DNA of 64,000 nucleotides from Candidatus Zipacnadia bacterium (GTDB lineage: Bacteria > Armatimonadota > Zipacnadia > Zipacnadales > Zipacnadaceae). Below, one piece after another: positions 1 to 64,000 of the stretch. Under the pieces are notes generated by a model. It did not search any database, was not told the DNA's origin, and saw only the letters and a list, made by a program, of their open reading frames with translations. The translations under genes were made by a program, and so were the position numbers. The stretch spans positions 1-64,000 of the forward strand of contig JALGUR010000018.1 of assembly GCA_029820565.1 (NCBI GenBank), written 5' to 3'. Positions within the stretch are counted from its first letter, which is position 1. Each line of letters begins with the position of its first letter.

Positions 1-84
1 TAGACATTTGTATTAACTTCGTGGTGCTAACAGTAAAATCCTTCCTGGCTATTTCCAGGTGAAGCAATGGGGGAGGCTCAGTGA

Positions 85-225
85 GCATGCGGCGGGGATG
101 GCGAGAACGACGCGGAGCGGCGCAGTCGGCTACTGCTGACTGACGCGGGCCGGCTGCTCGTCGGCCTCATCAGCCAGAGCGACATCGTGGGCGTGGCAGG
201 GATAAAGAGGGGATTGGCGGTCTAA
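85..225 (+). pseudogene. C-terminal remnant of a CBS-domain protein
   Basis: Read in frame from the stop at 82-84 to the TAA at 223-225, this encodes about 46 residues. They contain LLVGLISQSDIVG, which matches the end of a CBS domain (typical pattern: Gly-Arg-Leu-Val-Gly-Ile-hydrophobic-Ser-x-x-Asp-Ile). There is no start codon with a ribosome binding site, and the first half of the CBS pair is absent, with a stop immediately upstream. I read it as the decayed tail of a CBS-domain regulator. The EVE/nuclease genes next to it may have arrived at this broken locus. It could also be a frameshifted gene whose first part lies outside the window. Confidence 0.5.
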
Positions 226-249
226 ACCGGGGAACCGCACACTTATAAG

Positions 250-489
250 CTACGGGTCCAACCACTGTCGTTCCTCTTGATCCCGCAAGTGGTGCCACTT
301 GGCCCGGCAGCATCGGCACAGTGGAACCAGTTGCAGAGTGCCGCTTTGGTCGTGTTCCACTGTGATATGACCTTGGGTCCTGCGCCCGCACACGTAGCAA
401 TCCCGCTGGCTTACAATCTCCACACAATCCTCGTACCGGTGAATCAATTGGCCGAGGCGTGTCTCCTGGTCATGTACTATTGGCACCAT
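250..489 (-). CDS. Small HNH-like zinc protein
   Basis: A 79-residue protein. AAAGGAGAG lies about 9 nt upstream of the ATG at 489, which fixes the start. It carries C31-x2-C34, then a His at 46 in VEHDQSG, then LVPLCRCCRAKWHH (C58-x2-C61, His66/67). Paired CxxC motifs flanking a His resemble the zinc-stabilised HNH (beta-beta-alpha metal) fold, in which nlvpLCrxCH is a typical stretch. The canonical HNH catalytic spacing is not clear, so nuclease activity is inference. It follows the zinc ribbon and the EVE/nuclease gene on the same strand, and is the likely third gene of that operon. A plain zinc-binding adaptor is the alternative. Confidence 0.6.
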   Translation of the reverse strand: MVPIVHDQETRLGQLIHRYEDCVEIVSQRDCYVCGRRTQGHITVEHDQSGTLQLVPLCRCCRAKWHHLRDQEERQWLDP

Positions 490-533
490 AGTAAAGCTCT
501 CCTTTGGTCGCGGACAGATGCGCAGACGACACG

Positions 534-782
534 TTAAGAAGCCACTATCTCAAAATTCCAAACACCCCAAGCATGACACTTCGGGCAACCAACCGGTTCA
601 AGAATTCTTCCGTCTCCAACCCCTTTATCAGTTACCCACTGTGGTGCGCAGTCTATGAATTCCGGTTCCGGTTCGTTTGTAGCGGCGCAGTAGGTACAAA
701 CATCGAACTGAAAAATCAAATCAGGCCCCATATAACCACAATTGCTGCATTTGTATTTTGCCATTTCACGTATTCCCTTCAT
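534..782 (-). CDS. Zinc-ribbon protein coupled to the EVE/nuclease gene
   Basis: An 82-residue protein with three Cys pairs: C12-x2-C15, C29-x2-C32 and C66-x2-C69, plus a single C45. The first two pairs form a rubredoxin-like zinc ribbon (KCSNCGYMGPD...CTYC). The ATG at 782 overlaps the stop of the upstream EVE/nuclease gene as ATGA, so translation is probably coupled. A second ATG at 764 (AGGGA about 9 nt upstream) would give a 76-residue form. No enzymatic motif is visible. A role as nucleic-acid-binding partner of the nuclease is inference from the overlap. Base composition is AT-richer than in most of the window. Confidence 0.65.
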   Translation of the reverse strand: MKGIREMAKYKCSNCGYMGPDLIFQFDVCTYCAATNEPEPEFIDCAPQWVTDKGVGDGRILEPVGCPKCHAWGVWNFEIVAS

Positions 783-1750
783 ACTTCAGTTAAGACGATA
801 TCACTCTTATCTTCTTTTACTCTATAGCGAATTAATCTTACCATTTTCTCTTCTATGCTTTTCCTCCTATCTCGGTATTCCAGAACCTTTTCATCGAAAT
901 CGAAGCCTACCAGAATGCTCTGTATCATCTCAGAATCTCCGTCAGCAAGTTTCCTGGTTAGCCAATCCTCGTACTTCACAATCTGATGCAAATCTCTTTC
1001 TGTCACTTTTCCCGTCTTTAACTCCATACACGTAAACTTGTGTAAGATATCTACCGAATCTAATGTCGTCACGTGAGTTAGAAATAGGTCCATCACCGTA
1101 TTAAATGAGGTGGGCACGTAATTAAGAACATCGCGATAGTCACCAATAAGTTCGCGCAAGCGGCCTTGAGCGAAAGACCGAGTAAACCACGCATTAAGCA
1201 AACCCTCAAACCGCAGCTGACCGGTGTTTCTGCATTCGAGAGTCAGTGGCAGTGACCTTGTTTCCAGGGGTGAGTAAAGTCTGGCAATTCTCCCCGGCGA
1301 GCTATGAAGAGGGTTATTCCTCAACAACAGGCGTATTATCTCTTCACCCTCTTGCGACGTAATAGGATAGTGATTCTTCTTAGTCATTGCTCCTAAGTCA
1401 AAGGTCCAAATCTTGCCTTTGTCTCTGAGGTCTAGAATGTCGACCAGACTAACGCCCTTGCTGAACTTCCTGACCGTAGGTTTGAAACAAACCCGGTAGG
1501 GAAACAATTGCTCGGAAGCTTCGAAGAGGGGCTCTTCATCGTAGAAAGGCCCCTGGGTCACCTGCCACAGTCCATAAACTCCCTCCTTCGTCACATAGAA
1601 GAAGACAAAGTCTCCTACTCTAATAGCAGAAAAACTAGCGATAATTTCTGCATTGGTAGCCTCCCTCTTAGCAGCAGCTCCACCATACACTCCCTTCTCA
1701 ATGCAAGGCTCAAAATTATCTTGCTTTACCACAAATATATGATAACCCAT
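779..1750 (-). CDS. EVE-like domain fused to PD-(D/E)XK nuclease-like domain
   Basis: A 323-residue protein with GGGGAG 8 nt before the ATG at 1750. Residues 1-150 look like an EVE/PUA-like domain: an MGYHIFVVKQ start, a GVYGG segment, VGDFVFFYV near 45-53, a WQVTQGPFYDEEPLF strand-loop near 62-76 and FPYRV near 83-87. Residues 178-310 carry a plausible PD-(D/E)XK core: Asp221 in VMDLFL, E243-x-K245 in CMELKTGK, and a downstream HQIVKYEDW (Gln256, Tyr260) as in DUF91/NucS- and RecB-type nucleases. EVE domains of known restriction proteins bind modified cytosine, so a modification-dependent nuclease is the natural inference. The gene is AT-richer than its surroundings and heads a three-gene minus-strand set with two small zinc proteins. 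Confidence 0.7.
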   Translation of the reverse strand: MGYHIFVVKQDNFEPCIEKGVYGGAAAKREATNAEIIASFSAIRVGDFVFFYVTKEGVYGLWQVTQGPFYDEEPLFEASEQLFPYRVCFKPTVRKFSKGVSLVDILDLRDKGKIWTFDLGAMTKKNHYPITSQEGEEIIRLLLRNNPLHSSPGRIARLYSPLETRSLPLTLECRNTGQLRFEGLLNAWFTRSFAQGRLRELIGDYRDVLNYVPTSFNTVMDLFLTHVTTLDSVDILHKFTCMELKTGKVTERDLHQIVKYEDWLTRKLADGDSEMIQSILVGFDFDEKVLEYRDRRKSIEEKMVRLIRYRVKEDKSDIVLTEV

Positions 1751-1892
1751 TTCGCCTGCTCCCCTCGCATTCTCATTTCATTGAGTTAGTAAGTAACATT
1801 CCGTACAAGTGTACGTACCCCTCCGTGTTTACCGAAAACAGCCACTGCTCAGGAAGTTCCTTATAGATGCCAACGCAGATGACAATAAGTCT

Positions 1893-2966
1893 CTAAACCC
1901 CCACCAATCCTCCCGTTTCCAGGCTTTTATGGACGGCGGCGGCGATTTTGGTGGCCTCCAGGCCGTCGGAGCCGGAAGGATAGTCGCCTAAATCGGCCAG
2001 AGTGCCGCCTTCCAGCAGCACCTCTACATTGGAGACGAAGTCGGCGATGCTGGCCATGCCGTAGCCTTCCCAGACTTCACGGCCCTGCTTGTCATAGCGC
2101 AGGCGCAGGAAGCTTTGATTATGGGTCTGGGTGCCGGGGGTATCGTCGGTGCAGGAAGTGAGGGTGCCGCGGTCCTGGGAGTCGCACTCTAACAGGCCCT
2201 TGGTGCCCACCAGGCGGATGCCCTGATTGACTATGGCGGGGAAGGCATCGGGTAGTATCCAGGAGGTATCAAAGGCCACGGTGGCACCGCCCTTAAACAG
2301 CACCTTAGCCGAGATGGAGTCATAGCCGCCTATCCCGAGTTCCGCCAGGCGACCGGTAGCGCCGGTGGCCCAGACGGCTTTGCCATTGGCCTCTATCAGG
2401 AAGCGGGCCAGGTCATAGAAGTGGATGCCTAAAAACCACGCCGGCGAACTATTCTTAGCCCAGCCGGGGAACCAATCACGGGGCACTTCAATACGGTCCT
2501 CCATATAGGCGTAGCCATACTCTATCTCACCAAGGTCGCCGGCCTGGATTTTCTGCTTCATCGCCAGGTGATACTCGTCATAGCGCTTGTGGAAGTCCAC
2601 CATCAGCAGTACGCCGGCGGCCTCGCACGCATCTATCATCTCCTGGCAGCCCGCTACGGTAACATCCAGGGGCTTCTCGCAGAGGATGTGGACACCGGCC
2701 TGCGCAGCGTCCAGAACGATTTGCTTATGCAGCGGGTCGGGCGTGACGACGGTGATGGCATCAAGTTGCTCATCCGCCAGCATCTGGCGGTAGTCAGTAT
2801 AGGCGGTGAATTCAAACCCCTGGCGCCGCTGCTGCAGGAGTTCCTCGTTAATGTCGCAAGCGGCCACTAACTCCGCCTGGCCGCCATAGCCCAACTGCCG
2901 AAAGCAGCGCAGGTGATTGATACCGAAAGTGCCTAATCCGACAATGCCGATACGCACTGTAGCCAT
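1893..2966 (-). CDS. Gfo/Idh/MocA family oxidoreductase
   Basis: A 357-residue NAD(P)-dependent dehydrogenase of the glucose-fructose oxidoreductase/inositol dehydrogenase family. The N-terminal Rossmann motif is GLGTFG (10-15). The family EKP motif is at 97-99 (HILCEKPL), and its Lys is the usual catalytic residue. GIHFYDLARFLI in the second half is the conserved helix that carries the substrate-facing His. An AAGGAGG ribosome binding site precedes the ATG at 2966. It is divergent from the TIM-barrel secreted protein at 3210. The substrate, probably a sugar, sugar acid or cyclitol, cannot be read from sequence. It is full length for the family. Confidence 0.9.
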   Translation of the reverse strand: MATVRIGIVGLGTFGINHLRCFRQLGYGGQAELVAACDINEELLQQRRQGFEFTAYTDYRQMLADEQLDAITVVTPDPLHKQIVLDAAQAGVHILCEKPLDVTVAGCQEMIDACEAAGVLLMVDFHKRYDEYHLAMKQKIQAGDLGEIEYGYAYMEDRIEVPRDWFPGWAKNSSPAWFLGIHFYDLARFLIEANGKAVWATGATGRLAELGIGGYDSISAKVLFKGGATVAFDTSWILPDAFPAIVNQGIRLVGTKGLLECDSQDRGTLTSCTDDTPGTQTHNQSFLRLRYDKQGREVWEGYGMASIADFVSNVEVLLEGGTLADLGDYPSGSDGLEATKIAAAVHKSLETGGLVGV

Positions 2967-3209
2967 TGTATATGCCTCCTTGGGAGTAAGTGTAGGTTGG
3001 TCAAGTTGTCCAAGGTACCTATTCGCCTGCGCAGCGGATGTGCCCTCCTGAATAGTCTGTCTTCAACACTGTAGCATTGCTGGTCTACTAAGTCTGTTAG
3101 GGAGGAATTTGGCGTTTAACGGGCAAAGATAGCACATAGCCAAAGTACCGGGCACTAAAGTGGCATGCCGCATATTGAAATATCATTTATTGGACAGGGA
3201 GGCCTGAAG

Positions 3210-5651
3210 ATGCGTTGGCGACAAGCGGTGCCGATTGGTGTAACTCTGCTCTTGGCTGTTGTGGCGGTGGGGCTGAGTCCTACTGCGGCGCAGAGGCAGG
3301 AGGCCGAAGTTGCCTGGTCGGAGGAGTTTGATTCGTCGGACAGCCCCGCGCTGGGGCGGATTTACTATGAGGACCGGGGCAGTGGCAAGAGTGGGGAAGA
3401 GGTTGTCATTCGTGAGGTGGTCGACGGTGTGCTGCGTTATGGCCTGAAGTTTGACCCAGAGCGCAAACAGGACCGGCTCAATGTGATGTTCGGCGACTGC
3501 GTCTGGGGGCCGCCAAGAGAAACAGGATGGGGGCCGTTTGATGCGAAGCAGTACCCATTTGTAGAGATGAAGTGGCGAGGGGGCGAATTTACGTTTTACT
3601 ACGGCGGCGAGACCACCGATGGCCGCCGGCTGGGGACCTACGCCTTTCCGCCCGTGATGCGCAAAGAGACCGATGAGCAGGGACGCGAGTGGAACATCAG
3701 TCTGTTCCGCCTGGCGCCGGATAGTTCTGTCTCTACGAAGGGAACCGCGGTCAAACTGATAGGTATCAATCTGGCGTTGTACAGCCCGGGGGAAGAGGGT
3801 ATGCCCACGACCGAGGTAGACTATATCCGCGTGCGGGGCTTTACCGCCGAGGAAGCAGCCCGCGAAGAGAAGATAATTGAAGCGCTGATGGATTTTCCGC
3901 GGGGCCGCTGGCGGGGCTTTGAGGAGTTCTTTCCGTTTGGCGTATACGTCGGCTACCTGCGTAGCGACTTCGAGAGTTGGGGCGGCGATTATGAGGGGGC
4001 CTACGGCAACTACGTCAGGCATCACCTCAACTTTGTGGCCAGCAATGACGAGGTGGAATTAGGGCGATTCGGCCAGGGCGAGGCGGCGGTAGAAAGTTAC
4101 ATTACAGAGATGAATAAATTGATTGCAGCCGCCCGCGCCACGGGCATCCGACTCGGTGCCGACGTGCGGCGAATGATGGAGGGGCGCGATCCCGCCGACG
4201 GCTACCGTCAACTTCTGCCTATCACGCGGCGCTTAAATGAGGCATTTGCTGAGGATGACGTCATAGTATCCTGGAAGATCGCCGACGAGCCCGGTGTGGA
4301 TCGGTTGATCCCTCTCGCCATGATGATGCGGGCACTGCGCGAGGCTGACCCGCACAACAGACCGCAACTGATCGAGTTTAGCGCCCCGGTCAAGATGGAG
4401 CCGTTTGCGAGCTATCTAAACCTGAATTGCTGGGACCGCTATCCAATCGTCCAGGGCAGTCGGAACCCGTGGGCCATTCGTGACCTGGCCCGAGAGCATC
4501 GCCAGATTGCCTCGGATATGCCGATGTGGGCGGTGTTGCAGTCTTTCGAGACCCGGCCGCCGACACCTAAGGGATCGTATATGCGGCCCAGCGACGCGGA
4601 GATCCGTATGATGGGCTATCTGGCTCTGGCCGAGGGTGCCAAGGGGCTGTTGTGGTATGCGGGCTGGAGCGGTTACGGCCGAGATGAAGGTCTGGTCACG
4701 CGCACGGGCCAGCCGCGCGGGGGGATGTTGGATGCCCTCGCCGACCTGGGCCGCCGTTTAATCCCTATCGGCCAACTGCTACTGCACACTGATCCGCTGG
4801 ACGAGGCCGGTGTTACGATTGCTGAGGAAGTCGCGCCTGCTGATGATCACAGCCTGGCAATTAGCGTGCTGAAGCATCGCGAGCGGCCCGTCAGTTATCT
4901 GGTGGTGGTCAATGAAGACCTCAGCCGGGAGCGAACTGGTCAGGTCATTCTGGGTGGGCTGCTCGGTGAAGGGCAAGAGGTCTACGACTTGTACATACTG
5001 AGCGAAGTGCCTGCTGAAAACGGCCAGTTTGTCGCGGCTACGCTGGCCGGGGGCGATGGGCGGATTTATCTGGTAGGTTCAGCCCAAGAATTTGAGCAAG
5101 ACCGTACGCATATAGAAGCCACCCAGGCGTTAGAGGCATGCCGCGTTCTTACCCCGGATATTAGCATTGCCCGGCGGTGGGGTATAGACCTGACGGAGGT
5201 TGATAGGGCAGTGGCCGCGTGTCGCCAGGCCGCCGAGGCCGGGCAGAGCCGGGAAGCCCAGGCCCAGGCGAAACAGGCCACAGAGGCGCTGAGAGCGGCA
5301 ATTGACGGCGACTCGCTGCTGCGCATGACCAGGAAGGCTCTGGACGAGATGAGTGTGGAACTGGCTGAATTGTCTCGCATTGCCGAGCACCACAGCACTA
5401 CCCCGCGCTGGTGGACGGGGAGCGACCATCCGATGATGATACCCAATCCCGATTTCCTGGATTTGTCTAAGGAATATTGGCGGGTAGGTCGGGCCTACCG
5501 TGATTTATACATGCGCTACCTGGCCGCAGAGAAGGAAGGCTTGTGGACTGGTGTAAACCAGACACGCCTGGATTTGTTAGTGGTGCGCGATGGACTGTTA
5601 GGATGCCTGAGAGGACGGCTGACACCGGCTCACGAACCCGAGGCCGAGTAG
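3210..5651 (+). CDS. Secreted glycoside-hydrolase-like TIM-barrel protein
   Basis: I start at the ATG at 3210, where GGGAGG lies 7 nt upstream and a signal peptide (MRWRQAVPIGVTLLLAVVAVG, cleavage near TAAQ) begins. An upstream in-frame ATG at 3165 would add 15 charged residues before it. The 813-residue product has a beta-rich N-terminal domain of about 200 residues. A central region (FPFGVYVGYLRSDFESWGGD to KGLLWYAGWSGYG) follows, with an IADEP motif whose Glu sits where glycosidases place the acid/base, and an Ala-rich helical tail. I do not recognise a specific family. A secreted glycosidase or a non-catalytic relative are both possible. It lies between two Gfo/Idh dehydrogenases, suggesting carbohydrate use. 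Confidence 0.65.
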   Translation: MRWRQAVPIGVTLLLAVVAVGLSPTAAQRQEAEVAWSEEFDSSDSPALGRIYYEDRGSGKSGEEVVIREVVDGVLRYGLKFDPERKQDRLNVMFGDCVWGPPRETGWGPFDAKQYPFVEMKWRGGEFTFYYGGETTDGRRLGTYAFPPVMRKETDEQGREWNISLFRLAPDSSVSTKGTAVKLIGINLALYSPGEEGMPTTEVDYIRVRGFTAEEAAREEKIIEALMDFPRGRWRGFEEFFPFGVYVGYLRSDFESWGGDYEGAYGNYVRHHLNFVASNDEVELGRFGQGEAAVESYITEMNKLIAAARATGIRLGADVRRMMEGRDPADGYRQLLPITRRLNEAFAEDDVIVSWKIADEPGVDRLIPLAMMMRALREADPHNRPQLIEFSAPVKMEPFASYLNLNCWDRYPIVQGSRNPWAIRDLAREHRQIASDMPMWAVLQSFETRPPTPKGSYMRPSDAEIRMMGYLALAEGAKGLLWYAGWSGYGRDEGLVTRTGQPRGGMLDALADLGRRLIPIGQLLLHTDPLDEAGVTIAEEVAPADDHSLAISVLKHRERPVSYLVVVNEDLSRERTGQVILGGLLGEGQEVYDLYILSEVPAENGQFVAATLAGGDGRIYLVGSAQEFEQDRTHIEATQALEACRVLTPDISIARRWGIDLTEVDRAVAACRQAAEAGQSREAQAQAKQATEALRAAIDGDSLLRMTRKALDEMSVELAELSRIAEHHSTTPRWWTGSDHPMMIPNPDFLDLSKEYWRVGRAYRDLYMRYLAAEKEGLWTGVNQTRLDLLVVRDGLLGCLRGRLTPAHEPEAE

Positions 5652-5664
5652 ATACTTCGCGGAA

Positions 5665-5778
5665 TCAAACCAGGAAATCCCGTCTAAGCCACTTGTCAGA
5701 CTCGGTATGCAGGATTCCCAGGATGGTGGCTACCAGTACCTGACTCGGAATAGGCCGGCAAGTAGCCGAATACTTGAT
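5665..5778 (-). pseudogene. 3-prime relic of an AAC(3)-family acetyltransferase gene
   Basis: Read on the minus strand, this stretch encodes TCRPIPSQVLVATILGIL followed by ESDKWLRRDFLV and a TGA at 5665-5667. The C-terminus of the intact acetyltransferase at 6917-7738 reads ATCRSIGTRVMVDNILKIL then QPDKWLRPDFLTWW, so the two are clearly homologous. Only about 35 codons survive, and the Gfo/Idh gene on the other strand begins directly beyond the break. It is probably the scar of an ancestral tandem copy. It has no start codon and cannot be functional. Confidence 0.75.
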
Positions 5779-5795
5779 AAGCAAAGGAGAGACCA

Positions 5796-6848
5796 ATGGG
5801 AACCGTAAAGATAGGTTTTGTTGGGGTCGGTGCGATGGGGCAGTGCGCTCATCTTAAGAACTACGTCGCTTTGCCTGACTGCGAGGTCGTGGCGATTGCC
5901 GAGTTGCGCGAAAGACTCGCGAAACAAGTAGCCGCACACTACAATGTGCCCCGGGTTTACAAAGATCATCAGGAGTTGCTCGCCAACGAGCAGCTCGACG
6001 GCATTGTTGCCGCCCAGCAATTCACCCAGCACGGGGGAATCGTGCCAAAGTTGCTTGAGGCAAAGGTTCCTATCTTCATCGAAAAGCCGCTGGCTGGGTC
6101 CGTTGAGGTAGGCGAGAGGATCGTTGAGGCGGTCCGCGAGAGCGGCACATGGGTAATGGTTGGTTACCACAAGCGCAGCGATCCGGCCACTATGTATGCT
6201 AAGGCTGAAATTGATCGGCTCAGGCGCACCGGCGAGTTGGGCGAGATGCGCTACGTTCGTATTCTTATGCCGCCGGGGCCGTGGCCGGCCAACGGTTTTG
6301 ACGACTTGATTACTACCGATGAACCGTTGCCGGAACTGAAGCCCGATCCGCCCGCGAGCGATATGGATTCGGCAACCTACCAGACGTATGTTCGCTTTGT
6401 AAATTATTATTGTCACCAGATCAATCTTATGCGCCATCTGCTGGGCGAGCCCTATCAGGTAACGTATGCCGACCCGTCGGGTGTGGTGGCGGTTGTGGAG
6501 AGCGAGAGTGGCATTGCTGGCGTCATCGAGATGTCGCCGTACACAACAACCAAGGACTGGCAAGAGTCGGCGGTAGTCTGTTTTGAGCACGGCTATGTGA
6601 AACTGGATTTGCCTCACCCTATCGCCCACTTTGGGCTGGGCCGCGTTGAAGTATTCAAGGACCCGAGCGACGACATCACACCTACGAGGACTATCCCGGT
6701 GCTGCCCTGGATACATGCAATGCGCCAGCAGGCGATGAATTTTGTGGGTGTCATCAAGGGGGAGATTAGCCCGCCCTGCGACGCGGAAGAGGCCCTGGAG
6801 GATCTCAAAGTGACCCGGCAGTATATCAGGTTGCTTGGGGACCAATGA
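5796..6848 (+). CDS. Gfo/Idh/MocA family oxidoreductase
   Basis: A 350-residue dehydrogenase with AAAGGAGAG before the ATG at 5796. Rossmann motif GVGAMG lies at 10-15 and the EKP motif at 96-98 (IFIEKPLA). The C-terminal alpha/beta domain has the usual helix with YYCHQINLMRHLLG, whose His-x-x-Asn is the family's substrate-binding feature. It is not a close copy of the oxidoreductase at 1893-2966, so its substrate probably differs. It is convergent with the acetyltransferase at 6917-7738, and the relic of a second acetyltransferase lies just upstream. An acetyltransferase-dehydrogenase unit may therefore once have been duplicated here. Confidence 0.9.
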   Translation: MGTVKIGFVGVGAMGQCAHLKNYVALPDCEVVAIAELRERLAKQVAAHYNVPRVYKDHQELLANEQLDGIVAAQQFTQHGGIVPKLLEAKVPIFIEKPLAGSVEVGERIVEAVRESGTWVMVGYHKRSDPATMYAKAEIDRLRRTGELGEMRYVRILMPPGPWPANGFDDLITTDEPLPELKPDPPASDMDSATYQTYVRFVNYYCHQINLMRHLLGEPYQVTYADPSGVVAVVESESGIAGVIEMSPYTTTKDWQESAVVCFEHGYVKLDLPHPIAHFGLGRVEVFKDPSDDITPTRTIPVLPWIHAMRQQAMNFVGVIKGEISPPCDAEEALEDLKVTRQYIRLLGDQ

Positions 6849-6916
6849 GAGTTACCGGGGATTAAGAATTCTGCGGAAAGAGTGGCGAAGCCCGCCTCGA
6901 ATTGCGTCCGTAAGCC

Positions 6917-7738
6917 CTACACGACCTGTCCGCAGCAGTCTTGCCGCCACCAGGTTAGAAAGTCCGGTCTGAGCCATTTGTCCGGCTGGGCGCGCAGGAT
7001 CTTTAGGATGTTGTCTACCATCACGCGAGTGCCGATGGACCGGCAGGTTGCCGCGCCAATCTCGGTGTAGGTGACCAAGCCACGCTTGGCCAATGGCTGC
7101 TCCATAGCCTTGAAGTCGTAGTCCGGCCACACGCCGGGCTGCTGCCAATCTTCTACCTGTGCTGCGGCCTGCTCTCGTTCGTGTGGCGGCAAGGCAGCCA
7201 GGGCCTGTTGGACCAGTTGGTACTGGGCGTAATGGCCCATAGTATTGACCCCAAAATCTACGCCCAGGAAGATATATAGCGCGTCATACTCATACAGTTT
7301 ATCCCACGGGCTGCCGTGGCCAAAGGCGGCTGGTCCCCAGCGGCCCGGACAACCCCAAGCGTTCGCGTGCCCCTCAGTGATTGGCAGCGCCAGCCGTCCG
7401 ATGGCCGCCACGGAGTGAGTGGCATGGTCACTGCGCAGGCTGTCCGGACGCAGGCGAAAGACCTCCGTGACGCGGCCCACATCAGATGGTGATTTCTCGA
7501 TGTCCCATATCTCAAAGCGTCGTTCCCAGTCGCGCGAACAGAGAGTGGGTACTACCACGGTGCCCGCCGGCCCCACGACAGTGAGCAAGGCATTGATTAC
7601 CGCTTCTGCGCCGCCCGCCACCCAGCCGAAACTGGACAGTGAACTGTGCACCATACACACGTCACCGGCATCCAGGCCCAGCCGGCGTGAGCCGGCCTCA
7701 ATTTCGGGTTGGGTAACGACAGGCTGACGTGGATTCAT
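6917..7738 (-). CDS. AAC(3)-family N-acetyltransferase
   Basis: From the ATG at 7738 (GGAG 9 nt upstream) the product is 273 residues, normal for the aminoglycoside 3-N-acetyltransferase/YokD family. An in-frame upstream ATG at 7768 lies inside the preceding gene. Family landmarks: MVHSSLSSFGWVAGG near the N-terminus (acetyl-CoA site), GPAGTVVVPT, SDHATHSVAAIG, and LGVDFGVNTMGHYAQ with the conserved Asn-Thr-x-x-His. Some family members inactivate aminoglycosides by acetyl-CoA-dependent N-acetylation. Environmental homologues beside sugar genes, as here, more likely acetylate an amino-sugar or another amine, and resistance should not be assumed. The gene starts 17 nt after the Asp-box protein, so the two probably form an operon. 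Confidence 0.85.
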   Translation of the reverse strand: MNPRQPVVTQPEIEAGSRRLGLDAGDVCMVHSSLSSFGWVAGGAEAVINALLTVVGPAGTVVVPTLCSRDWERRFEIWDIEKSPSDVGRVTEVFRLRPDSLRSDHATHSVAAIGRLALPITEGHANAWGCPGRWGPAAFGHGSPWDKLYEYDALYIFLGVDFGVNTMGHYAQYQLVQQALAALPPHEREQAAAQVEDWQQPGVWPDYDFKAMEQPLAKRGLVTYTEIGAATCRSIGTRVMVDNILKILRAQPDKWLRPDFLTWWRQDCCGQVV

Positions 7739-7755
7739 TATGGCTTCTCCGCTTT

Positions 7756-8961
7756 CTATGGATGCCAACGGACCGCTTCCACGATGCGCACCTTGGTGGG
7801 TGGCGAGGTCATATAGACGGTCAAGATGTCGCCGTCGGGCAATTCAATGCTATCGGGATAGTAGAAGGTATGGTCTGGCTCGCTGCGCAGGGCCAGCCGC
7901 CGCTCCCAGGTGTGGCCGTCACTGCTGAAAGCGGCTTCCACGGTGCCTGTAGACCCGTACCGGCTGGAAAAAGTGAGCAAGTAGCCGCCGTCGCGCAGCG
8001 TAGTGAGACTGGGGAAACTGCCTTGCAGCCCGGTTGGTGTCGGCAGGGTCCAGGTGTAGCCGGCATCACCGCTGTGGGAGTACAACAGTTGGCCGTGGAA
8101 GCCGGTGGACTTGTCTTTACGGCTCTCCACGTACACGCAAATCAACCGACCGTTGGCTTGCAGGCCCAGGGCCGGCTCCCAGTAGTCGGTGCCGGTAACC
8201 CAGCGGTAGCGCCCTTGGGGGTCTTCGGCTATGTAGGACTCGTCGCCCCAGGAAAGTCCCCGGTCCCAGGACCGTATTATCCCCACAAATCGGCTGCGCC
8301 ACGGGTAGCCGACCGCCAGAGGCATCATCAGGGTGCCGTCGGCCAGTTCCACGGGTTTGCGCATGTTATATAGCGACTCGGGGGCAAACGGTATGGCCAG
8401 AGTCTGTTCACCCCAAGTCAACCCGTTATCTTCTGAGAATCGCACGCCAACTCCCTCGAAGGTAATCACGGTATCAAACCGAGGGAAATGGCGGTGCAGT
8501 ACACCCTTCATCTGCTGGCGCTGCGAGCGCGGCCCAGCCTCGCCGACTATAGCGCAGGCCATCAGCCGGCCGCCAGCCAGCCGCCGGATTGCCGGATCGC
8601 AAGTTAGGCCGGCAAACACCGGATTATCAGCGATGGGCTCGAAGGTCTGTCCCCCGTCGGTTGAACGAATGACAATAATCTCAGTGTCGGCGTCAAAGAA
8701 GGTCCCAATGTTGCGCTGGAAATTGGCCTCATAGGCCCACGACCCGCACTTGCGCAATATGACCACCAGGCTGTCGTCCTCGGCCCGTGCTATGCTGGGA
8801 AAATCGGCATGGTACTGGGGATTGGGATTCTGGTAGACCAGCAGATGCTCGCTGTGTGACGGGGACTTAGCGGGGGGACCTTCGCCCGCCGCTGACCCGG
8901 CAGTTATCAACACGCACGTCATCACCATCATTAACGCTCCTACTGACCTGTTCAAATCCAT
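7756..8961 (-). CDS. Secreted sialidase-fold (Asp-box/BNR) protein
   Basis: I start at the ATG at 8961 (AGGAA upstream), which begins a signal peptide (MDLNRSVGALMMVMTCVLIT, cleavage near SAAG). This gives 401 residues. Five Asp-box motifs are visible: STDGGQTF, SEDNGLTW, SWDRGLSW, SGDAGYTW and SSDGHTW, the hallmark of a six-bladed beta-propeller sialidase fold. Proteins with this pattern include exo-sialidases but also many other glycan-active or binding propellers. The three catalytic arginines of true sialidases cannot be assigned with confidence here. The acetyltransferase follows 17 nt downstream. Likely exported, acting on a glycan. Confidence 0.8.
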   Translation of the reverse strand: MDLNRSVGALMMVMTCVLITAGSAAGEGPPAKSPSHSEHLLVYQNPNPQYHADFPSIARAEDDSLVVILRKCGSWAYEANFQRNIGTFFDADTEIIVIRSTDGGQTFEPIADNPVFAGLTCDPAIRRLAGGRLMACAIVGEAGPRSQRQQMKGVLHRHFPRFDTVITFEGVGVRFSEDNGLTWGEQTLAIPFAPESLYNMRKPVELADGTLMMPLAVGYPWRSRFVGIIRSWDRGLSWGDESYIAEDPQGRYRWVTGTDYWEPALGLQANGRLICVYVESRKDKSTGFHGQLLYSHSGDAGYTWTLPTPTGLQGSFPSLTTLRDGGYLLTFSSRYGSTGTVEAAFSSDGHTWERRLALRSEPDHTFYYPDSIELPDGDILTVYMTSPPTKVRIVEAVRWHP

Positions 8962-9079
8962 GCTGGTTCCTATTGTTATCAGAGTTGGACACGATGAACG
9001 AGACCGCCTGTCGCGCATTTGGATTAGGCACGTCGCCAGATCTTAGCCGCGACATCTCGGCGCAATGCGGGCGGGTAGA

Positions 9080-9313
9080 CTATGAGACGTTTCGTGGCAG
9101 CTCTATGTCCAGGTCTGAGATTACACTACAGATATATTCCCCATCCACAAGTTTCAGACGGCCCTGTTTCCTGGCGAACTCCTTGCAATCCTCCGTGAAT
9201 CCTGCTGTGGCGACGAGAATAGCCTGCGAATACTCTGGATCGGTGGCTGCCCCCAATAACTTTTGTGCGTCTGGGCGGCCAATCGCCGTCTTGTGGCGCT
9301 TACATTGACTCAT
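9080..9313 (-). pseudogene. C-terminal fragment of an Mrr-type restriction endonuclease domain
   Basis: The 77-residue frame opens with SQCKRHK, equivalent to the Q-x-K motif of the Mrr catalytic domain (vQcKry). It continues with IGRPDAQKLLGAA, ILVATAGFTEDCKEFA and GRLKLVDGEYI, matching the rest of that fold. The first half of the domain, with the catalytic Asp, is missing: an in-frame TGA lies 15 nt before the first Met codon, and the upstream DNA belongs to another broken gene. It is therefore a relic. The Mrr family cleaves DNA, often methylated DNA, so this may mark a decayed defence gene. Confidence 0.65.
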
Positions 9314-9325
9314 CCCGCCGAGCCA

Positions 9326-9538
9326 TCAACTGGGCTGACTTATGGTTATGCCTTGGGACAGATCCCACTCCGTCAGCCGACCGTCCACCGTCACCTCATC
9401 GGGTCCGGCGGCAAAGGCGGTGACAATATTTTGTGTATACCTCTGGGCTTCAGCCGCCGCCTCAGCTACATCGGCCCCGCATGACTGCTGACCAGCGGCG
9501 ACCCCGAAGAGTAAGGCCAGCACCATAAGCATTAGCAT
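9326..9538 (-). pseudogene. N-terminal fragment of a secreted CBM9-like protein
   Basis: The 70-residue frame starts with a signal peptide (MLMLMVLALLFGVAAGQQ) and continues into EVTVDGRLTEWDLSQGITIS. That resembles the opening of a CBM9/DOMON-like carbohydrate-binding domain, whose first strand typically reads (I/V)DGxLxEW. It then stops at 9326. Such domains normally run to about 180 residues, so the gene is cut off. The break abuts the Mrr fragment at 9313, pointing to a deletion that removed the 3-prime end of one gene and the 5-prime end of the other. A GGAG lies 11 nt upstream of the ATG. Confidence 0.5.
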
Positions 9539-9579
9539 TTCACTTGTATCTCCGAACAGTTGGTTGGTGCCCTGTGAAC

Positions 9580-10461
9580 TTACATCAGAAATGGGTTAGT
9601 CCACGCCCGTCGGCCGGTCTGGTCAATGCAGACAATTCGGTAGAGCTTGTTAGGATCGCGCAGATTGATCCTGACGTGCTCAAAAGGCCGGGGCATAGTC
9701 ATATAGTGCGAGGTACGCCCTGGGCCGCCTCCCATCCCCAGAGCAAGGACTTCCTGGCAAGGTGAGCAGTCAACCGCTACATATTCCCCGTCCTGCTCGA
9801 CGTTGTAGATTTCCGGGCCGCTTGAAGCGTAGAAAAGCCCCTGGCGCAGCGCCTGCCGGATGGTCTGGGGGCGGTCATCAGCGGCTTTGGCCATGATCCA
9901 GCCCGTGCCACATTGCAACAGTTCGTGATGCAGATCATCCGCCGCCAGGCCCCATACCCTATGGCCGTGCGCCAACAGCAAGTTCCACATATACTCTGAG
10001 GTCCCGCGCCCCACCAAGTGGCAGATAGTATTGAAAACCTCCAGGCCAACTATGTAGTCGGTCAGCGGGGCAATGTCAGCATAAGATAGCATTGTCCAGA
10101 ACGGATGGCCCAGGATGCAGACTTCGGCCTGCTCGGCGAGCGCGGCGGCCAGGGTGGCAGGCTCGTCCGAGTCCGGTCTGGCGAATTGGCCCTTAAGCCC
10201 CAGGCCGACGATGTGGAAATCGGCTAACAAAGGAGTTTTCCCCGCGGTGACCTCGATGCCAGTAATGAGCGCCATCCCCCGGCTATCCAGATCCTGGATA
10301 GGGGTAACCTTGTTGTGGTCGGTTATAGCCAGGAACCGGTATTCCCTTTCCGCGTATATATCCACGACCTGTTGTGGGCTAAAACCGCCGTCTGAGTTGG
10401 TGGTATGGGCGTGGGCGTTGCCTTTGAGCCACTCGCCTTCAATTGCAAAGGGATTGGGCAC
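9580..10461 (-). CDS. PHP-domain metal-dependent phosphoesterase (CehA/McbA type)
   Basis: A 293-residue protein starting at GTG 10461, with TAGGAG 10 nt upstream. PHP motifs: KGNAHAHTTNSDGG (first H-x-H metal pair), ITDHNK (second Asp-His), GIEVTA (Glu), LGHPFW (His) and LAADDLHH (Asp-x-His). Together they supply the residues for a polynuclear metal centre. The last 90 residues form an Ig-like beta segment ending ...RRAWTNPFLM, typical of CehA/McbA-type PHP proteins. Family members hydrolyse phosphodiesters or act as trypsin-like esterases, and the substrate is unknown. No signal peptide is seen, so it is probably cytoplasmic. Confidence 0.85.
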   Translation of the reverse strand: MPNPFAIEGEWLKGNAHAHTTNSDGGFSPQQVVDIYAEREYRFLAITDHNKVTPIQDLDSRGMALITGIEVTAGKTPLLADFHIVGLGLKGQFARPDSDEPATLAAALAEQAEVCILGHPFWTMLSYADIAPLTDYIVGLEVFNTICHLVGRGTSEYMWNLLLAHGHRVWGLAADDLHHELLQCGTGWIMAKAADDRPQTIRQALRQGLFYASSGPEIYNVEQDGEYVAVDCSPCQEVLALGMGGGPGRTSHYMTMPRPFEHVRINLRDPNKLYRIVCIDQTGRRAWTNPFLM

Positions 10462-10533
10462 AAGGTGTCATCTCCTACTACGAAGCACAACTGTAGACTC
10501 TGCTGTCAGCACTGATTATGGGGCACCGAGTAA

Positions 10534-12195
10534 TCAGTCACCCAATTGCCCGAAGCGCTTAATCAGACCCAAGCCGAATTCTGTATCGCCTCCGGCCGCT
10601 TTCCGGGCTATTGCCACGCCACTTAGGTCGTTCTCAAACTCCTGGTAGGCCAGGAGGGTAGTAGTACTGGGATAGCCGGAGCGGCGGGCTCTCTCCACAA
10701 AAACGTCCAGACCGGTGCGTTGATACAGTCCCGGCAGGTAGATGCCCACGGTATCCAGATGGGCCCCACAGGGGTCGTCGCCGAACTCGCCGTATATATC
10801 CAACTTGCCGGGGACGGCTGGCCACGAAAAATCGCAACTCACTCCGCTTCCCGCTCCCGTCTGATCCAACCAGTTAATCCCCACCTGGCCACCGCATACC
10901 AGTCTTTGCACACGCAAGTACCATGCGCTCGTATCTGATTCACCCCATGGCGCGTAGTCGTCAATCCACATAAGATCGGTCTCTGTGAACATATCTATTG
11001 TATGACACCAGCGAACGCCGTCGAGCAGTTCGAAGCCCAGCAGTTTGCCCAGATTGCTATTGTTCACTGGCCCGCGCAGCAGTCGCTGCCGTCCTATAGT
11101 AAACTCGTCGATTTCGGTGCGACGGAGCGCAAAGGCCTCGTCCAGTTCTACGTCAACGTCGCCCTCAAACTCGGAGGAGACCCGCGCCCCTATCTGTCCG
11201 TAGGTATTCCCCAGGACACCACTGAATCGGACTCGGCTCCCGGCCAGACTACCCCCCTCGGCCAGCAGACCGTAGACATCAACCTGGCGGTAGGGGCCAA
11301 AGAAGCGTCGGCCAAACACCTGTGTCTCATCAGCGACCGCTGCCCCGGCTAATCCTCCCAGTGCCTGGGCTATCCGCCATCCCGAAGAACTGACGGACCC
11401 CGTGGCCGGCTGCCTTGGTACCTGCTGGACTATGATATTGAGTTGGCCTTTGGTAGGTGGCGGGGTGGTGGTAGTAGTAGCAATTGTGGGGTGAGTAGAG
11501 GAATGCCGAGATTGCTGCTGGCGGCCAGCCGGCGTACCGGGCGTGGCGCCAATATTTACGCCAGGTTTAACATCCTGCCACCAGGGATAGGCTGCTCCGC
11601 CGCTGAACATACGGGGCGGAGTACTTCTCAGGCCGCTTGGAGCTTGGCCGGGCCCGGCACTGCCTTGAGTGCCGGGTCCGATCATCATAGAGCCCAGGTC
11701 ATTGAATAACTCGGCCGAGCCGCCCCAGGCGCGAAATACATCGCCTTGCTCCGTATTGCCTCGAATTAACTCCACCCAGGTGCCCTTGATGGCGGCAGTG
11801 GCCGAGGCTCCGGTAATTCGCGCCACCGTGCCGCTAACAATATGGGCGAAGAGCCGACCTTTCTCTAAACCCAGGTTCCTATCTTTCAGCTGCTTAATCA
11901 CCAAGTCCGAGCGGGGTCCCATTCGTACTGTGCTGCCGTCCGGAAACTTGATTTCGCAGCGCGAGCGGCGGCCGGTGCGCACCCTACTCCCGGTGGGAAG
12001 CGAGGTGCCTATCCGACTGTGGCGCCAGGTGCCTTCCGGGCCGGGCCGATGGGTCACACTGAGAACGATAGCGCTGATCGTAGCGTTAGGCTCGGCGGCC
12101 TGAGCCGGACCTGTCAGCATCAAAGCCATGCTTAGGCCTACACACATACTAAGGATGGGGCCGACTCGCTTAGGATTAACTGGATGGTTTGTCAT
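10534..12195 (-). CDS. FecR-domain exported protein with beta-rich C-terminus
   Basis: I start at the ATG at 12195 (AAGGAG 9 nt upstream), giving 553 residues. A signal peptide runs to about GPAQAAE. A FecR domain follows: GTSLPTGSRVRTGRRSRCEI, KFPDGSTVRMG and KGRLFAHI, then IKGTWVELI. A Pro/Thr/Gly/Gln-rich linker comes next. The C-terminal 280 residues alternate aromatic and polar residues, with repeated Gly/Asp-rich segments suggestive of a beta-barrel. The start lies inside the last 20 nt of the CHASE2 cyclase gene, so the two are translationally linked. A cell-envelope protein whose expression or activity is tied to the cyclase is inference. Confidence 0.7.
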   Translation of the reverse strand: MTNHPVNPKRVGPILSMCVGLSMALMLTGPAQAAEPNATISAIVLSVTHRPGPEGTWRHSRIGTSLPTGSRVRTGRRSRCEIKFPDGSTVRMGPRSDLVIKQLKDRNLGLEKGRLFAHIVSGTVARITGASATAAIKGTWVELIRGNTEQGDVFRAWGGSAELFNDLGSMMIGPGTQGSAGPGQAPSGLRSTPPRMFSGGAAYPWWQDVKPGVNIGATPGTPAGRQQQSRHSSTHPTIATTTTTPPPTKGQLNIIVQQVPRQPATGSVSSSGWRIAQALGGLAGAAVADETQVFGRRFFGPYRQVDVYGLLAEGGSLAGSRVRFSGVLGNTYGQIGARVSSEFEGDVDVELDEAFALRRTEIDEFTIGRQRLLRGPVNNSNLGKLLGFELLDGVRWCHTIDMFTETDLMWIDDYAPWGESDTSAWYLRVQRLVCGGQVGINWLDQTGAGSGVSCDFSWPAVPGKLDIYGEFGDDPCGAHLDTVGIYLPGLYQRTGLDVFVERARRSGYPSTTTLLAYQEFENDLSGVAIARKAAGGDTEFGLGLIKRFGQLGD

Positions 12196-14071
12196 AGTGA
12201 TCAACTCCTTGCACAGTATATACTTGCAGCGGCTCAGCCCGACCCCGCACCGTGGCCTCCCCCAGAGCCTGCACCTGTATGCCCGGCCCCGCGGCCTCCA
12301 CTGTCGCCGCACTCAGCATTATCTGAGTGTCATACTCTTTGTTAAGTCCCTCCAGGCGCGAGGCGGTACTGACGGTATCGCCGATTACAGTATACTCCAA
12401 AAACTCTTCTGAGCCAACATCCCCGGCGACCAGCAGTCCAGTGTGGCATCCGACACGGATGTAACTTTCGGCTACGCTATGGACCAGTTCCCATGCTGCC
12501 AGGACCGCCCGCCGGCCATGGTCGTCCTGGGGTATGGGGTCACCGAAGACCGCCATTACTCCGTCGCCGATGAATTTGTGCAAAGTACCCCCGTGTTTCC
12601 TGATTATTCTGGTGGCGGCGCTCAGGTACTTGTTGAGGGTCTCCACTACCTCCTCGGGCGGATACTCGTGGCACAGGGCAGTGAAGCCCTGCATATCAGC
12701 AAATAGTACTGTGGACAAGCTGCGGCGCCCGGCCACGTGAGCCAGACCGGGATTGTCCAGAATGACCTCCAAGACTTCGGGCGCTACTCGTCGCTCCCAG
12801 GCCGCCCGCAACTGGCGGCGTAACCGCTCGCTGGTAAACTCCAGATACACAGTGCTTACAGTGTATGAGGTCAGCACTCCCGCACTCCATCCTATTAGCG
12901 GCACCCACAATCTGGTGGACAGAAACAGCACCACACTGGTCACCACGACAGCCAGCAGTGCAGGCACCAGTGCGGCGCCCAGTCCGGGCAGGGGCCGCAG
13001 CCGTACGGTGCCAATGGCGACCAGGGCGGCCAGCACGAGGCCAAAGACATAGACTGCTGGCCCAGGCAAAGGTCTGATGTAGGCCCCTCGTAGCAGGACA
13101 TCGGTGATGCTGGCCTGTAGCCCTACTCCTGAGATCTGCCGCCCCTCCTTTCCTTCCTCGCCGCGCCCGGTTAGCGGATAGTAATAGAAGTCCTGGAGAA
13201 TTTCCGCCGTCCCGCCGATGAAGACCAATTTGCCGGCTACACGGGAAAGGTCGGTTTTTTTCCGCAGCACCTGATAATAGGGAATCCGAGCGAATGCCTG
13301 GTCTGCGGGCCCGCGGAAATCAATCAGGAAGCTCTCATGCTGGGAGCCCAAGGCGCGCGTATTCACTCTTTGCCGAATTGTGTTTTGCAAGTCGGCGGCA
13401 CTCACTCCCAGGGCCTCAGCCGCCACCTGAATGCCCAGGGTCGGATACAATTTCTCCTGATGCTCTACTCCTAACCAGGCCCGACGCACCACGTTGTCAA
13501 TATCTTTGGGGACATTGGCCATTCCTATGGCCCGCGCCCTCTCCTCAAACGGCCAGTGAGGAAAATCAGCGGTAACGTAGGTGGCTTCGGCTTCCTTACC
13601 TGCTACAGTCTCTTCGGCAATGCGGGCGGCCAGCACTACATTTCCGGCCTCCGCTATGGCCTGCTCCAATTGCTTATCCGCATCACTGAGCTGCAGTTCA
13701 TAATGGATGTCTTGTTGGGCTATCAGTGCCTCAGCGGCCTCTTCGCTGGTCACTCCGGCGAAGACTATATCAAACGCGAGTATCTTCGCCCCGGCTTCGG
13801 ATAGATTTCTGACGACTTGAGCGTGGTAATCGCGCGGCCACGGCCACACCCCCAATGTTTGCAGCGACTGTTCGTCAATAGACACTATAACAATGTCGTC
13901 CGAGCGGGGCAGCGGTGGTCGCAGTTGCATCCGCTGGTCATAACTGCTCAACTCCAGCCGCTGCAGCGCCTCGCCCACCATCCCCGGTGCTCCCTCCAGG
14001 GCCAAAATGATTGCCGCTGCAGCGGCGCCAATTATCCCAGTTATTAGATACTCTCGCCAGCGTCGGTTCAT
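12176..14071 (-). CDS. CHASE2-domain class III adenylate cyclase
   Basis: A 631-residue protein: TM helix at about 8-25, extracytoplasmic CHASE2 sensor at about 30-330, three TM helices at 338-410, class III cyclase domain at 450-620. Metal-binding Asp459 (VLFADMQGFT) and Asp503 (FIGDGVMAVFGDP) are present. Lys499 and Asp565 are the adenine-selecting pair, so ATP to cAMP is predicted. The transition-state Arg572 is present, but the usual Asn of the VNxAxRLE motif is Ser568. CHASE2 senses unknown small ligands. A GGAG lies 15 nt upstream of the ATG at 14071. It overlaps the FecR gene. Confidence 0.92.
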   Translation of the reverse strand: MNRRWREYLITGIIGAAAAAIILALEGAPGMVGEALQRLELSSYDQRMQLRPPLPRSDDIVIVSIDEQSLQTLGVWPWPRDYHAQVVRNLSEAGAKILAFDIVFAGVTSEEAAEALIAQQDIHYELQLSDADKQLEQAIAEAGNVVLAARIAEETVAGKEAEATYVTADFPHWPFEERARAIGMANVPKDIDNVVRRAWLGVEHQEKLYPTLGIQVAAEALGVSAADLQNTIRQRVNTRALGSQHESFLIDFRGPADQAFARIPYYQVLRKKTDLSRVAGKLVFIGGTAEILQDFYYYPLTGRGEEGKEGRQISGVGLQASITDVLLRGAYIRPLPGPAVYVFGLVLAALVAIGTVRLRPLPGLGAALVPALLAVVVTSVVLFLSTRLWVPLIGWSAGVLTSYTVSTVYLEFTSERLRRQLRAAWERRVAPEVLEVILDNPGLAHVAGRRSLSTVLFADMQGFTALCHEYPPEEVVETLNKYLSAATRIIRKHGGTLHKFIGDGVMAVFGDPIPQDDHGRRAVLAAWELVHSVAESYIRVGCHTGLLVAGDVGSEEFLEYTVIGDTVSTASRLEGLNKEYDTQIMLSAATVEAAGPGIQVQALGEATVRGRAEPLQVYTVQGVDHYDKPSS

Positions 14072-14214
14072 ACTCGTAACGATTTACTCCCCGTCCGCTG
14101 TAGCCTCGCCCGGATATTGGCACTAATGATTTCTCTATCCTACCTGCTTTGACCTCCCAGTAGGTCCGAGCAAGCAGGAAGCAATCCAGCCTACAGGGAA
14201 TATTATAACACATT

Positions 14215-15045
14215 GTGAATCAACATGAACACATCATAATCTCAGAGCTTCCCTGCCGGGCACTGACAGCGCGGAATCTGGAGGATTTTGCGCTGTGCCC
14301 ACAAAAGTACTTGCTATCATTCTTCACTACTCGGGCCCAGAGTCGCCGCTTCATCGGGGGGCCGGCGGCATTGCATCGTGCCCTGCGGTCGGCGCTGATC
14401 CAAATGTATCGGACCGGCGGACCTCAGCAGATTGTCCAGTCCACTCTTTTGCAGTTTTTTGAAGATAATTGGGAAGGCGGTCTATGCGCCGATAGTCTGG
14501 AGGAGGAACAACTTCATTCGGAAGGCATAGAAATACTGCAAGCCTACTATGAGGCTCATAAGGACCAACCCTACCGAACCATCGCCTGTGAAATGCGCTT
14601 TGAGGGTGAAATAGCCGGCCATCGGTTCGTGGCCGTAGCCGACCGCGTAGAGCAGGCCGGCGATGGCATTGTTACGCTGCTGCGCTACAAATCCAGCCGT
14701 CGCCCGCCGGGTCCCGCAGAACTGGCCCAGGACATATCCGCCGGCCTCCTCTTAATGCTGGGCCAGGCCCACTTTGCTGACGAGGACTTGTCCGGCGAAG
14801 CTGCGCTCACAGCGCAGGCGCGCTGCCAGGTAGCGGTCTACGCCCTCCGTCCGGGCCGGTTGGTGGTGGCGCCCATCAATGAATCAGGACTGGCCTGCTT
14901 GCGAGAGCAGATTATCAATTTGGCCGAGCAGGTGCGGCAGACTCAAGACTTCTCCACTAACAAAGGCCGCCACTGCCGCTGGTGCCGCTCGCGAGGGCAG
15001 TGTCCTGCCTGGCAAGCCGCCCATTACCGTTCTGGGGAGGATTAG
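14215..15045 (+). CDS. RecB/Cas4-like PD-(D/E)XK protein with Fe-S cysteines
   Basis: A 276-residue protein from GTG 14215; the Shine-Dalgarno is weak (AGGG far upstream). ARNLEDFALCPQKYLLSFF near residue 18 is the classic opening of PDDEXK_1 (Cas4/AddB/RecB C-terminal) nucleases. VADRVEQ followed by LLRYKSSRRP corresponds to the catalytic GxxDRvD...DyKtg block. CRWCRSRGQCPAW near the C-terminus, with the Cys of LCPQKY, gives the four cysteines that bind a 4Fe-4S cluster in these proteins. In the catalytic block the acidic residue before Y-K is Arg, so activity may be impaired. No cas genes or helicase partner adjoin it. A secreted peptidase follows 4 nt downstream. Confidence 0.75.
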   Translation: MNQHEHIIISELPCRALTARNLEDFALCPQKYLLSFFTTRAQSRRFIGGPAALHRALRSALIQMYRTGGPQQIVQSTLLQFFEDNWEGGLCADSLEEEQLHSEGIEILQAYYEAHKDQPYRTIACEMRFEGEIAGHRFVAVADRVEQAGDGIVTLLRYKSSRRPPGPAELAQDISAGLLLMLGQAHFADEDLSGEAALTAQARCQVAVYALRPGRLVVAPINESGLACLREQIINLAEQVRQTQDFSTNKGRHCRWCRSRGQCPAWQAAHYRSGED

Positions 15046-15049
15046 TGAT

Positions 15050-16012
15050 TTGTGGCCGCCTGTGCTGAGCACAATCAAACTAACTGTGATAGCCATGCTC
15101 ACTTTGGCCTTGCCAATCACAGTTTCGGGAAACGGCCGGTCGCGTCAACGGGCCCTGGGCACTGAGCAATTCCGCATCCTGTACGCGCCCGCCGACGAAG
15201 ACCAGGCAATCATAGCGCAGCAGGCCGCCAGCACTGCGTTACGTCGCCTGCAACAGGCCCTGGACATAAAACTCCAACGGCGTATCGAGATACACATATG
15301 TCACACTCAGCAGGAATTCAACCATTGTGTGGGGGAAACAAGCCCGCCGTGGCTTATGGGCCAGGCTTTTCCCAACCAGTCCCGGGTAGTGGTCAAGGCC
15401 ATTGGACCCCAGCGCATCGGCCGATTGGTGGCCCACGAACTCACTCATGTGGTTCTGCAGCACAAACTGGACCAGACCGGCGCGCCTGCCCCCCGGTGGT
15501 TGCACGAGGGCCTGGCTCAGTATGCTACTGGAGATCTCCCCTCGGGCCGCCGCCAGGTACTGAGTCAGGCGGCCGCGGCTGACAAATTGTTGACCCTGGA
15601 GGAAGTGGAAAAGGCTTTTGGAGGCCCGGTGGCGAAAGTTAATTTGGCTTATGCACAGAGTTATACGCTGGTGGGATATCTGGCCCAGTTGAACCCGGGC
15701 GAAGGGCTGGGCCGGTTTCTGGACGAATTAGGAGAAGTCAGTGATGTAGACAGGGCTCTGGTGCGCGCCTACCATAAGCCGGCGGGGCAACTGGAGGAAG
15801 AATGGCTGGGGCACGTGCGGCGTGCTTACCTGGGACGTGGTATAATGAACCAATACGGGACTATCATCTGGGTAGCGATGGCGGCCCTATTTGCGGTGGT
15901 GGTAGCCGTCAAGTTGTGGCGAGCCCGCCGCATCCGCCAACGTATGCAACAGGAAGAGCGGCTCCGCCAACTGCTGGAGGGCGGGGCGAGCGACTCATTC
16001 ACCGATAGGTAG
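15050..16012 (+). CDS. Exported MA-clan metallopeptidase
   Basis: I choose the TTG at 15050 because GGGGAGG lies 9 nt upstream and the product then begins with a signal peptide (WPPVLSTIKLTVIAMLTLAL). The in-frame ATG at 14879 lies deep in the preceding gene. Of 320 residues, the centre has VAHELTHVVLQHK (HExxH zinc motif) and PRWLHEGLAQYATG, whose downstream Glu is the third ligand, as in Peptidase_MA_2. A C-terminal TM helix (TIIWVAMAALFAVVVAVKLW) is followed by a basic tail, so the catalytic domain faces outside the cytoplasmic membrane. The upstream gap is only 4 nt, indicating one operon with the nuclease-like gene and the MscS channel. Confidence 0.82.
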   Translation: MWPPVLSTIKLTVIAMLTLALPITVSGNGRSRQRALGTEQFRILYAPADEDQAIIAQQAASTALRRLQQALDIKLQRRIEIHICHTQQEFNHCVGETSPPWLMGQAFPNQSRVVVKAIGPQRIGRLVAHELTHVVLQHKLDQTGAPAPRWLHEGLAQYATGDLPSGRRQVLSQAAAADKLLTLEEVEKAFGGPVAKVNLAYAQSYTLVGYLAQLNPGEGLGRFLDELGEVSDVDRALVRAYHKPAGQLEEEWLGHVRRAYLGRGIMNQYGTIIWVAMAALFAVVVAVKLWRARRIRQRMQQEERLRQLLEGGASDSFTDR

Positions 16013-16023
16013 GAGGCAGACTA

Positions 16024-16587
16024 ATGAGTGAATCTTTCTTTGGGTTTTTTCGCCGCATATGGCTGTCAGGGCTGCCCACCCAACTTGTCCGGGCTATTTG
16101 CGTTGCTGCTGTCTTTGAATTGCTGATATATCTGATAGACCGCTGGCTGCGCAGAAGACTACAACCCGTGCTGGTTCGTGACGCGGAGGCCCCCCCGTCA
16201 GCCCGCGTGCGGCGGCGACGGATCCTCATCGGTGCACCGACCTTGCTGGTGCGCGCTGTCCTCTATATCGTTGCCCTGCTGATGATCTTGCGCATATTTG
16301 GCCTGCGTACCAGCGCCGAGATAATACCCATCGCTTTTGCCCTGGTCGTTTTGGGCTTAGTCGCCGCCCGCAACGCGCTGCGCGATTCGGTGGCGGGCTA
16401 CCTGATTCTTTACGACCACGTCTATAGCGAGGGAGATGAAGTAACTTTGGATGAAGTGGAGGGTAAGGTAGAGGAAATAACCTTGCGGCGCACCCGTCTG
16501 CGCACCGCCGACGGGCAGCAGGTAGCCGTCCCCAATAGCCAAGTGGGCACCGTCATCACCCACTCCCGCGCCGGTAAGTCTGAGTAG
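16024..16587 (+). CDS. Small MscS-family mechanosensitive channel
   Basis: A 187-residue protein with AGGAGG before the ATG. The first TM is near 18-38 and the second near 72-92. The pore helix region IPIAFALVVLGLVAARNALRD matches the Gly/Ala-packed TM3 of MscS. The beta domain follows: VYSEGDEVTLDEVEGKVEEITLRRTRLRTADGQQVAVPNSQV. The C-terminal alpha/beta vestibule of MscS is missing, so this is a short form. It probably opens under membrane tension to release solutes. It lies 11 nt after the peptidase gene. A second, longer MscS gene lies at 20889. Confidence 0.88.
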   Translation: MSESFFGFFRRIWLSGLPTQLVRAICVAAVFELLIYLIDRWLRRRLQPVLVRDAEAPPSARVRRRRILIGAPTLLVRAVLYIVALLMILRIFGLRTSAEIIPIAFALVVLGLVAARNALRDSVAGYLILYDHVYSEGDEVTLDEVEGKVEEITLRRTRLRTADGQQVAVPNSQVGTVITHSRAGKSE

Positions 16588-16713
16588 GAAGGGAATCCTC
16601 GTACGGAGAAATGTCCTTGCTGTAAAAGAGGCATCCCGTTTATAGCGAGGTTGGAAGCATTTTCGGTAGAAAACGACTAACAAAGCAACTCAGGTCAACT
16701 GTTGGATAGGGAC

Positions 16714-16742
16714 TTGCAGTCTGTTGCCCAATGGTGTAAACT
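16714..16742 (+). promoter_or_regulatory. Possible sigma70 promoter for pdxS
   Basis: TTGCAG (16714-16719), 17 nt, then TAAACT (16737-16742), in the gap before pdxS. Each hexamer matches four to five of the six consensus positions. An alternative -10 (TATAAG) overlaps just downstream. Supported by position and spacing only. Confidence 0.35.
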
Positions 16743-16795
16743 ATAAGTAGTATTGTAGCGAAGTATGCTGTTGCCCCTCGAGGAGGCGAAGAGCA

Positions 16796-17683
16796 GTGAC
16801 GGAGAAATCAACCTGGCAGACTAAAGTGGGACTGGCTGAGATGTTACGGGGCGGGGTGATTATGGATGTGGTCAATGTCGAGCACGCCAAGATCGCCGAG
16901 GATGCCGGCGCGGTATCAGTAATGGCTTTAGAGCGGGTCCCCGCCGATATTCGTGCCGAAGGCGGCGTGGCCCGTATGGCCGACCTGCATATTATTGAAG
17001 ACATTATGGAAGCCGTTAGCATTCCAGTAATGGCAAAGTGCCGCATTGGCCATTTCGCCGAGGCCCAGGTGTTAGAGTCGCTTGGCGTTGACTTTATTGA
17101 CGAGAGCGAAGTGCTTACTCCGGCCGACGAGAGTTTCCATATCTGGAAACATGACTTCAAGGTCCCCTTTGTGTGCGGCTGCACCAATCTGGGCGAAGCG
17201 CTGCGCCGCATTGGTGAGGGTGCGGCATTGATTCGCACCAAGGGCGAGGCCGGTTCGGGGAATATCGTGGAGGCTACCCGGCATATGCGAACCGTGATGA
17301 CCGGAATTGAGCACCTTAAAGGCCTGCGTGATGACGAACTAATGACCGAGGCGAAGAATATGGGCGCGCCGTTTGAATTGGTGCAGCAAGTGGCCCACGA
17401 GCGCCGGCTGCCGGTGCCCAATTTTTCCGCCGGGGGCATCGCCACTCCCGCCGACGCCGCCCTTATGATGCAACTGGGCGCTGAGTCTGTCTTTGTGGGA
17501 TCGGGCATATTCAAGTCCGAGGACCCGTCCGAGCGCGCCGCGGCGATTGTCCATGCCACCACCTACTATGAGGACCCTCACGAGGTAGCCAAAGCCTGTA
17601 AGGGTCTGAAAGGCGCGGCGATGGTGGGCATTGATGTAGCCAGCCTTCCCGACGAAGAGCGAATGGCCACCCGAGGTTGGTGA
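16796..17683 (+). CDS. pdxS: Pyridoxal 5-phosphate synthase, synthase subunit
   Basis: A 295-residue protein starting at GTG 16796 with GAGGAGG upstream. PdxS makes PLP from ribose 5-phosphate, glyceraldehyde 3-phosphate and ammonia in a dodecamer that binds PdxT. It is a beta/alpha barrel with the two catalytic lysines in recognisable settings: VMAKCRIGH and [10 protein letters not shown]. Other landmarks are [35 protein letters not shown] and the C-terminal [32 protein letters not shown] phosphate-site region. Its partner pdxT is at 19471, separated by a glycosyltransferase gene rather than directly adjacent. Confidence 0.97.
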
Positions 17684-17762
17684 GGCGGGTTTGCCCGCCA
17701 ACGCGGGACCCGCAGCGGCGGACGCCGGCTCCGGGACGGGCCTGCCGCCGACCGTACGCGAT

Positions 17763-19427
17763 ATGTCTATGAATCGCACTCGCCCGCAACTCGCAGTGTT
17801 GTGGCTGTTGCTGCTATTTATCCCACAGGCCGCGCTCCTGTACTTCTTCCGCGTTTTCACGGTAGATGATACCTGGATATTTTTGCGTTATGCACAGAAT
17901 CTGGCGGCGGGCCACGGCTTGGTGTTCAATCCCGGTGAGGCCGTTGAAGGCTATACTTCCTTCCTGTGGGCCATTCTCCTGGCCGGCGGGATAAAAGCCG
18001 GCGCCGACGGCCTTTTAGTAGCCCGGGTCCTGGGAGTGGCGCTGGCGCTGGCTACCACCGTCGTCGGTTACCTGCTGGGGCGGCGAGTGACGCCAAACGG
18101 TGGTTACCTCACCTTGCTGGCTCCGGCCGGTTTGGCCACCAGTGTGCCTCTGGGGGTGTGGGCGATGAGCGGGATGGGCACGGTGCTGTTCACCTTTTTT
18201 GTCACCCTCACCTTGTACTTGCACCTGCAATCTACCACCCCCCTCTGTGTCCCCCCGCATGCGGGGGGATATAGTCCTCCGTGTGTCCCCCCGCTTGCGG
18301 GGGGATATAACCCTTCCTGTGTCCCCCCGCTTGCGGGGGGATATAGAGGGGTAAGAACCGGGCGCTCTCACCCCTTCCTGGCGGCTGCCGGCTGGGTGTG
18401 CGGGTTAGCCGCTCTCAGCCGACCCGAGGGCTGGCTGTTTCTGGTCATCATACTCGGCCACCGCCTGTGGCGGCCCACCCGCCACGGACGCTGGGCCGAT
18501 GCCGTAGCCTACCTCGGGCCCTTCCTGGCCTTGACCGTGCCTCATCTATTGTGGCGCCACTCCTATTATGGCGATTGGGTGCCCAATACTTTCTACATCA
18601 AGGCGATACTCACCAAGGAGGCGGGCGTGCTGTATACCTGGAATTTTCTCCAGTTCCACGGTGGCCTGGTTTTCCTCGCCCTGTGTGCGCTGCCTCTGGC
18701 CCTGCGCCGGCGCAGCGAGGAGTGGACGGCAGTAGCGATGGTCGTGTTGTTATGGACGGTTTACGTGGCCCGGATGGGCGATTGGATGCCCCTGTTCCGC
18801 TTCTTCATACCTATCCTACCCCTATGCTTTGTCCTGCTACAGACTGGCGTAGTGGAACTGGCGCAGGCGCTGAGCAATGTAGCAGTCAGCCGCACCGGCC
18901 TGCGCCTGCTGGTAGGGCTGCTACTCCTGGCAGCCTCAGGGGCGCTTATCTGTCAAGTCCACGCCAACCGAGATCTGCGGGGGATGAGTCCGAATCAGTT
19001 ATACGCGCGAGTGGGCAGAGAGTTGCGACAATACGCTCAACCTGGCGATACTCTGGCCGCCATTGATGCCGGCGCCGTACCCTATTTCTCCGAGTTGCCT
19101 ACTACTGACATCATCGGTCTAACTGATGCTCACATCGCTCACACTCCGTACCAGTACTATGAGTTTGACCGCCCAATATTCGGACATGAGTACGCCGCCT
19201 GGCTGCGTTATGATGGTGCGTACATACTGGGCAAGAAACCTACCTTCATTGAACTTCCCACGGGAGGAAAGGTGCTGGCCGGCGGAGAAGTTATCTCCAC
19301 CCGGGGTGAAGTCTACCTGTTGATGGACGAGCCCGAATTTCAGGCCAACTATGTGCCGCTATTTGAACGAGGTCACTTGACAATCTTCATCCGCAAAGAC
19401 CAAGTCAAACAGCATCAGTTGAGATAG
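17763..19427 (+). CDS. Polytopic membrane glycosyltransferase with in-frame palindrome repeats
   Basis: The frame opens at TTG 17691, but those first 24 codons are Ala/Gly/Pro-rich and overlie a small palindrome. I prefer the ATG at 17763 or 17769, directly before the first TM helix, although no clear ribosome binding site is seen. The 554-residue product has about ten TM helices and the opening [38 protein letters not shown]. That is typical of AftB-like GT-C arabinofuranosyl/mannosyl transferases using polyprenyl-phosphate sugars, with catalytic Asp-Asp after TM1. Residues about 162-197 are three 12-residue repeats ([12 protein letters not shown]-like) encoded by tandem DNA palindromes, inserted in a hydrophilic loop before the [11 protein letters not shown] segment. 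It separates pdxS from pdxT. Confidence 0.8.
18240..18352. repeat. Tandem palindromic repeat array inside a coding region
   Basis: Three units start at 18246, 18282 and 18318, an exact 36-nt period. Each has the core tccccccgcNtgcgggggga. Outer arms cccctc (18240-18245) and gaggggt (18346-18352) pair with each other, enclosing the array. The reading frame stays open, each unit giving 12 residues. Related copies lie at 22590-22752 and 23361-23402. The flank atatagaggggtaag is identical here and at 22741-22753. Confidence 0.9.
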
Positions 19428-19470
19428 GACAAAATGCGCCCAAGACGCATTGGCGGATGGTAACGCAATT

Positions 19471-20046
19471 ATGACTGCACGGATAGGCATACTGGCACTA
19501 CAAGGCGATTTTGCCAAGCATCTGGAGGCGTTCTCCGAATTACACTGTGAGGCACTCCCTGTTAAACGTCCCCAGGAAGTGATGGACTGCCAGGGTCTGG
19601 TAATTCCCGGAGGCGAGAGCACGACCATCGGCCGGCTCTGCCAGCGTTTTGGGGTGGATGAAGCGATAATGGAACTTTACCAGCGTGGAGCGGCCATCTG
19701 GGGCACGTGTGCGGGGATGATACTTCTGGCCAAGGAAATTGAGGGCAGCGACCAGTGGCGGCTGGGGCTGATGGATATAGCCGTGCGCCGCAATGCCTTT
19801 GGCCGCCAGGTGGACAGTTTCGAGACCGACTTGACGGTGGAAGGTATACCCGACGGGCCAGTGCGCACCGTTTTCATCCGGGCCCCGTACGTGACTCGCG
19901 TCTGGGGAGATGCCAAAGGCATGGCTGCCTTCGACGATAAGATAGTAATGGTGCAACAGGGCAACCTGTTGGCTACCGCTTTCCACCCTGAACTGACCGA
20001 AGATAGGCGCGTCCAGCAATATTTCCTGGGTATGGTGCAACAATGA
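19471..20046 (+). CDS. pdxT: Pyridoxal 5-phosphate synthase, glutaminase subunit
   Basis: A 191-residue class I glutamine amidotransferase from the ATG at 19471. An upstream in-frame TTG at 19450 adds seven unlikely residues, and the ribosome binding site is weak. It supplies ammonia from glutamine to PdxS. Landmarks: IGILALQGDF, VIPGGESTTIGRL, the nucleophile in WGTCAGMILLA, FIRAPYV, and the catalytic His-x-Glu in AFHPELTEDRR. All triad residues are present. Its stop overlaps the start of the nucleotidyltransferase as ATGA. Confidence 0.97.
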   Translation: MTARIGILALQGDFAKHLEAFSELHCEALPVKRPQEVMDCQGLVIPGGESTTIGRLCQRFGVDEAIMELYQRGAAIWGTCAGMILLAKEIEGSDQWRLGLMDIAVRRNAFGRQVDSFETDLTVEGIPDGPVRTVFIRAPYVTRVWGDAKGMAAFDDKIVMVQQGNLLATAFHPELTEDRRVQQYFLGMVQQ

Positions 20047-20795
20047 AAGGCATAATCCTCGTAGGCGGTCTGGGCACGCGCCTGGCTCCGATGACCCGGG
20101 TTACTAACAAACACCTGCTGCCGGTGGGCCAGTTCCCGATGGTCTATTATCCGCTACATAGCCTGGTGGATGCGGGCATCCGCGACATAATGCTGGTTAC
20201 CGGGGGCAACAATCCCGGGGCGTTCCTGGAATTGCTCCGCGATGGCCGCGAATTCGGCCTGGACCACTTATATTTCACCTATCAGCAAGAACCCAAGGGC
20301 ATCGCCGACGCTGCGCGTTGTGCCCAACATTTTGTGGGGGATGATTGCTGCCTGGTGATGTTAGGCGACAATATCCTGGCGGGCAGCATTCGCCCCTTCG
20401 TGGAAGGCTACCAGCAGCAAGGCCAGGGCGCCAGGGTGCTGCTGGCGGAGGTCCCTGACCCGGAGCGCTTCGGTGTACCCGATTTTGATGAAGAAGGTAA
20501 TATCATCAATATCATTGAGAAACCAGACAGGCCTCCTTCCTCTTATGCAGTTATCGGCGTGTATATGTATGACCAACTCTTATGGGAGATTCTGTCCACT
20601 TTGCAGTTGTCCGACCGGGGCCAGTATGAGATAACCGACGTCCAGAATGCTTATTTGGAGCGCGGGCTGCTGACCTATGACACTATTGACTTCGCCTGGT
20701 CGGACGCCGGCACGCCCGAAAGCCTCTTCCGCGCTACCCAAATGGTGCACGACAGCGACTTCCTGCCCGTGGTCAATACGAAGCCGTCTCAATAA
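20043..20795 (+). CDS. Sugar-1-phosphate nucleotidyltransferase (RmlA-like)
   Basis: A 250-residue protein whose ATG overlaps the pdxT stop (ATGA). GGLGTRLAPMTRVTNKHLLPVG is the nucleotide-binding signature of glucose-1-phosphate thymidylyltransferase-type enzymes. It continues with PMVYYPLHSLVDAGI, YQQEPKGIADAA, MLGDNI (metal-binding Asp) and IIEKP. FAWSDAGTPESLF near the C-terminus is the usual sugar-contacting segment. It makes an NDP-sugar, most likely dTDP-glucose, from NTP and sugar 1-phosphate. The protein is of the short RmlA-like type. No rmlB, C or D genes are nearby, so the exact sugar is unproved. It is coupled to pdxT by overlap but unrelated in pathway. Confidence 0.9.
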   Translation: MKGIILVGGLGTRLAPMTRVTNKHLLPVGQFPMVYYPLHSLVDAGIRDIMLVTGGNNPGAFLELLRDGREFGLDHLYFTYQQEPKGIADAARCAQHFVGDDCCLVMLGDNILAGSIRPFVEGYQQQGQGARVLLAEVPDPERFGVPDFDEEGNIINIIEKPDRPPSSYAVIGVYMYDQLLWEILSTLQLSDRGQYEITDVQNAYLERGLLTYDTIDFAWSDAGTPESLFRATQMVHDSDFLPVVNTKPSQ

Positions 20796-20888
20796 ACTGG
20801 GCCAACGTGCAAATTCCAGGGAGGGACAGGCCGACGAGCCGGCGAATTACTTTCTGATCAGACCATCACACCGGGGAGACACGCCAGC

Positions 20889-21848
20889 ATGCCCAATGAA
20901 GGCGAACACATTGCGGAGAAGGCCGTAGAGGTAGCCGGAGAAATCGCCCCCGGCGGCTTCTGGCAGGAAGTGGCCCGCGAACTGCTGAAGCCCGGCACGT
21001 TGGCCGGGAAACTGGGCAGCATCATATTGATTCTGGCAGTAGTCGCCGTGGTCTACTGGCTGCTCAAGGTCGCTTTATGGCGGGCCCGCCGCCGCTTGGA
21101 GAAGAGTGCCGCTGCCGCCACCGGTCCGGTCCGCGCTCGACAGCAGCGTGCCGCCACTATCGTCTCCCTCGTAGGCAACATAATCAGGTGGGTAATAGTC
21201 CTGCTCGCCGGAATCTGGATATTAGGGGCTCTGGGAGTTAATCTGCTGCCGGTACTCACCGGCGTAGGCTTCTTAGGGGCAGCCGTGGCCTTCGGCGCTC
21301 AAACGCTGGTCCGCGATTTCGTCAGCGGGCTGTTCCTCCTTCTGGAGGGCCAATATGCCGTGGGCGACTACGTCAATCTGTCCGGCAACTTCGGCCTGGT
21401 GGAGCAAATTGGTCTGCGCGTAACCGTGCTGCGCGACCTGGATAACCAACTGCACCATATCCCCAACGGCACTATCACCAAGGTAACCGTCTATGAAGAG
21501 CCTTACGTCAACTATGTAGCCGAGGTCGCCTTGGCCACACCCAAGGACGCTAACAAAGTGCGAGGTGCTATTGAGGAGCTAAGTGCCGAACTGCGGGCCG
21601 AGTATCCCCTACATATCACTGGCATTGAGCCGGTCCACATTGACCAGGACCAACGCGGCATCACCTTGGTGCGCCTGCCTCTGACCATCTTCCCCACTCA
21701 GGACTGGATTGCCACCGAGCACCTGGTCGCCCGCATCCAATTACTGCTTGCCGAGTTGAGCATTGAGGTCCCCACCGGACTGCCCGTCCGCGTCTACCCC
21801 GACATCCGCCAACTAACCGGCGCCGCGGAAACTGAAGAGTATGCGTAG
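20889..21848 (+). CDS. MscS-family mechanosensitive channel
   Basis: A 319-residue protein, GGGGAG 10 nt before the ATG at 20889. It has an N-terminal amphipathic segment and TM helices near 40-58 and 98-118. The pore helix is GVGFLGAAVAFGAQTLVRDFVSGLF, and the beta domain is LEGQYAVGDYVNL...GLVEQIGLRVTVLRDLDNQLHHIPNGTI. The VPNG-like element is intact as HIPNG. A full C-terminal alpha/beta domain is present, unlike the short homologue at 16024. Tension-gated solute release protects against osmotic downshift. The promoter of the FHA cluster begins about 30 nt after its stop. Confidence 0.95.
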   Translation: MPNEGEHIAEKAVEVAGEIAPGGFWQEVARELLKPGTLAGKLGSIILILAVVAVVYWLLKVALWRARRRLEKSAAAATGPVRARQQRAATIVSLVGNIIRWVIVLLAGIWILGALGVNLLPVLTGVGFLGAAVAFGAQTLVRDFVSGLFLLLEGQYAVGDYVNLSGNFGLVEQIGLRVTVLRDLDNQLHHIPNGTITKVTVYEEPYVNYVAEVALATPKDANKVRGAIEELSAELRAEYPLHITGIEPVHIDQDQRGITLVRLPLTIFPTQDWIATEHLVARIQLLLAELSIEVPTGLPVRVYPDIRQLTGAAETEEYA

Positions 21849-21878
21849 CCACCCGTCACCTCGAACACCTTTCTAATA

Positions 21879-21907
21879 GTGACAGTGGCTGCCAATTTTG
21901 TTATAAT
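21879..21907 (+). promoter_or_regulatory. Near-consensus sigma70 promoter of the FHA/FtsW/PBP/PknB cluster
   Basis: GTGACA (21879-21884), 17-nt spacer, TATAAT (21902-21907). The -35 matches five of six positions and the -10 all six. It lies between the mscS stop and the FHA gene start, 53 nt upstream of the latter. It makes the cell-wall signalling genes a separate transcription unit. Confidence 0.75.
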
Positions 21908-21960
21908 TTGGTTAAATACTCAGCCACAATTGTGACCATTCCAGCATGGAGTGACCAAGT

Positions 21961-22572
21961 ATGCCGGTTGGCATTTTTCTGACAATTGGCAAGTATGTGT
22001 TTGTGGCGCTGTTGTATTTGTTTGTGGTGTTGGTGTTCCGGGCCTTGGTAGTCCGGGTGACTGCGCGGCGGCCAGCGCCTACCCGTGTGCGGCGCCCAGT
22101 ATCAGCGCCCATCACATTCCAGCCCGTGGCACACCGGCAGGATGCCGGTGCCACTGAAACAGCCGTGCCGCCCGCAGAACAAGCCCAGCCGGCCCCTGCG
22201 AACCGCGTAGCGGCCGACTCCGGCACCATAGGCGAGGTTAGAGAACCCCGCCTACGCGAAGAAGGTGAGTATCCGCCGATGCTGGTCGTGCGGGCTTCGG
22301 CTGAGGCCGACCTGGAGCCTGGCCACACCTTTGCCTTAGCCGCAACCGTTACCATTGGCCGGGGCCCTCACAATACTATAGTCCTGTCCGGCCGTTATGT
22401 ATCCAAGGAGCACGCCGTAATCTACCTTCAAGAAGGCCAGTACCTGCTTGCCGACCAAAACTCCACCAATGGGACTTATCACAACGGCACGAGAATTACC
22501 GAGCCGGTGCCTCTGGCCGACGGCGACGAAATTACCATTGGCACTACCGTATTTGCGTATCAATCCACATAG
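21961..22572 (+). CDS. Membrane-anchored FHA-domain protein (FhaB-like)
   Basis: A 203-residue protein with GGAG upstream of the ATG. One N-terminal TM helix (GKYVFVALLYLFVVLVFRAL) is followed by a Pro/Ala-rich linker. The C-terminal FHA domain has the phosphothreonine-binding residues: VTIGRGPHNTIVLSG (Arg), RYVSKEHA (Ser, His) and STNGTYHNGTRI (Asn). FHA domains bind phosphothreonine, here probably made by the PASTA kinase encoded three genes downstream. The architecture and gene order match mycobacterial FhaB, which is phosphorylated by PknB. The linker includes about 15 nt shared with a repeat at 56506-56520. No PP2C phosphatase gene is seen in the cluster. Confidence 0.92.
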   Translation: MPVGIFLTIGKYVFVALLYLFVVLVFRALVVRVTARRPAPTRVRRPVSAPITFQPVAHRQDAGATETAVPPAEQAQPAPANRVAADSGTIGEVREPRLREEGEYPPMLVVRASAEADLEPGHTFALAATVTIGRGPHNTIVLSGRYVSKEHAVIYLQEGQYLLADQNSTNGTYHNGTRITEPVPLADGDEITIGTTVFAYQST

Positions 22573-22589
22573 CACCCATCCACTTTGCC

Positions 22590-22752
22590 CCCCTGTGTCC
22601 CCCCGCAAGCGGGGGGATAGGAGTTGCGCCCCCGGGTGTTGTGAGTAGAGAACCTCTGTCCCCCTCGCAAGCGGGGGGATAGGAGCTGCGCGCCCGGGGG
22701 TTGTCAGTAGAGAACCTATGTCCCCCCGCATGCGGGGGGATATAGAGGGGTA
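22590..22752. repeat. Intergenic tandem palindromic repeats
   Basis: Palindrome cores tcccc(c/t)cgcNNgcgggggga lie at 22598-22617, 22659-22679 and 22721-22740, about 61 nt apart. The intervening 40 nt are similar to each other (gtagagaacct shared), so these are tandem repeats rather than CRISPR spacers. The right end atatagaggggtaag is identical to that of the array inside the glycosyltransferase gene. The array ends just before FtsW, whose normal start codon is missing. Confidence 0.88.
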
Positions 22753-22832
22753 AGTAGTTAAGGAGTGAGCCATTCATAGATTCTGGCCGTCGCAACGAAA
22801 TTATTCTAATAGCCCTCACCACTGTCGTCGGA

Positions 22833-24113
22833 GTGGTAGGGCTGGCGCTGGTCTTTGCCGCCACTAATGAGCCGATAGCCCGGGCCTTGCGCGCGGCCGT
22901 GGTGCCCGGTGCGCTGCTGGCCGCTGCACTGCTGCTGGACATAATCCCCGGTCCCCGCGGCCGGCTGCTGCTGCCGATGGTGGCTCTGCTAACTACTCTG
23001 AGTGTGGTGTTTCTGTCTCGAATAGAGATGGTGCTGGCCACCAAGCAGATTATGTGGGTGCTGATGGGCAGCGCTTTGCTGGTGGCTACTTATTTTCTGA
23101 TAGATGATGTCAGGGACCTGGCCCGCCTGAAGTACTTGGCCGGGGGCAGTGCGGTGGCACTATTAGCCATAACTGCTGTATGGGGCACCGAGCAACACGG
23201 CGCCCGTCTATGGTTAGGTATTCCTGGCGCATTCTCCTTTCAGGCCGGCGAAGTCGCCAAACTGCTGATGGTTATCTTCTTAGCTGGCTACATAGCCGAA
23301 CGCGTCCCAACCTCCGGGCTCGGCCACCGCCGACCAGCCGCACGCCCCCACGCCCCGCTTACCCCCCTGTACCCCCCCGCTTGCGGGGGGATTATGGGGG
23401 GTTGCAAGTACTCTGCCCCGCTATTGATAATAGTGATTTTGGGGCTTGCTCTGCTTATCAGCCAACGCGATTTGGGGGCCGCTGCTTTATTCTTCGGGCT
23501 GTTTGTGGCAATGCTGTATCTGGGTACTGGCCGTAAAGATTACGCTGTGGGTGGCATTGCCGTGTTCTTAGCCGGGGCCGTAGCCGCCTACTATACCTTT
23601 CCCCACGCAGCCGCCCGAGTGCAGGCCTGGCTGAATCCCTGGCAAGCCCCGCAGCAGTCAGGCTACCAGCCTCTCCAGGCCCTGTTCTGCTTGGCGGAAG
23701 GAGGAATAGTCGGTACGGGTCTTGGGCGGATACCAATTGGTGCCCTGCCTGCTGCGGGGACCGATCTAATCCTGGCTGTAGTGGGCCACGATATAGGCCT
23801 GCTCGGCACGCTGGCTGTGGTTATGATGTATGCCTTCTTCTGCTTTCGGGCTTATGATATAGCCCGAGGTGCTACCGACCGCTTCGGTGCCCTATTGGCC
23901 GCTGGCATAGCCACCATATTTGCCCTCCAGAGCCTGCTTATCATCGGCGGGGTAGTCCGGCTCATCCCGCTCACCGGCATTACCTTGCCTTTCCTCAGTT
24001 ACGGCGGTACTTCAATGATTATCAATTTCATTGCCGTCGGCCTGTTAATGACAGTGGTGCGCGACTGTACGCGGCCCGAATCTGGCCGCCTCACCCTCTC
24101 CCCCTCTCCGTAG
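22833..24113 (+). CDS. FtsW/RodA/SpoVE-family peptidoglycan polymerase
   Basis: A SEDS-family membrane protein, lipid II glycosyltransferase partner of the class B PBP that follows. Landmarks: QHGARLWLGIPGAFSFQAGEVAKLLMVIFLA, QRDLGAAAL, ALFCLAEGGIVGTGLG and ITLPFLSYGGTSMIINF. GTG 22833 gives 426 residues but lacks most of the first TM helix, which is encoded in frame from about 22776 (NEIILIALTTVVGVVGLALV). There is no ATG, GTG or TTG between the stop at 22755 and 22833. An AAGGAG at 22760-22765 sits 10 nt before an ATA codon at 22776, a rare-start candidate. A repeat palindrome adds about 14 residues near 177-190. The C-terminus SGRLTLSPSP derives from another repeat. Confidence 0.9.
   Translation: MVGLALVFAATNEPIARALRAAVVPGALLAAALLLDIIPGPRGRLLLPMVALLTTLSVVFLSRIEMVLATKQIMWVLMGSALLVATYFLIDDVRDLARLKYLAGGSAVALLAITAVWGTEQHGARLWLGIPGAFSFQAGEVAKLLMVIFLAGYIAERVPTSGLGHRRPAARPHAPLTPLYPPACGGIMGGCKYSAPLLIIVILGLALLISQRDLGAAALFFGLFVAMLYLGTGRKDYAVGGIAVFLAGAVAAYYTFPHAAARVQAWLNPWQAPQQSGYQPLQALFCLAEGGIVGTGLGRIPIGALPAAGTDLILAVVGHDIGLLGTLAVVMMYAFFCFRAYDIARGATDRFGALLAAGIATIFALQSLLIIGGVVRLIPLTGITLPFLSYGGTSMIINFIAVGLLMTVVRDCTRPESGRLTLSPSP
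23361..23402. repeat. Palindromic repeat inside the FtsW gene
   Basis: Outer arms acccccc and ggggggt enclose the core cccccccgcttgcgggggg (23372-23390). The element is in frame and encodes [14 protein letters not shown] between a Pro/Arg-rich stretch and the next TM helix, so it lengthens a loop. It is the same family as the arrays at 18240 and 22590. Confidence 0.85.
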
Positions 24114-24131
24114 CGGAGAGGGGCCAGGGAT
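24092..24131. repeat. Palindromic repeat at the 3-prime end of the FtsW gene
   Basis: cccctctcc (24101-24109) and ggagagggg (24115-24123) form a 9-bp stem with a 5-nt loop. Flanking ccct/aggg extend the symmetry. The FtsW stop lies inside it, so the last ten residues come from the repeat. It is unlike the tccccccgc family in sequence. The absence of a T-run argues against a simple terminator. Confidence 0.7.
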
Positions 24132-24156
24132 AAGGCCCAGCAAAGAACCTGAGAGT

Positions 24157-25551
24157 ATGCGAGAATTGCCGTCCAATATAACCAAACTAAGCCTGCTGGT
24201 ACTGTTAGGTTACCTGGTAGTTGCTATCCTTTTAGGCTACTGGCAGGTGATCCGGGCTCCGGCTCTTCGGGCTCATCCCTACAATGATCGGGCGCAGCAG
24301 CGGGCCCACGCCATTGAGCCTGGCCAGATTCATACCGCTGACGGCCAGTTGATCCTCGCGAGGCACAAGACTCCTAAGGGATGGGTTTGGGCCTATCCGG
24401 GCCGAGAGGTCTATGCTCACCTGACAGGTTATAACTACCGGACCGGCCTCCAATGGGCACTGTACCAACCATTGTTAGGCCTTGGCAAGTACGAGGATGC
24501 GTGGCGCAATTTTCTGCACGGCCATCCTGTCGGCCTGGACATAACGCTGACTATTGACGGCGCCGCGCAAGCCACTGCTACCCGACTTATGCGAGGCAAG
24601 CGGGGAGCAGTGGCGGCTTTGGAGCCCAACACGGGTGCGATTTTAGTGCTGGTCAGCGCTCCTACTTATGACCCCGGAGAAGTTCTGGACAATAGAATAA
24701 CCTATGAGATGTTTCGCGGTGACCCGAATTCCCCCGAACTTAACCGGCCTTTACAGGGTCTATATCCACCGGGGTCGGTATTTGAGATTTTCACCGCCGC
24801 GGCCGCCTTGGAGTCCGGTGTGGCTACCCCCCGCAGTGCGTTTACCTGCGCGGGCAGTGAGACTGTGGCTCATACGCTGGTAAAGTGCCGTAAGGCCTCA
24901 GGTCATGGTCGGTTAAGCCTCTCCTGGGCGCTGGCTGACTCCTGTAACATAGCCTTTGCCCAACTTGGGCAAGCGCTGGGGCCCCTGCGCTTTCGCAAGT
25001 ACGTCAAGAGATTTCATTTGCTGGATAAGGGCAATCTATCCTTGCCCAGCAAGTCAGGCAAAATGGCTGACGTGACCGCCTCCCAGGGCGAAGGCGAGTT
25101 AGTGCAAGCCGCCTTTGGTCAGGGAGCCACCCTGTTGACACCCCTGGCCGTAGCCCGTCTGCTTGCCACCATAGCCAATGGCGGCCAAGTGGTGCAGCCT
25201 TATCTGGTGGCGAGCATGAAGGAGTCGGGGGGGCGAGTAGTCTACCGCGGGCGCGGCCAGCGGTTGGGTCAGGCTGTTAGTCAGCAAACTGTGGCGGACG
25301 TAGAAGGTATGATGGTGATGGCTGTGGAAAAGGGCACTGCCGGGGCAATGGCAATCCCGGGGGTACAGGTGGCAGCCAAGACCGGCTTCGCGCAAAATCC
25401 CCACGGCGCGCCTCATAGTTGGACAGCAGCGCTGGCTCCGGTGGGTGAGCCTCAGGTAGTGGTGGTAGTAGTGGTGGAGAATGGCGGACCCGACGGCGAC
25501 GTAGCCGTCCCTGTGGCACACGAGGTACTGAAAACACTTCTGCAACGGTAG
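24157..25551 (+). CDS. Class B penicillin-binding protein with altered SxxK motif
   Basis: A 464-residue protein with one N-terminal TM (SLLVLLGYLVVAILLGYWQV), a short dimerisation region and a transpeptidase domain from about 140. It resembles mycobacterial PbpA. SxN (S262-C-N264 in ADSCNIAF) and KTG (in VAAKTGFAQNP) are present. The active-site motif normally reading PPGSTFK is PPGSVFE: Ser207 is kept, but the essential Lys is Glu210, codon GAG at 24784-24786, one base from AAG. Unless this is a sequencing error, the transpeptidase would be inactive or unusual. It follows FtsW/RodA, its expected partner, and precedes the PASTA kinase. Confidence 0.9.
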   Translation: MRELPSNITKLSLLVLLGYLVVAILLGYWQVIRAPALRAHPYNDRAQQRAHAIEPGQIHTADGQLILARHKTPKGWVWAYPGREVYAHLTGYNYRTGLQWALYQPLLGLGKYEDAWRNFLHGHPVGLDITLTIDGAAQATATRLMRGKRGAVAALEPNTGAILVLVSAPTYDPGEVLDNRITYEMFRGDPNSPELNRPLQGLYPPGSVFEIFTAAAALESGVATPRSAFTCAGSETVAHTLVKCRKASGHGRLSLSWALADSCNIAFAQLGQALGPLRFRKYVKRFHLLDKGNLSLPSKSGKMADVTASQGEGELVQAAFGQGATLLTPLAVARLLATIANGGQVVQPYLVASMKESGGRVVYRGRGQRLGQAVSQQTVADVEGMMVMAVEKGTAGAMAIPGVQVAAKTGFAQNPHGAPHSWTAALAPVGEPQVVVVVVVENGGPDGDVAVPVAHEVLKTLLQR

Positions 25552-25590
25552 CCTAAAGGAGTTTCAGCATAGATAGGGCTTGGAGGTGAG

Positions 25591-27411
25591 ATGATGAAAG
25601 ATAGCGTTATTGCTGGCAGATACCGAGTAGAAAGTGAAATCGGTCGCGGGGGCGTGGCTACCGTCTACCGGGCCATTGACACTAACCTGGACCGCACGGT
25701 GGCTATTAAAATACTCAATCCCGAATGGGTCCAGGACCCCGAGGCGGTTGGCCGCTTTCGCCGTGAAGCCCATGCTGCCGCTAAACTGAACCATCCGCAC
25801 ATTGTCCAGATATGGGACACCGGGATAGATGACGATGTCTATTACATCGTTATGGAGTATCTGCCCGAACCGGATTTGAAGCAGGTTATCCGCGAATACG
25901 CGCCGTTGCCGGGCCGCAAGGTGATTCAAGTCGCTCAGCAGTGCTGCCAGGCTCTGGCGTATGCTCACAGCCAGGGCCTGGTCCACCGCGATGTCAAACC
26001 CCAAAACATTCTGTTTACCGACGAAGGTATTGCTAAACTGTCCGATTTCGGTATAGCCGCTGTGGCCGGTGATGACGCCCTGACCAGTTCGGGAATGGTT
26101 TTGGCCACGGCCCACTATATCTCACCTGAGCAGGCCCAGGGCAAGCCCGTCGGACCTCAGGCCGACCTGTACTCGCTGGGGTGCGTAATGTATGAGGCAC
26201 TCACTGGACATACTCCGTTTACCGGTGATACCCCGGCCCAGATAGCCACCAAGCATGTGCGCCAGAGACCACCCTCACCCCGCACCCGCAACGCCAACAT
26301 AACGCCTTCCGAGGAATATCTGATAACCAAGGCGATGGCTAAAGACCCCGCCCGCCGCTACCAGTCAGCGCGACAGATGCTGGCTGATTTGGAGAAACTG
26401 GCTGTGGGACAGGAACTGGACAAAACCGGCGTGTTGCCTTCACAGGAGGCTGGCACCGAGCCTTTCGAGACCGCGCCGGCCCCAGCCACCCCGCACCCAG
26501 CCCGGCGCCGGCCAGCCGCCGAGCCAGCGCCTAACTTAACCCTCATTTGGGGCACAGTGGTGGCGGTAGTCGTGGCATTGGTAACACTGGTATTGGTGGT
26601 GTGGCTGGTTAAGATTGCCTTCTATCCAGGGCACGCTCCTAAGAGGGTGCAGGTGCCTGGGGTTAAGGGGTATACCGCGACATTAGCGGAGGACAAATTG
26701 GGGGAAGCCCAATTAAAGGTAGGCGCCATAACCTACGAGCACGACGAAACTGCGCCCCCGGGAGTGGTGATTGACCAGATGCCAGTTATGGGCCAAATGG
26801 TATCGGTGGGAACGGCTGTGGACTTGGTCATAAATCGTGGCACAGAGATTGTCACCGTTCCCGATGTGGCCGGTCGGTCCGTGGACGCGGCCCAGATCAA
26901 TCTGGAACAGAAAGACCTGAGAATTGGTCAAATAACGGAGAAATTCAGCGACCAGGTGCCCGCAGGCCGAGTGATCCGTCAGGAAATAGCCTCAGGAACG
27001 CAAGTGGAGAAAGGCACGGAGGTGGCATTAGTGGTAAGTAAGGGTCCCGAGCCACCCACCCCGCAGCCGCCGGAGCAGATCACTGAACCAACTGAGGAGC
27101 CGGGCTTGGCTCCCGCTGTGGAACCGCACGTGAGTATCAGCCGCGATGACACCTATGAGCCGGCCGACTCCCGCGAACGCCGCTATGTGGTCAAGATCAC
27201 TGTAATGGGGGAGCAGCCCGACCAGCAAATCGAGGTAATCAAGCGCGACGAAAGTGGGGGGCCGGTACCCGAATTGCGGGAGGAAATGAACCCGGGCACC
27301 GCCAAAGAACTGCACCTAACTGGACAGGGCAATACTACAATCGAAGTGTATCACAACGGCGAACTGGTTAAACAAGTGCCCTTCGCCATTGAAGAGACAG
27401 ATACTGATTGA
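25591..27411 (+). CDS. PASTA-domain Ser/Thr protein kinase (PknB/Stk type)
   Basis: A 606-residue protein, GGAGGTGAG directly before ATGATG. Kinase domain about 8-275: glycine loop IGRGGVATVYRA, Lys40 (VAIKIL), catalytic HRDVKPQN (Asp134), DFG (Asp152), activation loop TSSGMVLATAHYISPEQA. A juxtamembrane Pro/Ala linker follows, then a TM helix at about 315-335 (TVVAVVVALVTLVLVVWLV). Two extracytoplasmic PASTA repeats follow (VPGVKGYTATLAEDKLG and VPDVAGRSVDAAQINLE), then a Pro/Glu-rich stretch and a final beta domain of about 90 residues. PASTA repeats bind peptidoglycan fragments or lipid II in relatives. Probable substrates are the FHA protein and the wall enzymes of the same cluster. Confidence 0.97.
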   Translation: MMKDSVIAGRYRVESEIGRGGVATVYRAIDTNLDRTVAIKILNPEWVQDPEAVGRFRREAHAAAKLNHPHIVQIWDTGIDDDVYYIVMEYLPEPDLKQVIREYAPLPGRKVIQVAQQCCQALAYAHSQGLVHRDVKPQNILFTDEGIAKLSDFGIAAVAGDDALTSSGMVLATAHYISPEQAQGKPVGPQADLYSLGCVMYEALTGHTPFTGDTPAQIATKHVRQRPPSPRTRNANITPSEEYLITKAMAKDPARRYQSARQMLADLEKLAVGQELDKTGVLPSQEAGTEPFETAPAPATPHPARRRPAAEPAPNLTLIWGTVVAVVVALVTLVLVVWLVKIAFYPGHAPKRVQVPGVKGYTATLAEDKLGEAQLKVGAITYEHDETAPPGVVIDQMPVMGQMVSVGTAVDLVINRGTEIVTVPDVAGRSVDAAQINLEQKDLRIGQITEKFSDQVPAGRVIRQEIASGTQVEKGTEVALVVSKGPEPPTPQPPEQITEPTEEPGLAPAVEPHVSISRDDTYEPADSRERRYVVKITVMGEQPDQQIEVIKRDESGGPVPELREEMNPGTAKELHLTGQGNTTIEVYHNGELVKQVPFAIEETDTD

Positions 27412-27453
27412 GTTTGTACCAAGTCAAAATGTCATTACAGGAGTGAGTCAACT

Positions 27454-28221
27454 ATGAAGCAACTGTGCCCGTTACTTATGAGTATACTGCTGGTTGCTGC
27501 TCTGCTAAACGGGGTGGCCAACTGCCCAGCGGCGGCTGAAACCGTAGCTGGCGCTACCAATATCGCTGCCGCGGCTAATGGTGGCCGTATCGTTGCTTAT
27601 TCCACCCAGGCACGCGATGAGAATGGCCAGGTAATGCCCGAGTGGCAGGTTACCAACCTCCTTGACGGAAAATTCGTGACCGGCAACTTCATTCCCTCCG
27701 ATTCCTATGGCTGGTCGTCGCAAAACGCTCCGTCCGAGGAGGAGCCGGAGTGGATGGTCTTTGCCTTCGAAGCAGAACTCCCGCGACTGATAAGCAGGAT
27801 TGTGATTGATCCGACCACTGCCGACCCCTCAGTGATTGGCCGCTGGGTGCGTGACGTTAAGGTGGAGGTCTCTACTACCAGTCCTGAGGGACCCTACAGG
27901 ACGGTGAAACGTTGCCTCCTGCTGAACAAAGCCCTCAAACAGCCCTTTGATATTCCGCCTACCGAGGCCAAATATGTCCGTCTGGTGATTACCTCTAATC
28001 ACGGCTCAGATAAATGTGTAGAGATGGGTGAAGTCGAGATTTATGAGGCTATCACGCCTGAAAATACCCTTGACCAGTTAATCATCCGTCTGGAGAATTT
28101 ACTGGCAGATTTGAAGCAGTACCGCGACACCCAACTATACCGACAACAGCAACAGACCTTGAAGAAGGTTACCGCCAAGCCCGAGCCTCCGGCGACCACA
28201 CCACAGGCGAGCGAAGATTAG
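27454..28221 (+). CDS. Secreted F5/8 type C (discoidin-like) protein
   Basis: A 255-residue protein with CAGGAG upstream, signal peptide MKQLCPLLMSILLVAALLNG and cleavage near PAAAE. Residues about 35-200 resemble an F5/8 type C/discoidin fold: NLLDGKFVTG...YGWSSQ, WMVFAFE, ISRIVIDP, RWVRDVKVEVST, AKYVRLVI and MGEVEIYE. Such domains bind glycans or other surface ligands. A coiled-coil-prone tail (LIIRLENLLADLKQYRDTQL) and a Thr/Pro/Gln-rich end follow. It comes after the PknB gene by 42 nt and may be the last gene of that transcription unit. No catalytic site is visible. Confidence 0.75.
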   Translation: MKQLCPLLMSILLVAALLNGVANCPAAAETVAGATNIAAAANGGRIVAYSTQARDENGQVMPEWQVTNLLDGKFVTGNFIPSDSYGWSSQNAPSEEEPEWMVFAFEAELPRLISRIVIDPTTADPSVIGRWVRDVKVEVSTTSPEGPYRTVKRCLLLNKALKQPFDIPPTEAKYVRLVITSNHGSDKCVEMGEVEIYEAITPENTLDQLIIRLENLLADLKQYRDTQLYRQQQQTLKKVTAKPEPPATTPQASED

Positions 28222-28377
28222 CCACTCTTATGCTTGGGGCGCTATACTGACAAAGGAGGAGTTTGGGAGAGAGCGGGAAGGGTCGTCGGGAGGATGATTG
28301 CGAGGGCGATCGTTGAGTTCGCGCCGACTAATCAGTAATAAGTTGACACTCGCTCGGCCTGACCAAGGAGCCTTCAC

Positions 28378-29478
28378 ATGCAAGTTCCCCTAATGGATCT
28401 TAAGACTGAATATCAGCAGCTCAGGAATGAGATGCTGGCGGCCGTGGATGAGGCCCTGGAATCTATGCAACTGTTCCTGGGGCCCAACGTTCAGGCCCTG
28501 GAGGAAGAGTTTGCCCAGTTATGCGGCGTAAAACATGCCATCGGGGTAGGCAGCGGCACCGATGCCCTCATTCTGGCCCTGTTGGCTTTGGGAATCGGCC
28601 CCGGTGACGAGGTCATTACTACCGCCTGGACTTTCATCGCAACTGTGGAGGCCATCGTTCACGTCGGGGCGACTGCGGTGTTGGTGGACATTGACCCTGA
28701 TACCTACTGCCTGGCCCCCGGGCTCGTTGAAGCCGCTGTCACTTCTAACACCCGCGCCATAATCCCGGTCCATGTATTCGGCCATCCCGCCGAGATGGAC
28801 AGCATCAATCGCATTGCCCGAGAGCACAGCCTTTATGTGATAGAAGATGCTGCGCAAGCCCACGGCGCCCAAGTGGATGGTCAGTTCGTGGGCAGCCTCG
28901 GAGACTGCGGGGTCTTCAGTTTCTATATGAGTAAGAACCTGGGCGGCTACGGCGAGGGGGGGATGGTCACCACCGACAATGACAAAACTGCCGAGCAAAT
29001 CCGCCTGCTGCGCAATCACGGGCAGACCAGCAGGTATGAACACCAGATTATGGGCTATAACAGTCGTCTGGACGAGATTCAGGCGGCGGTGCTGCGGGTG
29101 AAACTCAAAAGGTTACAATGGGCCAATCAGCAGCGCCGCGAGCAGGCGGCCCTGTACAATGAATTGCTGGCCGATTGCCCGATCACTGTCCCCACCGAGG
29201 CACCTGGGGTTCGCCATGTCTACCATCTGTATACCATCAGGACTGACCGTCGTGACGAATTAGCCGCTCATCTGGAGCAGCAGGGCATCGGCTTTGCCCG
29301 CCACTACCACGCGCCCTGTCACACCCAACCGGCCTGCCGCCCGTTGGGTCTTAATCAAACAGCCCTACCCCAGACCGACCAGGCCGCGCTTGAAGTCATC
29401 CAACTGCCGCTGCATCCTTATCTGTCTGACGAGCAGATTAGGTACGTGGCGACCAGTATCAAAGAGTTCCTGACGTAA
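28378..29478 (+). CDS. DegT/DnrJ/EryC1/StrS-family sugar aminotransferase
   Basis: A 366-residue PLP enzyme with AAGGAG before the ATG. IGVGSGTDALILAL is the phosphate-binding region, Asp157 in VIEDAAQAHGA pairs with the pyridine nitrogen, and Lys186 in FYMSKNLGGYGEGG forms the Schiff base. The GYNSRLDEIQAAVLRVKL helix is also typical. Family members transaminate keto-sugars bound to nucleotides, making amino-sugars for surface polysaccharides. It is full length and not a duplicate of the DegT gene at 43600. The substrate is unknown. Confidence 0.93.
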   Translation: MQVPLMDLKTEYQQLRNEMLAAVDEALESMQLFLGPNVQALEEEFAQLCGVKHAIGVGSGTDALILALLALGIGPGDEVITTAWTFIATVEAIVHVGATAVLVDIDPDTYCLAPGLVEAAVTSNTRAIIPVHVFGHPAEMDSINRIAREHSLYVIEDAAQAHGAQVDGQFVGSLGDCGVFSFYMSKNLGGYGEGGMVTTDNDKTAEQIRLLRNHGQTSRYEHQIMGYNSRLDEIQAAVLRVKLKRLQWANQQRREQAALYNELLADCPITVPTEAPGVRHVYHLYTIRTDRRDELAAHLEQQGIGFARHYHAPCHTQPACRPLGLNQTALPQTDQAALEVIQLPLHPYLSDEQIRYVATSIKEFLT

Positions 29479-29556
29479 TTCGCAGGAGTGACACTGCCTG
29501 CGAACCCGCAATCGCCTGGCGCCTTCTGTGTCCCTACCATAGTCACCGAATCTTGG

Positions 29557-29585
29557 TTGACAGAAGATGGTATTTCTGGCATACT
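29557..29585 (+). promoter_or_regulatory. Probable sigma70 promoter for the PLD-like gene
   Basis: TTGACA (29557-29562, perfect -35), 17 nt, then CATACT (29580-29585, four of six). It lies 77 nt upstream of the GTG start, inside an AT-richer stretch that also carries the gene. Confidence 0.55.
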
Positions 29586-29661
29586 AGATCTTGAGTCACC
29601 GGCACACGGGTTACCATGCTCAGATGTTTGACTAGTTTGATTGATATGGGAGTGACGAGAG

Positions 29662-30423
29662 GTGGAACAACAGGAGATTATAGCCAAGCTGAAAGCCCTA
29701 CGCAATAGCATAGCAAAATGGGTAGAGAACCCTCGGGCACGCGTCTTTGACCCTCAAACGGTTCTAGACGTTTTTTACCGATATGCTACACTTCGTGACA
29801 CGCTGCGTTCCGAACATCCTTCACTGTTTGGCGACTTGCCAGTCCGCGAGGTCCCAAAATCGAGCGGAACATCAGAGTTTGATGGTCGCGGATACATTAT
29901 AGGCCAGACTCTTAGGTTGCTATTAACGGACATCGATTATTGTCTCGACATCTTATCGAACATAACAAGAGTTGAACTCCCTTCAATGAAGGTAACCCGC
30001 GAAGGCGTATTCTTTGCGGGGCAGTACTTTGATGCACTCCAGCGTCTTGCCGAAATCCTGTCACATGCTCAGCAGAGCATTGTCATAATCGACGGTTATA
30101 TAGACGAGGATGTGCTGGATTTACTTACCTCTAAGGAGCAAGCAGTTGAGGTGAACATTCTTACAAAGACTGTCTCGCCCGCACTCAGTGCAGCGGCCAC
30201 TGCCTTCAACAAACAGTATGAGAAGCTCTCCATCCGTACATCACAGGCATTTCACGACCGCTTTGTAATAGTGGACGACCATGACTACTACCACTTTGGA
30301 GCCTCCCTCAAAGACCTTGGTCATCGGGGCTTCATGTTCTCGCGAATCGAAGAGCCAGATGTAATCGATAAATTGCGTGCTAAGTGGGTGCAGGAGTGGA
30401 AAACGGCGACTGAGGAAGTCTAA
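29662..30423 (+). CDS. PLD-like domain protein, possible defence-associated
   Basis: A 253-residue protein from GTG 29662 with GGGAG 9 nt upstream. The N-terminal 110 residues are helical and unrecognised. The rest resembles a single phospholipase-D-like lobe: SIVIIDGYIDEDVLDLL, then VNILTK, then FHDRFVIVDDHDYYHFGASLKDLG. The catalytic HxK-x4-D motif appears as H198-x-R200-x4-D205, with Arg replacing Lys, as in many HxR variants of uncharacterised proteins. Such single-lobe proteins often occur in mobile or defence islands. The gene has its own promoter and a hairpin after it, and is AT-richer than its neighbours, consistent with acquisition. Substrate unknown (nucleic acid or phospholipid). 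Confidence 0.65.
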   Translation: MEQQEIIAKLKALRNSIAKWVENPRARVFDPQTVLDVFYRYATLRDTLRSEHPSLFGDLPVREVPKSSGTSEFDGRGYIIGQTLRLLLTDIDYCLDILSNITRVELPSMKVTREGVFFAGQYFDALQRLAEILSHAQQSIVIIDGYIDEDVLDLLTSKEQAVEVNILTKTVSPALSAAATAFNKQYEKLSIRTSQAFHDRFVIVDDHDYYHFGASLKDLGHRGFMFSRIEEPDVIDKLRAKWVQEWKTATEEV

Positions 30424-30440
30424 AGTTCATCTAAGTCCGC

Positions 30441-30474
30441 TTGCCGAAGTCTGTACTACTTCGGCAAGAACTTT
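30441..30474 (+). terminator. Hairpin after the PLD-like gene
   Basis: ttgccgaagt (30441-30450) pairs perfectly with acttcggcaa (30458-30467) across a 7-nt loop, followed by gaacttt. It is a strong 10-bp stem 17 nt after the stop codon. The T-run is short, so termination may be imperfect. Confidence 0.6.
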
Positions 30475-30654
30475 CAAAGGGGAAACTGTCGGCGCAGCAA
30501 GCTATAGTTATCAGGCCGCCCCTTACGCCGTTGTCGTGTTGTTTCCGTTCCCCGTTCCCAGTCCCCTTGACAGTCGCCTCATGTCCAGGCATAATTGTGG
30601 TGGACCAATGAACTACACTTCCTTGCCATCGTCGGTAAGATAGGAGGCGGCAAT

Positions 30655-31407
30655 ATGAGGCGATGTTTCTATCTTCAGGTACTGGTAGTCATTGCAGCGT
30701 TGGCACTGGTTGTGACAGTGGCCGGTTGCAAGGGAAAACGGCTGATTAGTCGGGACGAAGAGATTCGTATAGGCCGGCAGGCGGGTGATGAGTTCGAAGC
30801 CCAGCATGGCCTGGACGGTGATCGGCAGATACGGGCAATGGTCAGCAGAATTGGCGCCGATATTGCTCGTGCGGCTAAGCCCCCCGACTATCCTTATGAC
30901 TACCGAGTACTATCTGATAGGCAACCCAATGCGGTAGCCTTCCCTGGCGGCAAAATTTACATATTTCGAGGAATGGTGGATGCAGTGGACAATAATCCTG
31001 ACAAAATCGCCTGGATTTTAGCCCACGAAACGACTCACGTGGCCCGGCAGCATGCGGTGCGGCGTCTGGAGCGGCAGTTGGGTCAGGAGATCGCTATTGA
31101 ACTGCTGTTGGGCAAGAAAGAGGATGCGTCCAAGGTAGCCGGAATAATCGGTGGCCTGGTCCTGCTTGACTATGGCCGAGATAATGAGTACGAAGCCGAC
31201 CGGGCGGGTATGGCCTATGCTCAGCAGGCTGGCTATGACCCTACGGCAGCGGTGGCGGTGTTGGAGTTGTTCCAGGAGATTCAAGGCCGCAATCCCAATG
31301 ATTTTGAGATAATGTTCGCCACACATCCGGGTAATAACGACCGGATAAATCATGCCCAAGGCTATCTGGAGCAGCAGGGCTGGTCGGGCAGTTATTATTC
31401 TCCGTAG
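30655..31407 (+). CDS. M48-family metallopeptidase lipoprotein
   Basis: I start at the ATG at 30655 with AGGAGG 9 nt upstream; the longer frame from 30595 lacks one. The 250-residue product opens with a lipoprotein signal (VVTVAGC, Cys about residue 23). The peptidase domain has AWILAHETTHVARQHAVRR (HExxH zinc motif), third ligand Glu in YEADRAGMAYA, and ATHPGNNDRI near the end. All are typical of the BepA/LoiP-like periplasmic M48 group. It probably takes part in quality control of envelope proteins. The GT4 gene follows closely. Confidence 0.92.
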   Translation: MRRCFYLQVLVVIAALALVVTVAGCKGKRLISRDEEIRIGRQAGDEFEAQHGLDGDRQIRAMVSRIGADIARAAKPPDYPYDYRVLSDRQPNAVAFPGGKIYIFRGMVDAVDNNPDKIAWILAHETTHVARQHAVRRLERQLGQEIAIELLLGKKEDASKVAGIIGGLVLLDYGRDNEYEADRAGMAYAQQAGYDPTAAVAVLELFQEIQGRNPNDFEIMFATHPGNNDRINHAQGYLEQQGWSGSYYSP

Positions 31408-31429
31408 GCGGTGCGTCGGGCGGCTGGAT

Positions 31430-32659
31430 ATGGACGATAAATACGGAATCTTACATCTTGTTGACCCCGCGCAGATTTCGGTGGGCGATGAACTAATTTC
31501 TGTAGCTCGGGGGCTGTCACCGGATTACTATGAGGTGACCGTGGCCGGGCCACTGCCGGCTGATCTTCGCCGCCGCCTCAGCCGCCATCAGGTACGTTGG
31601 GTTAATCTACCCTTGCTGACGCGTGGTTCACTGCGGGGCTGTCTGAGCGCTGCTCGCCAGACACGTCGGTTGCTGGCAAGTAAGGCCGTGGACCTGATTC
31701 ACGCTCACGGTCTGTCCGCCGCCTTAGTCGCCCTGCTGGCCCGCTCGCGCCGGCCGCTGCCAGTAGTATGCACTCTGTATGGCCTAACTCCTAATGGCCT
31801 GACCTTTCTGCGCCGCCTCGGGGTGCGCTGGATTCTGGAACACTGTGACGAACTTATCCTGCGTTCCGCAGCTCAACGGGATGTGGTGGCGGCAATTGCC
31901 CCCCGGGCTGCACGAACTGCCCAAGTAGTGTACCCCGCGGTCAGAGCCACCCGCAGTCCCGGGTTATATGACGTCGGCGTCAAGCGTCAGCAATTAGGTT
32001 TGCATCCGGCCGCCGCCATAGTCGGCGTGCTGGGCTTACCGGATGCCAAGCAGACGACCGATATTTGGTTGCGAGCGGCGGCCCTGGTGTCGTCCCAGAT
32101 GCCTAACGTCGAGTTTGCCATCATCGGAGCCGGCAGTGAGCGCGCCGCGCTTGGACAATCTGTCCATAATTCAGGTATTGGTGGAGCCTGCGTCTTCCTG
32201 GACGACCGCCGCGCCCAGGAAGAGACCATAATGGCGCTGGACGTGTTAGTCCTGGTCAGTGAGACTGCCGGCACTCCCACACAGGGCTTGACTGCTCTGG
32301 CGGCAGATATTCCCGTCATAGCGGTGGATTCTGCACCTCTGGTGGAGATTCTGGGTGACTTGCCCAATGTGCGCCTGGTGGAGGCCGACAGTGTTGAGGG
32401 TATGGCTGCCGCCCTGACCGAACTGCTAAGTACCGTGCCCGCCGATGAGGGAGGATTTGAGATGGTCAGCACCACCGGGGCGAGGCTGAAGCTGTGGGAG
32501 GTGCTGGTCTCGCAGCAATCCTACGATTTGCAGGAAAAGTGGCCTGCGGCCGACTCCGGAGGGGCCAGTCAGCCTTCGGCGGCAGTAGTACTGGCCCGTT
32601 ACGGTATTCAGCGGCTGGTAGCCCAGATGGAGAAGGTATATTATCAGGCCCTCCAGTGA
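31430..32659 (+). CDS. GT4-type glycosyltransferase
   Basis: A 409-residue protein from the ATG at 31430. The frame is open from 31352, but those 26 residues overlap the peptidase gene. The GT-B fold is visible as an N-terminal Rossmann half (VDLIHAHGLSAALVALLARS), then VVYPAVRA and VGVLGLPDAKQTTDIWLRAAALV. VEFAIIGAGSER and FLDDRRAQEETIMALDVLVLVSETAGTPTQGLTALAADIPVIAVD are the donor-binding half, although the usual Glu-x7-Glu motif is weak (GTPTQGLTALA). It probably transfers a nucleotide-activated sugar to a lipid or polysaccharide at the cytoplasmic membrane. The ribosome binding site is weak. Confidence 0.82.
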   Translation: MDDKYGILHLVDPAQISVGDELISVARGLSPDYYEVTVAGPLPADLRRRLSRHQVRWVNLPLLTRGSLRGCLSAARQTRRLLASKAVDLIHAHGLSAALVALLARSRRPLPVVCTLYGLTPNGLTFLRRLGVRWILEHCDELILRSAAQRDVVAAIAPRAARTAQVVYPAVRATRSPGLYDVGVKRQQLGLHPAAAIVGVLGLPDAKQTTDIWLRAAALVSSQMPNVEFAIIGAGSERAALGQSVHNSGIGGACVFLDDRRAQEETIMALDVLVLVSETAGTPTQGLTALAADIPVIAVDSAPLVEILGDLPNVRLVEADSVEGMAAALTELLSTVPADEGGFEMVSTTGARLKLWEVLVSQQSYDLQEKWPAADSGGASQPSAAVVLARYGIQRLVAQMEKVYYQALQ

Positions 32660-32784
32660 ACTTTTAGGGTGCTTGGTTCGTCAATAAGAACAGACGCAGG
32701 GACCTTGATGCCATTTGACTCAAGGATGCTGCGCGTAGATTTATCCGTAGGACGCAAATCTATAACAAAGGAGAGAATTGACCA

Positions 32785-33225
32785 ATGTCTCTAATCAGAT
32801 GGCGACGACCGGCAGTACCAGGCGTCTTCGACGAGATGGAGCGAATGCTTGAACGGCTGATGCCGCGGCGCTGGTGGCCACTGGAAGGGGAGGAGTATGA
32901 GTTTGGCCCGGCGGTGGACATCTATGAAACCGCCGATGAGGTGGTATTGAAGGCCGCCCTTCCGGGGGCTAACCGCGAGGACATCAACGTCAGCGCCCAA
33001 GAGGACAGCATAACGATTAGCGGCCACAGCAAGCAGGAAGAGGAAGTGGATGAAGAAGGCTATTACCGCCGTGAATTGCGCTACGGCAGCTTCCATCGCA
33101 CCGTTCCTCTGCCGGCTGCGGTCGACCCAGATGAGGTCTCGGCCAAGTTTGCTGACGGGGTACTGACTGTCCGCGCTCCCAAAGCGCCGGCGGCGGAACC
33201 CGGCAAGAAGATACAAATACAGTAA
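32785..33225 (+). CDS. Hsp20-family small heat-shock protein
   Basis: A 146-residue protein with AAAGGAGAG before the ATG. Alpha-crystallin domain about 45-140: PAVDIYETADEVVLKAALPG, NREDINVSAQEDSITISG, RRELRYGSFHRTVPLPAAV, then DGVLTVRAPKA. It closes with a KKIQIQ tail whose I-x-I/V-like motif supports oligomerisation. It acts as an ATP-independent holdase. No CIRCE operator was seen upstream. A clear bidirectional-position terminator follows. Confidence 0.97.
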   Translation: MSLIRWRRPAVPGVFDEMERMLERLMPRRWWPLEGEEYEFGPAVDIYETADEVVLKAALPGANREDINVSAQEDSITISGHSKQEEEVDEEGYYRRELRYGSFHRTVPLPAAVDPDEVSAKFADGVLTVRAPKAPAAEPGKKIQIQ

Positions 33226-33254
33226 CCGCCACTCCACCTGCGGAGACAAACTGG

Positions 33255-33294
33255 GCCGCGGTGCAGGCCAATAGCCTGCGCCGCGGCTCTTGTT
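33255..33294 (+). terminator. Rho-independent terminator after hsp20
   Basis: gccgcggtgcaggc (33255-33268) pairs with gcctgcgccgcggc (33274-33287), 14 bp with one mismatch, loop of 5 nt, followed by tcttgtt. It lies between convergent genes and so probably also shields hsp20 from opposing transcription. Confidence 0.8.
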
Positions 33295-33394
33295 ATTCCC
33301 GATTTTCGGTAGTATTGGGTACTTGTATATCCTATGTGAATTGTGGTCGCTTATCGCGTCTCCGTCGGCCTGGCGGCTTGCCCTGTGTCCCCGG

Positions 33395-35614
33395 CTACTG
33401 CTCGGTGCCCCCGCTGACCGCCCAACGCTTCAATACTGGACTGCGGGCGGGATCGTTCGTCGTCAGACGAGCCGCGAGGCGAATCTGGTCAGCCGTGATA
33501 TCTGCCAGCGTATCGCCGTCGCTGACTGTCTTGAGCAGCTGCTTGCCCGTGGCGTCGAGGATCACAAACTTAATCACCGTACCCTCGGGCTGTTCGCTGT
33601 CGGCGCGGAACTGGCCCCAGTTGCCGTCCGGCGGGCGGGTGATGACCGGCGACATAACCAGACCCGACTTATGCATGGGATAGTTCCGCTTGGCGAGGGC
33701 GGCGACTTCGTCCGGGAACAGCCGCCGACCGTATAGAGAGACTTCATCCAATTCACCCGCGAACACATCCTCAAAAGTGCTATTGTCCATCCCCAGGTGC
33801 AGATTCGTTGAAGGATGTACATGGTAGCCCTGCGAGTGCCAGTATCCATAGTACATCGGCCCTCCATCGGGACGCATATCTACGTAGTACGCTCCCTTGG
33901 CGCCCTTGAAGGTGTAGTTGCCAAAGTCACTGTGCGACAGGTCAATAATGGCTACCTCTTCGCCGTCCAGATAAAGCCAGGCATATTTGTAGCCATTATA
34001 GCTTATCCCCAGGACTGACGCGGCGTGGTACCAGCGGCCCGCTTCCAGCATTGTCTCACTGTCCAGTCGCTTCGTCGACATGCTCTCGTCGGCGGGATTG
34101 CCTACTTGGAAGTTGAGTTTGCCCTCAGCGATCCCCAGATAGTAGTAAGGTCGCTTGCTGATAAGGGCTTGGGGCCGCTGGACGTCCTGGGCCCGGAAGA
34201 AGCACTCAATGCTGAAGAAATTGGGCACTCTCATCTCGGGAGTATCGGGAATCTCCACTTTGGAATCCGTCCCGTTGAATAGAAGCCCGCCCCCAATATT
34301 GCCGGCGGTGCGCCCAACGCGATAGGCGCGGCCGTAGTTGCCATTAACCGAATCATAGGCCACGGTTGGCACCTGCCGGTCGAACGACCAGCGGCCAATC
34401 AGCCGCGGGTCCTCCGGGTCACCGACAGTAGCCAACCGCAGGTTCTTGCACGGCCGCTTGAAGTAGCGGGGGTCAATGTGGCTACCGTAGAAGCCTCGGC
34501 CGCCGGATTCGGGGTCCTTTTCGCCGCTTGCCCCAGCATACCAACTCACCATCATCAGACCCTCATCAGTCAGCGCCGCATCGCCGTAGCCGTGGGAACC
34601 GACCAGCCAGCCATCGCGCCCGTCCAAGACGATAATGCTGGCATCCCGGGACCAGGTCTTGCCGTTGTCAAAACTGGGCACCGCAATCATCCGACCGTGG
34701 CCGCGTTCGGCGTGGACAGCAACCAGAGTACCGTCGGGCAACGTATGAACCGAGGGCCGGCTGGGCCGCGGGCTGTGCCACACCCTGGAGGTTGAATAGC
34801 CCTGCCAGGTGCGGCCGTAGTCAGGTGACCATGCCTGGGAGTAATAGTTGCCCTGGCTTTGGTCGCGCATTAGGGCGTAGATTAACCCCGGCGTCCCGGT
34901 TTCGGTGATCCACCATTCATCAGTTTGATAACCGGACTGTTCTCCGAGCAGCACCCGCTCCCACTTACTGCCCTGGGGGTCAGTGATCCAGACCGCCCGG
35001 CAGCGCCGGCCGTTCTCGTCGGTAGCACTGGCGCAACCCAGGATTTCGCCGTTGCTCATCTGGATAGTAGAGCGGAAAAAACTGGGGGCGGGTATGGTAG
35101 CCTCCCAGGTCGTGCCCTCGTCAGTACTCCGGGGAATGTAGCGTTGGCCCTCGCGGCTGACTACCGGCGCCGCCCAGATGGTGCCGTCCTTCAGGGCACA
35201 CACGCCCAGATGCAGCATCGCGTCTTTGCCTACTTCCCGACTCTCGCTCCAGGTATAGCCCCCATCGGTGGAGACCCGACATACATCTCGGCGCGTCGGG
35301 TCGTCGGGGCCGTGGGAACCAGTGGATTGCTCCTGATAGAGGGCCATGAGATGGCCGTTGGGCAGCCGCTCTAATGCCCCAAAATGACCGTAACCTGACG
35401 GTTTGCCATCCACCACATAATAGTCGGGTGCATTCCAACTAATCCTCACACCCGGCTTGAACGGCACCGGCGGAAACTCTCTAACCAGCTCCACACCCTC
35501 CACCGCAAGTCCATCTGCCGTCTCGAAGTTATGCTCATACTCCGCCATCACTGAGGAACCCACAAACAAGACCAACCCCAACGTCGCCAGAATTGTCCAC
35601 CCTTGTTGCCCCAT
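33395..35614 (-). CDS. Secreted Asp-box propeller with LamG-like domain
   Basis: A 739-residue protein with AGGAGG 8 nt before the ATG, signal peptide MGQQGWTILATLGLVLFVGSS. The propeller at about 50-390 has Asp-boxes STDGGYTW, STDEGTTW, SPDYGRTW and SFDNGKTW. A concanavalin/LamG-like domain at about 410-640 follows: RWSFDRQ, GGGLLFNGTDSKVEIP, SIECFFRA, then GELDEVSLYGRRLFPDEVAAL. A terminal beta domain of about 90 residues ends the protein. The combination is typical of secreted glycan-active proteins in heterotrophic bacteria. Whether it cleaves sialic acid is not shown. Confidence 0.85.
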   Translation of the reverse strand: MGQQGWTILATLGLVLFVGSSVMAEYEHNFETADGLAVEGVELVREFPPVPFKPGVRISWNAPDYYVVDGKPSGYGHFGALERLPNGHLMALYQEQSTGSHGPDDPTRRDVCRVSTDGGYTWSESREVGKDAMLHLGVCALKDGTIWAAPVVSREGQRYIPRSTDEGTTWEATIPAPSFFRSTIQMSNGEILGCASATDENGRRCRAVWITDPQGSKWERVLLGEQSGYQTDEWWITETGTPGLIYALMRDQSQGNYYSQAWSPDYGRTWQGYSTSRVWHSPRPSRPSVHTLPDGTLVAVHAERGHGRMIAVPSFDNGKTWSRDASIIVLDGRDGWLVGSHGYGDAALTDEGLMMVSWYAGASGEKDPESGGRGFYGSHIDPRYFKRPCKNLRLATVGDPEDPRLIGRWSFDRQVPTVAYDSVNGNYGRAYRVGRTAGNIGGGLLFNGTDSKVEIPDTPEMRVPNFFSIECFFRAQDVQRPQALISKRPYYYLGIAEGKLNFQVGNPADESMSTKRLDSETMLEAGRWYHAASVLGISYNGYKYAWLYLDGEEVAIIDLSHSDFGNYTFKGAKGAYYVDMRPDGGPMYYGYWHSQGYHVHPSTNLHLGMDNSTFEDVFAGELDEVSLYGRRLFPDEVAALAKRNYPMHKSGLVMSPVITRPPDGNWGQFRADSEQPEGTVIKFVILDATGKQLLKTVSDGDTLADITADQIRLAARLTTNDPARSPVLKRWAVSGGTEQ

Positions 35615-35799
35615 TTCTATTGCCTCCTGAGATTATTGAGACTGGTACACAAGTCACCTGCACATTACAGTGAGCAGGAATTGATGTCAAGTATCCGGCA
35701 CGCTCGAAGGCGCAGGATTGACGCCAACATAGCCGTGCACCACGAAGCAGGATAGCCAATGAGTAGCGCTTGCGCACAAACCGTGCAGAATATAGCTAC

Positions 35800-36630
35800 C
35801 TACCCTTGACACCGCGGGCAGAAATAGGTGCTGCGGCCCGCGTGGATAGCGCGGACAACGGTGCCTTGACAGCCGCGTCGCTTACACCGCTTCCCCTCGC
35901 GGCCATACACCCGTAACTTATATTGATAGCGTCCTTCGCGGCCTTCGCCAGTGCGGTAGTCAGAGACACTTGTTCCCTGGTTTTCTATGGCCTCTTGCAG
36001 TATGCAGTGTATTGCCTTCAGCAGTTTGCGCTGCTCGGAAGCGGTCAAGGAGTTGGCGGGCCGGTCCGGGTGTATCCGGCACCGGAATAATATTTCGCTG
36101 GCGTAGATGTTACCGATGCCGGCGATGTGCCGCTGGTCCAGCAGAAACTTCTTGATGGCAATAGAGTGGGAGTTGAGCATATCCGCCAGGGTCGGTTCGT
36201 CCAAATCTCCTACCCGTGCATCAATGCCCATATTCCCCAGCAGGCGGCTTTCTTCTAAGTGATTAGTCTCCGCCAGTTCTACCCGTCCTAACCGTCGGGG
36301 ATTGACAAAGATTAGTTGCTGACCGTTATCCAAGTGCAGCGCCGCTCGGGCATGGTCAGGCGCGGTTTCATCGTCAGATATCAGAGCCAGTCGGCCGGTC
36401 ATCCGCAAGTGCACCAGGAGGCAACAATCATCAGCCAACTCTACAATCAGCACTTTCCCCCAGCGGCGCAGGCCCGTTATGGTCCTCCCCTTCAAGCGGC
36501 GGGCAAACTTGCGCTTGCCCATATCTACTAATATCTTCTCGTCATAGGCCTGGGCTTTGATTATCCGGCGGCCAATAAGCCTCTTTTCCAGGTCCCGTCT
36601 GATGGTTTCTACTTCGGGTAGTTCAGGCAT
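35800..36630 (-). CDS. mutM: Formamidopyrimidine-DNA glycosylase
   Basis: A 276-residue protein beginning MPELPEVETIRRDL, in which Pro1 is the nucleophile and Glu2 the acid. VHLRMTGRL and the helix-two-turn-helix DQRHIAGIGNIYASEILFRCRIHP are intact. The C-terminal zinc finger reads YGREGKRCKRRGCQG, then YFCPRCQG; its first pair is C-x4-C rather than the common C-x2-C. It removes oxidised purines such as 8-oxoguanine and cuts the strand. The ATG is 3 nt after the helicase stop, so the two DNA-repair genes are co-translated. Confidence 0.96.
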   Translation of the reverse strand: MPELPEVETIRRDLEKRLIGRRIIKAQAYDEKILVDMGKRKFARRLKGRTITGLRRWGKVLIVELADDCCLLVHLRMTGRLALISDDETAPDHARAALHLDNGQQLIFVNPRRLGRVELAETNHLEESRLLGNMGIDARVGDLDEPTLADMLNSHSIAIKKFLLDQRHIAGIGNIYASEILFRCRIHPDRPANSLTASEQRKLLKAIHCILQEAIENQGTSVSDYRTGEGREGRYQYKLRVYGREGKRCKRRGCQGTVVRAIHAGRSTYFCPRCQG

Positions 36631-36633
36631 AAC

Positions 36634-39126
36634 TCACTGGTGGCGCCGGCGCTGCTGGAGGTCGTGGATTTGCTGGCGCATTTTGCGGGCAATATGTTCA
36701 GGCAGAGGCTTAATTTCCAGCGGTGGGGCGCCTTCGGCAGCCAGCGGTACGGCCTCCGCTTCGGCCCTGGGTTCATAGTCCGCCGGCAGTGGCGGCTCGT
36801 AAGGCTCTAATTGGAGCATATCGTGAAGCAGGCAGCGGGCCGCTTCCTTATCGGGGATCTGACCGCGGCTATCTATGTCCTCAGCCGAGGGCTGAAACCG
36901 CGGCAAGGGCGAGCCGACACACGAGGGGCATCCGTCCTGGCAGGGACATTCTTCAATCAACTCCAGGGTAGCGGTGAGAATCTCCTCGACCAAATCATAG
37001 CACTTGCGGGCAAAGCCCAGCCCGCCCGGATAGCGGTCATAGATGAATATCGCCGGCGAGAGTAGATTACTGGTATCAATGGTTGTGCCCACATCGCTGC
37101 TCTCGCATATTACATACAAGCCCAATACCCCGCCCAGAGCATTGGCTACGCCCAACAACGCCTCGGTCGGATCGCGGTGATAGCGGCGAATGCGCCGCAG
37201 TGTCTCACGCGGCGGCACCACCCACATCGCCATCGTATCCAGGGTTTGCGCGGGCAGGTCCAGATTGCCAAAGCCGATGCTGTCCTGCTGATAGAACTTT
37301 ATCTTGCGGAACATATACACCATGCTGGTAACTTCCACCGGCCCGTAGCCGACTTGGCTGATACGCCAGGGCTTTTCAATCGGCGGCTCTTCGGGTGCGT
37401 CCAGTAGACGGATGTCAGTGCGGTCTACCGCCACGGTGTAGTAGTCAAAGTCGCCACGGCGCACGTAAGCGACGCGCTCGTTCAGGTCCAACTTCTCGAC
37501 GATGTAAGTCTGCCCCCCGTGCAGATAAATGGCTTCATTATGCAGCATAGAGAATGCGCCCCACTCGTCAATCTGGCCGATTACCTGGCTCTCCTCGGTG
37601 ACATCCTGGATGATATAATTATTATCATCAGCGTTGCGCAGATTGACCTCCAGCGCCGGCGCACTGGGCCCGGTCCAGTACCAGGCGCCCTTGACTTCCT
37701 GAGCCTGGCTCTCTTCGGCCAGTATCTCGATAATTCCGCCTGTACTCTCACCGAACAGATTGGTGTCACGGCCGGTAAGGGGCAATTCTTGCATGGCGCA
37801 ACGCAGGTGCCGGTACAGAATAAAGGGGTTTTCCGGGTCAATGACCGCCCGCTCGGGGTTCTGGCCGAAGAAATACTCCGGGTGATGCATCAGATACTGG
37901 TCAAGGGGCCGGTCGCTGGCAATGAGAACCGCCAGCGATTCCTCGCTGCCCCGTCCGGCCCGTCCCGCCTCCTGCCAGGTGCTGGCGATGCTACCTGGAT
38001 AGCCGACGATCAACGCGGCATCCAGGCTGCCGATGTCAATACCCAACTCCAGGGCATTAGTAGTGGTTACGCCCATCAGTTGCCCGTCAAATAGCAATTT
38101 CTCAATGGCGCGGCGGTCTTCGGGCAAATAGCCGCCGCGGTAGGGCCGAATACTCTCGGCCAGGCGCGGGTCGCGCTCGCGCAGGGCGTCCTGGACATAC
38201 CGGTACAGCAGTTCGGCGGTAACTCGCGCCCGCGCAAAGGTGATGGTCTGGACGTTAGCCTCGGCAATCAGCCCAGTCATCAAGTGCTGGGCTTCAATAT
38301 TGGGGCTGCGCCGAGCGGTGCGGGTCTCGTCAATATAGGGCGGATTCCACAGAACAAAACTCTTGGGCCCGTGGGGCGCGCCGTCGTTGTCCACCAGCGT
38401 GATGGGCTTGCCAATCAACTTCTCAGCGTGCTCGGCGGGATTGCCGATAGTGGCGCTGGCCAGGATGAATATCGGGTCAGCCTCGTAATGTTGGCAGATG
38501 CGGCGCAGGCGGCGGATGACATTGGCGACATTGCTGCCAAAAATGCCCCGGTAAGTGTGGATTTCGTCAATCACCACAAAGCCGAGTCGGTCAAAAAAGT
38601 GGGCCCAGCGCGAGTGATTGGGCAGAATACCGCAGTGGAGCATATCAGGGTTGGTGAGGATAATATTGGCCTCGTCGCGCAGGCTGCGGCGGCGGCTGGT
38701 GGGGGTGTCGCCGTCATAAGTGCCGGCCTTCAGGTCCAGCCCATTGCAGGGAGCCACAAACTTCGCTAACCCACGCAGTTGATCCTGGGCCAGGGCCTTG
38801 GTGGGGAATAGGTAAATGGCGCGGCTCTGCGGGTCGGCCAGCAACCGCTCTATCACCGGCACATTATAGCAGAGCGTCTTGCCGCTGGCTGTGGAGGTCA
38901 CCACGGCCACGCTTTCGCCCCGGCGGACCGCCTCAATGGCCGCTACCTGATGAGTATAGAACCGCTCAATGCCCTGCTCGGCCAGCATCTCCTGCACCGG
39001 CGGCGACAGCGGCTCAGATAACTCGCCATACTGCGGCTCCCGCACGCCCAACCGCTCAAGGCGGACGATCTGCTCGTCATAATCTAAGCTGCCGGTTATA
39101 TGTTGTAGGAAGTCGTCTACTTGCAT
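36634..39126 (-). CDS. DEAD/DEAH-box helicase with DUF1998 (YprA/MrfA-like)
   Basis: An 830-residue superfamily 2 helicase. Walker A is TSTASGKT, DEIH forms the Walker B (FVVIDEIHTYRG), motif III is ASATIG, and motif VI is QEAGRAGRG. The C-terminal domain carries the four-Cys cluster CPCQDGCPSCVG of the DUF1998/MrfA group, a zinc-binding module. Bacillus MrfA (YprA) unwinds DNA 3-prime to 5-prime and works in excision of mitomycin lesions. Upstream of mutM in one operon here, a DNA-repair role is likely. Full length for the family. Confidence 0.93.
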   Translation of the reverse strand: MQVDDFLQHITGSLDYDEQIVRLERLGVREPQYGELSEPLSPPVQEMLAEQGIERFYTHQVAAIEAVRRGESVAVVTSTASGKTLCYNVPVIERLLADPQSRAIYLFPTKALAQDQLRGLAKFVAPCNGLDLKAGTYDGDTPTSRRRSLRDEANIILTNPDMLHCGILPNHSRWAHFFDRLGFVVIDEIHTYRGIFGSNVANVIRRLRRICQHYEADPIFILASATIGNPAEHAEKLIGKPITLVDNDGAPHGPKSFVLWNPPYIDETRTARRSPNIEAQHLMTGLIAEANVQTITFARARVTAELLYRYVQDALRERDPRLAESIRPYRGGYLPEDRRAIEKLLFDGQLMGVTTTNALELGIDIGSLDAALIVGYPGSIASTWQEAGRAGRGSEESLAVLIASDRPLDQYLMHHPEYFFGQNPERAVIDPENPFILYRHLRCAMQELPLTGRDTNLFGESTGGIIEILAEESQAQEVKGAWYWTGPSAPALEVNLRNADDNNYIIQDVTEESQVIGQIDEWGAFSMLHNEAIYLHGGQTYIVEKLDLNERVAYVRRGDFDYYTVAVDRTDIRLLDAPEEPPIEKPWRISQVGYGPVEVTSMVYMFRKIKFYQQDSIGFGNLDLPAQTLDTMAMWVVPPRETLRRIRRYHRDPTEALLGVANALGGVLGLYVICESSDVGTTIDTSNLLSPAIFIYDRYPGGLGFARKCYDLVEEILTATLELIEECPCQDGCPSCVGSPLPRFQPSAEDIDSRGQIPDKEAARCLLHDMLQLEPYEPPLPADYEPRAEAEAVPLAAEGAPPLEIKPLPEHIARKMRQQIHDLQQRRRHQ

Positions 39127-39165
39127 GTGGTTGTAATGTTTGGCGTATTAGGCGAAAACGTCTGC

Positions 39166-39489
39166 TCATTCAGTGGGCGGTTCAAGAAGACCCCGGCGCA
39201 GAAGCCTTTTAGCCAGTTGGTAAATGTCTCTGGGTTTGTGCTCCTGGCGGATGCCCACGGCCACCACAAATACCGTCCCCGTGTCATCATCTGTCAGATA
39301 AATTATTCGGTAACGTGACCAGTGGAGGGACCAATAACCGGCAAGGTTACCCGTTAAGCAGCGACCTCGTTTATCGGGCGCATCAGATAACTCGTCGGCA
39401 ACCTCTAACAGGCGGCGCTGAATCCGCTGGTCGGCTATCTTTGCCAACATCTCTAATGCAGGCTCGGTCCAACGGACCCCGTAGGTCAT
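39166..39489 (-). CDS. RelE/ParE-superfamily toxin
   Basis: A 107-residue protein with MTYGVRWTEPALEMLAKI, DELSDAPDKRGRCLTGNLAGYWSLHWSRYRIIYLTDD and VFVVAVGIRQEHKPRDIYQLAKRLL, the RelE/ParE fold. The loop Arg/Tyr/Lys positions (WSRYRIIY) match RelE-type mRNA interferases, but ribosome or gyrase targeting cannot be told from sequence. Its start overlaps the antitoxin stop by 4 nt. The partner antitoxin appears frameshifted, so toxin control needs checking. Confidence 0.88.
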   Translation of the reverse strand: MTYGVRWTEPALEMLAKIADQRIQRRLLEVADELSDAPDKRGRCLTGNLAGYWSLHWSRYRIIYLTDDDTGTVFVVAVGIRQEHKPRDIYQLAKRLLRRGLLEPPTE

Positions 39490-39760
39490 AGTCCCAATTT
39501 TTGCCGCGCCTGCTCAGAGGTGAAGGTCTTACCGTCCCGAATGGCTTGGATGCTTTTTCGTAAGACAGCCATCAAGTCCTCGTCCCCCAGGACCTCCAGG
39601 GTCTCGATGATGCTCTCAAAGAGTTCCCAGGACATAATTGCCATTACCGGTTCACCGCGCCGAGTCACCGCAAGAGCGCCAAGTTCCTCCTGTTGTAATC
39701 TCTCCGGCAACTGGGTCAGACCTCCGACGTGAACCTGTTAGTCTCCAAGTTAGTAGCCAC
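39486..39760 (-). CDS. Phd/YefM-like antitoxin, apparent frameshift
   Basis: The main frame (39486 to about 39720) gives LTQLPERLQQEELGALAVTR, then GEPVMAIMSWELFESI and a C-terminal toxin-binding helix rich in Glu, Arg and Leu. The expected antitoxin start lies upstream in another frame: AGGAGG, 7 nt, then GTG 39760 encoding VATNLETNRFTSEV and a TGA at 39716-39718. One added base near 39721 would join the two pieces into a standard 90-residue antitoxin. A TTG at 39710 could start a shorter protein. Either the antitoxin is mutated, or this is a sequence error or programmed slip. Confidence 0.75.
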
Positions 39761-39803
39761 CGGCCCACCTCCTTCTCCTTTTCGTTGCGCTATTGTCTAT
39801 TCT

Positions 39804-39832
39804 ATTGTACATAAACTTGTCTATGTTGTCAA
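39804..39832 (-). promoter_or_regulatory. Promoter and probable operator of the toxin-antitoxin pair
   Basis: On the minus strand TTGACA (39827-39832, perfect), 17 nt, TACAAT (39804-39809, five of six). Two copies of ttgtctat (39793-39800 and 39817-39824, plus strand) flank and overlap the -10, 24 nt apart. This is the expected layout for antitoxin or toxin-antitoxin autorepression. It lies 44 nt upstream of the GTG start. Confidence 0.75.
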
Positions 39833-39936
39833 TAGCCTATTCGGCACCGGCACTTAAAACTGAAGTGTACTCCTCCACATTATAATACCGATTAACCCTC
39901 GCCTCTATGTGGCAGAATCGCTGCCACTCAGTCGCT

Positions 39937-40779
39937 TTACTCAGCCTCTGAACCAGGCACCACGAATGTGTATGGATCAAAGTCCAAACGATAGTCCTCA
40001 GATCTAGCTTCGATGTACAGCTTCATTTCCTTCTCTGGGTCTAATGCGGGGAACGTGATTACCCCAGCGGACTTAACGCCGGGAAGCAGCTCTGATTGTA
40101 CTTCCGGATAGTCTAACCGAGTATGCTTCTTGTCAAACTGAGAGTCGCCTTGCAGGATACGAGCCTGCCAAGCGTAGATATGGGCTTTTTTGCTTGTGTT
40201 ATTGACTACGGTAATGAACACACGGGTTTCATTGCTAGCGAACTCGACCTTGTCAAGAGTGATTGAGACAGAATGTTGTGTTTTGGTCAGTTGTTGGTTC
40301 ATTATACGAATGGCTTCCGGAGCAGCAGCGAGCGCGTCGACAACTTCGGCGTTGACAGCCGCAATCAGGGGGGCTGTGATTTTGGCTCCCAAGGCATTCT
40401 CACCTTCTACCTCCTTTACAACTATTCCTGTGACACGGACGAAATCACCAGTTCTCACCTGGAACGCCGGATCATCATATATGACAATTGTGTTCCATTC
40501 ACTGTTTTGTGGGTCACAGAACATTTGCAGGTACGTTGCGTTGGCGTCCTTGTCGACATCAGCGAACACTTTGCCGACAATATCCACCCACGCATTTTTG
40601 TGGCTGTCCGGATCCGTAGCAAGCACTGCCCAATTCTCTTTCGTAAACAACTCCTTCTCCACGTCCGGCTGAGTGGCCTTTGGGCGTTGCTGTGACGGTG
40701 TCGGAGCTATATCGGGACAGCCCTCCACGAACACGACCACGGCGGCCATCATTATCAGCCAAAGCCATCTCTTGCTCAT
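39937..40779 (-). CDS. Predicted lipoprotein with OB-like domain
   Basis: A 280-residue protein with AGAGGT upstream. The lipoprotein signal ends VFVEGC (Cys about 21). Residues about 45-125 (WVDIVGKVFADVD, TYLQMFCDPQ, TIVIYDDPAFQVRTGDFVRVTGIV) read like an OB-fold seen in membrane-associated uncharacterised proteins. Residues 165-275 form a beta-sandwich similar to DUF4352 telokin-like domains (SVSITLDKVEFASNETRVFITVVNNTSKKA). No catalytic residues are seen. It may bind a ligand at the cell surface or in the periplasm. AT-richer than the housekeeping genes nearby. Confidence 0.7.
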   Translation of the reverse strand: MSKRWLWLIMMAAVVVFVEGCPDIAPTPSQQRPKATQPDVEKELFTKENWAVLATDPDSHKNAWVDIVGKVFADVDKDANATYLQMFCDPQNSEWNTIVIYDDPAFQVRTGDFVRVTGIVVKEVEGENALGAKITAPLIAAVNAEVVDALAAAPEAIRIMNQQLTKTQHSVSITLDKVEFASNETRVFITVVNNTSKKAHIYAWQARILQGDSQFDKKHTRLDYPEVQSELLPGVKSAGVITFPALDPEKEMKLYIEARSEDYRLDFDPYTFVVPGSEAE

Positions 40780-40866
40780 TAGGGATACCTCTTTATTCTG
40801 ACGGCCTGCTTTACAGTCATAAGCTGAAGGTCTGGCACGGCCTACTGCTTGCCGTCTAAGGTGATC

Positions 40867-41379
40867 TTACCCGTCTTTTTCCATCCTTTCCACCTGCAGT
40901 CGCATAGTCCCGTCGTTGTATGATAGCAGCATTGCCAAGTAATCCCAATGGCGTTCCTTCCTAACTATGTTGCCGTTTTCGTCTATGGCGAGTCCCCACG
41001 TATGTAGGACACCGTCACTAGAACGCATTGAGGCCGATTTGCCCCACTGGTTCACAAAATCTTTGAGGGTCACAGTTGAAGGAACGGTGACTCGGCCTTG
41101 GGCTGCTAACGCTTTGTCGAATAATGTCCGGACTGGATCGGGCTTCTGGACTTTTCGCTTGGACGGAGCCAGTGTCGGCTTCTCTACTGGCTCTTTGGTA
41201 GCTTCTTCCTTCTCAACAACCGGCTTGTCCACGGGCGGTGCTGGGGCTTTTTCCTCTGCCACTGGCGGAGAAGGTGGCACTGGCCTGACCGGTACTGGTG
41301 CCCGCGACCTTCCACACGAGCAGAAGACGAACAACATGACCATCGCTCCTAGTACTACCAACACGCATCGAGTCTTCAT
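40867..41379 (-). CDS. Predicted Pro-rich lipoprotein
   Basis: Start at the ATG at 41379 with AAGGAGG 8 nt upstream; the frame is open to 41415. The 170-residue product has a lipoprotein signal (LFVFCSCG) and a Pro/Val/Lys/Glu-rich spacer of about 60 residues. A compact C-terminal domain of about 90 residues (TVTLKDFVNQWGKSASMR, TWGLAIDENGNIVRKERHWD) follows. I do not recognise the domain. The spacer is typical of proteins that reach across the periplasm or wall. Confidence 0.6.
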   Translation of the reverse strand: MKTRCVLVVLGAMVMLFVFCSCGRSRAPVPVRPVPPSPPVAEEKAPAPPVDKPVVEKEEATKEPVEKPTLAPSKRKVQKPDPVRTLFDKALAAQGRVTVPSTVTLKDFVNQWGKSASMRSSDGVLHTWGLAIDENGNIVRKERHWDYLAMLLSYNDGTMRLQVERMEKDG

Positions 41380-41462
41380 AATTAATTCCTCCTTCGCAGA
41401 ATTGTGAACCTGCATACTAGGCGAGCTTCAATTCTGGGTTTTCTACGTTGCGACGGCGAAGC

Positions 41463-41699
41463 CTACAACTTCTTATCAGCCTCCGATTGGGGGGCGCCCC
41501 GCTTCATTCGTTCGCTTTCTTCCAGGCCTTCGCGGGTGCGGCGGAGGCGGCGGAGGAAGATGATGACCAGGGCGATCAGAGATATGGCGTATAAGGGGAA
41601 GCGGTAGTATGGCGGGGCCCAGCCGAAGAATACGATGGGCCACACGGCCACAATGATCGCCAGCATCACAATCCACTCAATTAGCTCTCCACGGGCCAT
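41463..41699 (-). CDS. Small two-TM membrane protein
   Basis: A 78-residue protein from the ATG at 41699, GGAGGG 10 nt upstream, 4 nt after the stop of the preceding gene. Two TM helices (IEWIVMLAIIVAVWPIVFFGW and LYAISLIALVIIFLRRL) are followed by a basic, charged cytoplasmic tail. No known family recognised. Its tight spacing to the membrane-anchored protein upstream suggests the two form a complex. Confidence 0.65.
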   Translation of the reverse strand: MARGELIEWIVMLAIIVAVWPIVFFGWAPPYYRFPLYAISLIALVIIFLRRLRRTREGLEESERMKRGAPQSEADKKL

Positions 41700-41703
41700 G
41701 GGC

Positions 41704-42702
41704 TCACATCCCTCCGCGTTTGGGCTCAATATCGCGCAGTTCCACCACGACCTGGTAGACACTTAGGCGCAGGCAATCGTCCAGGGGCAACTCGTCCAAC
41801 GGCCTATCGGGCTCCATTAAGTCGCTGGCCACTGCGTCTCTAATGGGAGCGGTCAGGTCCTCAGCAGTCTCCTGGGCGTCGGCCGAGCCGCATTGACGGC
41901 GGAAGCCGACAAGGCGCTGCTTGAGACTTTCAACCTCATCTTCAAGAGATTCAATAGCCGGCTGATTAGGCTCAAATTTCCGCCGCCGCAGTCGTTCCAG
42001 CCAGGTACGGCGAGGCTTTTCTATCAAGTAGCCGGCGCCGACCAGTGACTCCTGAACATAGCGGCATAAATCCAGACAGACGCCCTCGCGCTGCCAAAAA
42101 CTCATCTCGGTGCGCACCGTCTTCAGGACCCATTCAATCAGTTCGCTCAGATCACACCAGGGCTGCTCGGTTTCAGGCTCTTCAGCGCCTTGACTGGCCT
42201 GCTTGACCCGCTGGCGCTTATGAAGCATATCAAAAGCCACATTCATACAATCGCTCAGGGGCGAAGCCGACAGGGGTTGGAGGCGTTTGACTTCCAGTTG
42301 CCAGGCTTTGTAGGGGAACGGAGGCATCAGCGTGGCAGTCTGCTCGGTAATCCGGAAATCTACCCGGTCTTGTTGATGCTGCTCGGCCAGCACCGTGTAG
42401 AGCAGGCGGCAAGCCCACTCCTGGACATCCAGGGCATCCTTGGTCAGCGGGGCATAAGCCCTCTGACCAGTAGCAGGCTGGCGTCCGGGATGCGGTGGGC
42501 TGACAAAGTCGTGAGCGAATAGGAACACCAGCCCATCAGGGCCGACTGGCCCGCGGACTTCAACCGTCTCGGGCGACGGTGGTCCCGGCTCTTCAGATAT
42601 CTGGCTCGCCTGGCTCATCAGTGACTGCCAAAAGCGGTAACCCCGCCACAGCAGCCACGCTCCCAAACCAGCCAGCACTACGGCAATGAAGATTTCCCTC
42701 AT
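41704..42702 (-). CDS. Membrane-anchored protein of unknown function, coupled to folE2
   Basis: A 332-residue protein. Its ATG overlaps the folE2 stop (TAATG). One N-terminal TM (IFIAVVLAGLGAWLLWRGY) and a long cytoplasmic part follow. The latter includes LVFLFAHDF, two Cys-rich segments (WACRLLYTVL, VCLDLCRYVQ) and a coiled-coil-like stretch SLEDEVESLKQRLVGFRRQ. No catalytic motif is recognised. The overlap with folE2 and the two-TM gene downstream suggests a conserved small operon whose link to folate or queuosine precursor synthesis is unknown. Confidence 0.65.
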   Translation of the reverse strand: MREIFIAVVLAGLGAWLLWRGYRFWQSLMSQASQISEEPGPPSPETVEVRGPVGPDGLVFLFAHDFVSPPHPGRQPATGQRAYAPLTKDALDVQEWACRLLYTVLAEQHQQDRVDFRITEQTATLMPPFPYKAWQLEVKRLQPLSASPLSDCMNVAFDMLHKRQRVKQASQGAEEPETEQPWCDLSELIEWVLKTVRTEMSFWQREGVCLDLCRYVQESLVGAGYLIEKPRRTWLERLRRRKFEPNQPAIESLEDEVESLKQRLVGFRRQCGSADAQETAEDLTAPIRDAVASDLMEPDRPLDELPLDDCLRLSVYQVVVELRDIEPKRGGM

Positions 42703-43490
42703 TATCCACCACTCTCCGCATAGGCATAGGCGATATGGTTATGGATTGACTCGTAACTATTACATTGTACCGAAAACCAACTGACCTTGGCAAGGTCGCG
42801 GATGGCCAGTACGGTGTCCCGAACGACGTCTTCGACAAATTTAGGATTATCATAAGCCCGCTCGGTGACTACTTTTTCATCGGCCCGCTTGAGCATGGGG
42901 AAAATCTCGCTGCTGCCCTGAGCCTCCAGTAAGGGCACCAGATCTTCCAGCCAGATTATGAAACCATCGGCTGAGCGCAAGCGGACGGACAACTCGGCGC
43001 GTTGACTATGCGCGCCGCGGTCAGAGATTTCCTTAGAGCACGGGCACAGGGTCGTTATGGGTACGGCAACACCCAGGGTAAAGGTGTAGTAATCGCCGCG
43101 CATTTCACCGGCAAAGAGGCAGTCATAGTCTAATTGGCATGGTAAGCCGGTCGCGGGCGCCTGCTTTTGGAGGAAATACTTGAACTGGAGGCTAAGTTGA
43201 GCCGTTTGCGCATTAAAAGCCTTCTGGACCTCGCTCAGCATCTCGCGGATCTCCGCCATCGCCACCGCTTTTTTGCTCCAGCGAGATAGAATCTCCACAA
43301 AGCGGCTCATATGGGTGCCGCGCTCATAGTGAGGTAACTGGACGCTCACATCAAATCGCCCCACGACCCGCGCCATCCCGCCGTTCTTCTCCCGAATCAT
43401 CACCGGCAGATGGATATCGCGCACGCCCACGCGATCAATGGTGATACCGCGTTGGTCGGTTTCAGCAGCTACGTCGCGCATTTGGTCCAT
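42702..43490 (-). CDS. folE2: GTP cyclohydrolase FolE2 (GCYH-IB)
   Basis: A 262-residue protein with GAGGAAAT before the ATG. GCYH-IB converts GTP to 7,8-dihydroneopterin triphosphate, feeding folate and queuosine pathways, often with Mn or Fe rather than Zn. Conserved segments: RGITIDRVGVRDIHLPV, ERGTHMSRFVEIL, CQLDYDCLFAGEM, TTLCPCSKEISDRGAHSQRAE, with the Cys and His ligands. Full length for the type. No folE or other folate genes adjoin it. The membrane protein overlapping its stop has no obvious relation to folate. Confidence 0.95.
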   Translation of the reverse strand: MDQMRDVAAETDQRGITIDRVGVRDIHLPVMIREKNGGMARVVGRFDVSVQLPHYERGTHMSRFVEILSRWSKKAVAMAEIREMLSEVQKAFNAQTAQLSLQFKYFLQKQAPATGLPCQLDYDCLFAGEMRGDYYTFTLGVAVPITTLCPCSKEISDRGAHSQRAELSVRLRSADGFIIWLEDLVPLLEAQGSSEIFPMLKRADEKVVTERAYDNPKFVEDVVRDTVLAIRDLAKVSWFSVQCNSYESIHNHIAYAYAESGG

Positions 43491-43599
43491 ATTTCCTCAC
43501 GTTTCCCAGGTTAAGAGTGTCCCCAACACGCCGTGGGAGGGGCATCCCTGCCTCGACCATGCGCGGGCGGAACCTGCTGCTGCGCAACAGGTTTCGCCC

Positions 43600-44859
43600 C
43601 TACATTCCTCGGTAGTAGGCGGCTACTTTCGCCAACCCTCGGGTGATGTCTTCTACATCTTCCTCGGTATAGCCTTCGTTCCAACTGGCGAAGAAGACAT
43701 TCTGCTGGGCCCAGATAGTTTCTGGATAGTCCTCGGCTTTGTATTCGACCATACGGCCGTACGGCGGTTCCCAGGGGAAGTGGCCGCTGCCATAAGCGTG
43801 GTGCTGGGCAAACAGCGCATAGGTGCACATAGGTACTCCTCCGGCGTAGCCGGTGCCAAAGGGCAGCCCCTCGGCAGCAATGGCCTGGCCAAATTCCTGG
43901 GCGGTGCAGCCGAGCAGTTCCTGGTCAATCTGAAAACTAAACTTCCACCAACTATGGGTGGCCTGGGGATAGACGTACGGGGGAACAATGCCCTCAATCT
44001 GCTGCACATTGTGTAGCAATAACTCAGCAGTGCGGCGGCGGCGCTGCAAGAGGCGAGGCAATTTTCGGGTTTGGGCGAGAGCCACCGCACCGGTCAGTTC
44101 ATTCATCCGGTAGTTGATACCCAGATGCCAGGGGTTACGCGGCGCGCCGCTGCGGTCATAACACTTGTCCTGGAAACTGCGACAGCGGGCCGCCACCTCG
44201 TCATCATTAGTTATGACCATGCCACCGTCACCAGTGGTAATCTGCTTGCTTTGCTGGAGCGAGAAGCAGCCGATATGGCCAATAGTACCCACGTTATGGC
44301 CATCCCACTTGGCGCCATGCGACTGGGCACAGTCCTCAATCACATACAGGTTATGCTCTTGGGCTATCCGCATAATCTCATCCATCGGCGCAGGCTGGCC
44401 GAACAGATGGACGACAATGACTGCGCGGGTGCGGTCAGTGATAGCAGCCTCCACTTGTGTAGGGTCAATCAGCATAGTACGACGGTCTACATCGGCGAAT
44501 ATGGGGATATGGTTCTGCATGAGTATCCCGATTACGGTGCCCATATCTGTAATATTGGTGGTGATTATCTCATCACCGACTTCGAGTTGCAGGGCGGCGA
44601 CCGCCGTGTGAAGCGCCGCCGTCCCGGAAGTTACCGCCTGGCAGTATTTGGCCCCGGCAAATTGGCCATATTCGCGCTCAAAGTCACTGACCATATGCCC
44701 GCCGTAGCGAAACAGCATGCCCGAGTGAATGACTTCGGTAAGCAGTTCGATCTCTTCGTGGCCCATATCGCGTCCACTGATGTTGCCGGTGGTAGCCCAC
44801 GGGTTGGTGGCGGTGTCACGGGTCGGGGGACCGCCGTGTAAGGCAAGTCGCTGGCTCAT
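43600..44859 (-). CDS. DegT/DnrJ/EryC1/StrS-family aminotransferase
   Basis: A 419-residue PLP enzyme with GAGGT before the ATG. AVTSGTAALHTAVAAL, Asp176 in VIEDCAQSHGA, and Lys205 in FSLQQSKQITTGDGG are the PLP-site residues. HLGINYRMNELTGAVALAQ is the usual substrate-loop helix. It is longer than the DegT at 28378 and belongs to a different subgroup (GDV family, opening LALHGGPPTRD). It is followed upstream by a sugar isomerase gene on the same strand, suggesting synthesis or breakdown of an amino-sugar or aminocyclitol. Confidence 0.92.
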   Translation of the reverse strand: MSQRLALHGGPPTRDTATNPWATTGNISGRDMGHEEIELLTEVIHSGMLFRYGGHMVSDFEREYGQFAGAKYCQAVTSGTAALHTAVAALQLEVGDEIITTNITDMGTVIGILMQNHIPIFADVDRRTMLIDPTQVEAAITDRTRAVIVVHLFGQPAPMDEIMRIAQEHNLYVIEDCAQSHGAKWDGHNVGTIGHIGCFSLQQSKQITTGDGGMVITNDDEVAARCRSFQDKCYDRSGAPRNPWHLGINYRMNELTGAVALAQTRKLPRLLQRRRRTAELLLHNVQQIEGIVPPYVYPQATHSWWKFSFQIDQELLGCTAQEFGQAIAAEGLPFGTGYAGGVPMCTYALFAQHHAYGSGHFPWEPPYGRMVEYKAEDYPETIWAQQNVFFASWNEGYTEEDVEDITRGLAKVAAYYRGM

Positions 44860-44879
44860 TTCAGTTACCTCGGCGCAAT

Positions 44880-45857
44880 TTAGTCAAATAGGATGCGACG
44901 CACAATCCGTTGGGTCTCTAACGCCCCCATCGTTTCCTGAGCCGCCTCTAATTCGGCCGGATCAATCCTGTCCAGCATCGCCCACATACCCCGAATATTG
45001 TCCACCGCCATCTGGGCGGCCTGCTGGCCGTCCTCGCGATAGGGGAACATATCCAGGCCAAACCAGCCCGGGTAATTGAGCACCCGGCAGTAGTGCAGGA
45101 ACTCTAAGGTAGTCCAGAAATGGATGGTGCCGGGAATCATATCATCGTCCCAGTAGCCCCAGGCGTCATTGAAGTGCACATTGAACAATTTGCCGTGCCT
45201 CTGGAGTAGACACACCGACTCGGCAGGATTCTCCTGGGCCATCAAAGCGTGGCCGAAGTCAATGGTGCCACCGACATTGTCCCGGTCCAATTCCAAGATT
45301 GTGGCCAGGCAGATGCCCGCGTTGGATATGCTTATGTGGGTGCGCGGTTCCTTGAGTTTGTACTCAATGCCCACCTGCAAATCGGGGGCGGCCTCGTCGG
45401 CCACCTGGGCGATGCCGTCAATCAGTAGGTCCCAGTGGTGGCGGTAGTCTATCTGAAACGGGTAATCAAAGCCGTCGGCCCCCAGCCACAAGGCCACGCT
45501 GGGCGAGTCAATCTGGCGGGCCAATTCACAGGACCGCTTGCCCTCGTCAATGGCCTGCTGGCGGATCTGCGGGTCACGGTGCGTGAATGCGCCCAGGCCG
45601 TACTTGGCAAACCCCCAGACATTGGTATTGACGTTTGTGGTAACCAAGTCGTTTTCAGCCATCAAATCCACATAGCGCTCTACCTGGAAGTCGTCAAAAT
45701 CCGAGCCGTGGCATTCTACTCCGCCGACGCCGTCAATGGCCCCGGCCTGCTTTATCTGCGGTTCCAGGGATACATCCGGGCCGTATCCGTCCAGCAAAAA
45801 CCGGTCCCCACACTTGCCCAAGACCCAAAGTCCCACTGAAAAACGCGGCTCTGTCAT
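44880..45857 (-). CDS. Sugar isomerase/epimerase (xylose isomerase-like TIM barrel)
   Basis: A 325-residue protein, AAGGAG upstream of the ATG. Metal-binding residues of the family are readable: Glu in VGIEYKLKEPR, Asp in GTIDFGHALM, His in FNVHFNDAWG, and a final Asp in FGLDMFPYRE. The pattern resembles L-rhamnose/xylose isomerases (AP endonuclease 2 superfamily). It probably interconverts an aldose and ketose or an epimer pair. It lies 20 nt upstream of the DegT gene, consistent with one operon. Confidence 0.85.
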   Translation of the reverse strand: MTEPRFSVGLWVLGKCGDRFLLDGYGPDVSLEPQIKQAGAIDGVGGVECHGSDFDDFQVERYVDLMAENDLVTTNVNTNVWGFAKYGLGAFTHRDPQIRQQAIDEGKRSCELARQIDSPSVALWLGADGFDYPFQIDYRHHWDLLIDGIAQVADEAAPDLQVGIEYKLKEPRTHISISNAGICLATILELDRDNVGGTIDFGHALMAQENPAESVCLLQRHGKLFNVHFNDAWGYWDDDMIPGTIHFWTTLEFLHYCRVLNYPGWFGLDMFPYREDGQQAAQMAVDNIRGMWAMLDRIDPAELEAAQETMGALETQRIVRRILFD

Positions 45858-45898
45858 TAGCAGTTCTCTCCTTAGTAGTTTACTCGCTGCCTGTTTGC

Positions 45899-46225
45899 TC
45901 AGGCCATCAGTTGACGGATAATAACTGCCAGCAATGATTGGGCCCCGACATTGATAATCCAGACCAAAGCGGCCTGGCCCCAGGTGGCCGCAAAGATGAT
46001 CTTTATAATAAAGACCGAGGCGCCTGTCACCCCTGTGAGCACGGCGATGACGGCCGCAACGCTTGGCAGCAGGGACACGATCGCCATGCCTGTAAAACTG
46101 ACCAGGGCCACAACGACACCCGCCACAAAGCCCTGGCCAAGCGTCACCCGCAGGCCCGACAGTCTTGCCGCCACCAGCATAATTACAGTTACGGCCAGTA
46201 CCCCCAGGCCCGCCTGCGCAATCAC
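45899..46225 (-). CDS. Small polytopic membrane protein
   Basis: A 108-residue protein from GTG 46225. It is almost wholly hydrophobic with three or four TM helices (LGVLAVTVIMLVAARLSG, GFVAGVVVALVSFTGMAIVSL, AAVIAVLTGVTGASVFIIKIIF, ALVWIINVGAQSLLAVII). There is no strong ribosome binding site, and no family is recognised. The sugar isomerase gene starts 41 nt downstream of its stop, and it is divergent from the arsR promoter. Confidence 0.5.
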   Translation of the reverse strand: MIAQAGLGVLAVTVIMLVAARLSGLRVTLGQGFVAGVVVALVSFTGMAIVSLLPSVAAVIAVLTGVTGASVFIIKIIFAATWGQAALVWIINVGAQSLLAVIIRQLMA

Positions 46226-46345
46226 TATACCTAACGGTCTTTGAGCGACCTCGGCGATGGGGTGGTCACCTCCTGCTGAGCGTCTAATAAGTTATTCCCG
46301 ACCAGTGGCTGGATTCCTCCTCGGAGTGAAGTAGCCGCCTGGGGG

Positions 46346-46374
46346 TTGACAAGTGGTGAGGTGTGTGCTATAAT
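46346..46374 (+). promoter_or_regulatory. Consensus sigma70 promoter of the arsR operon
   Basis: TTGACA (46346-46351), 17 nt, TATAAT (46369-46374): both hexamers are perfect and the spacing is ideal. It lies 36 nt upstream of the arsR ATG. A promoter this strong usually needs a repressor. The stretch from 46374 to 46400 (atgtgatatgtgcataagc) is the likely ArsR operator region, although its dyad is imperfect by eye. Confidence 0.88.
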
Positions 46375-46409
46375 GTGATATGTGCATAAGCGAATAGGAG
46401 AATATAATA

Positions 46410-46796
46410 ATGGAAGATGCAGCGAGACTATTCCAGGCCCTGGCTGATACCAGCCGCTTGCAGCTACTAAAATGCTTGCAGGTCCGGCCGGCCTGCGTCT
46501 GCGAGTTGATGCAGGCTACTGGGATGTCCCAAACCCGGGTATCACGTCACCTAGGGGTTCTGCGGCACGCTGGTCTGGTCAAAGACACCCGTGATGCCCA
46601 GTGGGTGATATATTCACTGGCCCAACCACTGACACAGGCGCTCGTGGGCAAAGTGCTCATCCTCCTGGCTGAGTGGGGCGAGGACAACGATCAGGTCATC
46701 GAGGATCGGAAACGACTCGCTACTACCACTCGCACTCAGGTGAGCCAACCTAACAGACAAAGCTCTGTGGCTGCGACCGGCAGTTGGCGAAGGTGA
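46410..46796 (+). CDS. arsR: ArsR/SmtB-family metalloregulator
   Basis: A 128-residue protein with AGGAG 9 nt upstream. Winged helix: ALADTSRLQLLKCL, then RPACVCELMQATGMSQTRVSRHLGVLRHAGLV and YSL. The ACVCEL motif in the recognition region equals the ELCVCDL arsenic-binding loop of As(III)-responsive ArsR proteins. It probably represses the operon from the promoter at 46346 and releases on metalloid binding. The C-terminal 30 residues are Thr/Gln/Arg-rich and atypical. Confidence 0.93.
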   Translation: MEDAARLFQALADTSRLQLLKCLQVRPACVCELMQATGMSQTRVSRHLGVLRHAGLVKDTRDAQWVIYSLAQPLTQALVGKVLILLAEWGEDNDQVIEDRKRLATTTRTQVSQPNRQSSVAATGSWRR

Positions 46797-46802
46797 TGAA
46801 CA

Positions 46803-47912
46803 ATGAATGAGCGCCAGAAGTTCCTGCTGCTGGTCGCAGCGTTCTTGGTGTTTTACTTCGTGCCGTGGGGACACGATCTCGCTCAGTCGGCGATAGCGGC
46901 AGGTCTTATGCTGCTTGGTGAGTACGCGCGTGAGCACACGCTTACGTGTCTAGTGCCCGCTTTCTTCATCGCCGGCGGCATTGCGGTGTTCGTGAAGAAG
47001 GGCGCCGTCCTGAAGTACTTGGGCCCGAAGGCGAAGAAGTATATTGCCTACCCGGTGGCGGCATCCTCGGGAGCCGTCCTTGCGGTCTGTTCGTGCACGA
47101 TTCTGCCGCTGTTCGCGGGGATCTACACCGGCGGCGCGGGCATCGGCCCAGCTGCCGCGTTCCTGTTCGCCGGTCCATCTATCAACGTTACGGCGGTCTT
47201 CCTGACGGGGATGGTCCTGGGCTGGGACCTGTCCATCGCCCGGATTATCGCGTCGTTCTTCATCGCTATCGTTACCGGGCTGATCTTGGCGGTTATGTTC
47301 CGGCGCCGTGATGAGGAGCGGACGGGCTTCCTATTGGATGAGGCGGGTAAGGGCAAGATGACAATGGGCATGCTCCTCCTATTCTTTGGGCTGCAAGTGG
47401 CGAACTTGGTCGTACTGGGACTGAAGATCTCCCCGGTTATCAAGTGGTCCATTGTAGCAGTGCTGCTGGGCGGCCTAACGGTAATCATTACCACGAAGCT
47501 GGTCAGCGACGACCGGCGGAGTTGGGTTGACGAAACCTGGACCTTCACCAAGCAAATACTACCGCTGCTTTTTGTGGGGGTTTTTGCTGCCGGTCTGCTC
47601 GGTGAGCTACTGCCCGAGGCCACGGTGCAGGCGCTGGTCGGCGGGAACCGGATTTCTTCCAACTTTGTTGCTTCGATCTTCGGTGCGCTGATGTATTTTG
47701 CGACACTCACTGAGATCCCCATCATCCAGAAGCTGATGGGGATGGGGATGGGGAAGGGCCCGGCGCTGGCGCTGTTTCTGGCCGGCTATTCGCTGAGCAT
47801 CCCGAGCATGATTGTTCTCAATCGGTTGATGGGCTCGAAGCAGGCCCTTACCTACATCGCGCTCATCGTCGGCTTCTCGACACTCGCCGGTCTGATATTC
47901 GGACTGATCTAG
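46803..47912 (+). CDS. ArsP/UPF0718-family permease
   Basis: A 369-residue protein with about nine to ten TM helices and the permease (DUF318) signature AVCSCTILPLFAGIYTGGAGIGPAAAFLFAGPSINV, with its CSC motif, and LTEIPIIQKLMGMGMGKGPALALFLAGYSLS in the second half. Members such as ArsP export organoarsenicals, with Cys residues as the proposed site. The gene follows arsR by 6 nt. The operon context supports metalloid or thiol-related export. The exact substrate is inference. Confidence 0.9.
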   Translation: MNERQKFLLLVAAFLVFYFVPWGHDLAQSAIAAGLMLLGEYAREHTLTCLVPAFFIAGGIAVFVKKGAVLKYLGPKAKKYIAYPVAASSGAVLAVCSCTILPLFAGIYTGGAGIGPAAAFLFAGPSINVTAVFLTGMVLGWDLSIARIIASFFIAIVTGLILAVMFRRRDEERTGFLLDEAGKGKMTMGMLLLFFGLQVANLVVLGLKISPVIKWSIVAVLLGGLTVIITTKLVSDDRRSWVDETWTFTKQILPLLFVGVFAAGLLGELLPEATVQALVGGNRISSNFVASIFGALMYFATLTEIPIIQKLMGMGMGKGPALALFLAGYSLSIPSMIVLNRLMGSKQALTYIALIVGFSTLAGLIFGLI

Positions 47913-47952
47913 CCCGCTGACTTAACATAAACGATTTTGGGAGGAAGATAAT

Positions 47953-48189
47953 ATGCGCATTCAGATTCTGGGCACAGGCTGCCCTAAATGCCGGAAGCTG
48001 ACAGCAAACACAGAGGAAGCAATAAAGAGAGCGGGAGTAGAAGCAGAAATAGAGAAAGTAACCAACGTAGCCGAAATTGCCAAGTTCGGTGTAGCTTTTA
48101 CTCCAGCTCTGGTCATTGATGGCGAAGTCAAAGCATCAGGGCGGATTCCCGGTCCCGAGGAGATAGGGGCCTGGATGGGCGAGGTCTGA
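47953..48189 (+). CDS. Small thioredoxin-like redox protein (MTH895/TM0996 type)
   Basis: A 78-residue protein with GGGAGG 9 nt upstream. MRIQILGTGCPKCRKLTANT is the redox-active C-x2-C, and FTPALVIDGEVKASGRIP has the cis-Pro. These small disulfide proteins commonly occur in arsR-permease operons. They may reduce a disulfide or shuttle a metalloid to the permease. The base composition dips locally (A-rich), unlike the permease gene. Confidence 0.93.
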   Translation: MRIQILGTGCPKCRKLTANTEEAIKRAGVEAEIEKVTNVAEIAKFGVAFTPALVIDGEVKASGRIPGPEEIGAWMGEV

Positions 48190-48275
48190 AAGCTATACAG
48201 GCAACTGACAGTCAGCCCCAGGATGGTGCTGGAATTCGCCAAGTTGTAAAACTAGCGACGCATGAGGTGATAATA

Positions 48276-48947
48276 GTGTCACAACAGAAAAGGGCGCTGA
48301 TAGCAGCGCTCGTGGTCTTCGCTATACTGGTGGTCATCGTGCTAAAAACCAACAGGCCGCAACCATCAGTGGAGGAAGAGACCGTGACCGCCACGCAGAT
48401 AGCCGAAGTTCCCAGCGGCATGGGGGAGGCAAGTGAGCAGGCTGGCGAGCCCAAGGAGCCTCCGGTAACGGCAGATACTGGGTTGTCCGAGCCGACTCCG
48501 GCGGAACGGCCTTCTGCAGAACCAGCAGCGCGGTCGGGCAAGCCTGCTGAACAGTCCACGCCTAAGTCTCAGCCTCAGACCGTTGCTACTCCCGCGCCGG
48601 AGAAACCTGAGCCCTCCGCCAAGCCCGAGACAGTGGAAGAGGTAGCCTCCTCGGAGGAATCGAAGCCCACGCGTCTGCCCCGTTTGGTAGAGATTGGCGC
48701 GGAAAAGTGCATTCCCTGTAAGATGATGCAGCCGATCCTGGCCGAACTTCGCCAAGAGTATGCCGGGAAGCTACAGGTTGACATGGTTGATGTATGGAAG
48801 CATCCCGAGCAGGCAGATAAGTACGGTGTACAAACCATACCGACGCAGGTGATCTACGACAGCAGCGGCAAGGAAGTCTTCCGCCACATCGGGTTCTTCC
48901 CCAAAGAAGAGATAGTCAGTAAACTTGCCGAGTTGGGGGTGAAATGA
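48276..48947 (+). CDS. Membrane-anchored thioredoxin
   Basis: I start at GTG 48276 with GAGG 8 nt upstream; GTG 48267 overlaps that site. The 223-residue product has one N-terminal TM (ALIAALVVFAILVVIVL) and a Pro/Glu/Ala/Ser-rich spacer of about 110 residues. A thioredoxin domain follows, with the active site CIPCKMMQPIL and cis-Pro in VQTIPTQVIYD. The catalytic domain is outside the membrane and should receive electrons from the CcdA-like protein encoded next. Likely role: reducing envelope disulfides in the arsenic-associated system. Confidence 0.92.
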   Translation: MSQQKRALIAALVVFAILVVIVLKTNRPQPSVEEETVTATQIAEVPSGMGEASEQAGEPKEPPVTADTGLSEPTPAERPSAEPAARSGKPAEQSTPKSQPQTVATPAPEKPEPSAKPETVEEVASSEESKPTRLPRLVEIGAEKCIPCKMMQPILAELRQEYAGKLQVDMVDVWKHPEQADKYGVQTIPTQVIYDSSGKEVFRHIGFFPKEEIVSKLAELGVK

Positions 48948-48996
48948 ACTACCAGAACTGTTTGTCACGCTCACTCGGGCAGTTGAGGGAACTGCA

Positions 48997-49647
48997 GTGG
49001 TGGCGCTCGGAGCAGCATTTGTTTGGGGAGTGCTCAGCATTCTGCTCAGCCCCTGCCATCTGGCCAGCATCCCCCTCATCGTCGGCTTCATTGACGAGCA
49101 CGGGCGCACCTCCACCCGCCACGCGTTCTGGCTCTCCACACTGTTTGCCAGCGGGATACTGGTCACTATCGCTCTTATTGGCGTAATCACGGCCTCACTG
49201 GGGCGTATGATGGGCGACATCGGTGTGTGGGGGAATTATGTGGTGGCAGCGGTCTTTTTTCTGGTGGGGCTTCATCTGCTCGGTGTGATACCTCTCTCCT
49301 TTAGCGGGGCGGGTCCGGGCGCGATGCAGCGCAAGGGCCTGCTGGCCGCTCTGGTCCTCGGCTTGGTCTTCGGTATTGCTATGGGACCGTGCACCTTCGC
49401 CTACATGGCACCGATGCTGGCCGTCACGATTCGGGTGGCGACCACTAATCCCGCCTACGGCATCCTCCTATTGTTGGCTTATGGTGTAGGACACTGCTCG
49501 GTCATCGTGACCGCCGGGACTTCAACAGAGCTGGTACAGCGTTATCTAAACTGGAGCGAAGACTCGCGGGGAGCTGTTGTGCTCAAACAGGTCTGCGGCG
49601 TGCTGGTAATACTGGGTGGTCTATACCTGATCTATACTGCTGCTTAG
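48997..49647 (+). CDS. ccdA: CcdA/DsbD-like transmembrane electron carrier, start in doubt
   Basis: A 216-residue, six-TM protein with the two Cys elements LLSPCHLASIP and AMGPCTFAYMAP that relay electrons across the membrane. GTG 48997 is the first standard start in frame, but in-frame sequence reading ELFVTLTRAVEGTAV continues upstream to 48946. That looks like the family N-terminus. An ATG at 48944 overlaps the thioredoxin stop (ATGA) but is one base out of frame. Either a single-base frameshift near 48956 exists or CTG 48958 starts. It passes electrons to the thioredoxin before it. Confidence 0.87.
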   Translation: MVALGAAFVWGVLSILLSPCHLASIPLIVGFIDEHGRTSTRHAFWLSTLFASGILVTIALIGVITASLGRMMGDIGVWGNYVVAAVFFLVGLHLLGVIPLSFSGAGPGAMQRKGLLAALVLGLVFGIAMGPCTFAYMAPMLAVTIRVATTNPAYGILLLLAYGVGHCSVIVTAGTSTELVQRYLNWSEDSRGAVVLKQVCGVLVILGGLYLIYTAA

Positions 49648-49933
49648 GTCCAATGAGTGGTTTTCGGAGGAGGCGTAGACAATTCCCTCCCCAACGAAGG
49701 TTCTTTTTCTTTGTACTGGCAACTTCTGTCGCAGCCAGATGGCCGGAGGCTGGGCCCGGGGCCTGGTGGGCAGCAGAATCGAAGCACACTTGGGGTTACT
49801 TCGGGGAACTGGGGCATGGGCCGACAGCATCCGATGAAGGTGAAGGCAAATGACCGAACGGCGGAAGTTTAGCCTGATATTGCTAATACTTTCTCGGGCT
49901 GGCTTCTGAATTCCTCCTGCTTGAGTAGCAATA
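49648..49933. other. Gap with possible truncated gene leader
   Basis: 316 bases run to the next gene. The stretch holds no convincing long gene. A tiny frame at 49850-49909 (ATG after a purine-rich GAAGGTGAAGG) encodes MTERRKFSLILLILSRAGF, like the front of a signal peptide that stops at once. This may be a remnant of a further secreted gene. The rest appears non-coding, then the terminator. Confidence 0.3.
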
Positions 49934-49960
49934 CCCGGCTTCCACGCCGGGGGCTTTTTT
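49934..49960 (+). terminator. Rho-independent terminator of the arsR/ccdA operon
   Basis: cccggc (49934-49939) pairs with gccggg (49946-49951), then ggc and six T. The polarity suits plus-strand transcripts. On the minus strand no T-run follows, so it does not end the convergent lipoprotein gene. Confidence 0.8.
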
Positions 49961-49963
49961 CTC

Positions 49964-51649
49964 TCATTTCAACAGCAGGACTTCCCCCATCGGTGTCGTC
50001 GGCTGCCGGGCAACTATAGGATAGGCCAGGTAGCCGTGCCGAAGACTGCTTGTCGGCATAAGCATACTATCCACGCCCAGAAGTTGCCCCAATGTCTGAA
50101 GGTAGAGGCTATGAAGCCCGTGCAGAGCCGCGCTAGTAGTGTCGGGACATTCTGCGCTGCGGAAGATAACCTTCTCCTGATCGAAGAAGGTCGTGCTGCC
50201 AGTGAACTTGGGTCCCTTGCCAAAGAAGCTCAAGCTGTAGCCGGCCGCGCCCAGGAAGCGTACTTTCACTTCTTTGCAGGGCGGGGTAAAAGTGAAACTG
50301 CCCCCAATCAGATAGGCCGGCTGGGCCCAGCCGACAACGCTTTCCCGAAGTATGCTCAGTCCGATGCGGGGAAACCCTATCCCAAAATTGACGCCGATGG
50401 CCGCCCCGGCGCCGACATCCGTTTTGTCCCCATCCATCGTCAGGTCACCTAAGCGAGCATCATTCTGCACATCTATGCCGTCATAGTGCAGCCCCAAATC
50501 ACTATCATAGGTAAATCGGGCACTTATTTGGGATGAGCCTTCTATGGGCACCGAGGCATTGATGACAAATTGGATCTTTATAGTTAATTCTACCGGTAGT
50601 ATACCCACCATAAAAGGCACTGTTAGCAACGTGTACGTCGGTTCCAGGTTGACCACGTCGCGGCCCGAGGCAGCCACAATCAGGCTAAGGGTCAGGTCTC
50701 CTTCTACGCCTTCCAATTTGTGGTCGAAATTCTGGAGTTGCTTCCCTTTAATCGCGATGAGATCACTGCTGCGGAAACTACGGATCTCGCCCTCGGCGAC
50801 GAACTTGGCGCCGGCGGGGCCGGCCAATGACTTCTCTACGGTGAACTTAAATGTGGCCTTATCGCCCAGCAGTTTCCAGTCTATATCATAAGTGAAATCG
50901 CCAACGGTGAATTTGAACTGGGGGACAACGCCGTCTGCCCGGGGCCTGACTTCCTGACCGGCGACGGTCACCGTGGATATTGTCTCCGCTGAAAAGTCTA
51001 TCAGCCTGTCCCAAGCGATAGTGCCCTCGGTGATCGCCTCGGTCAGCGGAACGTACTCGGTCTCCACCACTAAATCCGACCCTACTTGCTGCACCGAGCC
51101 AATTTTGCGCAGCGCCAGGCCGTGGATGAGCAGGATTCTTCCGGGCGAAAGATCCAGCCCACTACTGGCTACTCCCGCCGCATCAAAGGTGTAGACGTGG
51201 TTGTCAGTATCGGCGTCTTTGAGCAAAGCCAGTTGGCTCTCCTCCACCAGCGTCGTACTTGGATCCCATTGGACATCGAACTCATACTCATCAGGTTGGT
51301 ATATGCCTATAGGCCAGGATTCCAGCCCCACCACACACCGCAGTACCTTGATGGCATCACCCACATCAGGGCTACCGCTCTGGTTGGCGTCGGCGCGGCC
51401 GTTTCCAGAGTCCAGGCCCACCACGATACGCAGTATCTTTATGGCATCGCCCACGCTGGGCTGGCCGTCACCGTCCATATCACCCAGATAGGACCCATTT
51501 TGGGTCAGGTGAGTAAGGGGACCGGAGGAGGGAGTTGCCGGCGGGGCTGGCGAGTGCGCTGAGGGCGCTGGTCCACCACTACTCCCACACCCAGCCAACA
51601 CGACAATCAGAACAAGGGCAAACACAGATAGGGTCCGTTGGGATAACAT
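49964..51649 (-). CDS. Lipoprotein with N-terminal dockerin-like repeats
   Basis: A 561-residue protein with GAGAGGT before the ATG and lipobox VVLAGC (Cys about 21). Two EF-hand/dockerin type I repeats follow: GDMDGDGQPSVGDAIKILRI and ADANQSGSPDVGDAIKVLR, with Asp/Asn calcium positions and a GL ending. They lie at about 55-110 rather than the usual C-terminus. The remaining 450 residues are beta-rich and unrecognised (SFTFTPPCKEVKVRFLGAAG near the end). Dockerins bind cohesins in cellulosomes; no cohesin gene is seen. The protein is anchored to the membrane by its own lipid. Confidence 0.75.
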   Translation of the reverse strand: MLSQRTLSVFALVLIVVLAGCGSSGGPAPSAHSPAPPATPSSGPLTHLTQNGSYLGDMDGDGQPSVGDAIKILRIVVGLDSGNGRADANQSGSPDVGDAIKVLRCVVGLESWPIGIYQPDEYEFDVQWDPSTTLVEESQLALLKDADTDNHVYTFDAAGVASSGLDLSPGRILLIHGLALRKIGSVQQVGSDLVVETEYVPLTEAITEGTIAWDRLIDFSAETISTVTVAGQEVRPRADGVVPQFKFTVGDFTYDIDWKLLGDKATFKFTVEKSLAGPAGAKFVAEGEIRSFRSSDLIAIKGKQLQNFDHKLEGVEGDLTLSLIVAASGRDVVNLEPTYTLLTVPFMVGILPVELTIKIQFVINASVPIEGSSQISARFTYDSDLGLHYDGIDVQNDARLGDLTMDGDKTDVGAGAAIGVNFGIGFPRIGLSILRESVVGWAQPAYLIGGSFTFTPPCKEVKVRFLGAAGYSLSFFGKGPKFTGSTTFFDQEKVIFRSAECPDTTSAALHGLHSLYLQTLGQLLGVDSMLMPTSSLRHGYLAYPIVARQPTTPMGEVLLLK

Positions 51650-51747
51650 ATCGGTTACCTCTCCACAAATGGATTGCCGAGCATATAGTTAGCCTTTGCC
51701 ACAAACAGCTCTAATATAGTGCCCACCTGGGGCTGAGTTCGCTGCTC

Positions 51748-53946
51748 TTATTGTACAGACCCAGCCCAAATCATCACCGGCTTGGTTATCCCGCCGGTGC
51801 CCAATTCATCCACGACTTCATTGGTCACTTCCACGGCAATGATAGTAGGCCGGCCGCAGTCCACGAAGTCAGTCACCTCGAACTCAAATGGTCCGGGACC
51901 ATCCTCGCCCACCAGCCGACCGTTTACCCACACTTCAGCTTTTTCATCCACTTCGCCGAACCACAGGAATAACTGGCGGCCCTGAAATCGCGCAGGCACT
52001 GTTACTGTCTGGCGATACCACGCCTTACCCTTATAATAGCGCAAGCCCTGGTCGGACCAACTTGCCGAATAGGTCTTGAGTTTCTGCCAGTTTCCCCCTT
52101 TCAGGTTAGGCTCATACCACTGTTGCCCCTTGCCCACCTTAGCCGGGTCGAGCAGAAATTCCCATTCGTCAGGCAATGCCATCGCTAACTCGTTGCCACC
52201 GGTCGTCCGCTCCTTGCCCTGGTAAATCGCCTCTTTCCAGAAACGCGGCAGGAAGCGGGGAGCGCCATATTTGTTGAACAGGGGTGGATCGTAAGCCATA
52301 AATTCGTCCACGATGGCCTGCATATCATCATAGGCCTTGGCCGCAGTCACAAAGTCAAAGCGCTGCTGGCTCGCCAGTAGTCTCTGGAAGGCTTGCAAGT
52401 ATTCAAAGGCACGGGCGAAGAGGCGCACCCGTTCGCGATACGGCTCGGAATTAGCCAGCCCGGTTGCCTCGCCGATGTGTGCGCTCAACCGCTCCATTAC
52501 TTTGGGTGGATACCAGTCGGGTACATTCCAGGCATTGCCAGTGTGGAAGTCCGCATTGTATAGTGCTTCATCCAGTATTTTCCAGTAGTGATACATAGGG
52601 CCAGCCGCTGGCCCGAAGAACTTGGAGAAGTAGTCATCCAGTAAGGCATCCACATCGGCGTCAGCATCCCAGAACAGTTTAGCCATAATATAGGGAGTCG
52701 GCATGTGGCTGGCCCAGCAAATTGCTCCTTCGACCCGAAAGCCCACGAGGCCAGCTTGCTTACAGGCTGGCACCTCTTTACGCCAGACGCTGACCAGGCT
52801 CAGCGGGACCTGCGGGCCGGCCAGGTTGTAGGCGTAGCCGCGATGGTAGACCTCCTTCATCACCTGAGGCCACTGCTCAATTAGTTTACCCCAATAAACC
52901 CGCTCGGGACATAGAGGGTTGCCCAGCCCGTGCACGCGGCACAGCGTAATAGGCGCCAGAGCCCCGCTAATGCTGGGGTCGGGCTTGACCTTCAGCGGGG
53001 GACGCATATAGGTGTGGTAGATGTAGTAGGCAAATTTGGCCTGGGGGAATTCCTCATGCACCAGTGCGGCGACGGCATTGGCAAAAGCCAGGAACCGGTC
53101 CGTGATGGAGATCTCACCGCTGTAAGGGTCCCAATCGCCGGTATCCAGGGCCCGGCAGTTCTCACACTCACAAAAGCCGCCGCCGTCATTGGGCCCAATG
53201 CCCACCCACGGATTCTCGGGGTTGGCCCGAATATTGTCCTTGATGACCTCGGCCACCAGTTTGATGACATCAGGGTTGGAAGTGCAAAGCTGTGTGGGCT
53301 GCCGCTTGCCATTAACCAAAGCAAAATACTCGGGATGTTTATCAAAGTACTTCTTGGGCGGGACGTGCCTATTCCAGGAGTGAGCAGTAGGGAAGTACTT
53401 GCCCCCCAGTCTATTGCGCTTCGCCCAGGTGGCTTCGCCCTCTAAATACCGGCCGACGAAGTCTGGCTCTTCAACCACTTGCAAGGGTGGGATGATGACC
53501 GTGGGCTTATGGGGCACAATCTCGCCAGTCTTACCAGGCATAAACCATCGGCAGCCTAAGCGCTCCAGAAAATCGTAAGCGGCGTACAGGGTGCCAATGG
53601 AGGTAGCACCCACCAGGTTAATTCTATCAGGACGCGCAACTATAACAAACCCCTGTGAGTCAGGCGGAAGCTGGGCTATCAGAGGCTTATTCTCAGCAGT
53701 TGTGCCTATGTGGAGCGGCAAGCGAGAATGCAGTGTTCCCTCGGTCCGAATGGGCACCTGGGCTCCTGACATCTTACCCACGTACGAAGTTATCTCGCTG
53801 GCGGCCAGTTTTTCGTTCTCGTCAGGTTCCGAGGGTAGCACTATGGTGCAGCGCGCCCGGGCTCGGTTCACCAAGACAATATCCTCAGTTAGCCCGGGGC
53901 CCGCCCCGATTACTAACACGGCGATACCCACCAGTAGCGACCGCAT
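51748..53946 (-). CDS. Secreted DUF4838-family glycoside-hydrolase-like protein
   Basis: A 732-residue protein, GGGAGATAGGA upstream of the ATG, signal peptide MRSLLVGIAVLVIGAGPG. The N-terminal 130 residues resemble the GH67-type alpha-glucuronidase N-terminal domain (ENEKLAASEITSYVGKMSG). The DUF4838 TIM-barrel follows (YFALVNGKRQPTQLCTSNPDV, GPNDGGGFCECENCRALD, YYIYHTYMRPP). A C-terminal jelly-roll of about 150 residues (WYRQTVTVPARFQGRQLFLWFGEVDEKAEVWVNG) resembles GH2 sugar-binding domains. Catalytic activity has not been assigned for DUF4838. Likely acts on plant or microbial polysaccharide. Confidence 0.88.
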   Translation of the reverse strand: MRSLLVGIAVLVIGAGPGLTEDIVLVNRARARCTIVLPSEPDENEKLAASEITSYVGKMSGAQVPIRTEGTLHSRLPLHIGTTAENKPLIAQLPPDSQGFVIVARPDRINLVGATSIGTLYAAYDFLERLGCRWFMPGKTGEIVPHKPTVIIPPLQVVEEPDFVGRYLEGEATWAKRNRLGGKYFPTAHSWNRHVPPKKYFDKHPEYFALVNGKRQPTQLCTSNPDVIKLVAEVIKDNIRANPENPWVGIGPNDGGGFCECENCRALDTGDWDPYSGEISITDRFLAFANAVAALVHEEFPQAKFAYYIYHTYMRPPLKVKPDPSISGALAPITLCRVHGLGNPLCPERVYWGKLIEQWPQVMKEVYHRGYAYNLAGPQVPLSLVSVWRKEVPACKQAGLVGFRVEGAICWASHMPTPYIMAKLFWDADADVDALLDDYFSKFFGPAAGPMYHYWKILDEALYNADFHTGNAWNVPDWYPPKVMERLSAHIGEATGLANSEPYRERVRLFARAFEYLQAFQRLLASQQRFDFVTAAKAYDDMQAIVDEFMAYDPPLFNKYGAPRFLPRFWKEAIYQGKERTTGGNELAMALPDEWEFLLDPAKVGKGQQWYEPNLKGGNWQKLKTYSASWSDQGLRYYKGKAWYRQTVTVPARFQGRQLFLWFGEVDEKAEVWVNGRLVGEDGPGPFEFEVTDFVDCGRPTIIAVEVTNEVVDELGTGGITKPVMIWAGSVQ

Positions 53947-54220
53947 TGGTTCCTATCTCCCGTTTGTGCCAGTCGCAATTCTTAGTTTGCTCGAAATATA
54001 CACAGGTTAGTAATCATTTCCTCACTCCTGAGCGGTTCACCTCCTAACCGTCCCTCCCTCGGGCAGTTGTGCTACTGTACAAGTCCCTGGGCGTGAACCG
54101 ATCTGGCGGATCTAATGGTGAGACTGCACCCGTGCAGCCCTATATCTGACCACTACACTTTCTGGTATCGGGGCCGAAGGGCTTCGCTTGCTGCCCAGCC
54201 GTAGGCGACAGTGTATCTTA

Positions 54221-56551
54221 CTACTGGCCCAGCCCCCAGGGCCGATGCTCGCGAGGTCGCCGATCGGCAGGGCCACGTCCACGCGGCACCGGAGGACGCG
54301 GCGCGACTTCGCGCAGCCAGCCGGAGTGAGCGTTCTTCAGATTGAAGGTCAGGCCCACCACCTGTAGCGGTCTGATACGCACGTATACGGCTGATTGATG
54401 GTTGCGGCGAGCCTCCTCGCTGAACCGGAACAGTCCGTGAAACTGGCGGGTGACAAAATCGCCCCAGTACGATAGGCGCAGCAGATGAAGTTGTAGCGGT
54501 ATACAGCGCATGACCACAGCCACATCAATAGGGGCCGAGGTGTTATTCCACATAAACAATATTCCCTCATCCTCTCGGCGAAACACTCGGTAGACCACGG
54601 GCCGGTCCTGGCGACCCGAAAAGTCCTCGGTATCGGCCAAGCAAAGCAGAGGAGCCGCTCCGGCTAACTCCCGAGTTAGTTCCTGGATTGCAGCACACAT
54701 CGGCGAGACGACAGAGGTTGACTGGCCTTCACCTACATATTCATCGGCTGGAGTGATGACGGTGGCGCCAGCAATTCCTTGCGCAAAAGCCTTTATAATC
54801 AGGCGAGCATTAAGCAGCGCGTCCAGTCGGCCGTCACTGGTGGCTTCAGTACCTACTCCCATCAAAAGCAACGGCAGACGGCTCCCGGTCTCATTGAGAG
54901 ATGCGCGCAGAGAGGCAAAGCCAAAGTCGCGGTCAAAGTCAGTCCAGAAGTTGCTCAATACCTGCCGTGGTCGACCGTCAGCCCGTTCCTCCAGGACTGC
55001 TCCCTCGGGCAACGCAGGCACGCGCACTGCCAGGTGGTCTACTACTGACGCCAGGCCGGCCGCTGAGGCTTCAGTAAGCTGGTGTGAAGGTTGCAGACCT
55101 GTGGCGGTGGGGGTCAGAGAGAAGGGCGGAGAAATCAGGCGGGCGCCGGGAAGAGTATCCTTAATCTGCTCAGCAAATTGCTGCATTTCGGCCACCAGAG
55201 CGGTGCCGGAAGTATCAGCCCCAGAGTCAGCAGGCGACAGGCCGACCAAGACCACTTTTTCCTGAGCACCCACTTCTTGAAGCCGCGCCCGTAGAGTGTC
55301 CAGATTGGCCTGATAGACCCGAGGCAGCCATAAGGCGACCTCACCGTCCAATTGAGAGATGACCTGGGCAACCGCTGGCCGGTCGGCGTCGCTATCAGTC
55401 AGCGTGATATGATAAAATTGGGCTGGCAGATCGGTCAGCCGTTGGGCAACTGTGCCTGGCAGAATATCCGCCAGTTTCCTGACCGTCCAGCCCACAGTGG
55501 GATTGGTCGGCCGGCACTGTAGGCGAACGGCCATTGCCGCGCTCTGCCCCCCTGAGGAGAAGGTCATCTTGACCCATCTGGTCCCGGTGCGCAACATCTG
55601 GACGGGAGGGAAGAAGCGAGTAGTGCCCCGGGCCGCTATCGGCACGGTGTAATCGGGTATGAAGGTGCCCGGCGGACCTTGGACGGATACTGTCAGTTGC
55701 TTGGTGGTCTGGCCCCGATTTACCGCGTATGTCAATAATCCGTGTCTAATCCCTTGCTGCACCGTGGCCTGGGCGGTAACGCCAATCTCCATACCATTCA
55801 CATTTACTATCAGTTCTTCGTCGTTACCCACGCGGCGGCGGATGGCGTCAAGGTCGCCGCGAGGCTCCCAATCTGGCGGCAAGGGCGCGGGAGCCACCGC
55901 AGCGGGGATATCCTCGCTGGGGCCCGGCCCAGTCTCATCTGGCGGTGAGTACTGTTGTATCTCCATCTGGTCAACCTGCCATAGTCCTTCCCCACCAACT
56001 ACTCCGACGGCGAGATGCAGGGGTGAATTCTCTGGGTGCCGTACCACAAGCGCCGCCTGCAGACGGTGCCAATGGTTATCAGGCGGCAACGCAATATGCC
56101 ACAGGGGCCTGACGGTCTCCGGTTGCTGAGAGGGGGAAGTCACGAAAGCGACCGCCAACTCGGCGGCCCCCGAGGTGTGAGAGGCCTGCAATGACAGTTG
56201 CAGCGGGCCGGCCGGCAAATCTTGCAGGGGCGCTGAGACGGCCCAGCCGACGGCGGACTGGCTGCGCTCCAGCCTGAGGCATATTTGGCCCGCAGCGGGC
56301 TTATCAGCAGTAAAAGCCACCGCCTCGGCGTCGCCCACCAGCGTCCACGATTTGCCCGCGTCTTCAAAATCTCCATTGAGCAAGGCCCCAGCAGTCCTTG
56401 GGGTGATGCTTAGTGCTAACAGCACCAGCAAACGGGCGAAGTGCCCATATCTCGTGTAGCGCAGGTTCGCCAACCTGCGCCGATTAACGACACGGGGTCG
56501 GAGGACCCCGCCTACGCGAACGCGATGCCGGCTTAAGGTTATCTGTCTCAT
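54221..56551 (-). CDS. Secreted protein of unknown function, coupled to gspF
   Basis: A 776-residue protein. The ATG at 56551 overlaps the gspF stop (TGATG). Its first 32 residues (RHRVRVGGVLRPRVVNRR...) are encoded by a DNA palindrome cluster, then a signal-like helix (FARLLVLLALSITPRTAGA). A CBM4/9-like domain at about 60-200 (LNGDFEDAGKSWTLVGD) follows, then a linker. The rest is alpha/beta, reminiscent of a TIM-barrel (FASLRASLNETGSRLPLLLMG, ADEYVGEGQSTSVVSP). No family recognised. The C-terminus is Arg/Pro-rich, again repeat-like. Its coupling to a type II secretion inner-membrane protein suggests a surface or secretion role. Confidence 0.65.
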   Translation of the reverse strand: MRQITLSRHRVRVGGVLRPRVVNRRRLANLRYTRYGHFARLLVLLALSITPRTAGALLNGDFEDAGKSWTLVGDAEAVAFTADKPAAGQICLRLERSQSAVGWAVSAPLQDLPAGPLQLSLQASHTSGAAELAVAFVTSPSQQPETVRPLWHIALPPDNHWHRLQAALVVRHPENSPLHLAVGVVGGEGLWQVDQMEIQQYSPPDETGPGPSEDIPAAVAPAPLPPDWEPRGDLDAIRRRVGNDEELIVNVNGMEIGVTAQATVQQGIRHGLLTYAVNRGQTTKQLTVSVQGPPGTFIPDYTVPIAARGTTRFFPPVQMLRTGTRWVKMTFSSGGQSAAMAVRLQCRPTNPTVGWTVRKLADILPGTVAQRLTDLPAQFYHITLTDSDADRPAVAQVISQLDGEVALWLPRVYQANLDTLRARLQEVGAQEKVVLVGLSPADSGADTSGTALVAEMQQFAEQIKDTLPGARLISPPFSLTPTATGLQPSHQLTEASAAGLASVVDHLAVRVPALPEGAVLEERADGRPRQVLSNFWTDFDRDFGFASLRASLNETGSRLPLLLMGVGTEATSDGRLDALLNARLIIKAFAQGIAGATVITPADEYVGEGQSTSVVSPMCAAIQELTRELAGAAPLLCLADTEDFSGRQDRPVVYRVFRREDEGILFMWNNTSAPIDVAVVMRCIPLQLHLLRLSYWGDFVTRQFHGLFRFSEEARRNHQSAVYVRIRPLQVVGLTFNLKNAHSGWLREVAPRPPVPRGRGPADRRPREHRPWGLGQ
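56455..56521. repeat. REP-like palindrome pair inside the N-terminal coding region
   Basis: gcgcaggttcgccaacctgcgc-type palindrome (about 56459-56480) and cggggtcggaggaccccg (56493-56510) lie 12 nt apart, followed by cctacgcgaa. The last 15 nt (56506-56520) recur exactly at 22246-22260 inside the FHA gene linker. Both copies are in coding frames. Confidence 0.7.
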
Positions 56552-57747
56552 CAGGGCATCAACTTCTCGCCAGCATCAAATAGAGCATTAAAGTAACTCA
56601 ACCAACCAATCCCCACCGCAATGGCAGTAATTATACCGGCTATGAGCAAGGAACCAATAGTCCCCACGGTGGCGATTCTCTTAATTATGGCCTCGCGCTG
56701 CTCAAGCGCTCTTTCCGCCAACCTTTCAAGGGCCTGTTCATACAGTCCCGACTGCTGGGCGGTGCCCAAAGCACCTTTGGCCTGGTCGGACAGCGCGCGG
56801 CATTTCTGTAGAGCCTGGGCAACTGGTATCTCCTGTCTCACCTGCTCGGCGGCAACGCGCAATTCGGCTTGCATAGGCCGCAATCCGGTGGTCGGCGCCG
56901 CCAGGTCCAGAGCCGTAGGGAGATCTATGCCCGCTTGCATCAAGACATGCAGACTGGTCAACAAGCGGGCTTGAGCGGCTCGCCAGCCGAGAGGCGCTAA
57001 TAATGGCAGACGATAGATAACATCATCAGTCAGACTCTTAGCCACGGGCAGTGCTACCAGTACTTTGCCCAATAGAATCAGCACAATGATACCGAGAATC
57101 ACTGGGATCAGCACTGTCAGCAGTTGGTGGACATACCAACTGAATCCCCGCGAGATTATCCAAGGGAAAGTGGGGATAAGTATAGCGAAAAGTAGCACGA
57201 TTCCGTAATATATTTTCGGCAGGAGCAACATACGGTGCAGGCGCAATTCTTCGTCATATTGCGAGGCAAGCACCTGGCACATTTTGTCCAAATTGCCCGA
57301 ACTCTCGCCCACCCGGAGCATAGCCTGCACATCAGGTGGGAAGATCTGGTGATACTTGGCCAAATTCTCGGCTATGCCTTCCCCGGCGGCAAGGGCTGGT
57401 ATCAGTTCCGCCAGCACTTTCCGTAGGCGCGGATGGACCCGTCCTTGAAGTGCATCCGCAGCATCATGCGGGTGTACGCCGGCCCGCAGCAATTGACCCA
57501 GTTGCGAGTAGAAGTCAGCCAGGGCGCTAAGTGGTACGGCCCGCAGCGGATACCATGGCGAATAATGAGCCTTCCCAGCCGCAGGCGACCCTGCGGTCGC
57601 GGGGCTGGTACGGGCCTCGGTTAAGGCGTGTAGGTGCAGCCCCTCTTGGCGCAGTTTGACGGTAGCCAGCATCCGCGAGGAAGCCTGAATGGTCCCTGAT
57701 TTCCGCTGGCCCTCAGCCGTTGTAGCCTCGTATTCGTAAATGGGCAT
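56551..57747 (-). CDS. Type II secretion/type IV pilus inner-membrane protein GspF/PilC
   Basis: A 398-residue protein with MPIYEYEATTAEGQRKSGTIQA at its start. It has two GspF domains: first at about 75-200 (LADFYSQLGQLLRAGVHPHDAADALQ, VGESSGNLDKMCQVLA) and second at about 270-390 (LLTSLHVLMQAGIDLPTALDLA, LGTAQQSGLYEQALERLA). The TM helices are near 180-205, 210-235 and 365-390. It organises the assembly platform for pseudopilins or pilins. It is alone: no GspE, GspG or PilD gene is visible. AGAAGG precedes the ATG. Confidence 0.94.
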   Translation of the reverse strand: MPIYEYEATTAEGQRKSGTIQASSRMLATVKLRQEGLHLHALTEARTSPATAGSPAAGKAHYSPWYPLRAVPLSALADFYSQLGQLLRAGVHPHDAADALQGRVHPRLRKVLAELIPALAAGEGIAENLAKYHQIFPPDVQAMLRVGESSGNLDKMCQVLASQYDEELRLHRMLLLPKIYYGIVLLFAILIPTFPWIISRGFSWYVHQLLTVLIPVILGIIVLILLGKVLVALPVAKSLTDDVIYRLPLLAPLGWRAAQARLLTSLHVLMQAGIDLPTALDLAAPTTGLRPMQAELRVAAEQVRQEIPVAQALQKCRALSDQAKGALGTAQQSGLYEQALERLAERALEQREAIIKRIATVGTIGSLLIAGIITAIAVGIGWLSYFNALFDAGEKLMP

Positions 57748-57987
57748 CGCCGCTACCTTCTCGTCGCGACTCTCAATAAGTGGTGCTCATCACTTCGGGT
57801 TAATTACTAAGTGTGGTGAATCAGACTTAATATGATATTTCCATATTGTTGAGAATATCCCTCTATCTATGTGCCAAAGGGGAGGTCTGAGAGCAATCGC
57901 TGCGAAAGAGTGTCTTGCGCGGTTGCTCGCAATGCAGGATCGTAACAACTCTACCACGTCTTAGGCACAGCAGGGAGGATGATAGCA

Positions 57988-58551
57988 ATGAAGATCGCGG
58001 TGATTGCCGACACCCACGGCAACCTTGACGGGGGGCAGCAGGCGAAAGAGTTAGCCCTAAACCAGGCCGACATAATCATCCATTGTGGCGATGTATTATA
58101 TCATGGCCCCAAATTCGCTCCTGTCACTGGCTATGACCCGGCTGGTTTAGCCCAGACAATCAACCAGATGCCCGTGCCGGTGTTGATGGTGCGGGGCAAT
58201 AGTGACTCCGAAGTTGACCAGTTAGTGCTGGACATGCCCCTCCAGCAGCCCTATCTGTTTGCCCAGATTGAAGGTATCCGGCTATTAGCCACTCATGGCC
58301 ACCTCCTCGGGCTACAGGAATTGGCGGCGCTGGCCCAAAAGTGGCAGATAGATTATCTGCTGACCGGCCACACCCACGTACCAGTCGTCGCGCAGTTAGG
58401 TGAAGTTATTCACATCAATCCGGGAACTACGACTTACCCGTTAGCTGCAGATGAGGCTGCCCGGCGGCGCACCTGTGGTCTCATTAAGGACGGGCAGATC
58501 AAATTATTTGACTTGGACACGGGCAATGCTTACCTTACCTACAAAGTCTGA
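57988..58551 (+). CDS. YfcE/MJ0936-type metallophosphoesterase
   Basis: From the ATG at 57988 (GGGAGG, 9 nt spacing; the ATG at 57979 abuts that site) the product is 187 residues. Metal ligands: IADTHGN (Asp, His), HCGDVLYHG (Asp), VRGNSDSEV (Asn), THGH (His) and TGHTHVP (His, His). This two-metal fold hydrolyses phosphodiesters or monoesters. YfcE orthologues prefer phosphodiesters in vitro. No gene coupling is apparent. Confidence 0.93.
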   Translation: MKIAVIADTHGNLDGGQQAKELALNQADIIIHCGDVLYHGPKFAPVTGYDPAGLAQTINQMPVPVLMVRGNSDSEVDQLVLDMPLQQPYLFAQIEGIRLLATHGHLLGLQELAALAQKWQIDYLLTGHTHVPVVAQLGEVIHINPGTTTYPLAADEAARRRTCGLIKDGQIKLFDLDTGNAYLTYKV

Positions 58552-58835
58552 GAGCATAGAAAGTGGCATCTCATATACCAATTTTGTGAATGCTTGTCAT
58601 CGGGCAATCTCAGATGATAGCGCTAAAGAAGTTCTGGACAGGAAAAAGCCAGGTCCCGGCGAATGCTACTTCGCAAGTTTTTGCCGGCCTCGTCCGCCGT
58701 AGGCTGGCCCGAAGGCGGAAAGGTGTCGAAAACCGGCTGTTTTCAGAAGTCCGGTATTTCGCAAAGTCCGTTTATGAACTTTCCGGATTGGAGAAAATAC
58801 GGCCAAGTATGAATCTTTATGGAGGGCACTGAACT
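58552..58835. other. Intergenic stretch with hairpins, no gene
   Basis: 284 bases between the phosphoesterase and the DapA-family gene. It holds the stem tccgcc (58693-58698)/ggcgga (58714-58719) with flanking GC-rich imperfect dyads, resembling the other repeat elements in spirit but not sequence. The hypothetical frames crossing it lack ribosome binding sites and family features. No promoter clear by eye. Confidence 0.4.
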
Positions 58836-59729
58836 ATGACACAAGGACTGAAGGGAATTATGCCGGCAGTGGCCAGCCCGTGCGATGCCAATGACGTTTT
58901 TCTTGAGGGCAAATTCGTCGAACTATTAACGAACCTGTACAAGCAAGGCATACACGGTGTGTACGTGTGTGGCGCGACGGGCGACGGTTACAATATGCTC
59001 CTACCGGAGCGCAAGCGGGCCACCGAAATGGCAGTTGAGGTATCCGGGCAATACGGCGGGAAAACCGTGGTGCACGTGGGCACCTCCAATACCCGCGATT
59101 CAGTGGAACTCGCCGGGCATGCCGCCGACGCAGGGGCAGACGCCGTCTCGGCTATGCCGCCGGCCAACCGCAACCTGGACCAGTTGGCGGACTATTATAC
59201 TGAGATAGCCAGGACATCTGGGCTGCCGCTCCTGGTCTACCACATCCCGATTCTGACCGGTACAGCGCTGACCGCCAACGAGATGCTGCGGCTTCTGGAC
59301 ATAGAGGGCGTGGTGGGGTTCAAGTTCAGCGACTGGAACCTGTTCTTTATGAGGCGCATCCTGATGCAGCGCCCAGAAGTGCCGGTGTTCAACGGTAACG
59401 ACGAATTCCTCTGCCCAGGCCTGCTGTACGGAGCCTGCGGGGGCATCGGGATGAACTATAACTTGTTTCCACGGCTTTTCCTGGGCATTTACAACGCCGT
59501 GGGCGAGAGCGACATCGGGCGGGCTATGGACCTGCAAAACCGTTTTCTGGCCTATATTGACATAATCTGGCGCTATGGCCTGCGGCCTTCGTTTGAGGCA
59601 GTTATGAGGCAGCGGGGATTGGCACCGTACTGTTTCCGCCGGCCGCGGCAGGTGCTGGACGAAGCGAGGAGCCGAGCGCTGATGGCAGAACTGGGGCCCA
59701 AGATCGCCGCCATTGAGGAGGTAACATAG
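58836..59729 (+). CDS. Dihydrodipicolinate synthase/N-acetylneuraminate lyase family protein
   Basis: A 297-residue class I aldolase with GGAGGG upstream. The Schiff-base Lys is in GVVGFKFSDWN and the conserved Tyr in LLVYHIPIL. GATGDGYNM replaces the usual G-x-T-G-E motif, Glu becoming Asp, so it is probably not a standard DapA. Substrate likely a 2-keto acid (sugar acid or sialic-acid-like). It opens a five-gene plus-strand run with separate ribosome binding sites and 70-120 nt gaps. Confidence 0.88.
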   Translation: MTQGLKGIMPAVASPCDANDVFLEGKFVELLTNLYKQGIHGVYVCGATGDGYNMLLPERKRATEMAVEVSGQYGGKTVVHVGTSNTRDSVELAGHAADAGADAVSAMPPANRNLDQLADYYTEIARTSGLPLLVYHIPILTGTALTANEMLRLLDIEGVVGFKFSDWNLFFMRRILMQRPEVPVFNGNDEFLCPGLLYGACGGIGMNYNLFPRLFLGIYNAVGESDIGRAMDLQNRFLAYIDIIWRYGLRPSFEAVMRQRGLAPYCFRRPRQVLDEARSRALMAELGPKIAAIEEVT

Positions 59730-59799
59730 TCCGCGACTAAAGAATACATGCATTACCTGCCATTTCAACAACTATTTCAAGTTACCGGGAGGGCTGTCT

Positions 59800-61038
59800 A
59801 TGAAAGAACCAGAACACAACGACTATTTCCCCCTATCCGAGTATGAGGACCGGCTGGCCCGCCTCCGGGCGGAGATGGTCAGAGAGGGGATGGACGGGAT
59901 TCTGCTGTCTACCGAGCCTAATGTGGTCTACTGCACGGGCTTGCTGAACGGCTACTGGATATGCACCATGCACGATGACTCACAACTGGCCCTGATTAGT
60001 GCCGACCCTGATGATGAGCCGATACTCTTGCTGCCCGACAACCTGGAGCAGACCGCCCGGACCAGTTGCGTAAGCGACATCCGCACGTGGAGTCAATTCA
60101 CCGGTGGCAAAGGCAAAGGCTCGATAGCCACTGTGGCCGATGGCTTCGCAGACCGGCAACTCACCAAAGCCCGAGTCGGTCTGGAGATTGGCCCCCACGA
60201 CCGGCCCGGTATGTCGCTCCCCTTCCTGAAGGAATTGCAGGACGCACTGCCCGGGGTACAGTGGCTTGACAGCACCGAGGTCATGAAGCAGGTCCGCAAG
60301 GTCAAATCGCCTCGGGAGATAGACAAACTCAGGGTCGCCTGCGAGATTACCTGCCAGGCGTTTGAGGTCGGCATGGACGCCATAAAAGAAGGTATGAGTG
60401 AGAAGCAACTCGGCCACATCATTGCTCAGCAGATCGCTCGGCTATCTCCCGATGCCTGCGTCAACCATCCGTGGGTGATTTTCGTCCATGCCAGCGGTCG
60501 CGGGCCGGCGGCCTACGATGGCATTCCCAGTAATTATCGCTTCAAGAAAGGCGACAGCGTTTACCTGGATGGTGGATTGGTCTATCAAGGCTATGGCGCC
60601 GATATGATACGTTGCGCCGTGATAGGAAAGCCCTCGCGGGACCAAGAACGCTACTATTATGCTTCGCGGGACGCCAATATGGCCGCCGTGCGACATGTTC
60701 GCCCGGGGATGAAGGTTAAGGAGCTTTATGAGTGCTGGGCAAATACAGTTTGCGAATTGGGCTTTGAAGATTCTCTCAGGAATCAGCAGGAAGCCGACTG
60801 GGATTTTCTGGGCCACGGCCTCGGGCTGACCATCCACGAACTGCCGCTGCTGAACTCCACTGGCGAGGAGGTCCTGGAGCCAGGCATGGTGATGGCCATA
60901 GAAGGCAACGTCTTTGACAAGTTCCCCTTCCGCGAGACTACAATTTCTCTGAAAAACGAGGAAGACGTACTCGTTACCGAAGACGGCTATGAGTGGCTGA
61001 CGCCGCTGCCCAACGATCTGTGGATAGTGGAGAAGTAA
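59800..61038 (+). CDS. M24-family Xaa-Pro-type peptidase or creatinase-like enzyme
   Basis: A 412-residue protein, GGGAGG before the ATG. An N-terminal creatinase_N domain is followed by the pita-bread catalytic domain. Metal ligands: Asp in YLDGG, Asp in GADMIRC, His in GHGLGLTIHELP, Glu in MAIEGNVF, Glu in KNEEDVLV. Prolidases, Xaa-Pro aminopeptidases, creatinases and DMSP lyase-like relatives share this fold. In this catabolic run a non-peptidase role is possible. Confidence 0.92.
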   Translation: MKEPEHNDYFPLSEYEDRLARLRAEMVREGMDGILLSTEPNVVYCTGLLNGYWICTMHDDSQLALISADPDDEPILLLPDNLEQTARTSCVSDIRTWSQFTGGKGKGSIATVADGFADRQLTKARVGLEIGPHDRPGMSLPFLKELQDALPGVQWLDSTEVMKQVRKVKSPREIDKLRVACEITCQAFEVGMDAIKEGMSEKQLGHIIAQQIARLSPDACVNHPWVIFVHASGRGPAAYDGIPSNYRFKKGDSVYLDGGLVYQGYGADMIRCAVIGKPSRDQERYYYASRDANMAAVRHVRPGMKVKELYECWANTVCELGFEDSLRNQQEADWDFLGHGLGLTIHELPLLNSTGEEVLEPGMVMAIEGNVFDKFPFRETTISLKNEEDVLVTEDGYEWLTPLPNDLWIVEK

Positions 61039-61154
61039 ACGCATTGGCCCGAACTCTCTCATGCCCCATTCCCGAGCAGACGGCAGAAGGATGATTGACT
61101 TCGTAAAGCCCGCCGGGAATGCAAGGGGCAAGTAGCTGGAGGAGCTATCAAGTA

Positions 61155-62252
61155 ATGAACAGTAAAGAACGCACCTGTATAGCAATGAGCGGCGGCACGC
61201 CTGACCGTGTGCCGGTAATGCCCCAGATCTGCCCACCGCACGCCATCCGCGTCGCTGGACTCCCTTTCAAGGAGACCGTGGTGGATCAACTGCGCAACCC
61301 GCGCAAGTATGATCTGCTGGTAGCCGATTGTGCCCACCGCTACGGTGTAGATGGGTTCCGCGTGTGGATGGGCGAGGAGCCTGTGAGCGTAGAGTGGGAG
61401 GGAGATGACGCCTTCCAGGTGGAGCCGCAAACGGGCGAGAAGATCGGTACTGTAGATTTTATGGGTGGCGGCGGTGTTGTACTCTTGCCGGAATTGCAAC
61501 GCCAGCTCACTGAAGAGGATATTGAAGCCATTCCTGTAATCCCGGCCGAAGAATTACTGGACGACGAGGTCCTGGTACCAACAAAGAAGGTTGTGGAGAA
61601 ATACGGTCGGGATATGTTCATCGTCGGCTGTCCGGGGTCGTTCATCTACGAGGTAGTCTTTGGCCTCCAAGGCTCAAAAACCACTATCATGGACCTCGCC
61701 GTCCGACCGGACTTTGTTAAGCGTATGACCGAGAGACAGATGGCAGCAAGCCTACAGAGGGCGATTGCTATGGTCAAACTCGGGGTTGATGCCATTTACA
61801 TCGGTGCGACCTTCGGCCAGTTGATGTCGCCCCCGCAGTTCGCCGAACTATATCTCCCTTATCTCAAACGGTTCATAGCTGAGATGCGTCCCTACGGTGC
61901 GCTTCTTTACCTGCATATGTGCGGCCGCATCACTCACCTATTAGACCTCATCGGCACCGCTGGTGCCGATTGCCTCGAGCCCCTCGACGAGTTAGCAGGT
62001 ACCGCGGTACGCGAAGTCAGGGAGCGGCTGGGCGACCGCATAGCCCTGATGGGCGGTGTCAACACTGTTCTGCTCAGCCAGGGCACAGTAGAGGAAGTCC
62101 GGGAGGACTGCGCCCGCTGCATCCGCGAAGGGGGGGCAGATGGTGGCTACATCCTGGCCGCCTGTGACATGCTACCTACGGAAACCGATTCCGAAAAGGT
62201 GAAGGCAATGCTGGAATGCGCGAAAGAAGTCGGACGGTACGACTGTGGCTAA
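61155..62252 (+). CDS. UroD-family protein with methyltransferase-type zinc motif
   Basis: From the ATG at 61155 (GGAGGAGC 9 nt upstream) the protein has 365 residues; the frame is open to 61119. The fold is uroporphyrinogen decarboxylase-like, but LYLHMCGRITHLL then GADCLEPLDE give the His-x-Cys...Cys zinc site of MtaA/CmuA-type corrinoid methyltransferases, which heme-pathway HemE lacks. It is thus more likely a methyl transferase from a corrinoid or methylated substrate. No corrinoid protein gene is in the window. Confidence 0.85.
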   Translation: MNSKERTCIAMSGGTPDRVPVMPQICPPHAIRVAGLPFKETVVDQLRNPRKYDLLVADCAHRYGVDGFRVWMGEEPVSVEWEGDDAFQVEPQTGEKIGTVDFMGGGGVVLLPELQRQLTEEDIEAIPVIPAEELLDDEVLVPTKKVVEKYGRDMFIVGCPGSFIYEVVFGLQGSKTTIMDLAVRPDFVKRMTERQMAASLQRAIAMVKLGVDAIYIGATFGQLMSPPQFAELYLPYLKRFIAEMRPYGALLYLHMCGRITHLLDLIGTAGADCLEPLDELAGTAVREVRERLGDRIALMGGVNTVLLSQGTVEEVREDCARCIREGGADGGYILAACDMLPTETDSEKVKAMLECAKEVGRYDCG

Positions 62253-62340
62253 CCAGGGGCCCGAGTCTGATCAGAGCTTCCTTGGTATTCCTGCCGATTC
62301 TATGCAGAACGGATGATGCAATTACTATAAGGTGATTAGT

Positions 62341-63564
62341 ATGGACAAAGTTGCAATTCTCAGAGTGTTGGACAAGCCTGATGATGAAGAGATTTACGCG
62401 GCGGTGCGCGCGGCGGTAGAGATGATTGGCGGGCCGGCTGCCTTCGCCTCCCGAGGGGATACTGTCTTAGTGAAACCCAACTGGTGGTGGAAACGGCAGT
62501 TCATCCCCCAGGACTCTCGATCCGATGCCTATTCTACGACGGACCGCCGCATGGTGCTGGCCGCCGCGCGGATGTTCAGCGAGATAGGCTGCCGCGTGAA
62601 GATTGGGGAGGATCCAGAGTGCTTCCTGCGTACTGAAGAGGTGTTCGCGTCGTACGGTGCGGCCGAATTGGCCTCCCGGTCAGGAGCTGAGGTGGTCAAC
62701 ATGCGCCGCAACGGATTCCAAGAGGTGCTCACGGTCGGCGGCAGACTATTCGAATCCATAAGAGTTCTAAACGACGCTGTAGAGGCAGACTTGATCGTCA
62801 ACCTGCCGCTGATGAAGACCAACTTTCTCACCACTATCACGTGTTGTCTGAAGAATATGAAAGGCACCATCCCACCGGCAGAGAAGCGCCGATTCCACCA
62901 GTTGGGCCTGGATCAGGGCATCGCGGATTTGGCCACCGTCGTCCAGCCCGGGCTCAATATCGTGGAGGCCATTATCGGTAATGACGTATGGGACATTGAC
63001 AACGGGACCAAAGCTGTCGGCTGTATCATAGCCGGAGACAACCCTCTGTCTACCGATGCCGTGGTGGCCCGCATTATGGACTACGAACCGACCGAGATTG
63101 AACACCTGGCCAAGGCGTATGAACTGGGCGTGGGCGAGTTGGAGCTGGAGAAAATCAGACTTATCGGTACCCCTATAGAGGAAGTGCACACACCGTTCAC
63201 GAAGATTCCCGATACGATTAGGCTGGTCGAGCAGGCCGGCCTGAAGCTCGTGCAGGGCCGCGTGTGTAGCTCTTGTCTGGGAGCCATAGGAATGGCTATG
63301 GCTGAACTCGGCCCCGAGCGCTTTGCCGGCGGGCCGAATATCGCCCTGATCACCGGGCTGGATGCCGAGCCCCTCCCGGAGCATCTTAACATCTTTGTGG
63401 GCGCTTGCACCCGCCGGGCCTTTGAGGAGAACGGCCGCCGGGGGCTGTTCGTCAAGGATTGCCCCCCTACCTGCGCCTCCACGCGATTCGCTCTGCTGCA
63501 CGCCCTGGGCGAGCGTCCTGAGCAGGATTATTACTGGGATAGCGTAGAACTTGCCGAGGACTGA
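62341..63564 (+). CDS. DUF362-family protein
   Basis: Start at the ATG at 62341 with AAGGTG 8 nt upstream (GTG 62332 overlaps that site). The 407-residue product carries the DUF362 core: GDTVLVKPNWWW, ARMFSEIGCRVKIGE, DLIVNLPLMKTNFLTTITCCLKNMKG, GCIIAGDNPLSTDAVVARIMDY. The C-terminal 150 residues hold several Cys: RVCSSCLGA, VGACTRRAF and VKDCPPTC, a possible Fe-S or metal site in place of the ferredoxin domain seen in other DUF362 proteins. Function unknown. The UroD-like gene before it may be a partner. Confidence 0.9.
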   Translation: MDKVAILRVLDKPDDEEIYAAVRAAVEMIGGPAAFASRGDTVLVKPNWWWKRQFIPQDSRSDAYSTTDRRMVLAAARMFSEIGCRVKIGEDPECFLRTEEVFASYGAAELASRSGAEVVNMRRNGFQEVLTVGGRLFESIRVLNDAVEADLIVNLPLMKTNFLTTITCCLKNMKGTIPPAEKRRFHQLGLDQGIADLATVVQPGLNIVEAIIGNDVWDIDNGTKAVGCIIAGDNPLSTDAVVARIMDYEPTEIEHLAKAYELGVGELELEKIRLIGTPIEEVHTPFTKIPDTIRLVEQAGLKLVQGRVCSSCLGAIGMAMAELGPERFAGGPNIALITGLDAEPLPEHLNIFVGACTRRAFEENGRRGLFVKDCPPTCASTRFALLHALGERPEQDYYWDSVELAED

Positions 63565-63647
63565 AAGACTCAGAACCGGCCCGCGTTCACCGGGCGCGCA
63601 GCACGATTGACAGATTTAGCACATAGATTCCCGAAAGGAGAATACAT

Positions 63648-64000
63648 ATGGAAAATAGCGGAGAAGGTTTGCCTGGTGGCGAGATTGATTTTGGTGAAAT
63701 ATACGAGGACATCTACGGGTCATTTGACTATAATCAAGGGATGGAGATAGACCCGGACAGGACGGCACTGGTGGTCGTGGATATGCAGCCGGGCTTGACA
63801 AGCCCCAAGGTCGGTATGGGCAAGGCTTACAGTCAACTTTTGAAGATCAGTACTGACTACTTTGATAATCGGGTACAGAATGTGGCCATTCCTAACATCG
63901 GCAGGCTGCTGGACTTTTTCCGGCGGCAGGATATGATGGTGGTATACATAGTGACCTGGTCGGAGACCGACGACCTGTCGGACATGCCCGATTACCAGAA
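63648..64000 (+). CDS. Isochorismatase-family cysteine hydrolase (partial at window end)
   Basis: The ATG at 63648 has AAAGGAG 7 nt upstream, and the frame is open to the window end (about 117 residues). An acidic N-terminal extension of about 38 residues precedes DRTALVVVDMQPGL, with the catalytic Asp, then RRQDMMVVYIVTW. The nucleophilic Cys and cis-peptide lie beyond the window. Relatives hydrolyse amides such as nicotinamide, N-carbamoyl compounds or isochorismate. The last gene of the catabolic-looking run. Confidence 0.85.
   Translation, partial: MENSGEGLPGGEIDFGEIYEDIYGSFDYNQGMEIDPDRTALVVVDMQPGLTSPKVGMGKAYSQLLKISTDYFDNRVQNVAIPNIGRLLDFFRRQDMMVVYIVTWSETDDLSDMPDYQ

Follow-up and report, generated by a model that had tools for sequence, protein, structure and literature searches.

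A nested palindromic element that is probably dispersed through the genome of a Candidatus Zipacnadia bacterium and lies in frame in several conserved genes

The window analysed here, a stretch of 64,000 nucleotides from a Candidatus Zipacnadia bacterium (contig JALGUR010000018.1), harbours an uninterrupted open reading frame for a GT-C membrane glycosyltransferase (Table 1), with pdxS (PF01680) on one side and pdxT (PF01174) on the other. Usually, pdxS and pdxT are adjacent; here, they are split by the glycosyltransferase gene (window 16796-20046). The encoded protein resembles the arabinofuranosyltransferase AftB. A structure-database search matched it to the AftB cryo-EM chain 9dlf_C (E=4.5e-6), its score against NCBIfam NF041481 was 31 bits, far under the cut-off of 1050, and we name it AftB-like rather than AftB. 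It was matched in 14 of the 31 genomes searched, the window's own genome being counted among the 14. Related genomes encode homologues that match before and after an insert and carry a linker of 1-8 residues at this place, compared to about 40 residues in the window protein; the matches break at query residues ~155 and 205-211, i.e. at the insert. Hydrophobic segments flank the inserted loop; a location on the cytoplasmic side is suggested by the short linkers of the homologues, which are basic. A preliminary description of this DNA had called the loop hydrophilic, but its hydropathy turned out to be near-neutral.

Each of the three 36-nt units in the insert contains a 20-nt palindrome, TCCCCCCGC(AT/TT)GCGGGGGGA. 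As had been described, the palindromes follow each other at a distance of 36 nt with the frame kept, outer arms are present around the array, and the motif CVPPxAGGY is common to all three units; the claimed exact 12-residue repeat shrinks to these 9 of the 12 residues. The array holds an inverted repeat of 35 nt with 86% complementarity. As single-stranded DNA, it reaches -44.4 kcal/mol (z = -8.3), and one long hairpin is possible through pairing of unit 1 with unit 3. Spacers differ among the units, while the cores differ only in CAT/CTT. It is at the DNA level that the repeat is conserved: this sole core difference is nonsynonymous, and the same core is also found between genes.

Table 1. 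Features of the glycosyltransferase locus, further copies of the element in the window, and inserts in genes elsewhere in the host genome.
Feature	Position	Strand	Details
AftB-like GT-C membrane glycosyltransferase gene	17763..19427	+	~554 aa; ATG at 17763, stop ends at 19427
Whole inserted element in the glycosyltransferase gene	18240..18359	+	Outer arm CCCCTC, three inner hairpins, outer arm GAGGGG, tail TAAGAACC; homologue linkers short, ~40 extra residues; net about +120 nt; relatives without insert
Left outer arm	18240-18245	+	CCCCTC
Unit 1	18246..18281	+	TGTG + TCCCCCCGCATGCGGGGGGA + spacer; 12 residues encoded
Unit 2	18282..18317	+	Core apex TT; 12 residues encoded
Unit 3	18318..18353	+	Core apex TT; 12 residues encoded; contains the right outer arm
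Right outer arm	18346-18351	+	GAGGGG
Second window copy	22588..22753	+	Three hairpins in one outer-arm pair; cores at 22598, 22660, 22721; period 62/61; between an FHA-like ORF and the ftsW/rodA gene
Third window copy, FtsW/RodA insert	23353..23401	-	Single hairpin, in frame in a cell-wall gene of FtsW/RodA/SpoVE type (ORF 22758-24110; PF01098, 232.8 bits); covariance model 66.3 bits; net +45 to +81 nt; same-genus orthologue (G001, 74-75% identity) without insert
DnaE (replicative DNA polymerase) insert	C135:75002		Net +69 nt, in a linker; relatives without insert
GH15 hydrolase insert	C63:841		Net +33 nt, 9 nt replaced; relatives without insert
GFO/IDH/MocA oxidoreductase insert	C77:69162		Net +42 nt; relatives without insert
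CPBP/Rce1 protease insert	C153:12927		Net +54 nt; relatives without insert

The palindrome is not restricted to this gene. Allowing up to 3 mismatches, a search of the window for the core returned 7 sites, where dinucleotide-preserving shuffles predict 0.15. The host genome, a metagenome bin of 3.41 Mb and about 90% completeness, contains 29 core sites versus 0 for the reversed pattern that served as control; two of the 29 are 3-mismatch matches, one of which (C27) is chance-like. The census of elements was based on pattern search and a covariance-model search with a model from 11 single copies. Both agree on an identical set of 18 loci with about 28 cores, and neither detected degenerate or weaker copies elsewhere in the host genome at E<=1. 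The element follows the plan CCCCCC-N4-TCCCCCCGC-NN-GCGGGGGGA-N4-GGGGGG, with TAAGAACC behind it in about half of the loci. Outer arms are paired in 94% of cells and inner arms in 100%, i.e. terminal inverted repeats are present; stem covariation was uninformative as the pairs are almost invariant, and an Rfam search with the element gave no match. Two genomes of the same genus (G001 and G002) contain zero copies, and one from the host's family (G008) contains three. About eight of the 18 loci are intergenic, six clearly intragenic and some less clean. One intergenic copy, on C94, provides the stop codon (CCCCCCATAA) of an upstream glycosyltransferase-like gene (L056 3277-3295). We also observed a second palindrome, CCCTCCCCGCTTGCGGGGAGGGTAGGGTGGGG, which forms composites with arrays of 75-nt period (L058 4323-4357; L060 3977-4000, 4958-4980); similar sequences flank the element at some loci of G008, G048 and G059.

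Had the copies been overwhelmingly intergenic genome-wide, the reading given in the preliminary description would have been in doubt. Instead, six conserved and apparently working genes carry the insert, and their orthologues are without it at all six sites. In the five genes other than that of the glycosyltransferase, the copy is a single one, and the orthologues compared have 55-89% identity. Net length gains, where measured, are multiples of 3 throughout, with uncertain exact boundaries as the closest orthologues are 55-75% identical apart from that of GH15. The frame is kept in 6/6 clean cases (1/729 if the chance is 1/3 each), a figure that is partly circular because the genes were recognised by their open frames. 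For the five testable host genes, dN/dS against relatives is ~0.07-0.3 at saturated distances. Three reading frames are used, yielding PPxAGG, PPACGG/PPASGG and SPRLRGD peptides; a conserved encoded peptide is absent, the peptides differing with the frame. This use of three frames with different peptides argues that the element inserts as DNA rather than as a peptide. A protein-level repeat, with a PPxAGG linker under functional selection in the glycosyltransferase, would explain the retention of CVPPxAGGY in three units, but we regard it as highly improbable given that different genes read the same DNA in three frames and copies are also found between genes, that the sole core difference alters the protein, that divergence at synonymous sites is not below that at nonsynonymous sites, and that homologues manage without the insert. 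Nor is the element, which had been described as coding-compatible, tuned for coding: on average, a copy leaves 4.45 of 6 frames open, compared to 4.63 for shuffled copies (4.5 vs 4.6 when rounded) and 3.99 for random 42-mers from the window. Coding compatibility is a by-product of base composition.

Among the less clean loci, one copy (C105) is placed between two GT4 domains of one ORF, probably two genes, another (C135:64132), which is a 75-nt array, in a truncated methylase/Mrr ORF, and a third (C139) in an apparently frameshifted methylase with intein. The latter gene (L060, ~3905-5322, minus strand) and a counterpart from a different genome (L157, 1-2598, minus strand) are DNA methylases interrupted by an intein with a DUF559 (Vsr-like) nuclease domain, and both have palindromic elements at matching places in the N-terminal part of the intein. 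A PDB search with the GH15 protein gave no match. The apparently frameshifted copy, together with the facts that the genome is a metagenome bin and that palindromes are hard to assemble, could point to an assembly artefact or a dead gene. We give this very little credence: spacers differ among the three units of the glycosyltransferase array, its ORF remains open throughout, with homology before and after the array, and the pattern recurs in other assemblies.

At several loci, inner hairpins multiply inside one outer-arm pair, with one to three per pair. The period is 36 nt in the glycosyltransferase gene, 75 nt in C135 and C139, and 61/62 nt at window positions 22598-22740, at C18:43343 (L050 7344-7424) and at C94:3281 (L056 3281-3361). 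Periods in ORFs (36, 75) are hence multiples of 3 and those between genes (61/62) are not, in only about five independent arrays. The preliminary description attributed the 36-nt period to selection for frame. Selection does explain which in-gene copies survive, but the contrast in period is only suggestive with so few arrays; from the interpretation as a whole, the dispersed palindrome entering genes in frame stands, while the coding compatibility is not a matter of tuning and the argument from the period is weak. Two loci, C18:39746 and C18:43343, are part of a duplicated block with flanks of 93% identity and have one and two inner hairpins, respectively, the difference being one 61-nt hairpin-plus-spacer inside the same outer arms. 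In this region, the dnaX start has been duplicated together with the sequence upstream of it, beside two paralogous genes (L050 3434-3834, 7210-7492), and each duplicate has an element. Spacers of 41 nt separate the hairpins of the 61-nt arrays and show no relationship from one locus to another; no donor was found for that of C18:43343, which is unique in the genome. A 61/62-nt period with unrelated spacers at three loci is reminiscent of a degenerate CRISPR array of type I-E. This reading is extremely improbable since Cas1 is absent from the bin (~90% complete), each array is enclosed by one outer-arm pair, spacers in the window arrays are ~90% alike, and other arrays have periods of 36 and 75. 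In the glycosyltransferase gene, the inner hairpin plus 16 nt may have been tandemly duplicated twice, and products of a length that is not a multiple of 3 would have been lost through selection on the gene.

We consider it very probable that a dispersed, non-autonomous palindromic element of about 42-49 bp has spread through the genome, is mobilised in trans and survives inside genes as frame-keeping copies, the array being one of its copies. The element consists of the inner hairpin TCCCCCCGC-NN-GCGGGGGGA placed inside an outer pair of C6/G6 arms, and the TAAGAACC tail often follows. But, what moves it? Copies may be moved in trans by an activity, either of the host or of a transposase, that works on the folded strand, and in-gene copies would persist where the frame is kept and loops or linkers are hit. 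Neither a transposase or other mobilising factor for the element nor a parental transposon was found, and the full nested pattern had no match in viral contigs, by which phage carriage was rejected. No clean target-site duplication was found; the copy in the GFO/IDH/MocA gene may duplicate GGC, and that in the GH15 gene is not a simple insertion.

Membership in an ordinary REP family with a degenerate tag, mobilised by a RAYT (REP-associated tyrosine transposase), would be in line with published intragenic REPs, including one in DnaE of R. conorii (PMC3733652), and with related palindromes in G048 and G059 that have TGTAG adjoining the stem. Y1_Tnp genes are present in all four relatives tested and, in four copies, in the host genome. 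We nevertheless deem this origin unlikely: GTAG, CGTC or GTGG adjoins the stem at none of the 18 loci, and none of 25 Y1_Tnp loci (4 own, 21 in four carrier relatives, from incomplete bins) is flanked by the palindrome, the sole core near any of them being ~1.4 kb away. Other palindromes (e.g. TAGGGCGGGCACTTGTGCCCGCCGTA) occur near the Y1 transposase genes of the host and are possibly their own REPs (L078 1263-1288, 3075-3130; L080 989-1014, 1896-1987). Spread without any transposase, by replication slippage, hairpin-templated repair or gene conversion between palindromes, would fit the near-perfect cores with divergent spacers, the changed unit number within the duplicated block, the lack of a mobiliser and the GH15 copy, which replaces 9 nt. 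It appears quite improbable to us, as the same sequence of 42-49 bp, in places with the TAAGAACC tail, at unrelated sites needs transfer between loci.

Beyond the host, the left arm plus core was found in GTDB species genomes which, among the matches listed, belong to Anaerolineae, Chloroflexaceae, Armatimonadota, WS1, Poribacteria, Hydrogenedentota, Calditrichaeota, Planctomycetota, bacterium UASB270 and others. Inspection of ORFs placed the majority of the listed matches between genes. In-frame copies occur in Poribacteria, Armatimonadota and Chloroflexota. Genes with in-frame copies outside the host genome encode PurD, SDR reductase, Omp85/POTRA, TPR, PQQ, ADP-ribosylglycohydrolase, Type ISP, N6_N4 methylase-intein and S4-FtsJ proteins; for PurD and SDR only, the insert was shown to be absent from relatives, by comparison with PDB chains. 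In two Poribacteria bins (JAJECO, JAJEEK), 5/5 loci lie in Pfam-supported ORFs. In other genomes, such ORFs hold 6/11 nested copies versus 4/75 of those without the right arm (Fisher p = 1.7e-4), a rule that was set after seeing the data and with copies within one bin not being independent; the held-out remainder points in the same direction without significance (1/4 nested vs 0-1/32 partial). As a tentative extension, which we think possible although rather less likely than its opposite, the element might represent a multi-phylum family of untagged nested palindromes, independent of RAYTs and repeatedly entering genes in frame; gene-entering copies would be distinguished by having the outer arm pair, within which the inner hairpin could multiply.

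For palindromes that invade genes, Rickettsia is the best-known host, its tolerance of them often being put down to genome decay; some REP-rich genomes are known for them as well. An untagged family in uncultured candidate phyla, present in DnaE and FtsW/RodA and read in several frames, argues that in-frame palindromes are a recurrent and general source of protein loops. The comparative set of host genes (PurD, Omp85, SDR, FtsJ and others) can be used for questions of tolerance and mobility. For annotation, PPQAGGYRG, PPACGG or SPRLRGD in metagenome proteins should be taken as a warning that the segment is probably derived from the element.

How does the element relate to known systems? REPIN/BIME composites combine several hairpins at fixed spacing within one unit, and the element likewise has several hairpins at fixed spacing (61/62 or 75 nt) in one unit; unlike in these composites, its spacers are unrelated between loci, its inner palindrome is nearly loopless and the unit is bounded by its own arm pair. 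With Rickettsia palindromic elements (RPEs), regarded in a 2024 review as the extreme case of in-gene palindromes (PMC10969869), it shares a dispersed palindrome in frame in unrelated genes and a protein that tolerates the insert (PMC3733652, PMC10969869). The RPE-like behaviour assumed in the preliminary description is thus supported by in-frame insertion in six unrelated genes with insert-free orthologues. RPEs, compared here by description, are found in Rickettsia, measure ~150 bp and form ten families, each with a conserved peptide, whereas the element resides in non-rickettsial hosts, is G+C-rich and only 42-49 bp long, has nested C6/G6 arms and uses several frames. A survey of GTAG/CGTC REPs described REPs of 20-40 bp inside genes of several species, including Opitutus terrae, Thauera, Thioalkalivibrio and Xanthomonas, with cases in DnaE of R. 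conorii and, elsewhere, in genes for repair, as well as clusters that encode 43-82 aa (PMC3733652). These REPs, too, are palindromes inside and between genes, single or grouped, but they are tagged, whereas the element is without tag at 18/18 loci, flanks none of the RAYT loci examined and encloses one to three hairpins in outer arms. Like MITEs, it is short and non-coding, has terminal inverted repeats and is presumably moved in trans; it is shorter than the 70-300 bp of MITEs (PMC3733652), and no parental transposon or clear target-site duplication was found. Insertion of palindromes into genes is therefore already known, while the family itself, judged against the openly licensed literature and with RPEs compared by description, appears new: untagged, nested, read in several frames, spread over many candidate phyla and multiplying its inner hairpin.
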